A DNA stretch of 32,654 bases. Origin: a virus. The DNA is taken from positions 1 through 32,654 of IMG/VR virus record IMGVR_UViG_3300007555_000020. One strand, given 5' to 3'. Position 1 is the stretch's first letter; each line of letters opens with the position of its first letter. The notes under the pieces were generated by a model. It did not search any database. It saw only the letters and a program-made list of their open reading frames with translations, and had not been told where the DNA came from. Positions 1-32,654 of this stretch are shown piece by piece. Position numbers and translations under genes: made by a program.

Positions 1-1110
1 ACCCTGTTCGTCTAGATCAGAACCAATACTCAATAAAGTTAAAACATTATCTTTGATTGATTGCGCCCAATCCGCATTCCCGAAGTTCTTTAGAACACCA
101 TCTGACATACCAGCAACAGCAGAACCAGCACCAAATACCGCAAGACCCGCAGCAATACCTGTCATTGCAACAAGGAATGTAGCACCATCTCCAATGAATG
201 CCGTTTTACCACCCAGTTCATCGCTAATGGACATCAAGGTTATTACTGAATCTTTAATACCATGCGCCCAATCACTACCTTTCATGAAAGCGTTCAGTCC
301 AGAACCAATACCGAATACTGCGAGACCAGCACCTATACCTGCCATTGCTGCTGTAAAGATTGCACTGTCTATAAGCATATTCAGATTGCCACCAAGATTA
401 TCTTTGATTGACAATAGTGTTGTGACATTGTCAACAACATTTTGCGCCCAGTTACCCTGACCAAATTTTTCGAGTAGTGCTTGGGACATACCAGCAATCG
501 CAGAACCAGCACCAAATGCAGCAAGACCCACACCAATCGCAACCATCGCTGGTTTGAATAATAGAAGAGCTGCAAGTTTACTTGCATCCATCTCATTCCC
601 TATACTCAGTAGGGTCAGAACACTGTCCTTAACTTTCTGTGCATCAATGATACCAGATGACATGAGTCCAGCAACAGCAACAATCGCAAGTATACCAACA
701 CCAGCACCCTTTGCGAGTCCTCCGAGCATACCACCGAATCCCTTGACCTTCTTACCAAGCGCACCCATGAGATTGCCAGGAGCATCCTTTACTTTATTTG
801 CCCCGTCTTTCAAGGCTGAAGGGAGTTTTGCAAGTTTAGAAAATAATGCGTTCTGTTCTCGTTTAGATTCGAGATCGTCGCCTTTCTTAGACTGTTTGGA
901 TTTCTTAGCGTCCTTAGAATCCCCTCGTTTCTGATCGAGTATAGATTCTAAAAGATGATTAGTCATAACAGATTGGGCAAAGTCAGCCTTTCTGTGTTGC
1001 TTATCGTCTTTGTGACCTTCTTTCATGGTGTTGATCAACTTTCTCAGAAGATTCTTCTGAGATTCTTGGTCTCTACCACTACCAGCAGAGGGGTGCATTT
1101 CTTCGGACAT
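1..1110 (-). CDS. Tape-measure-like repetitive hydrophobic tail protein (partial, C-terminus beyond window)
   Basis: The frame is open for all 370 codons from the ATG at 1110 to the left edge, so the C-terminus is missing. The start follows the preceding stop directly (TAG-ATG), and AGGG seven bases upstream is a fitting ribosome site. Residues 1-100 are charged and lysine-rich (helical, many K/D/E/Q). A Gly/Ala-rich hydrophobic stretch follows, then at least three copies of a 60-67-residue unit: a Gly/Ala segment (AGLAVFGAGSAVAGM type), then W-A-(Q/H)-x-(I/V)-x-D-(N/S)-V-x-T-L-(L/M)-S-I. The W-A-(Q/H) triplets lie 180 and 201 bp apart. Position directly after gp26 and its extension, plus the hydrophobic helical repeats, fit a tail tape measure (gp29 role) that sets tube length and enters the host envelope. 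No sequence family is certain. It could instead be another large membrane-active virion protein. The whole repeat region is visible only on the minus strand. Confidence 0.6.
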   Translation of the reverse strand, partial: MSEEMHPSAGSGRDQESQKNLLRKLINTMKEGHKDDKQHRKADFAQSVMTNHLLESILDQKRGDSKDAKKSKQSKKGDDLESKREQNALFSKLAKLPSALKDGANKVKDAPGNLMGALGKKVKGFGGMLGGLAKGAGVGILAIVAVAGLMSSGIIDAQKVKDSVLTLLSIGNEMDASKLAALLLFKPAMVAIGVGLAAFGAGSAIAGMSQALLEKFGQGNWAQNVVDNVTTLLSIKDNLGGNLNMLIDSAIFTAAMAGIGAGLAVFGIGSGLNAFMKGSDWAHGIKDSVITLMSISDELGGKTAFIGDGATFLVAMTGIAAGLAVFGAGSAVAGMSDGVLKNFGNADWAQSIKDNVLTLLSIGSDLDEQG

Positions 1111-1299
1111 CTATCTACCCTGTTGTTGTTTTATCCTATCGTTCTCTTCTTTAATATATTCGGTGAGAAGAGTAACGTATACCTCCCTTTCCCACGGCAT
1201 CATCATTTCAAGTTCTGTTAAACTATAATGATGATGTTGCATTAACGAAAAGTTAGTCTGATAAAAATTTATCAGACTATCATGGGAAAGGTTTACTAA
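1111..1299 (-). CDS. gp26 C-terminal extension reached by probable -1 frameshift
   Basis: Reading on after a -1 slip at the end of gp26 gives 62 codons (TTA at 1299 to AGA at 1114, stop TAG at 1111-1113) without a stop, and the last 43 codons form an ORF starting with ATG at 1242. That ATG has no Shine-Dalgarno sequence (CTTTTCGTTA precedes it), and neither do the three in-frame ATGs at 1200-1208, so independent initiation looks poor. The product ends in a conserved-looking helical piece (YSLTELEMMMPWEREVYVTL), followed by a charged tail with KEEN and KQQQ. If the frameshift works, a 295-residue gp26 fusion is made. Its location between gp26 and the tape-measure gene is that of the T extension of the lambda G/GT tail assembly chaperones. 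The frame and its signals are seen directly; the function is inferred. Confidence 0.65.
   Translation of the reverse strand, partial: LVNLSHDSLINFYQTNFSLMQHHHYSLTELEMMMPWEREVYVTLLTEYIKEENDRIKQQQGR
1255..1278 (-). other. 11-bp hairpin downstream of the gp26 slippery site
   Basis: AGTCTGATAAA and its perfect reverse complement flank a two-base loop, both arms lying inside the frameshift extension. It starts about 20 bases after the slippery heptamer in the minus-strand mRNA, a longer spacer than the usual 5-9, so its role as a frameshift stimulator is plausible but not certain. No U-run follows it, so it is not a standard terminator. It may also hide the region just before the ATG at 1242. Confidence 0.6.
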
Positions 1300-1997
1300 A
1301 AAAAATCAGTAAAACCCGATAGTGTATGTTCGTTGTGCGTTCCACACTCTTTACAATCAAACTCAATCTCTTTTGTCAGAGTTGGAATCGTTGCAACAAA
1401 CTCACTAACTTTCTTAAACTGGTCGCCTGTCATAGAATCTATAAAATCACGCAATTCCTTTTTAGGTACATCGTTTGCGTTGATGTTTTCATCTTCGGTC
1501 ATAATGTTCTTGACACTATAGACAATCAGTTCGATTATTTGTTCTGTTTGTGATAAACCTTCTTTCATGTTCATCAAAACGTCTGCGGATGGATAACCCA
1601 TCTCCACATGGACATCTTCCTGTAACTCAATCTTTTCGGAAGGTTTATCCATTGTTACTTCTAGTTCTTCTAGATTGACTTCAAACTCATTAGGTGTATC
1701 ACAATTGGTACACTTCATGTTCAATCTACTACGTTCACCTACTGACTTACTACGGAGTTTGGTAAACATATATTCCACATCGAATGTGGTTAATTCCTTG
1801 GTGTTAATCTTGTCATCAACACAAACTTCAATGGTGTCAATTATCGCTTTCATTGCTTGAGTCGTATCTTGACTCTCAAATGCCATGAGAAGAACCTTCT
1901 CTTCTTTTACCAGATACGGTCTAAACCTCACTGTCTTCTGCATGGATGGAATCGTCATTTCATACTTCGGATTCCCATTTAACTTAGGTAATGCCAT
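1296..1997 (-). CDS. 26: Baseplate hub assembly protein gp26 / probable tail assembly chaperone
   Basis: This 233-residue protein begins MALPKLNGNPKYEMTIPSM and continues with the (R)FRPYLVKEEKVLLMAFES block typical of the T4 gp26 baseplate family (Pfam T4_baseplate). An ATG 12 bases upstream is in frame, but GGAG eight bases before the ATG at 1997 (TTTGGAGAATATA) favours the later start. Two Cys pairs, C96-x-x-C99 and C215-x-x-C218, look like a zinc ribbon. In T4, gp26 acts in hub assembly. Here its place immediately before the tape measure, and the frameshift signal at its end, suggest a role like lambda gpG, binding the tape measure during tail assembly. It follows the tube-fold gene by 18 bases. 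Confidence 0.85.
   Translation of the reverse strand: MALPKLNGNPKYEMTIPSMQKTVRFRPYLVKEEKVLLMAFESQDTTQAMKAIIDTIEVCVDDKINTKELTTFDVEYMFTKLRSKSVGERSRLNMKCTNCDTPNEFEVNLEELEVTMDKPSEKIELQEDVHVEMGYPSADVLMNMKEGLSQTEQIIELIVYSVKNIMTEDENINANDVPKKELRDFIDSMTGDQFKKVSEFVATIPTLTKEIEFDCKECGTHNEHTLSGFTDFF
1299..1305 (-). other. Slippery heptamer T-TTT-TTT for -1 frameshifting
   Basis: The last gp26 codons read GAT TTT TTT TAG, so the heptamer T TTT TTT lies in the correct phase (X XXY YYZ) directly before the stop. A run of eight T residues spans it. A tandem slip by one base moves the ribosome into a frame that stays open for 62 codons. A stop codon next to the heptamer is a known enhancer of slipping in several systems. 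Confidence 0.7.
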
Positions 1998-2015
1998 TAT
2001 ATTCTCCAAATAATG

Positions 2016-2717
2016 TTATAAAAATTTACGAATTAGTTCACCCGCCAGACCTTTAACAAAATCGGTCGGTACAGAGTCACCTTTTTTGGACTTCCAGTTC
2101 TTGTATGACATTTGTACTGTCACTTCAAGTAACTGTCCATCATCACTCAACTCAATTGCGTTCAATGTTGTTGGGTATGCTTTATCTAGGACACAAGTAT
2201 ATGTGATATCATCACCAAATACTCCGTTAAAATCTAGTTCACCTTGTGCGAGGTCTATTGGCCCTAGTCGTGGTAATCTACTTCTAATCGAAGAAGGTAT
2301 CTTACCAGTATCAAATAATTTTTTCTTTTTAATAGGGAATGCAACTCCCTTCTTAATGTGTTGTATAATGATCGGATGTGTATACTCGTTAAAGTATCCA
2401 ACCTCTTGGGTCTCTTGATTGACCGCAAGACTCTGCCATGTCTCGAAGTATTCCTTTACTTTCATGTCATTAAGACAATGGAAGGTCAAAGTTACATCTT
2501 CGTTTGCATAACCATATGCAATCTTAGATACTGTAAGACCCATTTGTTTTTCGGTTGATAGAATTTGTCTGCCTGGCAAAGATGTTGCCTTACAGAGTAG
2601 ATTCATCTCTCGTGCATCACCATTGATGGGTGGGAGGAAAATCTTATACAGATTTCCCATGGCGACACCGCCACCTTTACCAACCTGTGATTTGAATTCA
2701 TCAATGTTTAACGTCAT
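2016..2717 (-). CDS. 54: Tail-tube-fold baseplate protein, gp54-like
   Basis: The 233-residue product opens with a short N-terminal segment (LNIDEFKSQVGKGGG) and then shows the tail-tube pattern: a 'YKIFLPP' strand, 'LLCKATSLPGRQI' around residue 45, a Tyr/Gly-rich 'KIAYGYANEDVTLTFHCLND' strand pair and a 'YFETWQSLA' helix, which resembles gp19/gp48/gp54-type tube proteins. It is longer than a plain tube subunit would need to be, and gp48 is encoded across the divergent promoter, so the tube initiator gp54 is the best fit. Its start overlaps the stop of the preceding gene as ATGA. It could instead be a second tube paralogue; the fold assignment is firmer than the number. Confidence 0.55.
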   Translation of the reverse strand: MTLNIDEFKSQVGKGGGVAMGNLYKIFLPPINGDAREMNLLCKATSLPGRQILSTEKQMGLTVSKIAYGYANEDVTLTFHCLNDMKVKEYFETWQSLAVNQETQEVGYFNEYTHPIIIQHIKKGVAFPIKKKKLFDTGKIPSSIRSRLPRLGPIDLAQGELDFNGVFGDDITYTCVLDKAYPTTLNAIELSDDGQLLEVTVQMSYKNWKSKKGDSVPTDFVKGLAGELIRKFL

Positions 2718-3328
2718 GCGTTTTTACCTATTTTCTTTCGTGAATCTGCATAAACTTTCTTAGAGTTCGCCTTACGGAACTGTGCGGTTGGTAAGAAGGT
2801 TGCGATCTCCCATTCAGGCATGGGTACTTCTGCGAACTTACTCTTGACGTGTTTAGTCAGATAATGTTTGAAACAGGGTTCGTAGTATTTCAACTTGGAA
2901 ACTGCCTGTAACTTCTTATATGTTATCTGAAACTTTGCATCGTCAGTCGCCTTCATGTTTGCGGTTTCCATCAATGCATCCAACATCTTCGCACGTAAAA
3001 TTGGTGGAAGATAATGTAGGTTCAATCCATAGAATCCACCTTCCGCAGGCCCAACCACAATAATCAAAGGAAACAAATCATAGTATGGAAGTTTATCTTT
3101 GTGTTTAGGGTCATAGAAGAACATCTGCATTGTTCCGACTAATCCAGTTCTCGACAGATTCTTCAATGCAGTTCTCTGGACGAGAGGGTCTTCCTTTATC
3201 AGTTTGGTGCGGTTTATGTTACGCATATTCTTTGCTTTGTTCATAAACCATGCACGAGACTCATCTGTTCGTGGAGTTATCCCCGCACGGAATGCCTGCA
3301 ATTCTAGTCTGTTGAAAATATTACTCAT
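2714..3328 (-). CDS. Conserved T4-like structural protein, possible gp2 (DNA end protector)
   Basis: The 204-residue protein has a basic N-terminus (ESRAWFMNKAKNMRNINRTK), then 'MQMFFYDPKHKDKLPYYDLF', 'GFYGLNLHYLPP' and a lysine-rich tail (RKANSKKVYADSRKKIGKNA). The 'LPYYDxFPL...GxNLHYLP' core is one I associate with a protein common in T4-like phages next to gp4, where T4 itself has gene 2, whose product caps DNA ends in the capsid. The high positive charge fits DNA contact. The gp2 name is inferred mainly from position; a neck or baseplate role is not excluded. The ATG lies five bases after a TATAAATA box, so its own late transcript would be leaderless. It ends in an ATGA overlap with the next gene. 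Confidence 0.5.
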   Translation of the reverse strand: MSNIFNRLELQAFRAGITPRTDESRAWFMNKAKNMRNINRTKLIKEDPLVQRTALKNLSRTGLVGTMQMFFYDPKHKDKLPYYDLFPLIIVVGPAEGGFYGLNLHYLPPILRAKMLDALMETANMKATDDAKFQITYKKLQAVSKLKYYEPCFKHYLTKHVKSKFAEVPMPEWEIATFLPTAQFRKANSKKVYADSRKKIGKNA

Positions 3329-3333
3329 ACGTT

Positions 3334-3341
3334 TATTTATA
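3334..3341 (-). promoter_or_regulatory. T4-type late promoter, leaderless arrangement
   Basis: TATAAATA on the minus strand lies in the 14-base gap after gp4. In T4 the box spans about -13 to -6, which puts +1 exactly on the A of the ATG at 3328 (TATAAATA, AACGT, ATG). No Shine-Dalgarno sequence can fit between. Confidence 0.6.
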
Positions 3342-3342
3342 C

Positions 3343-3843
3343 CTATTTTTTACGTTTCTTACGAAAAGGTTTCAAAGTTTTCTTCAAAGGTTTCAGAGGT
3401 TTTGTTGATTTAGGAATAAGAGTCTTCAATGGTTCGTTCTTCTCAGTCCAGATGACAAACTTCCATCCACGATCTTTTGCATACTCGTTCGCAGCTTCCC
3501 ACTTGTTAATATTCTTGACATAGGTGAAACTCTCGTTGAGGTATCTCTTGGTATTCTTATTACCAGTCGGTATTTTGGTTTCTTTATCTGGTTTTATCTC
3601 GACCAACCAAGTCTTACCATCTTCCATAACCATCTTTAAGTCCATAAAATATCTGTGATAACGCTTGTCAACCTCATATAGATATGGTATAATGACTTCT
3701 TCGGAAGACCACTTTATCACTTTGGAGTTATCGTCACACCATTTGAAGGCGTGTTTCTCCCACAAAGAACGATAGGTGACCTTTGTGTGGTCTCCTTCAT
3801 ACTTCTTTGGATTTTTTACTCTGTATCTACCCGAATATGCCAT
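3343..3843 (-). CDS. 4: Head completion protein gp4 (gp50/65), TnsA-like nuclease fold
   Basis: The protein has 166 residues against 150 in T4 gp4. The family signature is clear: 'YRVKNPKKYEGD', 'VTYRSLWEKHAFKWCD', 'VIKWSSEEVIIPY', 'RYHRYFMDLKMV' and 'WLVEIKP'. The order E (EKHAF), D (MDL) and E-x-K (EIK) matches the catalytic layout of PD-(D/E)xK/TnsA-like nucleases, so the active site appears intact. gp4 completes DNA-filled heads before tail joining. The C-terminal 25 residues are almost only Lys, Pro, Leu and Arg, an extra basic tail. AAGG six bases before the ATG is a good ribosome site, and a late promoter lies 37 bases upstream. Confidence 0.85.
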   Translation of the reverse strand: MAYSGRYRVKNPKKYEGDHTKVTYRSLWEKHAFKWCDDNSKVIKWSSEEVIIPYLYEVDKRYHRYFMDLKMVMEDGKTWLVEIKPDKETKIPTGNKNTKRYLNESFTYVKNINKWEAANEYAKDRGWKFVIWTEKNEPLKTLIPKSTKPLKPLKKTLKPFRKKRKK

Positions 3844-3851
3844 AAAAACCT

Positions 3852-3859
3852 TATAAATA
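3852..3859 (+). promoter_or_regulatory. T4-type late promoter for the rightward baseplate operon
   Basis: TATAAATA within the longer string AAACCTTATAAATA, which recurs before 15371 and 31028. Expected start is about 3865, giving a leader of roughly 34 bases before gp48 with a GAGA element near 3887-3890. Confidence 0.75.
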
Positions 3860-3879
3860 AAGATAAATGATTTCTAACC

Positions 3880-3887
3880 TATTTATA
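3880..3887 (-). promoter_or_regulatory. T4-type late promoter for gp4 and the leftward genes
   Basis: TATAAATA on the minus strand, expected start about 3874, 31 bases before the gp4 ATG. It faces the rightward promoter across 20 bases, so the two transcripts should overlap by about ten bases at their 5' ends. Confidence 0.7.
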
Positions 3888-3898
3888 GAGAAACTAAA

Positions 3899-4885
3899 AT
3901 GGCAGAACCGACCGAACTTCAAGGTATATTATCAGGACTAAACCGAAAAAACCTTGAGTATCCACTGAATAACCCAGATGACTATGGGGGCAGAATCGTT
4001 TTCAATGTAATGAAAGAAGACGAGACCGATCTCGGTAATGTTCTGGGTGCAGCCGGAGAAATGACCAAGGCACTCGCAAAAGTTGCGGTAGCAAAGGTCG
4101 TTGGGGATAATCCTGAAGACCAACAAAAAGCGGTCAATGAGGTAAAGGGTTTAGTCCCCGACAAAATGCCTGTAACTAAGAGGAAACCTCTCACTTCATT
4201 AGGAAGACAAGTATCCTTGTACCTTCCTGCTGGTTTGCAGTTTCGTGATAATGTTGCTTATGATAATATGGACTTGGGAGGTATGGGTGCGGCCGCAGAA
4301 TCGGGTCTTAAATCTGGTAGTGGTGCTGTCAATGCATTGTTGGAACAAACAGGTAAGACTATAGGTTCAGCATTCAGTGGTGCTGCAAACAAAGATGTTG
4401 CTAAACTTGCCACCGTAAAACTGATGGGTAAGTTCCCAGACGAAATCGCTGGTGCGTTCAGAAGTGCGGGTCAAGTAACTACCAATCCAAACACTCGTGT
4501 ATTATTTAAGTCTGTTGCACTTCGTGAGTTTGCATTTGCGTTTAAGTTCATTGCGACATCACAGAAAGAATCAGAAGAAATTAAAGAAATTATAAAATTG
4601 TTCCGAACAGAACTATATCCCGAAAATATCAATATAGACGTTGCGGGTAGTCAGGTTTCTGTTGGTTATAAGTTTCCGAACAAATTTCAACTCAGTCTGG
4701 AATATAAGGGTGAAGAGATTGCAACTCGAATCAAACCATGTTACCTAAGAGATGTGAGTGTTACTTATAATAATACTGCTATGGCAATGCATTCTGATGG
4801 TAACTTTCAGGAAATTGAAATGTCACTATCATTCCAAGAAACAAGAACACTCAACAGAAAAGATGTTGAAGAGGATGGGTTCTAA
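3899..4885 (+). CDS. 48: Baseplate tail tube cap gp48
   Basis: The 328-residue protein (T4 gp48 has 364) has an N-terminal strand 'GGRIVFNVMK', a central Ala/Gly-rich helical part (residues 50-170) and a C-terminal half with 'NTRVLFKSVALREFAFAFKF', 'EIIKLFRTELYPE' and 'NNTAMAMHSDGNFQEIEMSL', the conserved gp48 pattern. gp48 sits on the gp5-gp27 hub and starts tube polymerisation together with gp54. It is the first gene of the rightward operon, 40 bases after a late promoter. Its stop overlaps the gp53 start as TAATG. Confidence 0.8.
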   Translation: MAEPTELQGILSGLNRKNLEYPLNNPDDYGGRIVFNVMKEDETDLGNVLGAAGEMTKALAKVAVAKVVGDNPEDQQKAVNEVKGLVPDKMPVTKRKPLTSLGRQVSLYLPAGLQFRDNVAYDNMDLGGMGAAAESGLKSGSGAVNALLEQTGKTIGSAFSGAANKDVAKLATVKLMGKFPDEIAGAFRSAGQVTTNPNTRVLFKSVALREFAFAFKFIATSQKESEEIKEIIKLFRTELYPENINIDVAGSQVSVGYKFPNKFQLSLEYKGEEIATRIKPCYLRDVSVTYNNTAMAMHSDGNFQEIEMSLSFQETRTLNRKDVEEDGF

Positions 4886-5661
4886 TGACAACTAAGTATT
4901 TCAGAAACTTCGCTCTCACTGATTATAGATTTGGTGACAATGAAAGACCAGTACTGTTTGATAATATCAGTCAGTATGTAGATTTGATCGATGGGTTGAA
5001 AGACGATATTTCTTTTTATCAGAAACACACCATTATTTCTGGTGATAGACCCGACACACTATCTTACAGACTCTATGGAACAACCGATTACTACTGGACA
5101 TTCTTTTTGATGAATGACTCAATACGTTCGTCTGGTTGGCCCGTAGTACAACATCAAGTGTTGGATGCTATAAAGGCAAAGTATCCGTACCGCATCGTGA
5201 CTACCAACACTGACATATCAAACTCCTTTCCTGTAGGACAGGTTGTTACTGGTACACAGAGTGGTACAGTAGGACGTGTGGTTAGACGTATCCCAGACCT
5301 TGGTCAACTAGTGATTGACACTTCCTTGACCCCTGGCGCTCTCTTTGGTAAGTTACCAAATCTAGAAAACTTCGGTCAGAACGAAACCTTAATTTACACA
5401 TCCGCAGAGGGTGAGGTTTTTACTGCTACACTGATTAAAGAGTCAAAACAATATGATGCTGTTCATCACTACGAAGACGCTAAGGGTCTTTATCAGGATG
5501 TTCCGTTATACGACTTCGGTAATATTGGAAACCTAACAGCAGTGACATATCGTGAACGTGTAGAACGAAAACAGGATGACTTGAAACAAATTATTATATT
5601 GAAACCAAGTGTAATCGAAAAAGTTGTGTCAGAGTTTAATAATTTCCATAAAGGTGTCTAA
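4885..5661 (+). CDS. 53: Baseplate wedge protein gp53
   Basis: The N-terminal 100 residues carry the gp53 pattern: 'KYFRNFALTDYRF', a 'DISFYQKHTIISGDRPDTLSYRLYG' segment and 'YYWTFFLMND' (T4 gp53 is 196 residues). The protein has 258 residues. About 65 residues in the middle (roughly 113-180), rich in Gly, Val and Thr ('GQVVTGTQSGTVGRVV'), look like an added beta domain of the type found in phage baseplate proteins. The end returns to the wedge pattern ('VTYRERVERKQDDLKQIIIL'). gp53 locks wedges to the hub. Overlaps of one base (TAATG) on both sides indicate coupled translation. Confidence 0.8.
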   Translation: MTTKYFRNFALTDYRFGDNERPVLFDNISQYVDLIDGLKDDISFYQKHTIISGDRPDTLSYRLYGTTDYYWTFFLMNDSIRSSGWPVVQHQVLDAIKAKYPYRIVTTNTDISNSFPVGQVVTGTQSGTVGRVVRRIPDLGQLVIDTSLTPGALFGKLPNLENFGQNETLIYTSAEGEVFTATLIKESKQYDAVHHYEDAKGLYQDVPLYDFGNIGNLTAVTYRERVERKQDDLKQIIILKPSVIEKVVSEFNNFHKGV

Positions 5662-7019
5662 TGAAGACCTCGAAGTCTCAACAGTATAAAATTATTGAAG
5701 CACTAATCACCGCTGATCGTTTTGGGGGCGGAGATGTTTCATCCTTTGACGTAAAGACTTCTGTTGTGGAACTTAGTTTATTCGAAAGTTTAGATAAACC
5801 TTATCTATCAGGTCAGGTTGTCCTTCTTGATGATAAAGCGTTATTCGACACAATATCCTTTCAAGGAACCGAGAGATTGTCGATTAAGATGTCCTCGGTT
5901 GATAACAATCTTGATGTGGTCATGGAACGTACATTCATTATGACAGGTATCGAACGTTCTATTAAGTCTAACGATAATGGAAAGTCTAGTGTACTCTTGT
6001 TTACATTATTAGATGAACACGCATTTCTATCGTCTCTCAAGAAAATCAGCAAATCATTCAATGGTCGTATTGATGAAATCTTAATTAAGATGCTTGCAAC
6101 AGAGATGGGTCTTGACATTGACTTATCGTATCTATTCTTACCTAATGGAAAACGAAACCTTCCGTTACAATCAAATATGAAAGGTATCATTCCTAATCTG
6201 ACACCAATTGATGCAGTAGATTGGTTGACCAAACGTGCGACCACAGTCACAGGTTCGCCATTCTTTACATATGCATCAATGCATGATAAAAATTTAAGAC
6301 TGGGTAATCTAGATGCGATGTTGTCACAAAAGGCGTTCAACTCAAAGTTACCTTATGTGTATAATCCAGCAAACATTGCTGGCGCAGAAGACCAGACAGA
6401 GTTTGAGAAGACCTTCACGATTAAGGCGCTCATGGTATCAAAACAAGCAAATACTCTAAACTTGATTCAACAGGGCGCAATTGCTTCTACTATGCAGAAT
6501 ACCAATATTAATACTGGTAGGATATCCAAGAGTAAACACTCAATAAAAAATGTTCTAGATAATCTAGAACAACATAGTTTTATTGGTGCAAATCAGAACG
6601 TGTTTGATGCAGAGATGAAGATAGGTGACAAGATTATAGATGAACACAGTTCTCATGTCTACCATACTGTCACTTCTTCGGGTACTTACGGTAGATTTAA
6701 GTCGTACCACGATGAATACGATGGAACAAAACTTAAAAAGAAATTAGAACGAAGGTCAGTACTGAATCATTTGTATAAAAATATGTTAAATGTGGTTGTC
6801 GAAGGTGCTGGTTTCATCATCTCAAAAGCTGGTGTTGGTGATATAGTTAATCTAAAAATCGTGAATGATAATATTGAACAATCTAAAATTGCATCACCAG
6901 ACGATTTGGTAGATAAGGCGAAGTCAGGTGATTTTATTATCTATGATACAAGACACACATTCCAAGGGACACAACACACCGTGTCGATGAATGTTTGTAA
7001 ACTGGAGAAACTTCCATAA
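5661..7019 (+). CDS. gp27-like baseplate hub protein
   Basis: A 452-residue protein; T4 gp27 has 391. The N-terminal third ('VVELSLFESLDKPYLSGQVVLLDD', then 'FIMTGIERSIKSNDNGKSSVLLFTLLDEHAF') is a beta-rich domain typical of hub proteins, followed by 'LTPIDAVDWLTKRATT' and 'SPFFTYASMHDKNLRLGN', which match the tube-like domain of gp27/gpD hubs. The last part ('YDTRHTFQGTQHTVSMNVCKLEK') is a usual hub ending. Its place between gp53 and the gp5-type gene supports the call: the trimeric hub carries the spike. Sequence identity to gp27 itself is too low to judge by eye. Confidence 0.7.
   Translation: MKTSKSQQYKIIEALITADRFGGGDVSSFDVKTSVVELSLFESLDKPYLSGQVVLLDDKALFDTISFQGTERLSIKMSSVDNNLDVVMERTFIMTGIERSIKSNDNGKSSVLLFTLLDEHAFLSSLKKISKSFNGRIDEILIKMLATEMGLDIDLSYLFLPNGKRNLPLQSNMKGIIPNLTPIDAVDWLTKRATTVTGSPFFTYASMHDKNLRLGNLDAMLSQKAFNSKLPYVYNPANIAGAEDQTEFEKTFTIKALMVSKQANTLNLIQQGAIASTMQNTNINTGRISKSKHSIKNVLDNLEQHSFIGANQNVFDAEMKIGDKIIDEHSSHVYHTVTSSGTYGRFKSYHDEYDGTKLKKKLERRSVLNHLYKNMLNVVVEGAGFIISKAGVGDIVNLKIVNDNIEQSKIASPDDLVDKAKSGDFIIYDTRHTFQGTQHTVSMNVCKLEKLP
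6551..6571 (+). repeat. Perfect inverted repeat inside the hub gene
   Basis: TGTTCTAGAT and its exact reverse complement surround a single A. The centre encodes NVLDNLEQ, so it may be chance codon choice; no regulatory role can be shown. Confidence 0.5.
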
Positions 7020-7882
7020 TGAATCCAATTCTATCTGAGTTCTATGGTGATAACACACGATGGTTCGTTGCAACTGTGATTGATGCATCACCCCCATATG
7101 GTTATGAGGGACGAGTGAAGATTCGTGTTCACGGATTACACACAGAATCCACCCGACTAATTCCTCAGTCCGATCTACCTTGGGCACAATGCATGGTTCC
7201 TACTACCGAAGGCGGTGCATCTGGTATCGGACGAATGCCACAACTACAACCAAGTGCATTGGTATTTGGTATGTTTATGGATGGAGTAAACTCACAGACA
7301 CCTATTATACTTGGTTCACTTCCACATATCGAATATCCTACTACAGTACAAATAGGTCAAACAGAAGTCTCCTTGGATGCAGATAACAAACCAGAAGTTG
7401 TTTGGGATAATGTTGCGACAGAATCCTCACCCAAAAACATCGATATACAAAACGAAACAACTGGTGACATCTCTTTGCTTGTAAAACAAAATAGGGAAAA
7501 GACTGCGGTATCGTTCTTCTTAAATCTAGGTTATTCGGTTAAACAATCTATAGGTTTAACTGCTGCACTCAGTTTTGTTTCTGGTTTTAAGACAGGTGTT
7601 AGTTCAGATTCAAATGGGATAGGGGCATTCACGAAACTCCGATACTCAGAGTTACAAAAATTCTCTAACGATTATAACGAATTTTTGATTCAGTTATCCT
7701 TTGTCGCATTTGAATTAAATGGTACACAATCTAGTACAAACATTAGACTTCTCAACTCAGATAAACTTGAGAATAAAGGTATATGTTACATAGTCAGTAA
7801 GTACTACTTGGGCAAACCAGACAGTGTATCAATCAAAGAGATTGAAAGAAATGCACTTAACTTAGTAGATAGGATTTCATAA
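7019..7882 (+). CDS. gp5-type spike protein: OB fold plus degenerate tail-lysozyme domain
   Basis: Residues 1-105 are the gp5/VgrG-like OB fold: 'WFVATVIDASPPYGYEGRVKIRVHGLH', 'LPWAQCMVPTTEGG', 'LQPSALVFGMFMDG', 'PIILGSLPH'. Residues 165-285 resemble the phage tail lysozyme domain: 'VSFFLNLGYSVKQSIGLTA', 'SGF', 'SNGIGAFTK', 'QLSFVAFELNGT'. In active members the helix ends in an A-E-S-G-F type motif; here it reads F186-V187-S188-G-F, so the expected catalytic Glu is a Val. The domain may be structural only. The needle beta-helix that follows the lysozyme in T4 gp5 is absent here and is found two genes on. Start overlaps the hub stop (TAATG). Confidence 0.65.
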   Translation: MNPILSEFYGDNTRWFVATVIDASPPYGYEGRVKIRVHGLHTESTRLIPQSDLPWAQCMVPTTEGGASGIGRMPQLQPSALVFGMFMDGVNSQTPIILGSLPHIEYPTTVQIGQTEVSLDADNKPEVVWDNVATESSPKNIDIQNETTGDISLLVKQNREKTAVSFFLNLGYSVKQSIGLTAALSFVSGFKTGVSSDSNGIGAFTKLRYSELQKFSNDYNEFLIQLSFVAFELNGTQSSTNIRLLNSDKLENKGICYIVSKYYLGKPDSVSIKEIERNALNLVDRIS

Positions 7883-9939
7883 TGTCACTTGATAAAACAA
7901 ATTTGAATGTTAATCTCGGTTCCGAGAACAGAAAGAAACATAGTCTAGAGGCGACACATCTTCGTTCTAGTAGAAGGGCAATCGAAGAACGTTTTGCGAA
8001 ACGTAATACTATCATTGGTCAAGAAAATGGTCTAGAAGTCGCTGGTATAAAGACACTAGGTCAATCTACAAACTCTTCGGAAGAGGTTATCAACAGTTCG
8101 GTAGGACAGTTCACCGACAACATTAATGGAATTACTGGTATACAGGGGAATAACACATCAACAACAAGTGATACTGTACTCGACTCAGATGGTAATTTTC
8201 TTCGTTTGAAAGTGCCAACTGACTCGGATGGTAGTCTAGTGGAGAAAACTCAAACAATAGACTCTGATGGTTCTGGTAATCTTACGATAACCCAGAGTGC
8301 TGGTCGTGATATAACCGACCCCGCTCGTTCGTTTGGTTCTAAGACAACATCTGTTACATCATTAACAGGACTTCCAGCACTTAAAGCGACCAACCCGACT
8401 TCTGCACTTGCGGTTGTGTGTGATGGTACTGCGGAGAGTATTGCAAAATGTCAAGGTATTGCGGAGAATAAGAAATCGTTAGACTTCGCAGAAATAGAAA
8501 CCTTCACGAATATTACCGAAGCACTGAGACCTCCTAGTTCTATTGGCGGTAATTTCCTGTCTAGACCTTCCATGAGTAATCTAAAGTTTTCGGGTAATCT
8601 GGCGAACACATTAAGTTCGATTGCACCCATTGCAGCTATAAATGATGCAGTTTCAACTGTAACTGATGCAATTGATGAAGCACAAGCATTGCCTGGCAAG
8701 TTGATTCAGAAAGCGACAGACTCTGTTGTAAATTCCACTAACCTAGATGGACTGACCGATAAAAAACAGGGACTTAAATCCGAAATACCAGAGTTGGGTA
8801 CTGCCGCTGGTATTGTAGATACTGATGTGAAAAATGTTTCTAGTTCGTTAGATAAATTTAAGGAAGGAGCGGATAACTTCAACACTGGTTTTGATGGTAG
8901 AAGTAATAGGGGTTTGTCTGGTGTTCTACAAAATGTTGCAGAATCACTAACTGGTGCTGCATCATCTTTCATTGAGAATCTGGTTCCTGGCGGGATATCA
9001 TCATCAGAACAAGAACGAATTGCGATACTGGAACAGTTTAATTCGGGTAATAGTAAGGATAAGAAGGAGGGTGTTAAGACTCTTGTGTCCAAGTCACCTA
9101 ATGTATCAGACCGCATGAAAGAAGTTCTTGGTGATGACCCTAATACTTCTACTACCTTAGATATGCAAATAAAGATGCAAGAGGAAGCGAGAAGACGAGG
9201 TATCCCAGAATCAGAGATTGCGATTGCGGTACAAGAAATATCATCTATTGAACAACAGATGAGTGATTTGGATACTACCATTAGTGGTTCCTTTGTTGTT
9301 AGTGCTAACTTGTTTGATGTTGCAGAACCAATTGATCAGTCAGCGAAATGGAGTGGCAAGAGTAGTCCAGATGATATGTTCACTATGGTATCATCTGTCG
9401 AGGAACTTGATGCGGAATTTGGTAATGTCTTCCGTCAAATCACAGAGTTGGTTATCCATGCAACCGAGACATACACCAATAAAGATATAGGTGCGGTTGA
9501 GATAAATAACCTACAAGTAGAGTTGGGACATGAGGGTATTGGATACCATTATGTGATTCGTAGAGATGGTAGACTGCAACGTGGTAGACCAGTTAACCGT
9601 ATCGGTGAACACGCTGTGGTCAATGGCCATGATACATACTCTATAGGTATTGCAATGGTGGGTGGACTGAATGTTTCTTCGGGTGATAACAACCCTACAG
9701 ACTATAGGTCTGCACAATCGTTTACTAGAGAACAGTTTACCACATTAGAAAAGTTTGTCAATAGTTATTATCGTAGATATCCAGGCGGACAAGTGTTTGG
9801 ACACAACGACATTGATGCAAGTGAATTTGACCCATACTTTGATGTACAGGATTATATTGAGTCGGTATTCAGAAAAGAGAATAAAATAGGTGACCCATTA
9901 AATTCTGCGCCATTGAGTCCATCGGAGATGAATAAGTGA
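7882..9939 (+). CDS. Tail-associated N-acetylmuramoyl-L-alanine amidase with long N-terminal arm
   Basis: The product has 685 residues. Residues 1-500 are low-complexity (Ser, Thr, Asn, Asp), with Ala-rich helical stretches near 245-290 and 400-470; I recognise no domain there. Residues about 520-670 are an Amidase_2/PGRP domain: 'ITELVIHATETY', 'GHEGIGYHYVIRRDGRLQRGR', 'HDTYSIGIAMVGG', 'FTREQFTTLEKFV', 'VFGHNDIDASEFDPYFDV'. Likely zinc ligands are H526, H641 and D650; Asp as third ligand matches AmpD rather than the Cys of T7 lysozyme. It should cut peptidoglycan between muramic acid and L-Ala. Position between the gp5-like OB protein and the needle suggests it is part of the spike and opens the wall during injection. 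Start follows the stop of the previous gene as TAATG. Confidence 0.8.
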   Translation: MSLDKTNLNVNLGSENRKKHSLEATHLRSSRRAIEERFAKRNTIIGQENGLEVAGIKTLGQSTNSSEEVINSSVGQFTDNINGITGIQGNNTSTTSDTVLDSDGNFLRLKVPTDSDGSLVEKTQTIDSDGSGNLTITQSAGRDITDPARSFGSKTTSVTSLTGLPALKATNPTSALAVVCDGTAESIAKCQGIAENKKSLDFAEIETFTNITEALRPPSSIGGNFLSRPSMSNLKFSGNLANTLSSIAPIAAINDAVSTVTDAIDEAQALPGKLIQKATDSVVNSTNLDGLTDKKQGLKSEIPELGTAAGIVDTDVKNVSSSLDKFKEGADNFNTGFDGRSNRGLSGVLQNVAESLTGAASSFIENLVPGGISSSEQERIAILEQFNSGNSKDKKEGVKTLVSKSPNVSDRMKEVLGDDPNTSTTLDMQIKMQEEARRRGIPESEIAIAVQEISSIEQQMSDLDTTISGSFVVSANLFDVAEPIDQSAKWSGKSSPDDMFTMVSSVEELDAEFGNVFRQITELVIHATETYTNKDIGAVEINNLQVELGHEGIGYHYVIRRDGRLQRGRPVNRIGEHAVVNGHDTYSIGIAMVGGLNVSSGDNNPTDYRSAQSFTREQFTTLEKFVNSYYRRYPGGQVFGHNDIDASEFDPYFDVQDYIESVFRKENKIGDPLNSAPLSPSEMNK

Positions 9940-11438
9940 CAACTAAGAAAGACAATTTTGACCTAAGAGTCGATAAGATCGGTGAAGGTACAGAGAATAC
10001 TCTGGGTGTTCCTAGTGATGGAATGCAAGACCCTACTGGTGAGTACCCCAAACGTGAGTATAACTATGGGTCATCAATCAATAAGGCATCTCGTGGTTCC
10101 AAGACGAATAACCTCTATGTTGGGGGTGGTGACATTGGTGTATCTTTGGGGATACAGTCACAACGTCCTTCCGAATATCCGTTCAACCAAGTACAGGAAA
10201 CTGTGTCGGGTCATGTAATCGAACAGGATGACACGCCTGGCGGTGAACGAGTACTGATCAAACATCGTACAGGTGCGGGTGTGGAGATGAGGGCAGATGG
10301 TTCTGTTATCATTTCCGCAGTAAACAACAAGGTCGAAGTGACTGGTGGTGACCAGACTGTCATCATTGAGGGTAATGGTAATCTCGTGTATCAAGGTAAC
10401 TTGAACATGAAGGTGACTGGTGACTACAATGTTGACGTGGGTGGTAACTACAATGTCAATGTTGGTGGTAGTCTACGTGAAGAGATTCAACAGAATCATC
10501 GAACCATCACAACAGGTAATCGTGAAGAGACTGTTAAGAAGACCAAGACAAACAGAACCTTGAGTACCGTTACAGATGTTATGTTAGCAGACCACAATCA
10601 GTTTGTCAAGTTAGACCAAAAGAATTTTGTTGAGGGTAATATTGAGATTGCTGCGGAGGACAATATCCTCGTGTCAGGTAAGGAAGCAGTTGCAATCACG
10701 AGTAAGAATGCAAACATCACTGGTGCGAAGTATGTTTCTGTTATGGGACAAAAGGGTGCAATCGGTGGTAGAATGGTTGACTTTACAGGTAACGTATTCC
10801 AAGGTGGCGAAGGCCCTGTTGAGTTTAACTCAGGTGCGAACTTCTATGGTACGTTCTTTGGTAAGGCGTCTGAAGCATGGAAAGCGAATAACGCAAACTT
10901 CGCTGATCTTTCACTTAGGTCATACTATGCACAGAATGCAAAAGCTGCGAAGACCGCAGTAACCGCTGGTACTGCTGCGGTGGGTTCGGCAACATTCACA
11001 CCACCCGACCTGTTAAGTGCAAGTACACATACTCCTATATTTGCAGAGGAATTTCAATATCCGAGTTCGGGTCTTGGTCAAGCACAAATTACTGGTGAGT
11101 GGGTAATAGGTCAAGCGGTCAATGGTGACTATGCAATCAGAACAGTTGTGGTTGATGGTGGAGATGTATTATTGACCAAAACCCTGTTATCAGATGACTA
11201 TAAAAACGTATTCGATAAGATTCCGACAACCCAAGAGATTCGTTCTGCGTTTCGAAACTCGGCATCTCGTAATACTATTGGTTCGACTCTTGTTGCAGAA
11301 GAAAGACTCAATCCACAATATAAAACAAAGACTCCACCATCAGTTGGTAGGACTGCGAAGAAATCCGCTTCATCTAGATTTGGATTTGAACCTATTGGTA
11401 ATGCAATTGAGAATAGAGGAAAGAGATTTACGCCATGA
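9936..11438 (+). CDS. gp5 C-terminal-type needle (triple beta-helix spike)
   Basis: The start is GTG, overlapping the amidase stop (GTGA), with GGAG eight bases before it. Residues 95-275 hold a valine/glycine repeat of eight-residue type ('GADGSVII', 'KVEVTGGDQTVIIEG', 'NLNMKVTGDYNVDVGGNYNV'), the Gp5_C pattern that forms the three-stranded beta needle in T4 gp5. A beta-rich region follows ('GAKYVSVMGQKGAIGG'), then an Ala-rich segment (320-345) and a positively charged tail. In T4 OB fold, lysozyme and needle are one chain, cut after assembly; here they are separate genes. Length 500 residues. Confidence 0.8.
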   Translation: MTTKKDNFDLRVDKIGEGTENTLGVPSDGMQDPTGEYPKREYNYGSSINKASRGSKTNNLYVGGGDIGVSLGIQSQRPSEYPFNQVQETVSGHVIEQDDTPGGERVLIKHRTGAGVEMRADGSVIISAVNNKVEVTGGDQTVIIEGNGNLVYQGNLNMKVTGDYNVDVGGNYNVNVGGSLREEIQQNHRTITTGNREETVKKTKTNRTLSTVTDVMLADHNQFVKLDQKNFVEGNIEIAAEDNILVSGKEAVAITSKNANITGAKYVSVMGQKGAIGGRMVDFTGNVFQGGEGPVEFNSGANFYGTFFGKASEAWKANNANFADLSLRSYYAQNAKAAKTAVTAGTAAVGSATFTPPDLLSASTHTPIFAEEFQYPSSGLGQAQITGEWVIGQAVNGDYAIRTVVVDGGDVLLTKTLLSDDYKNVFDKIPTTQEIRSAFRNSASRNTIGSTLVAEERLNPQYKTKTPPSVGRTAKKSASSRFGFEPIGNAIENRGKRFTP

Positions 11439-12028
11439 TTATATTAGTTGACCCAGTATACAATCCAGCGAAACAGGGTGCGATAACATCTGCAACCAAG
11501 TTAGGGCCTGGCATCACGATTGCAAAGTTCCTTGGTGCGTATGGTGACCGAACTCCGTTCAACCATGTCGTAACCAATACCGAGAGACAGAAAATCGCAA
11601 GACACTTATACCTACAAGCTGAAGCGATGAGAATCATCAATGGTAATACCAAGAACTTTAATGATGTTCGTTTGATTGTCTCTGAAGGAATCTATCAGAT
11701 GAGAGAACCAGACGTGAATGATGAAACTATGCAGAAGAAGTCTGATGGTAGATTGGTGTATTATCAAGTAGTAGATCAAGAAGGTAATATTGACCTAGAA
11801 AGAACATTCGATGTTGCAGAGTATTGGAAGGATTATGTCAAGTTTGGTAAGTTGTATCTTGACTATGATAACTATAATCCAGACGAAAGTCTTTGTGCAT
11901 CAATAGGATTAGAGTTTCCGAACACCCCCGAATCATTTGATATTGAGTTCGCTGGGGATGTAGAAACTTATTATAATAATGAGTTAATGAGTGAAGATGA
12001 ATTAGTAGAAATTAAAGAAACCGAGTAA
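11435..12028 (+). CDS. Conserved phage protein of unknown function, spike/baseplate operon
   Basis: A soluble 197-residue protein with no membrane segment or signal peptide, overlapping the needle stop (ATGA). It opens 'MIILVDPVYNPAKQGAI', has a basic helical middle ('ERQKIARHLYLQAEAMRII'), then 'RLVYYQVVDQEGNIDLERTFDVAEYWKDYVKFGKLYLDYD', and a strongly acidic C-terminus (SEDELVEIKETE). The central block looks conserved in form but I cannot name a family. Position between needle and gp25 suggests a spike or wedge accessory or an assembly factor. There is no Cys pair or nuclease-like motif. Confidence 0.55.
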   Translation: MIILVDPVYNPAKQGAITSATKLGPGITIAKFLGAYGDRTPFNHVVTNTERQKIARHLYLQAEAMRIINGNTKNFNDVRLIVSEGIYQMREPDVNDETMQKKSDGRLVYYQVVDQEGNIDLERTFDVAEYWKDYVKFGKLYLDYDNYNPDESLCASIGLEFPNTPESFDIEFAGDVETYYNNELMSEDELVEIKETE

Positions 12029-12035
12029 AAAAGGT

Positions 12036-12043
12036 TATAAATA
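12036..12043 (+). promoter_or_regulatory. T4-type late promoter abutting gp25, leaderless arrangement
   Basis: TATAAATA, five bases (GAAGT), then ATG of gp25 at 12049. With T4 geometry +1 falls on the A of the ATG, the same spacing as at 3334-3341. Confidence 0.65.
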
Positions 12044-12048
12044 GAAGT

Positions 12049-12498
12049 ATGGCGATACGAAGAGCATTTGCACAAGAAGACAACAACCTCCAAACCTCGT
12101 CAATATCGAGTAGTCGTGAACGACAGTACAAAGATATTGATTTGACACTTGCGATTAAACCTACTAGTGGTGAAGTCTACAAGAAGTCAAATGGGGGTGC
12201 GGTTAAACAGGCTGTCAAGACTTTAATCCTTACAAATTTGTTGGAGAAACCATTTCGTCCAGACTTTGGTGGAAACTTGAGAGGACAATTGTTTGAGTTG
12301 GCGGATGGAGGCGGGTCTGCCTCACTAAAAAGAAATATCATAGATAATATAGAAATCTATGAACCAAGAGCAGAAGTCTTATCTGTTGATGTTAATCTTC
12401 AACCCGATAGAAACACATTAGAAGTAACATTAAAATTCAAAGTAGTTAACACAGAAGAAGAGACCACGTTCACTACCACACTTGCAAGGTTAAGATAA
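12049..12498 (+). CDS. 25: Baseplate wedge protein gp25
   Basis: The protein has 149 residues (T4 gp25 has 132). It shows the gp25/lysozyme-like wedge pattern: 'YKDIDLTLAIKPTSGEVYKK', 'AVKQAVKTLILTNLLEKPF(R)PDFG', 'DNIEIYEPRAEVLSV' with the hallmark E-P-R, and 'LEVTLKFKV'. gp25 bridges the wedge core bundle to the sheath and is among the most conserved contractile-tail proteins. A late promoter ends five bases before its ATG, leaving no room for a normal ribosome site; read-through from upstream could also translate it. Confidence 0.9.
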   Translation: MAIRRAFAQEDNNLQTSSISSSRERQYKDIDLTLAIKPTSGEVYKKSNGGAVKQAVKTLILTNLLEKPFRPDFGGNLRGQLFELADGGGSASLKRNIIDNIEIYEPRAEVLSVDVNLQPDRNTLEVTLKFKVVNTEEETTFTTTLARLR

Positions 12499-12499
12499 A

Positions 12500-14326
12500 A
12501 TGGCAACAACAATAAAATCAACCTCATTAGACTTTGATGCAATTAAGAACAACTTAAAAACGTTCCTTGCACAGAAAGAAGAATTTTCGGATTACAACTT
12601 CGAAGCGTCTGGTTTGTCAAACATTCTAGATGTTCTTGCCTATAATACGCACTATAACGGATTGATCGCTAATTTCGCATTGAACGAATCTTTCCTTGGA
12701 ACCGCACAACTTCGTAGTTCACTGATTTCTCTTTCAGAGGGTATCGGTTACATCCCAGATAGTATGACATCATCTCAGGCGATTGTCAAGTTATCTTTGA
12801 ATCTTTCTGGTGTTACTGACCGTACCTCAACCATACAGATACCTTCGGGATATAAGTTTAATACAACTGTGGATGATAAGGAATTTGTGTTCCAGACATT
12901 AGAGGACATATCTGCGGAGGATAATGGTTCGGGTCTGTATGAATTTAGAGATGCGAGTGGTAGCAATAGTATTAAGATTTTCGAAGGTACTGAGAGAGTC
13001 AAAACTTTCTTAGTGCATCGTGCAGAAGACAATGCAGTTTATATTGTTCCTGATGCGACTATGGATATAGATACTGCGATTGTTCGTGTGTTTCAAACAG
13101 CATCAGGTTCAGTCTTCACACCATATACAAGTATATTGAAGGCGAACACAATTAATGCAAACTCCACACTGTACATCTTAAAAGAATCACCTAATGGTTT
13201 CTATGAGTTGTCATTTGGTAATGGTTCTACTTTGGGTGATGCACCCAAGACAGGTTCAAAGGTTACACTAACTTACCTTGCAGTAAGTGGCGAAGACTCT
13301 AACACTGCGAAAGTGTTTGAAGCGCAGTCTGGTGTTAGTGTTTCTGGTACTTCATATGACATGAGTGTATCGACAGTCTCTAACGCAGTTGGTGGTTCGG
13401 CAAAAGAAACGAATGAATCTATCCGACAAACTGCACCATTCCAGTATGCAACTCAGAATCGAATGGTAACCGCTGTAGATTACTCTACTTTGGTATTGAG
13501 AAATTTCTCAACACTAATCAAGGATATGCAGTCCTTTGGGGGTGAAGATGCGCTTGAACCAGAATTTGGTACAGTGTTCCTATCCATCCTATTTAATGCA
13601 GATGTTGATGCAGTGACCGAACAGGTAACTAAGGATTCTATTATCGATTTAGCAAAACAATTATCGGTTGCATCATTTAATGTTAAGTTCACCGACCCTG
13701 TTAAGACATTTATTGAGACTAGAACATTCTTCCAGTTTAACCCAAACTTGACCACTTTGTCAAGGAATACTATTCAAGATACAGTAAACAATACAATTAA
13801 AACTTATTTTGATGACAATACAGGTAAGTTCGGACAATCATATAGACGTTCTAATCTGTTATCATTGATTGATGACGTAAGTCCTGCTATCCTTTCTTCT
13901 CGTTCAGAAACATTTGTCCAGAGACGATTCTCACCAATTTTGACTAGTGTGGGAGATCATACATTACGATATGTTGTCCCTTTAGCATCACCCGATGATG
14001 TTAATCACATCATAACATCAAATCAGTTCACACTAAAGAATAAAACTTGTGTCCTAAGAAACAAACTAAATAGTAATAAATTAGAAGTGTTTAATACTGA
14101 GGATAGTGAAGTTCTTGTTGACAATGTGGGTTCTTATACTGGTGATACAGTAAGTATTGTTGGTCTTCAGATAGACAACTTTATTGGTTCGGAAACTACT
14201 ATTAAGTTAAGTGCAAAACCAGCCAATGAAAGTGCAGTTACACCATTTAGACAGGATATTGTTGAGTTCGACACATCACAATCATTCTCACGTATCGTTG
14301 ACGTTGAATCTGGAGTTACTAACTAA
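12500..14326 (+). CDS. 6: Baseplate wedge protein gp6 (baseplate J family)
   Basis: A 608-residue protein (T4 gp6 has 660). The N-terminus has the gp6 core: 'DFDAIKNNLKTFLAQKEEF', 'ASGLSNILDVLAYNTHYNG', 'NFALNESFLGTAQLRSSLIS' and 'GYIPDSMTSSQA'. The middle ('ETNESIRQTAPFQYATQNRMVTAVDY') is the baseplate_J region, and the C-terminal third is beta-rich. gp6 dimers form the inner baseplate ring joining the wedges. It starts one base after the gp25 stop. The order gp25-gp6 is that of T4. Confidence 0.9.
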   Translation: MATTIKSTSLDFDAIKNNLKTFLAQKEEFSDYNFEASGLSNILDVLAYNTHYNGLIANFALNESFLGTAQLRSSLISLSEGIGYIPDSMTSSQAIVKLSLNLSGVTDRTSTIQIPSGYKFNTTVDDKEFVFQTLEDISAEDNGSGLYEFRDASGSNSIKIFEGTERVKTFLVHRAEDNAVYIVPDATMDIDTAIVRVFQTASGSVFTPYTSILKANTINANSTLYILKESPNGFYELSFGNGSTLGDAPKTGSKVTLTYLAVSGEDSNTAKVFEAQSGVSVSGTSYDMSVSTVSNAVGGSAKETNESIRQTAPFQYATQNRMVTAVDYSTLVLRNFSTLIKDMQSFGGEDALEPEFGTVFLSILFNADVDAVTEQVTKDSIIDLAKQLSVASFNVKFTDPVKTFIETRTFFQFNPNLTTLSRNTIQDTVNNTIKTYFDDNTGKFGQSYRRSNLLSLIDDVSPAILSSRSETFVQRRFSPILTSVGDHTLRYVVPLASPDDVNHIITSNQFTLKNKTCVLRNKLNSNKLEVFNTEDSEVLVDNVGSYTGDTVSIVGLQIDNFIGSETTIKLSAKPANESAVTPFRQDIVEFDTSQSFSRIVDVESGVTN

Positions 14327-15327
14327 TGAGTAACAGAAATGATGTTACTTTAACCGACCTCGACCGAAGGGAACTCACTTTTATTGATCATAAAGTTGAG
14401 GACATCCTTCCAGAGTTCTTTAGTACTGAATACCCCAAACTCATCTCGCTGTTAAAAGAGTATTATGGGTTCGAACAGGATGACTTATCTCCGTCAAAAC
14501 TCGTACACGAATTATTCTACAGTAGAGACATTACACAGACAGATATAAATCTTCTATCATTTATTGAAGATGAATTACTGTTGGGTCAATCTTACTTTGA
14601 GGGATTCAAAGACAAACGTGCTGCAGCAAAATATTCGAATCAGTTGTATCGTTCAAAGGGAACTAAATTCTCTATTGAACAGTTCTTCCGAACGTTTTTT
14701 GATGTTGACCCCTCAATAGAGTATACTAAAAACCAAGTATTCAAGGTTGGTGAAACTGGTTCTGAGATTGGATTCAACTCACAAAAATATCTGACTAATG
14801 ATAAATTATTTCAGACATTTGCGATTCTAATCAAGACTGATATATCACAGTCAGAATGGTTAGAACCATACAAATTATTTACACATCCAGCTGGGATGTT
14901 CATTGGTTCGGAAGTTCAGATTATGTCGGTCGTGACAGATACCGTGACCGCACCACAAGTTATATTAGAAAATCCAGCACCCATTGCGGTTCATTCTGCC
15001 GCAGGGTTTTTAGATCAAGGAGTTACAGATTTGACCGCTATTGTGGATGACCTATATACTGATTCAGCGGGTGTTTATAGTCGTATCAATGCGGAGTTCA
15101 ACTCACTTGAAGACTTCTCTCTACAACAGATACAGACAATCAATAATCAGTACTCATCTTTGCGTGAGGCACAGATTGCGGGTTCACCAACATTCGATGA
15201 TTCGGATGAAGTTGGAACCAATGGTATGGACTTGAGTAACAACTTTGCATTCGAAACACTCGACCAACAGAAACACGAATGGTGGAGTGCAGACTCAGAT
15301 CAATACCTAAAAAGTTTTACATTATAA
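14326..15327 (+). CDS. Baseplate wedge protein in gp7 position
   Basis: The 333-residue protein begins with a helical block 'ILPEFFSTEYPKLISLLKEYYGF', 'SRDITQTDINLLSFIEDELLLGQSYFEGF' and 'LYRSKGTKFSIEQFFRTFFDVDP', a pattern I associate with the N-terminal part of baseplate proteins in marine T4-like phages. T4 gp7 is 1032 residues, so if this is gp7 it is only its N-terminal portion; the large gene at 17768 may supply the rest. The last 100 residues are acidic and Ser/Asp-rich. It overlaps the gp6 stop by one base (TAATG). Confidence 0.6.
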   Translation: MSNRNDVTLTDLDRRELTFIDHKVEDILPEFFSTEYPKLISLLKEYYGFEQDDLSPSKLVHELFYSRDITQTDINLLSFIEDELLLGQSYFEGFKDKRAAAKYSNQLYRSKGTKFSIEQFFRTFFDVDPSIEYTKNQVFKVGETGSEIGFNSQKYLTNDKLFQTFAILIKTDISQSEWLEPYKLFTHPAGMFIGSEVQIMSVVTDTVTAPQVILENPAPIAVHSAAGFLDQGVTDLTAIVDDLYTDSAGVYSRINAEFNSLEDFSLQQIQTINNQYSSLREAQIAGSPTFDDSDEVGTNGMDLSNNFAFETLDQQKHEWWSADSDQYLKSFTL

Positions 15328-15338
15328 CATATAAACCT

Positions 15339-15346
15339 TATAAATA
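15339..15346 (+). promoter_or_regulatory. T4-type late promoter
   Basis: TATAAATA inside AAACCTTATAAATA. Expected +1 near 15352, giving a leader of about 19 bases with GGA ahead of the ATG at 15371. Confidence 0.75.
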
Positions 15347-15370
15347 GTTAAATAACAAACGGACTATAAA

Positions 15371-16390
15371 ATGGCACAACAGACATTAAACAGGGGAACA
15401 ACAGCAAACGATGGTACAGGTGATACCCTTCGTGTTGCTGCCCAAAAAATAAACGAGAACTTTACAGAACTCTACACGTCTGTTGGTGGTGACTCTTCGA
15501 CTGTGACACTCAGCCAGTTGGGTGTGGTGTTCGAAGGTCAGGCTGAAGATGTACATGAAACTACATTGCTTGCGGTGGAACCTACCGCTGATAACAATGT
15601 ATATCTTCCCAATGATAGCGGAACACTGGTTCTGGACAGTTCTTCTCAAACACTGTCTAATAAGACTCTTCTTGTTCCCACAATGACAACCCCGAAGATT
15701 CAGGATGCCAATGCCAGTCACACTTACAACATAACAGTTGGTAACATCACTGCGAATCGTAACATTGCGCTTCCTGTATTGGGTGCGGGTGATACCTTTG
15801 TATTTGCAAACCACGTTGAAACTTTATCAAACAAAACATTACTTACCCCAACAATTAAGAATCCAACTCTGGGTGGTTTAGATGGTGGTGCATCGTTACT
15901 AGATAGTTCAAGTAATGAATATCTCAAGTTTGCTAATGTTTCGAGTGCGGTCAACCATGTTGAGATTTCAAACTCTGCAACAGGTAATAGCCCATCTATA
16001 GATGTACAGGGTGGGGACACTAATATCAGTCTTGAATTATCTGCGAAAGGTACAGGTGGTGTCGAGATTAAGAACAAATTAGTTCTAGAGAAGGGAACAG
16101 ATGTTTCCACAACAAGTGCGGTAGACTTAACCGAACCACTGACGGTATTTAACTCAGGTAGTTTGATTCTTCCTACTATTGCTGATGGCGCAATCCAAGG
16201 TGAGATGAAGACTTTCATGAATATCGCTGCGGGTGAGGCAAGATTGACTACAGGTTCAACATCAAATATTTATGGTGTGGGTAACAATGGTCATGTCTCG
16301 TTTGGTCAGGGTGATGGATGCATTCTTGTATGGAACTCAACGGCAAGTAAATGGTTTTTCGTATCTAATAACGGTACAACAATAGGATAA
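15371..16390 (+). CDS. Short tail fibre / baseplate-attached fibre-like protein
   Basis: The 339-residue protein starts 'MAQQTLNRGTTANDGTGDTLRVAAQKINENF(T)ELY', a short N-terminal module common at the base of phage fibres, then repeats 'LSNKTLLVPTM' and 'LSNKTLLTPTIKNPTLGG' (about residues 95-165), and ends in a beta-rich Gly/Thr segment ('GTGGVEIKNKL', 'ILPTIADGAIQGEMKTFMNI'). The 'SNKTL..P' repeat is typical of trimeric fibre shafts. It lies between the gp7-position protein and gp8, so it may fill the short-fibre (gp9-gp12) role; which one is not decidable. Own late promoter. Confidence 0.6.
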   Translation: MAQQTLNRGTTANDGTGDTLRVAAQKINENFTELYTSVGGDSSTVTLSQLGVVFEGQAEDVHETTLLAVEPTADNNVYLPNDSGTLVLDSSSQTLSNKTLLVPTMTTPKIQDANASHTYNITVGNITANRNIALPVLGAGDTFVFANHVETLSNKTLLTPTIKNPTLGGLDGGASLLDSSSNEYLKFANVSSAVNHVEISNSATGNSPSIDVQGGDTNISLELSAKGTGGVEIKNKLVLEKGTDVSTTSAVDLTEPLTVFNSGSLILPTIADGAIQGEMKTFMNIAAGEARLTTGSTSNIYGVGNNGHVSFGQGDGCILVWNSTASKWFFVSNNGTTIG

Positions 16391-16398
16391 CATAGAAA

Positions 16399-17757
16399 AT
16401 GGCGATTATTACAAACCCAATTAAAAAGCAGGTAATTCAAAATCTGAAGGATGATATAGATTCTTCGGGTACGCACTACTATGCGGTGATTGGTCGCTCT
16501 GAAGATTGGAACGATTCGGACATTGCACCGGCTCCACTAAACACTGCAAGAGAAGAAAGAGACTTTCGTCTTGGATTACAGTCTGCGAAAAAGGTAGTTG
16601 ACCTTTCGTTTGTGGTTCCTCGTTATAACTGGTCATCGGGTTCGATCTATTCCGCATATGATGATGCACAAATTGGTTATCCTACTCAGACATACTATGT
16701 CATGAACGACAACAACCAAATTTATATGTGTATCCAACAGGGTAGAAACGCACAGGGTCTGGCACAGGTATCTACAGTTCAACCCACAGGTAATACGGTG
16801 GGTACTCCATTTGATACTGCGGATGGTTATATTTGGAAGTTCTTGTACTCCATTGGTGCGTTGGATGCGACCAAGTTCGTTTCTGCAAACTATCTACCAA
16901 CAAAACTGGTGTTATCCACTGACTCGGATTCTCCTGCTGCTGATATCGAACAACAGGTAGTACAGAACAATGCTATTGCGGGTCAGATTATCGGGTATGC
17001 AGTTGACTCAGGTGGTACTGGTTACTCATCATCACCCACTGTATCAATTGTTGGTAATGGAACGAAGGCAAAAGCTGACGCCACCATCTCTGGTGGTCAG
17101 GTAGTCAATGTTAAACTAATTGATAGTTCTGGTGCTTATACATTAGGTTCTGGTTATAATTTCGCTGAAGTGGTCATTACAGGTGGTGGTTCACCAACTA
17201 AACCCGCTAAAGTACGTGCAATCATTGGAAGTTATGGTGGATTTGGTGCAGACCCAAGAGATGACTTACGTTCTACCGCAATCATGTTGAACAGTAAACC
17301 ATCTGGTACTGAATCAACCGACTTTATTGTTGGTAACGATTTCCGACAAGTTGGTCTATTGAAGAATCCTAGTGACTCAACTGGTTCTGCATTGTTCACT
17401 GCTGATACTGGTATCTGTTTGAAGAAAGTTAATTTCAGTAGTGTGACTCAAGGGTTTACTGCTGATAACAAAATTGTAGGTGGAACTTCAGGTGTTCAAG
17501 CGTTTATTGATAAAGTTGACTCTGCAAACATATGGTATCATCAAACATTAGAAACTGGTTTTGGCAACTTCTCTGCTGGTGAAGCGATCACAGAAGTGAG
17601 TGGTAATGGAGCTGGTGTATTGAATGCATCGATATCGCCTTATGTGACTCCCGAAGTAGATACCACTACTGGAGAAGTCCTATATATTGATAACCGTGCT
17701 TCTGTTACTCGTTCGACAGATCAGACCGAAGATATTAAACTCGTAATCCAAATTTAA
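16399..17757 (+). CDS. 8: Baseplate wedge protein gp8
   Basis: A 452-residue protein against 334 in T4. The N-terminal half carries the gp8 pattern: 'THYYAVIGRSEDWNDSD', 'AREERDFRLGLQSAKKV', 'VVPRYNWSSGSIYSAYDD', 'YPTQTYYVMNDNNQIYMCIQ', 'DGYIWKFLYSI'. From about 195 to 275 lies a Gly/Thr beta insert with 'DSGGTGYSSSPTVSIVGNGTKAKADATI', a module widespread in phage structural proteins. gp8 dimers stabilise the wedge. It starts 8 bases after the preceding stop. Confidence 0.85.
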   Translation: MAIITNPIKKQVIQNLKDDIDSSGTHYYAVIGRSEDWNDSDIAPAPLNTAREERDFRLGLQSAKKVVDLSFVVPRYNWSSGSIYSAYDDAQIGYPTQTYYVMNDNNQIYMCIQQGRNAQGLAQVSTVQPTGNTVGTPFDTADGYIWKFLYSIGALDATKFVSANYLPTKLVLSTDSDSPAADIEQQVVQNNAIAGQIIGYAVDSGGTGYSSSPTVSIVGNGTKAKADATISGGQVVNVKLIDSSGAYTLGSGYNFAEVVITGGGSPTKPAKVRAIIGSYGGFGADPRDDLRSTAIMLNSKPSGTESTDFIVGNDFRQVGLLKNPSDSTGSALFTADTGICLKKVNFSSVTQGFTADNKIVGGTSGVQAFIDKVDSANIWYHQTLETGFGNFSAGEAITEVSGNGAGVLNASISPYVTPEVDTTTGEVLYIDNRASVTRSTDQTEDIKLVIQI

Positions 17758-17767
17758 GGTAAAACTG

Positions 17768-20700
17768 ATGTCAAAAACATTTACATCCAATGTATTCTCT
17801 TCATCATACAAAGACGATTTTGTAGATAGTGATAACTACCACAGACTCCTCTTTAATAGTGGACGATCTCTACAGGCAAGAGAACTTACTCAGTTACAGA
17901 CTATTATCCAAGAGGAAATAGGAAGATTTGGTCGAAACATTTTTAAGGAAGGCGCTGCAGTAAATCCAGGCGGCCCAACTATTAATAATGATTACGAGTT
18001 CATCAAATTAAACACACTGACACACCCCCTACCATCTGACCCACAAACATTGGTCGGAACAGTTCTTACTGGGCCGAACATTGGTGCTGGAAGTGGTATT
18101 CAGGTGCGAGTACTTGAGTTTGTTGCTGCTACAAGTAGTGACCCCTCAACTCTTTATGTACAGTACATTAATACTGCATCGGGTGTATCTGGCGAAGAAC
18201 CTATCCGATTAGCTGCTGGTAATGTGATGACCAATGTGGGCGCATCGGTCACATTACAGGTTGCAAATGCGGTTGGTACAGAACTACCTGTCGGTCGTGG
18301 TTGTCAGATTTCAAACGCAGAAGGTGACTTCTTTACTCGTGGACATTTTGTATTTTCAAAGGGTCAGTCAATCATCCTTTCAAAGTACACAAGATATCCA
18401 ACCAAAGTTGTTGGTTTCAAAGTAACCGAAGACATCGTAACTACCGCAGATACGGATGCATTGTATGATAACCAAGGTGTAACACCAAATTTATCTTCGC
18501 CTGGCGCAGATCGTTATCGTATCCAACTTACCTTAACAACCAAAGACCTGATTCAAAGTGATGAAAACTTTGTTTATTACTGTGACGTTCACGAAGGTAA
18601 TATCGTTGACCAAGTAAAAGGTACTGACGATTACAATAAGATTAACGATGTCTTGGCGACAAGGACTGAAGAAGAGTCTGGTAATTATATTGTTAACCCA
18701 TTCACCATAGATTTCGAAGATTCTGGTGATAATATTATTGCAACCGTATCTGATGGTGTTGCATATGTGAATGGTTATCGTGGTGCGACCGAGAAACCTA
18801 CTCCACTTACAATTGCAAAACCTCGTACATCTCAAATAATTCCGAATGAAGTATCTGGTATCTCATATGGTCAGTACTTCATATGTAGTGAACTGAAAGG
18901 TCTACTTGATGTTGGGACTTTCGCTGCACAAAACCTATCGACTCATGCGAGTGACCCATCAGGTAGTGTGATTGGTACTGCACGAGTCCGTTTCATTGAA
19001 GAAGATGGCGCAAACTTCCGAGTGTATCTATTCGACATCAAGATGAACTCTGGTCAGTCTTTGCGTAATGTTAAGACTGTTGGTACTACCGCAACTAAAC
19101 GTGCGGTTCTTATTTTAGAGAATAGTAAAGCAGTAATTAAAGAATCACAAAAAACTAATTTGGTATATCCATTACCGCAGGCACGACCCAAGTCACTTAC
19201 TGACTTCGACTTCGAGGTACAACGTGTTGTAACTGGTACTGCAAGTGGTGCCTCTTTAACATTGTCCGCATTGACAGTTACAGGTGAGACATGGGCAAAC
19301 ACTGCTGATTGGATTGTTACTCGTAATGACACAGGTGTAGTAATTACTAATGCAACATTTGGTGCTGCTGGTACTCAGTCGATGACAGTCACCAACCTCC
19401 CTAATACAGCACTTACCATATATGCGAAAGTGAACAAGGCTTCACCCGCACTCAGACAGAAAACTTTGGTCGAGACCACTGTTGCTGCTGCAATTGATTC
19501 AGATGGTAATGGTGTTAAGTTTATTCCTATGGGTGTCGCAGACATCTTTAGTGTGGAATCTATCAAACAGACCGATTCTGCCGGTAATGACATCTCACGT
19601 TTGTTCAGTGTAGACAATGGTCAACGTGCAGGTTTTTATGGGAACGGTCGTTTAATTTTAGAAACTGGTGCTACAGCACCTACAGGTAATGTATTCTCTA
19701 GATTCAAACACTTTACACATGGTACTGGTGACTTCTTTGCGGTTAACTCATATACTGGTCAAGTAGAGTACGAAAAGATTCCAGATTTTGAAGTTAATCA
19801 ACGTGTTTCAATCAGTTTGCGAGACGTGATCGATTTCCGTTCTACCCATAATGCAAGTGATGTCTTTGTTTCATCTGGTGTAAACGAACTGCCTCAGAAT
19901 GGTGATGTGTTCCAAGCAGATGTTGAATACTATGTGCCACGTGCAGATAAGATCGTTGTAACCACACAAGGTGAAGTTAAGAATCTTGTCGGTGAGGCTG
20001 GTTTCGGTTCACAAGTTCCTGCTACTCCAGAGAACACTCTTGCACTATTCCATCTAGAACATAATGCATATGGTCTGAATGATTCGGATGTTGTAATGAC
20101 ACCGATCAAAACAAAACGATTTACCATGAGTGATATCTCTGAACTGGAAAAGAGAGTTGATAAACTAGAAGAAGTGACTTCTTTAAGTCTACTGGAACTA
20201 GATACTTCTGCTCTATTAGTACTAGATTCTGATGGTAACCCAAGAACTAAGTCAGGTTTCTTTGTTGATAACTTCGCAGATAGAAGTTTCTCGGACGGAG
20301 ATAATCCAGAGTATCGTGCTTCAATCGACCCATCTGGAAAAATGTTGGGTGTACCCACAGAAGAAGATGATGTAATTCTTGCATACGATTCCGATCTATC
20401 GACAAACACTGTAATGAAAGGTGACTCGATCTATCTGAAGTATAGTGAAAAGGAAGGTATAGTCCAGAATCTTGTATCGTCTTCAATGAATGTTAACCCA
20501 TTCGCAGTTATTACAGGTGAAGGTAATCTAAAATTATCTCCCTCTAGAGACAATTGGTTCCAAACAAGATACGCTCCCGCAAACGTTATTAATCAGACTG
20601 CAACCGAAACTCTTGCGGATTTGAATCTTGGTGACCGTTCAACGACTGTTGAAATTCGTGCAAACCGAAGAGCTCGTTGGAAATGGAGAGTTGGACGATG

Positions 20701-22999
20701 GCACGTTCCTGTACCAGGCTTCGGTCTTATCGGTGGCACTCAGAGTCCGACTGGTCGTGGGAGAAACCGTTTCGGTGGTTGGAGACGATCAACCGCATGG
20801 AACTGGGTGGGTGTACCTAATAATGTAAGGGCTACCGAACTTAATGGTGGAGCAGGTCGCCCCGAAGGGTTTGACCTCACTAGGTCTTTCTCGCAACGTG
20901 TAGTTGTTGGTGAAAGAACCGTTCGTAAGGTGGTCGGTGACAAAACTGTATCATTGACATTCCTACCATTCATACGTTCACGTAAAGTATTCTTCAAGGC
21001 AGAGGGTCTACGACCAAATACTCGTTACTTCCCATTCTTTGATGGTAAGGATGTAAGTGCATTTTGTAGAGAAGAGACTTTCAAACGTTATGGTCAAAAG
21101 GCAACCGATCTAACATATTCAAACAGATATAGACGTAAGTCATCACATCCACAGGGACAAACCATTCTTGAATCCGATGTGAATGGTTCTATTGAAGGTT
21201 CATTCTTTATACCTTCTAGTCCTAGTCTACGTTTCCGTGCTGGTACTCGTGAGTTCAAACTTCTTGACATTAGTAAGAATGATGACAATGCTGCACTATC
21301 ACGTGCGACATTCAACTATACTGCACAGGGTACTCTGGATACTAGACAGAAGACTATTACTTCTACTCGTATTACTACAGTCCAAACAAAACGTTGGACA
21401 GAGACTACTCGTGTTCGATTTACTGACCCACTTGCACAGTCTTTCCAAGTTACAAACCCAAGTGGTATCTATGTAACTAAAGTACAGTGTTATTTCAAGA
21501 GTAAGGATACCAGTGGTGTTCCGATTCAATTACAGATTCGACCAATGGTTAATGGTGCGCCAAGTGCGACCGACATCCATTCGCAATCTATTGTGTTCTT
21601 ACCACCTAGTCAGGTGAATCTACCTTCTTCACAAACACAATCTGCGGTAGTTGCTACACCTACTACATTTGAGTTCGATGAACCAATCTTCTTGAATCCA
21701 CAGACAGAGTATGCGATTGTACTTCTTGCAGAATCTACTGAATATGAGGCGTATGTTGGTGAAACATATGCGTTCGAGTTAGGTTCAACCGAGAAGAGAA
21801 TCTCTCGTCAACCATCTATGGGTTCATTGTTTAAGTCACAGAATGGTACGACTTGGGAACCAGATCAAACTAAAGACCTTGCGTTCAAAATCTTTACTGC
21901 TACCTTTGCAACTTCTGGTAGTGCAGTATTTGAGAACCGTGATGTTGAAGAAGAATTGCTTGACGAAAACCCACTATACATGAGTGCTGATCATGGTGCA
22001 GACAGTGACCAAGTAACAGTACTTGCGGGTCATCATGGTTTCCATGTTAACGATAAAGTTAATGTTTCTGGTCTTGTTGATGCAACTACATATAATGGTA
22101 TTAAGGGTTCGTCTATTAATGGTGAAAGAACTATTACTGCGGTAGATGGATTCGTCCTACAATTCAATGCAGACTCCGCTTGTACTTCTTCAGGAAGATT
22201 TGGTGGTGATGACGTATTGATAGATAAACAAGTTATATTTGATACTTGTATACCTCAGTTCTCAACTTTGATGCCAGATGACACTTCATTGGTATACAAT
22301 GCGAAATTCACTACTGGTAAATCACTTGCTGCACCTTCTGGTTCGCAAGTAAAATATCAGAAAGATGGTACGTATAGTAGTGATATCTCCATTGCTGACT
22401 TGAATATGTTTACTGCACCGAGAATGATCGCAAACACCTCAAACGAAACTAGTGAATTGGGTTCTGGTCAACGTTCTTGTACTTTCAAAGTTGATATGTC
22501 AACAACACGTACCGATGTGAGTCCTGTTATTGATGCACAGAATGCATCTTTAACAACCGAAGCAAACTTGATTGATAATCAGGCATCTGCTACTGCAAAC
22601 GGATTCAATGTTCCGATTAACTATGTTGCAGAGACAGATGCGTTTGGTGGTTCCTCACTTGCAAAACATATTACTAGTGTTGGAGACCTCGAAGAACCCG
22701 CAGTTGGTTTGAAGTTAATGATTGCTGCGATGAGACCCGCTGGTAGTAACCTTGATGTGTACTGGAGAGTTGCAAATGGTGACCAAAACATCTTTGATGT
22801 GGATTGGACACTACAACCAGTAGAGAATGCGATTGCACCAGACGAAAGAAACTTCCGTGAGTATCGTTATCTTATTGGTGGTGATGGTGGTGATGTTGCA
22901 CCATTCACACAGTATCAATTCAAAATAGTGTTTAATGGTAACAACACCTCTAAACCACCCCTGTTGCGTGACTTACGTGCAATTGCGATGGCTACCTAA
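17768..22999 (+). CDS. Large DUF4815-type baseplate/virion structural protein
   Basis: A 1743-residue protein, the largest in the window. The N-terminus 'FTSNVFSSSYKDDFVDSDNY', 'LLFNSGRSLQARELTQLQTIIQEEI' and 'IFKEGAAVNPGG' is the DUF4815-type start seen in marine T4-like virion proteins. Residues about 790-830 contain a coiled coil ('ELEKRVDKLEEVTSLSLLELDTSALLVLDSDG'). A basic Arg/Trp-rich segment follows near 965-1030. Residues about 1421-1460 hold a 'GHHGFHVNDKVNVSGL' beta domain also common in tail proteins. Overall it is beta-rich, and probably forms the outer wedge and fibre attachment (gp7/gp10-like role). AAGGTA precedes the start. Function is inferred from position and family. Confidence 0.65.
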   Translation: MSKTFTSNVFSSSYKDDFVDSDNYHRLLFNSGRSLQARELTQLQTIIQEEIGRFGRNIFKEGAAVNPGGPTINNDYEFIKLNTLTHPLPSDPQTLVGTVLTGPNIGAGSGIQVRVLEFVAATSSDPSTLYVQYINTASGVSGEEPIRLAAGNVMTNVGASVTLQVANAVGTELPVGRGCQISNAEGDFFTRGHFVFSKGQSIILSKYTRYPTKVVGFKVTEDIVTTADTDALYDNQGVTPNLSSPGADRYRIQLTLTTKDLIQSDENFVYYCDVHEGNIVDQVKGTDDYNKINDVLATRTEEESGNYIVNPFTIDFEDSGDNIIATVSDGVAYVNGYRGATEKPTPLTIAKPRTSQIIPNEVSGISYGQYFICSELKGLLDVGTFAAQNLSTHASDPSGSVIGTARVRFIEEDGANFRVYLFDIKMNSGQSLRNVKTVGTTATKRAVLILENSKAVIKESQKTNLVYPLPQARPKSLTDFDFEVQRVVTGTASGASLTLSALTVTGETWANTADWIVTRNDTGVVITNATFGAAGTQSMTVTNLPNTALTIYAKVNKASPALRQKTLVETTVAAAIDSDGNGVKFIPMGVADIFSVESIKQTDSAGNDISRLFSVDNGQRAGFYGNGRLILETGATAPTGNVFSRFKHFTHGTGDFFAVNSYTGQVEYEKIPDFEVNQRVSISLRDVIDFRSTHNASDVFVSSGVNELPQNGDVFQADVEYYVPRADKIVVTTQGEVKNLVGEAGFGSQVPATPENTLALFHLEHNAYGLNDSDVVMTPIKTKRFTMSDISELEKRVDKLEEVTSLSLLELDTSALLVLDSDGNPRTKSGFFVDNFADRSFSDGDNPEYRASIDPSGKMLGVPTEEDDVILAYDSDLSTNTVMKGDSIYLKYSEKEGIVQNLVSSSMNVNPFAVITGEGNLKLSPSRDNWFQTRYAPANVINQTATETLADLNLGDRSTTVEIRANRRARWKWRVGRWHVPVPGFGLIGGTQSPTGRGRNRFGGWRRSTAWNWVGVPNNVRATELNGGAGRPEGFDLTRSFSQRVVVGERTVRKVVGDKTVSLTFLPFIRSRKVFFKAEGLRPNTRYFPFFDGKDVSAFCREETFKRYGQKATDLTYSNRYRRKSSHPQGQTILESDVNGSIEGSFFIPSSPSLRFRAGTREFKLLDISKNDDNAALSRATFNYTAQGTLDTRQKTITSTRITTVQTKRWTETTRVRFTDPLAQSFQVTNPSGIYVTKVQCYFKSKDTSGVPIQLQIRPMVNGAPSATDIHSQSIVFLPPSQVNLPSSQTQSAVVATPTTFEFDEPIFLNPQTEYAIVLLAESTEYEAYVGETYAFELGSTEKRISRQPSMGSLFKSQNGTTWEPDQTKDLAFKIFTATFATSGSAVFENRDVEEELLDENPLYMSADHGADSDQVTVLAGHHGFHVNDKVNVSGLVDATTYNGIKGSSINGERTITAVDGFVLQFNADSACTSSGRFGGDDVLIDKQVIFDTCIPQFSTLMPDDTSLVYNAKFTTGKSLAAPSGSQVKYQKDGTYSSDISIADLNMFTAPRMIANTSNETSELGSGQRSCTFKVDMSTTRTDVSPVIDAQNASLTTEANLIDNQASATANGFNVPINYVAETDAFGGSSLAKHITSVGDLEEPAVGLKLMIAAMRPAGSNLDVYWRVANGDQNIFDVDWTLQPVENAIAPDERNFREYRYLIGGDGGDVAPFTQYQFKIVFNGNNTSKPPLLRDLRAIAMAT

Positions 23000-23208
23000 T
23001 GAGTGGAGATCATATTGGTGTCGATGGACACACTGGTTTGGTGAGAAGTTCAAACAGTGGTGCCATTATTAATATAAATAAAGATGAGATACAAAAAGCA
23101 CGTGAAGTGAAAATGAAGAAACGAAGACGAAAATCAGAGTTCCAAGAGTTGCGACAAGATGTCGATGAACTAAAGGTACTTCTCAATAAACTAGTAGAGA
23201 AACTGTAA
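22999..23208 (+). CDS. Small coiled-coil protein, probable baseplate or fibre adaptor
   Basis: A 69-residue protein with two parts: a short N-terminal 'DGHTGLVRSSNSGAIIN' segment that looks like a tip or docking strand, and a basic-then-amphipathic helix ('KMKKRRRKSEFQEL', 'DVDELKVLLNKLVEKL') with L/V heptads. It starts on the stop of the large gene (TAATG). No family is known to me. Its size, position and heptads suggest a trimerising adaptor between the large protein and the following fibre. Confidence 0.6.
   Translation: MSGDHIGVDGHTGLVRSSNSGAIININKDEIQKAREVKMKKRRRKSEFQELRQDVDELKVLLNKLVEKL
23073..23080 (+). promoter_or_regulatory. Possible internal late promoter
   Basis: TATAAATA inside the small coiled-coil gene (codons for N-I-N-K). 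Expected +1 near 23086 would serve the fibre gene at 23209 with a long leader. The AAACC prefix of the other promoters is missing. Confidence 0.35.
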
Positions 23209-24306
23209 ATGGCGACTAATAAACCTACAATCACAGATATTCAGGATACCTTCACTACGTTGGTAACCAATCAAAACACCATATCATTGGATTTGGGTGC
23301 GACTGGGCGTCTGAATACTAATGAAGACTCTAGTGCAGTTGCTGCTATCAACGAACTTGAAGTTGCAATTCGAGGAGCTTCCAATGAACTTGTTTCTGCG
23401 AAAATTACCACTACTGCAACTAACCTTGTAGCAGGTATCAACGAACTAGAACAAGACCTGTACAATGCGGAAGGTGGTACTAAAAGAACGCTTGCGGATT
23501 TAGGTACAAATGACCAAACTTGTATTGTTGATGCAATCAACGAACTTGAAACTGCAATTCGAGGTGATGTTTCCAACCTAGTTGAAAATAATCTTAACAC
23601 TACCAAGAAACATCTTACGGGCGCAATCAATGAACTAGATTCTGACATTGGTGCGACACCACATACAACTCTGACCACTGTCGCAAAAACTCTTACAGGT
23701 TCGGTTAATGAACTTGATGCAGAGTTAGGTACAATCACTGCGGATGCGATGGGTACTACTGCAACAACTGTATCAGGTGCGATTGCAGAACTTGAAGTGG
23801 AGATTGATACACTCAATACCTTTGTTGAACCATCACAGGCATTGACTACTACGGCAGGAACACTCGCTGATGGTATCAACGAATTGGATGCAGAGATTGG
23901 TGCCGCAGTTCTTTCTACTTCTGAGACTACTGTTCGTGGTGCGATTAATGAATTACACATTGAAATGGGTGCAATTCCAGACTCAGGCGGTTCAGGAAAT
24001 CTCAGGGCAAACCGCATAGGTCAATCTATTAGACTACTAGATAGTGCGGTAGGTAATATTGCACAACTAAATACTGATGGTTCCATAGGAAATAGAACAA
24101 GTCTTGTAACTGTAGTCAACTCACTTGCAGATGATATTTCTCTTTTAGACTCTGATGCTGGTATACGTGACAATCGTTTGGGAAGTTTAAGTAATCTTAA
24201 TGTTGCGTTTGTTGGTTCAGAACGAGATAACTTTGTAAATGCACTTAATGCTCTAAGAGCAGATGTCCCACTTATATACGATGTAAATGGAACTCAACTA
24301 AACTAA
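23209..24306 (+). CDS. Fibre stalk protein with repeated A-I-N-E-L-E units
   Basis: The 365-residue protein is built from about nine units of 25-40 residues, each with an (A/G)-(I/V)-N-E-L-(D/E/H)-x-(E/D)-(I/L) motif, for example 'VAAINELEVAIRG', 'VAGINELEQDLYN', 'VDAINELETAIRG', 'TGAINELDSDIGA', 'ADGINELDAEIGA'. The helices alternate with Thr-rich turns ('TTTATNL'), fitting a trimeric coiled-coil shaft interrupted by turns. The last 90 residues drift to 'RLLDSAVGNIAQLN' and 'DDISLLDSDAG' forms. No receptor-binding head is visible, so this is probably a stalk, or scaffold for the next proteins. It starts right after the previous stop (TAA-ATG). Confidence 0.65.
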   Translation: MATNKPTITDIQDTFTTLVTNQNTISLDLGATGRLNTNEDSSAVAAINELEVAIRGASNELVSAKITTTATNLVAGINELEQDLYNAEGGTKRTLADLGTNDQTCIVDAINELETAIRGDVSNLVENNLNTTKKHLTGAINELDSDIGATPHTTLTTVAKTLTGSVNELDAELGTITADAMGTTATTVSGAIAELEVEIDTLNTFVEPSQALTTTAGTLADGINELDAEIGAAVLSTSETTVRGAINELHIEMGAIPDSGGSGNLRANRIGQSIRLLDSAVGNIAQLNTDGSIGNRTSLVTVVNSLADDISLLDSDAGIRDNRLGSLSNLNVAFVGSERDNFVNALNALRADVPLIYDVNGTQLN

Positions 24307-24322
24307 TCGGAGTATTGACACG

Positions 24323-26941
24323 ATGAGTGTTCCATTAAAATTAAAGGATAGTGCAGCGCCAACAGAACTTCAGAAGTTTTCTTCGACTGAAGAGAACTAT
24401 CTCGCATACCAAACAGGTCTATATCTCGCAGAACAGGACTCTACTAATACTGGTAGACTGTCTACGTCTTTGGCGGCATCTTCTTATCAACCTATCGGCA
24501 CTTTCGTTAATACCTCTTATGATTCTGCGGTGGGTACTCCATCTGGAGTTGGCGGTTTCTTGCCGATCACCACTGTTGGTTCAGTAATAGGACAAAATAC
24601 TTTTGTTCAATCTAATGCGGACAGTGATGTACGTAGACTTATCTATTCAGATTCCGATACTAGTGTGGGTTATACCCAGACTGATGGTGGTGTTGATACA
24701 GTTATACCCCAACTTAAAATCAGGGAGATGGATGATTCTGACCAAATCAGGGTGATCGATAGAATTAATTCGACCATCTATACAAACGATTACCCAGGCA
24801 CATACAAATTATCTTCTTCTGGGTCACTTACCGACTATGCGATTGAAAAACATATTTTTAGTGACACTAGGACAGATGGTACTACTGTTCCATACTATCT
24901 TCATAAAAGAACCACCATGACCGCACCAACAGCTGTGCGACCATTTGCGATAAAAAGGTCTAATGGTGATAGTGGTGATTATCAGGGTCTTCAACAAATG
25001 ACAGACCGACAGATAGGTCAAAGTCTGGGTACTGTATCAAAAAATCGAATTGGTCAGTCGGCTAATCCTGTCGGTTCCTACTTACTTCTAAGTTCTGCAC
25101 AAGGTACTCCTGTCGCAAATGGGTATTCTGGTTCGTGGTCATCAAAGGGTACTGCAACAGACACTCGACAAGCGGTTACTGATGCAACTTATACACGTAG
25201 TAGGGTTTCAACATATGCGAGACAAAGAGATTCTACTTACTCACAAGACTACACTAGAGATAGAGCTTCGACATTCTCACAACAATTTATAGGTAATTAT
25301 ACTCGTAATTTTAGCGACACCTATACTAGAACTCGTACAAGTATATACTCGCCAGGCTTTGTGGGCGACTACATTGGTAACTATACTACAGAAAGAGACC
25401 AAAACTTTACAAGAGTTTCTACGAGAACCAGTACATATTCTAGAACTAGTACCAGAGATCGTAACCAAGACTTCCAAGGCACAAGTAGTTATACTGGTAA
25501 TTTCCTTGGTAACTATGCTGGTGACTATTTGGGCGTCAGCAATAGTCCCTATTACGGTAATAATTCTACTTACTATTGGAGGGTTGTCCGCAGTTATTAT
25601 GGCAATTCAGCAACTTTATATGTTGTCTTTAACGGCGTCACTGTAATACAGAACTCTTACTCAAATCACAGCACTGCTATGAACGTGACTTCATATCCTG
25701 GCAATGATGGTTTTACATACGAGAGAGGTGTTTCGATAACAGGTTATACCCTCACCGATAACTGGGCGGTTAGACAAAAGAATTATAATCATAATTTCCA
25801 AGGTGTCTATTCAGCCAGTTATACAAGAACCAGTACTAGACAGAATCAGTTTGTTGGCGACTTCGCAGGTAACTATGTCGGCAACTTCTCAAGAACTCTT
25901 TACTTTGATGGTGATTTTACTGGTGACTTTGTTGGTGACTTCACCCGAAATAGTACCAGAACCGTAGAAGATAGTTTTAGTCGTAACTTTGTTGGTGACT
26001 ATGTCGGCAACTTCACTAGAACTAGAACAAGTAATTATACAAGGGAGAGGAATACACAGTTTCAGAGAACACGTACAAGTACCTATGCTGGTAACTTTAC
26101 TGGGGACTTTACTGGTAACTACGGTGGTAATTTCCTTGGTAACTATGTTGGTACTGCTGTGGTAACTCTAAGTAGTAATGAAGCTGTTACTAATGTGGAT
26201 ACTACTATAGTAAGTTCCGGCTCAAGAACGATTACTTATCTTCAGATGGCAGGATATTTTACTGGTTATGTTGATGGTGGTCAACGTCTAATGAGATTCT
26301 ACCGTGCTTTCCAATATAATGAAATGACCAATCAAGGCCCGGCTTTTTATACTTATTTGTTCATGGCGGAGAATAGTGATACTGGCGACATTGAGGACAG
26401 CACACCAGCCGCTTATGGTGGTTCTTATGGGTCGCCAGAGGGCGGTTTCGCCCAAGCACTCTCTCGCCTACAATCAACCAGCTCCTCTCTTCGCTATACG
26501 GTAACCGTTGGTAGTGGAACAGCCTCTTATACTAGAACATCTACCCGAACTTCAACCAGAAATTCTACTCGAGCTTCAACCAGAACGTCTTCAAAGAATT
26601 TCGAAGGAAACTACACAGGTGACTTTACTGGTAATTATTCAAGAAACTTTGTGGGCAATTACACAACAAACTTTCAGAGAACACGAGTATCCAGTTACAT
26701 TGGCGCATCAGAATTCTCACGAGATTTCGTTGGTAACTATGTTGGCAACTACAGTAGTGAATTTTTACGTACCTCTACAAGAACAAGATCGGAGAATTAT
26801 ATAGGTAACTATACTGGTAATTATGCGAGAAGTTTTGAGGGTAATTATTCAAGAACCTTTACAGGAAATTACGCTGGCACAGAAATAGGGAGTAGTCCCA
26901 CAAACATTGAGACATATACACTCTATGTAAGAACCGCATAA
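24323..26941 (+). CDS. Tetrapeptide-repeat fibre protein A with two globular inserts
   Basis: This 872-residue protein has a globular N-terminus (about 1-285) paralogous to that of the next gene: 'STEENYLAYQTGLYLAEQDS', 'NDYPGTYKLSS', 'TMTAPTAVRPFAIKRS', 'YQGLQQMTD'. From about 290 it is a four-residue repeat of [F/Y/S/R]-x-[G/R/S]-[N/D/T], e.g. 'FTGDFVGDFTRN', with arginine-threonine tetrads ('YTRTRTSI'). Two inserts without repeats break the array: about 404-492 ('YYGNNSTYYWRVVRSYYGNS') and about 611-735 ('YLQMAGYFTGYVDGG'). It ends 'TYTLYVRTA'. Start: GGAG about 11 bases before the ATG. A structural/adhesive role is inferred; the fold of the repeat is unknown to me. No membrane or signal segment. 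Confidence 0.7.
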   Translation: MSVPLKLKDSAAPTELQKFSSTEENYLAYQTGLYLAEQDSTNTGRLSTSLAASSYQPIGTFVNTSYDSAVGTPSGVGGFLPITTVGSVIGQNTFVQSNADSDVRRLIYSDSDTSVGYTQTDGGVDTVIPQLKIREMDDSDQIRVIDRINSTIYTNDYPGTYKLSSSGSLTDYAIEKHIFSDTRTDGTTVPYYLHKRTTMTAPTAVRPFAIKRSNGDSGDYQGLQQMTDRQIGQSLGTVSKNRIGQSANPVGSYLLLSSAQGTPVANGYSGSWSSKGTATDTRQAVTDATYTRSRVSTYARQRDSTYSQDYTRDRASTFSQQFIGNYTRNFSDTYTRTRTSIYSPGFVGDYIGNYTTERDQNFTRVSTRTSTYSRTSTRDRNQDFQGTSSYTGNFLGNYAGDYLGVSNSPYYGNNSTYYWRVVRSYYGNSATLYVVFNGVTVIQNSYSNHSTAMNVTSYPGNDGFTYERGVSITGYTLTDNWAVRQKNYNHNFQGVYSASYTRTSTRQNQFVGDFAGNYVGNFSRTLYFDGDFTGDFVGDFTRNSTRTVEDSFSRNFVGDYVGNFTRTRTSNYTRERNTQFQRTRTSTYAGNFTGDFTGNYGGNFLGNYVGTAVVTLSSNEAVTNVDTTIVSSGSRTITYLQMAGYFTGYVDGGQRLMRFYRAFQYNEMTNQGPAFYTYLFMAENSDTGDIEDSTPAAYGGSYGSPEGGFAQALSRLQSTSSSLRYTVTVGSGTASYTRTSTRTSTRNSTRASTRTSSKNFEGNYTGDFTGNYSRNFVGNYTTNFQRTRVSSYIGASEFSRDFVGNYVGNYSSEFLRTSTRTRSENYIGNYTGNYARSFEGNYSRTFTGNYAGTEIGSSPTNIETYTLYVRTA
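25190..26896 (+). repeat. Twelve-base (tetrapeptide) repeat array in fibre protein A
   Basis: Codon blocks for F/Y-x-G-N/D alternate with T-R-T-S/T-R tetrads. Two non-repeat inserts interrupt the array near 25535-25800 and 26153-26525. DNA copies are diverged, so this is an old protein-level repeat and not a fresh satellite. Confidence 0.8.
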
Positions 26942-26944
26942 ATA
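26937..26944 (+). promoter_or_regulatory. Possible weak late promoter
   Basis: CATAAATA, one base off the TATAAATA box, overlaps the end of fibre gene A and sits 8 bases before the ATG of gene B, with GAGG between. Could be chance from the codons for A-stop. Confidence 0.25.
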
Positions 26945-26952
26945 GAGGTATT

Positions 26953-29073
26953 ATGGGAGATACTACACTAAAACTTGAAGGCACTAATGGTGACCTCAAG
27001 GAAATAACGACTACCGAAGAGAACTACCTTGCGTACCAAGCTGGGTTGCATATCTCTACATTAGATTCTAACGCCCTAGGTATGTTGTGTACTGTTAATA
27101 ACAATGTTAAAACTGTTGGTGTGCTTACCGATGGGTATTATAGTTCTGGGCCAGGCAGTCATGCATTCGATGGTGGTGGTGTTCCTGTAACCACAGTGCA
27201 AACGACACTATTTCAGAAAGGTACTGCTGATACAGTTGATTTTGCCAATGATTCATCTGCATTCCGATACCCAATTGAATTTACTGATAACAGCGGAACG
27301 TCCGAAATACATGAGTTAGATTCTTCGGAAGTTGACACTCTCACCGACCGATTACTTTCTCGTATTACAACATCCGAATATCCTGGCACAATCAAGATCG
27401 GTTCATCTGCACCCAGTTCAGATTATTCGGTATACAAAGCTGGAGTCTTTGAAGATACTCTGGTTGATGGTACTGCCGGAACAACTTATAATCTGTATAT
27501 AAGAGATACGATGACCGCACCCACGGCTGTGCGACCAGTTGCAATCAAAAGGTCTAGTGGTCTGACAGGCACTTTCCAAGGTCTTCAGGAAATGACTGAT
27601 GCCGAAATTGGTTATACCTTTGGTACAAGATGTCAAACTAGGATGCAAAAAGATGGTTTTTCATTTCCTGTTGATATTGGTAGTTATCAGTTAAGAAGTA
27701 ATTCACAAGGTGCGCCATCTTCGTCAGGTACTTGGGTCTCTCGTGGTACTGCGACAGATACACGTCACTCAACAGGGGACGTAAATTACACCACAGATTT
27801 TACCCGAACCCGATCAAGTAGTTTTGAAGGAAATTATTCCAGAACCTTTGCAGGAAATTACTTAGGTAACTTTACTGGTAATTTCCAGTCAGGTTTCACC
27901 GGCAACTTCGAGGGCAATTTTTCAAATTCTGGGTTTCTTGGTGATTACACTGGTAATTATAGTAGAAACTTTGTTGGTAACTATACTGGTAATTATTCGA
28001 GAAACTTTGTAGGCAATTATACAGGTAATTATAGCAGAGACTTTACTGGTAACTATGCAAGAGCATTTAGTGCAAACTATCAGAGAACACGTACAAGTAA
28101 CTTTGTTGGTGATTTCACTGGTAATTATAGCAGAGACTTTGAAGCTAATTATACACAAGACTTTACTGGTAACTTTGCTGGTGATTTCACAGGTGATTTT
28201 ACTGGTAACTTTACAAATGTGTTTTCCCAAGCGTATACCAGAACTCGTGTAACAGACTTTACTGGTAACTATGCTGGTGACTTTGCTGGTAACTTCTTTG
28301 GTAACTACGGTAGAACCTACTTAGGTAACTTTACTGGTAACTTTGTTGGTAACTATACCAGAACATCAACACGTACTAGTAGACAATCTTCATCATATGT
28401 AGGCACTACAAATTATTATGGTAACTTTACTGGTAACTATACCAGAACATCAACACGTACTAGTACTAGGAATGATGGATCAACATATACGAGAACGAGT
28501 ACGAGAACGAGTACGAGAGCGAGTACGAGAACGAGTACAGGCAATTTTGTTGGTAACTATACTGGTAATTACTCAAACGATTTTACAAGAAATTCTACTC
28601 TTAACTCTACCAGAGATTCTCTTAATGACTTTACTGGCGACTTTGTTGGTAATTATTCAAGAGCATTTAGTGCAAACTATCAGAGAACACGATCAAGCAA
28701 TTATGTAGGTGACTACACTGGTAATTATTCTAGGGACTTCTTGAGAACGAGAAGTTCTGCATTTTCGGCTGAATACCAAAGAACGAGGAGTTCTGCATAT
28801 TCAGCTGAATACCAAAGAACGAGAAGTTCTGTCTTCTCTGCTAACTATACAAGGAATCGAGTTTCCACATTCTCGCAGGATTTTACCAGAAATTCCACAG
28901 GTGATTTTACTCGTGATAGTACAGCGACCTCAACGAGATCACGTACTAGTACTTTCAGTGCAAACTATAGTAGAAACTTTCTTGGTAACTATACTGGCGA
29001 TTTTCAAGGAACAACTGTTGGTAGTGGAACCTTTGTCAGTGCAACATATACCCTATACCAAAGGGTTTCGTAA
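26953..29073 (+). CDS. Tetrapeptide-repeat fibre protein B, paralogue of A
   Basis: A 706-residue protein whose first 275 residues match protein A ('TTEENYLAYQAGLHISTLDS', 'YPGTIKIGSS', 'TMTAPTAVRPVAIKRSSG', 'TFQGLQEMTDAEIGYTFG'), so the two arose by duplication. From residue about 282 to 690 it is an almost unbroken four-residue repeat, more than thirty copies of G-N-(Y/F) units ('YTGNYSRNFVGNYTGN') mixed with R-T-S tetrads ('YQRTRSSAYSAEYQRT'). It has no insert like those of A. It ends 'SATYTLYQRVS', like A. It is Asn/Gly/Thr/Tyr-rich, with many N-x-S/T triplets. GAGG eight bases upstream is a fair ribosome site. Probably a trimeric adhesin shaft; no catalytic motif. Confidence 0.7.
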   Translation: MGDTTLKLEGTNGDLKEITTTEENYLAYQAGLHISTLDSNALGMLCTVNNNVKTVGVLTDGYYSSGPGSHAFDGGGVPVTTVQTTLFQKGTADTVDFANDSSAFRYPIEFTDNSGTSEIHELDSSEVDTLTDRLLSRITTSEYPGTIKIGSSAPSSDYSVYKAGVFEDTLVDGTAGTTYNLYIRDTMTAPTAVRPVAIKRSSGLTGTFQGLQEMTDAEIGYTFGTRCQTRMQKDGFSFPVDIGSYQLRSNSQGAPSSSGTWVSRGTATDTRHSTGDVNYTTDFTRTRSSSFEGNYSRTFAGNYLGNFTGNFQSGFTGNFEGNFSNSGFLGDYTGNYSRNFVGNYTGNYSRNFVGNYTGNYSRDFTGNYARAFSANYQRTRTSNFVGDFTGNYSRDFEANYTQDFTGNFAGDFTGDFTGNFTNVFSQAYTRTRVTDFTGNYAGDFAGNFFGNYGRTYLGNFTGNFVGNYTRTSTRTSRQSSSYVGTTNYYGNFTGNYTRTSTRTSTRNDGSTYTRTSTRTSTRASTRTSTGNFVGNYTGNYSNDFTRNSTLNSTRDSLNDFTGDFVGNYSRAFSANYQRTRSSNYVGDYTGNYSRDFLRTRSSAFSAEYQRTRSSAYSAEYQRTRSSVFSANYTRNRVSTFSQDFTRNSTGDFTRDSTATSTRSRTSTFSANYSRNFLGNYTGDFQGTTVGSGTFVSATYTLYQRVS
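28058..28091 (+). repeat. 34-base direct repeat, copy 1
   Basis: Identical to 28658-28691, exactly 600 bp apart, encoding R-A-F-S-A-N-Y-Q-R-T in both copies. A length divisible by three keeps any recombination in frame. Confidence 0.85.
28347..28381 (+). repeat. 35-base direct repeat, copy 1
   Basis: Identical to 28431-28465, 84 bp apart (28 codons), encoding G-N-Y-T-R-T-S-T-R-T-S. In-frame deletion or gain by recombination is possible. Confidence 0.85.
28431..28465 (+). repeat. 35-base direct repeat, copy 2
   Basis: Second copy of the 28347-28381 repeat; both contain the segment encoding TRTSTRTS. Confidence 0.85.
28489..28536 (+). repeat. Four tandem 12-base units (ACGAGAACGAGT)
   Basis: Units 1, 2 and 4 are identical; unit 3 has one change (ACGAGAGCGAGT). 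Each encodes T-R-T-S (unit 3 T-R-A-S). Identity this high marks a recent expansion within the older array. Confidence 0.9.
28658..28691 (+). repeat. 34-base direct repeat, copy 2
   Basis: Second copy of the 28058-28091 repeat; the flanks diverge directly after it. Confidence 0.85.
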
Positions 29074-29112
29074 AATACTTATATATAATTTTGAATGAAT
29101 TAGGAGACAACA

Positions 29113-29562
29113 ATGTCTAGAACATGGTTAGATAATGCATTTTGGGAAACCCCTCGAAAGAAAACTCTAAATGCAATTAGTGAGATTGTCGAAGGAAATA
29201 AAACAACTCGTAAGGTTTGGAAACTCGACAAGTTAAACGCTGACGGCACAGAGAACGAAGATTTCAAAGAAGTCGTTGCGTTTCTTGGCGAAGAACAGAT
29301 TAACAATTCAAGTAAGAAACGACTCGAACAGAAACAAGAAGAAGCAGAAGTTGATAAACAACAAAAACTTGAAAAGGAACGTGCGAAGAAACTAGAGAAA
29401 CTATTTGCATATAAACTAGAAACCTTTGAGATCGAAGAAATCAAAGCATCTAAGAATCGTGCATTGAAATCTAAACTGAGACGTTCTAAGTCTGTCCCTG
29501 AAGTGAACCTTTACGCTATTTTAATTATACAGGACTCTATGAAAAATGAAGGAACTCACTAA
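29113..29562 (+). CDS. Small charged helical protein of unknown function
   Basis: A 149-residue protein starting 'MSRTWLDNAFWETPRKKTLNA', with a long Lys/Glu coiled-coil-like middle ('KKRLEQKQEEAEVDKQQKLE', 'KERAKKLEKLF') and a basic tail. GGAGA seven bases upstream is a strong ribosome site. An AT-rich string (TATATATA at 29080-29087) lies in the preceding 39-base gap but is not a clear promoter. I do not recognise the family. Placement after the fibres and before a glycosyltransferase suggests a fibre assembly or attachment factor. Its last 17 bases overlap the next gene. Confidence 0.5.
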   Translation: MSRTWLDNAFWETPRKKTLNAISEIVEGNKTTRKVWKLDKLNADGTENEDFKEVVAFLGEEQINNSSKKRLEQKQEEAEVDKQQKLEKERAKKLEKLFAYKLETFEIEEIKASKNRALKSKLRRSKSVPEVNLYAILIIQDSMKNEGTH

Positions 29563-30289
29563 AGGTTTTGTGATTGTTGCATCCAGAAATTCAAACTTCT
29601 ACATTTACGCTTGCAACCTAATAGAATCAATCCGAGACTGGTATCCTGATGCGAATATAACACTTTTCACTGAAGAAAGGTTTATTGACCATCGTGCAGA
29701 TGAAGCTGATAATGTCGAAATTTGTGACAATCATTATCGTGCGAAACTAACTGGTATGGCCCAAACACCCTACGACATCACCATGTATGTTGATGCAGAC
29801 ATGGAATGCGAACACGAAGACATCGCAAAGGTCTGGGATGAAATGAAGGACTATGATTTAGTCTTTCATGAATTGAATAAAGAACGTGAAAAGTTTTATG
29901 CAATTCGTGAATTTAAGTTTGATGGTGGCGTTGAGAAGTACAAGTTATGTGGGGGTGTGTGTCTCTATCGTAGTTCCAATCCATTAGTAAAAGAGTTCAT
30001 GGAGGACTGGGATGATCTGTATCGTAGACAACATTCGGGTCAATGGAAACCCGATGGTTTTGATGATGATATTTGGAACAAAGACCTCAAACACTTTGAT
30101 CAGACAACCCTCTGGTGGTTGACCGAGAAGGTGGAAAAGTACAAAGGCTTGAAGATCGGAATCTTTGATGATGACATTCGATGGAACTACTTTACACAGT
30201 ATGATTATAGTGGTTTGAAAAAACCAGATAAACCCCCAATATTGAGACACTATTCTGGATGTTTACAGAAGGATAAGTTGATTGTATAA
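29546..30289 (+). CDS. GT-A-type glycosyltransferase
   Basis: The 247-residue protein begins 'KGFVIVASRNSNFYIYACNLIESIRDWYPDANITLFTE', an N-terminal Rossmann-like strand and helix typical of GT-A enzymes, followed by 'MYVDADMEC' with D83-A-D85 as the likely D-x-D metal and sugar-nucleotide site. 'KLCGGVCLYR' and 'FDQTTLWWLTEKV' fit the acceptor-side part of GT8-like folds, and 'PPILRHYSGC' may be the late His that closes the metal site. Substrate and acceptor cannot be read from sequence. Its position in the fibre block suggests a virion protein acceptor, though DNA or host glycans are possible. The start overlaps the previous gene by 17 bases; AGGA is 11 bases upstream. Confidence 0.65.
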   Translation: MKELTKGFVIVASRNSNFYIYACNLIESIRDWYPDANITLFTEERFIDHRADEADNVEICDNHYRAKLTGMAQTPYDITMYVDADMECEHEDIAKVWDEMKDYDLVFHELNKEREKFYAIREFKFDGGVEKYKLCGGVCLYRSSNPLVKEFMEDWDDLYRRQHSGQWKPDGFDDDIWNKDLKHFDQTTLWWLTEKVEKYKGLKIGIFDDDIRWNYFTQYDYSGLKKPDKPPILRHYSGCLQKDKLIV

Positions 30290-30963
30290 TGAAAAATATT
30301 CCTATAAGAAATAAGGAAGTCATTGAACTTCTCGAAGAAGTGAAAACATACTATGATGACCGTGAACATCTAATGTCACTTTTGCGTGTTAATGGAAGTG
30401 AAAAGGATGCGGATTGGTTTACAAGTGATGAGTATCGTGACCAAATTATAAACATGGATACCGACCACGATGGGTATCCAGAAGCTACTCACTCAATATC
30501 ACTAAAAAACACTCATCTAGACACTAATGGTAAGACCAAAAATAATGCTGAAATAGCAAAACTCGTAGAAAGATTTAGTATACTTAATGAAAAATTGTGT
30601 ACCATATTCTCTACACGAACGTGTGCATTGTTCACAATGTATCCGCCTGGCGGGTTTCTCTCGTGGCATAACAATGCAAATGCGTGTGCATATAACTTAA
30701 TCTTCTCTTGGTCAGAAACTGGAGACGGATACTTCAAATATGTTGATGGTAAGACAGGCGAAGATGTTGTCATGCAAGATGTACAGGGTTGGCAATGCAA
30801 AGCTGGATACTTTGGTTCGTATAGTGAATCTTGGGACAAAAGAGTTTATCATGCCGCAAAAACTAATTGTTGGAGAATAACCGTTTCTTTTATCTTTGAC
30901 GAGAGTGCAATGTCTATGGGTATGCAAGACGAAATCATAGAAGAAATAATGTCCGATTACTAA
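30289..30963 (+). CDS. 2-oxoglutarate/Fe(II) oxygenase-like protein
   Basis: The 224-residue protein has a helical N-terminus and a double-stranded beta-helix-like C-terminal half: 'LFTMYPPGGFLSWHNNANACAYNLIFSW', 'GDGYFKYVD', 'WQCKAGYFGSYSES' and 'KRVYHAAKTNCWRITVSFIF'. H127 and H188 fit the two metal histidines and R196, eight residues on, the 2OG-binding arginine. The usual Asp/Glu two residues after the first His is N129, so the standard facial triad is incomplete. Asparaginyl/aspartyl hydroxylases also lack this acid, so activity is not ruled out. It starts on the glycosyltransferase stop (TAATG). Acceptor is unknown; a fibre protein is a guess. Confidence 0.6.
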   Translation: MKNIPIRNKEVIELLEEVKTYYDDREHLMSLLRVNGSEKDADWFTSDEYRDQIINMDTDHDGYPEATHSISLKNTHLDTNGKTKNNAEIAKLVERFSILNEKLCTIFSTRTCALFTMYPPGGFLSWHNNANACAYNLIFSWSETGDGYFKYVDGKTGEDVVMQDVQGWQCKAGYFGSYSESWDKRVYHAAKTNCWRITVSFIFDESAMSMGMQDEIIEEIMSDY

Positions 30964-30983
30964 AATCTTGGAGTTCTAAACCT

Positions 30984-30991
30984 TATAAATA
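30984..30991 (+). promoter_or_regulatory. T4-type late promoter
   Basis: TATAAATA within AAACCTTATAAATA, the same extended string as at 3852 and 15339. Expected +1 near 30997, with a leader of about 31 bases to the gene at 31028. Confidence 0.75.
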
Positions 30992-31014
30992 AACACATAA
31001 AGGTTTTATTTAAC

Positions 31015-31026
31015 ATGGGTATTTAG
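31015..31026 (+). other. Three-codon leader ORF (M-G-I) before the gene at 31028
   Basis: AAAGG at 30999-31003 is 11 bases before this ATG but 24 before the ATG at 31028, so ribosomes should load on ATG GGT ATT TAG and reinitiate one base after the stop. The next gene has no Shine-Dalgarno sequence of its own. Confidence 0.4.
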
Positions 31027-31027
31027 A

Positions 31028-31396
31028 ATGTCATCAACAAATTACGAAGATATAACAATTAATCAGGGAACAGATGTTGCAATTGAAGTGCATCTGGTTC
31101 ATGATAGTGGAAGTGCGTTTGACTTGACAAATAGGTCAGTTTCTGCTATGATGAAACGCAGATACACTGACTCTGCAAACGACCCCGACACACTACAATT
31201 CAATGCAGTAGTAGCAACCCCACCAGCTGATGGGATTCTCACTTTATCACTCACTAATGCACAAACAGATGCTTTGAAACCTAGAGGTAGGTACGTCTAT
31301 GACGTAGAGTTATCTCACACTGATAGTGATACCAATACAATAACCCAGAGAATACTCGAAGGTCAAATCGAAGTATCTCCCTCGGTTACAAAATAA
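31028..31396 (+). CDS. Small beta-domain virion-type protein
   Basis: A 122-residue protein with an immunoglobulin- or BppU-N-like beta pattern: 'DITINQGTDVAIEVHLVHDS', 'FDLTNRSVSAMMKRRY', 'GILTLSLTNAQTDAL', 'GRYVYDVELSHTDSD', 'RILEGQIEVSP'. Such domains appear at baseplate-proximal ends of fibres. It stands alone here, directly before the last fibre gene, and probably attaches it. No Shine-Dalgarno sequence precedes the ATG. Family name not certain. Confidence 0.55.
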   Translation: MSSTNYEDITINQGTDVAIEVHLVHDSGSAFDLTNRSVSAMMKRRYTDSANDPDTLQFNAVVATPPADGILTLSLTNAQTDALKPRGRYVYDVELSHTDSDTNTITQRILEGQIEVSPSVTK

Positions 31397-31409
31397 GAAG
31401 AGGAAAGAG

Positions 31410-32654
31410 ATGGCTATCAAAGCTACGTATAGTGACAAGATTGTAGTCAAAAAAATTGTTGTAGGAACACCAGTAAAAAAGGTTACCGCTGGTTCATTCG
31501 CTATCACCAACTTGGGTGGTGTGGATGTGTCTGCAACCGAAGAAAATGGTTCTATTCTTGCATATAATACCACAACAAGTAATTATGAAGTAACCAACTT
31601 ACGTAGTGAAGAGAACATCTTTGTAACATTTGATAGTTCCGCAAATACATATACCTTTGGATTTACCAATAGAGATTTTGTTGGTAATCTAGAACCCGCT
31701 GATGACGTAACATACGACCTCGGAACACCTACACATAGATGGCGTGACCTTTATCTAAGTGGTAGTTCAATTAAGATGGGTTCATTATCAATTCAAGATA
31801 GTGGCGGTGACTTAGTTGTAGTCGATAGTGATGGCAACAAGACTAGTCTAGGATTGTCTTTAAGTACAAACAATACTGCGATATTCTCATTGGATTCTAA
31901 TAATGGTACGTTTGTATTTAATGATTCCGATGTCGCACGAACTGACATCAATGAGACTTTCCACCAAGGTGTGACTGTAGTCAATGGTGCAACTATTGAT
32001 AGTGCAACCATTACTAGTCTTGCAAACACAAATTTAACAGGAAGTCAAGCGACTTTCGATAGTGCAAATATTGGTACTCTACGAGTAACTGGCAATACCG
32101 TCCTTGATGGTAATCTGACCATCACTGGTACAGAGACAACAGTAAACACCGAAACTATTAACCTTGCAGACAACACTATCGTTCTTAACTCCAATGCCAC
32201 AGGTGCTCCAACAGAGAATGCTGGTATTGAGATTGAACGTGGTGATTCCGCAAACAAATCATTCTTGTGGAATGAGGGTACTGGTTACTGGACACTCAAT
32301 GGTGAGACCCTAGAGACAACTGGTAAGATTCTATTCGGTAATGTGTACAGTTCAGAAGGTGACCTACCAAATGCGGGAACATATCATGGTATGTTTGCCC
32401 ATGTACACGGAACTGGTAGAGGACTCTTTGCACATGGTGGTTCTTGGCATAATCTGATTGACTCGGATACGACAAGTCTACAACAGGTTTATAACCTAAC
32501 ATCTAACACTGCGGATATAACTCAGTTAACTGGGTCACAGGCAACGTTTGATAGTGCAAACATTACTTCTGTGGGTGGTATCACTGGGTTTGATGCGACA
32601 TCAACTTCTACGTTACGTGGTCTATTCTCTGCGGGTGGAGACTTAACATATAAT
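31410..32654 (+). CDS. Tail fibre protein (partial, C-terminus beyond window)
   Basis: Open for 415 codons to the right edge, starting 'MAIKATYSDKIVVKKI' after the strong site AGAGGAAAGAG. Residues 90-120 hold 'NLEPADDVTYDLGTPTHRWRDLYLSGSSI', a motif common at the N-terminal side of marine phage fibres. Repeats follow: 'LTGSQATFDSANI' occurs near 210 and 375, and 'GNTVLDGNLTITGTETTVNTETINLADNTIVLNSNATG' is a typical fibre shaft module. A 'GTYHGMFAHVHGTGRGLFAHGG' segment near 330 is a small compact domain. Receptor binding probably lies beyond the window. The frame has no internal stop. Confidence 0.75.
   Translation, partial: MAIKATYSDKIVVKKIVVGTPVKKVTAGSFAITNLGGVDVSATEENGSILAYNTTTSNYEVTNLRSEENIFVTFDSSANTYTFGFTNRDFVGNLEPADDVTYDLGTPTHRWRDLYLSGSSIKMGSLSIQDSGGDLVVVDSDGNKTSLGLSLSTNNTAIFSLDSNNGTFVFNDSDVARTDINETFHQGVTVVNGATIDSATITSLANTNLTGSQATFDSANIGTLRVTGNTVLDGNLTITGTETTVNTETINLADNTIVLNSNATGAPTENAGIEIERGDSANKSFLWNEGTGYWTLNGETLETTGKILFGNVYSSEGDLPNAGTYHGMFAHVHGTGRGLFAHGGSWHNLIDSDTTSLQQVYNLTSNTADITQLTGSQATFDSANITSVGGITGFDATSTSTLRGLFSAGGDLTYN

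Follow-up and report, generated by a model that had tools for sequence, protein, structure and literature searches.

Probable -1 frameshifting from gp26 into a gp51 domain at a conserved slippery heptamer in a T4-type phage and its relatives

The window analysed here is a 32,654-nucleotide stretch of DNA from a marine T4-type phage, taken from the IMG/VR virus record IMGVR_UViG_3300007555_000020, and the features discussed below are collected in Table 1. Its gp26 protein matches PF12322 with an E-value of 4.6e-57 (193.6 bits, against a curated cut-off of 24.5) and phrog_150, a baseplate hub family, with an E-value of 2.8e-59, and the start of the gene is accompanied by a Shine-Dalgarno sequence, GGAG, with a pairing energy of -6.4 kcal/mol. 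The 3' end of the gene reads GAT TTT TTT TAG, which gives the junction eight consecutive Ts. A first-pass annotation of the sequence had noted that this end contains a phase-correct slippery heptamer touching the stop codon, and that the -1 frame is open from there up to a stop abutting the ATG of the next gene; both the site and the frames are indeed seen directly in the sequence. The TGA preceding the heptamer closes the -1 frame, which consequently has no possible upstream start, and, with this TGA before the heptamer and the gp26 stop after it, the two open frames share the 7-nt slippery site only. The fusion of gp26 with the extension encoded in the -1 frame is predicted to be 295 residues long.

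Table 1. Positions, in window coordinates, of the features at the gp26 junction
Feature	Position	Strand	Remarks
gp26, short TAC-N-like form	1296..1997	-	233 aa; ATG at 1997, stop TAG at 1298-1296
Slippery heptamer T_TTT_TTT (U_UUU_UUU)	1305-1299	-	Phase-correct; adjoins the gp26 stop
TGA shutting the -1 frame	1306..1308	-	Immediately 5' of the heptamer; -1 frame open only 6 nt upstream
-1-frame extension, gp51 C-terminal domain (TAC-C-like)	1114..1299	-	62 codons
Extension stop TAG	1111..1113	-	Abutted by the ATG (1110) of the next gene
Predicted fusion, junction-crossing peptide			Contains GFTDFFLVNLSHDSL
Hairpin, putative frameshift stimulator	1254..1279	-	11-bp stem, 4-nt loop, -13.1 kcal/mol
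Downstream gene, tape-measure-like	1..1110	-	Runs off the window; tape-measure position

The extension had initially been taken as an anonymous stretch of 62 codons. Its length holds but its anonymity does not, as it matches phrog_634, the gp51 family labelled 'baseplate hub assembly catalyst', with an E-value of 1.4e-27, and aligns with the C-terminus of phrog_150 as well. Comparisons with close relatives in the -1 frame gave dN/dS values of 0.06-0.23, and codons 1-19 of the extension, with a pN/pS of 0.10, are under purifying selection to the same degree as the remainder. When gp26 and the extension were modelled separately, each as a single-frame translation, the extension yielded three helices (pLDDT 87), the first of which is predicted to be formed by codons 2-23.

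Public records mostly annotate this domain on its own as 'gp51 / baseplate hub assembly catalyst'. Read in this way, the extension would be a small gene in its own right, with translation beginning at a start codon within it or resuming by reinitiation once ribosomes have terminated on gp26; reinitiation would also be permitted in many cyanophages, where the fourth codon of the extension, shortly after the gp26 stop, is an ATG. In the window, however, the earliest ATG, GTG or TTG of the extension frame is the ATG of codon 20 (position 1242), the -1 frame being shut just upstream of the heptamer, and the pairing energy of this ATG with the Shine-Dalgarno partner is +0.4 kcal/mol, as against -2.9 to -8.7 kcal/mol for eight other genes of the window; an internal ATG lacking a ribosome site had been noted from the outset. 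Furthermore, initiation at this codon would forfeit 19 codons that are under purifying selection and form helix 1. Given the selection on codons 1-19 and the lack of a ribosome site at codon 20, translation must enter the -1 frame at or before codon 1, and a frameshift would appear to be the only ordinary route into the extension frame in the window phage. Taken with the two further arguments given below, from the third base of the codon before TTT and from the composition of T4 gp51, these observations make a separate gene very unlikely.

Relatives of the extension were recovered from 554 phage records, mostly of cyanophages, and among the matches listed they lie just downstream of gp26. A sample of 136 distinct gp26 3' junctions was assembled from loci fetched with either the extension or gp26 as anchor; fetching by the extension favours loci that have it, and 80 loci were fetched by gp26 alone. 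In this sample an in-phase U_UUU_UUN is kept at 134 junctions (the final base being C in 87, A in 29, T in 17 and G in 1), and the -1 frame was found to encode the gp51 part at 133 of the 136. Elsewhere in gp26 genes, T_TTT_TTN occurs in phase at a rate of 0.0005 per codon. Phages that keep the heptamer include Sinorhizobium phage phiM7, Stenotrophomonas phage YB07, Agrobacterium phage OLIVR5, Pelagibacter phage Mosig, Vibrio phages QD01, 1.081.O and VH7D, Pseudomonas phage pf16 and Methylophilales phage Melnitz. The two junctions that lack it belong to T4 and to the Salmonella phage NP4, in both of which gene 25 follows gp26. Hence the comparison of gp26 loci, which the first-pass annotation had proposed as a check on its frameshift, came out in favour of it, as did the low dN/dS of the extension, whereas its supposition that the arrangement is unusual for T4-type gp26 was not supported: the sampled non-T-even T4-type phages, cyanophages among them, usually have it.

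Conservation of the heptamer could merely follow from conservation of the encoded residues, and the two were separated by counting the minimum number of changes in 231 codon columns on a tree of 94 gp26 proteins; a naive product of codon probabilities was dropped in favour of this count. The codon before TTT varies between GAT, AGT, TCT, GCT and AAT, encoding D, S, A or N, and on the 94-tip tree it has undergone at least 23 changes in positions 1-2 and 0 in position 3. This combination is unique among the 231 columns; of the 171 columns with at least 15 changes in positions 1-2, every other one has 19 or more third-position changes, with a median of 37. The TTT codon also shows 0 third-position changes, against 14-41 in the other columns with an invariant residue, the start methionine and the second heptamer codon excepted. 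These counts suggest that selection acts on the heptamer over and above the protein. Reinitiation would not account for a third base, next to TTT, that stays fixed throughout the 94 genes even as the encoded residue varies.

The 11-bp hairpin reported in the first-pass annotation is present downstream, beginning 19 nt past the heptamer, and none of 200 synonymous recodings of the peptide folds as stably (z=-3.7, and -4.0 in a second run). Across 91 representatives, the 48 nt after the heptamer have a mean z of -1.9, as against 0 to -0.64 in eight other segments of both frames, and the hairpin signal is thereby confined to the 48 nt 3' of the site. In two groups of relatives the hairpins covary. 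The group with U_UUU_UUA has a different covarying hairpin, further downstream, where pairing starts after 21-23 nt in most folds and after about 15 nt if an outer stem forms; the cyanophage stems lie closer, starting about 5 nt (median 5) past the heptamer. RNAalifold returned no single consensus structure for 74 cyanophage sequences, because several unrelated hairpins occur at the same place in these phages, and the hairpins across the relatives are not all homologous. Two-sided changes in the commonest cyanophage hairpin convert GGCUCA/UGAGUC into GGCGCA/UGCGUC; they come from a type-1 subset of 33 sequences picked by eye for the hairpin, in which the high percentage of paired cells is partly a product of construction and the two-sided changes are the informative part. 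The 19-nt spacer of the window is long for a classical stimulator and is the weakest part of the signal.

Runs of eight Ts fall within the range in which RNA polymerase can slip, and transcriptional slippage on the T8 of the window, by producing mRNAs with an extra base that join both frames, would be expected to give the same product. Yet the run is exactly six Ts in 85 of the 93 representatives and its codon phase is strict, and the conserved downstream hairpins are better suited to ribosomal frameshifting, so that we consider slippage by the polymerase very unlikely as well. A sequencing error (homopolymer runs are error-prone), a decayed frameshift mutation or a coincidence is in practice ruled out by conservation, as independent metagenome contigs are identical to the window at the site, 134 distinct junctions, including those of isolate genomes, have the same arrangement, and the extension is under purifying selection. 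The conserved heptamer, the -1-frame extension, the hairpin and the selection from the first codon onwards all favour the programmed -1 frameshift at the T-run that had been proposed at the start, and the window phage very probably produces gp26 together with a minority gp26-gp51 fusion, made by a -1 slip, as chaperones of the lambda G/GT type.

The relationship of this gene to its T4 counterparts sheds light on both. T4 gp26 belongs to the same family (PF12322) as gp26 of the window. In T4 gp51, residues 1-201 match PF12322 (E=7.7e-55), and the match to phrog_150 extends over almost the full length; the gp26 profile detects the protein with an E-value of 1.5e-8, and its last 40-50 residues correspond to the extension domain in a profile comparison (E=3e-5). 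On these matches, T4 gp51 joins a full gp26-like domain to the extension; the functional long form is thus a fusion, in opposition to a gp51 that is made as a small protein of its own. Thus, the two forms come from separate, divergently oriented genes in T4, and the window phage would make both from one gene. At the end of T4 gp26 the heptamer has been lost (GAG TTC TTT GAG), and NP4 resembles T4 in having a fused gp51 gene in place of the site. The Klebsiella phage phi1_146015 has two tandem genes on the same strand (2001-3294), one of the fused gp51 type and one of the short gp26 type; this arrangement possibly represents a step between the single frameshifted gene and the divergent genes of T4. 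In the T4 strain GT7 (KJ477686) gene 51 is present and unannotated. We lean towards a scenario in which gp26/gp51 of the non-T-even T4-type phages is one frameshift-decoded chaperone gene, with hairpins that are selected, mutually unrelated and repeatedly replaced, and in which the T-evens would have lost the frameshift after a duplication and a fusion with the extension; the 'T4 exception' would then be a derived state.

The proposed decoding, in which the slip, its efficiency and the chaperone function of the products are inferred from sequence, would proceed as follows: 1) Most ribosomes would terminate at the gp26 TAG and release the 233-residue short form. 2) A minority would slip back by one base on U_UUU_UUU, assisted by the adjacent stop codon and the hairpin. 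3) These ribosomes would decode 62 further codons and complete the long fusion. 4) On the model of lambda gpG/gpGT, the tape measure protein would become coated with the short form, and the rare long form would use its helical gp51 domain either to bring in tail-tube subunits or to anchor the complex to the hub. In T4 the same pair of products comes from two genes, gp26 for the short form and gp51 for the long one.

Homology to T4 gp26 and gp51, which are listed as hub assembly chaperones (PMC3004832), and the position before a tape-measure-like gene make a role as G/GT-type tail assembly chaperones the most likely one by analogy. The downstream gene contains four hydrophobic stretches and degenerate repeats of about 65 residues (WAQ-I-DNVLTLLSI ... 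GAGLAVFGAGSAVAGM), and has no PHROG or Pfam match of its own; weak matches to tape-measure profiles were obtained for the corresponding genes of Melnitz, phiM7 and QD01, with E-values of 3e-8, 2e-5 and 1e-4, respectively. We accordingly term it tape-measure-like on the basis of its position and these weak matches in relatives. A fold search of the gp26 model (pLDDT 87) against all PDB chains ranked the HK97 chaperone 2ob9 second and third, at non-significant scores (E 1.2-1.8, probability 0.30-0.47), and comparison of the gp26 and extension profiles with the sequences of solved structures gave no credible match.

In lambda, as in P2 (E/E') and HK97, a short protein is accompanied by a rarer, longer -1 fusion, just as predicted for the window phage, and the lambda G/GT genes are situated between those for the tail tube and the tape measure. 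In lambda the short gene likewise has its heptamer, GGGAAAG, at the 3' end, five codons ahead of the G stop, whereas the window family uses U_UUU_UUN, touching the stop or one codon from it. The window phage is also set apart by its downstream hairpin and by the size of its short form, 233 residues as against about 140 in the lambda type. The likeness between gp26 and the lambda-type chaperones is one of gene arrangement, sequence homology forming no part of its basis. Parallels are also provided by S-PM2, P-SSM2, Syn1 and other cyanophages, which have the same overlap, a U_UUU_UUC heptamer, a gp51 domain in the -1 frame and a downstream hairpin; relative to the window, the hairpin of cyanophage pairs is nearer to the site and many of them have the ATG at extension codon 4. 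Cyanophage records annotate the pair as two genes or miss gp51, and none of those examined contains a joined gp26-gp51 CDS. In S-WAM1, ACG-2014b and S-PRM1 the extension is unannotated and a gap of about 180 nt separates gp26 from the next gene.

The G-T frameshift has been described in a 2016 review as widely conserved in long-tailed phages 'except T4' (PMC5009743). The link between gp26/gp51 and tail assembly chaperones of T4-like phages, on the other hand, goes back to Vladimirov, Gautam and Davidson (2022, Virology 566:9-15), as cited by PMC10885494 and PMC12846349, so that of the earlier proposal of a G/GT-like chaperone the role stands as the best reading and the novelty of the link does not. 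According to PMC10885494, the 2022 study also found that some T4-like phages do without frameshifting and encode the short form and the longer, fused form in separate genes, and PMC12846349 credits it with poly-T -1 frameshift signals in T4-like TAC-N genes. The latter paper describes, in the TAC-N/TAC-NC genes of Vandenendeviridae and Andersonviridae such as Pseudomonas phage Adele, a poly-T signal at the chaperone gene's 3' terminus, a -1 open frame and an unannotated long form, as in the window; the motif there is GTTTTT, in place of U_UUU_UUU, and the likeness noted is one of arrangement. To judge from these citing papers, the frameshifted gene of the window is a well-supported further example of a published kind and of limited novelty. 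Set against the same accounts, possible additions are the test on the tree, a hairpin that is under selection and has been replaced repeatedly, and the scale of the misannotation; the stimulatory hairpin may be undescribed.

Beyond the individual case, these results would give T4-type phages the same decoding trick as lambda and explain T4 gp51 as the long chaperone form. The exception made for T4 in PMC5009743 can be rephrased, in that relatives of T4 keep the frameshift and T4 itself has a two-gene substitute. Many records of cyanophages and other marine phages split one product in two or miss its long form, and the family supplies a ready set of naturally occurring heptamer variants and hairpins with which -1 frameshifting beside a stop codon can be studied.

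Two other regions of the window deserve mention. In the tail-fibre region (24323-30963, + strand), five consecutive ORFs of 872, 706, 149, 247 and 224 residues have no PHROG match at 1e-4. On the same strand, two genes, at 7019-7882 and 9936-11438, each match one piece of the gp5-type hub/tail-lysozyme profile phrog_430 and flank a 685-residue gene with an amidase domain (phrog_822), giving a split spike with an amidase gene between its parts.
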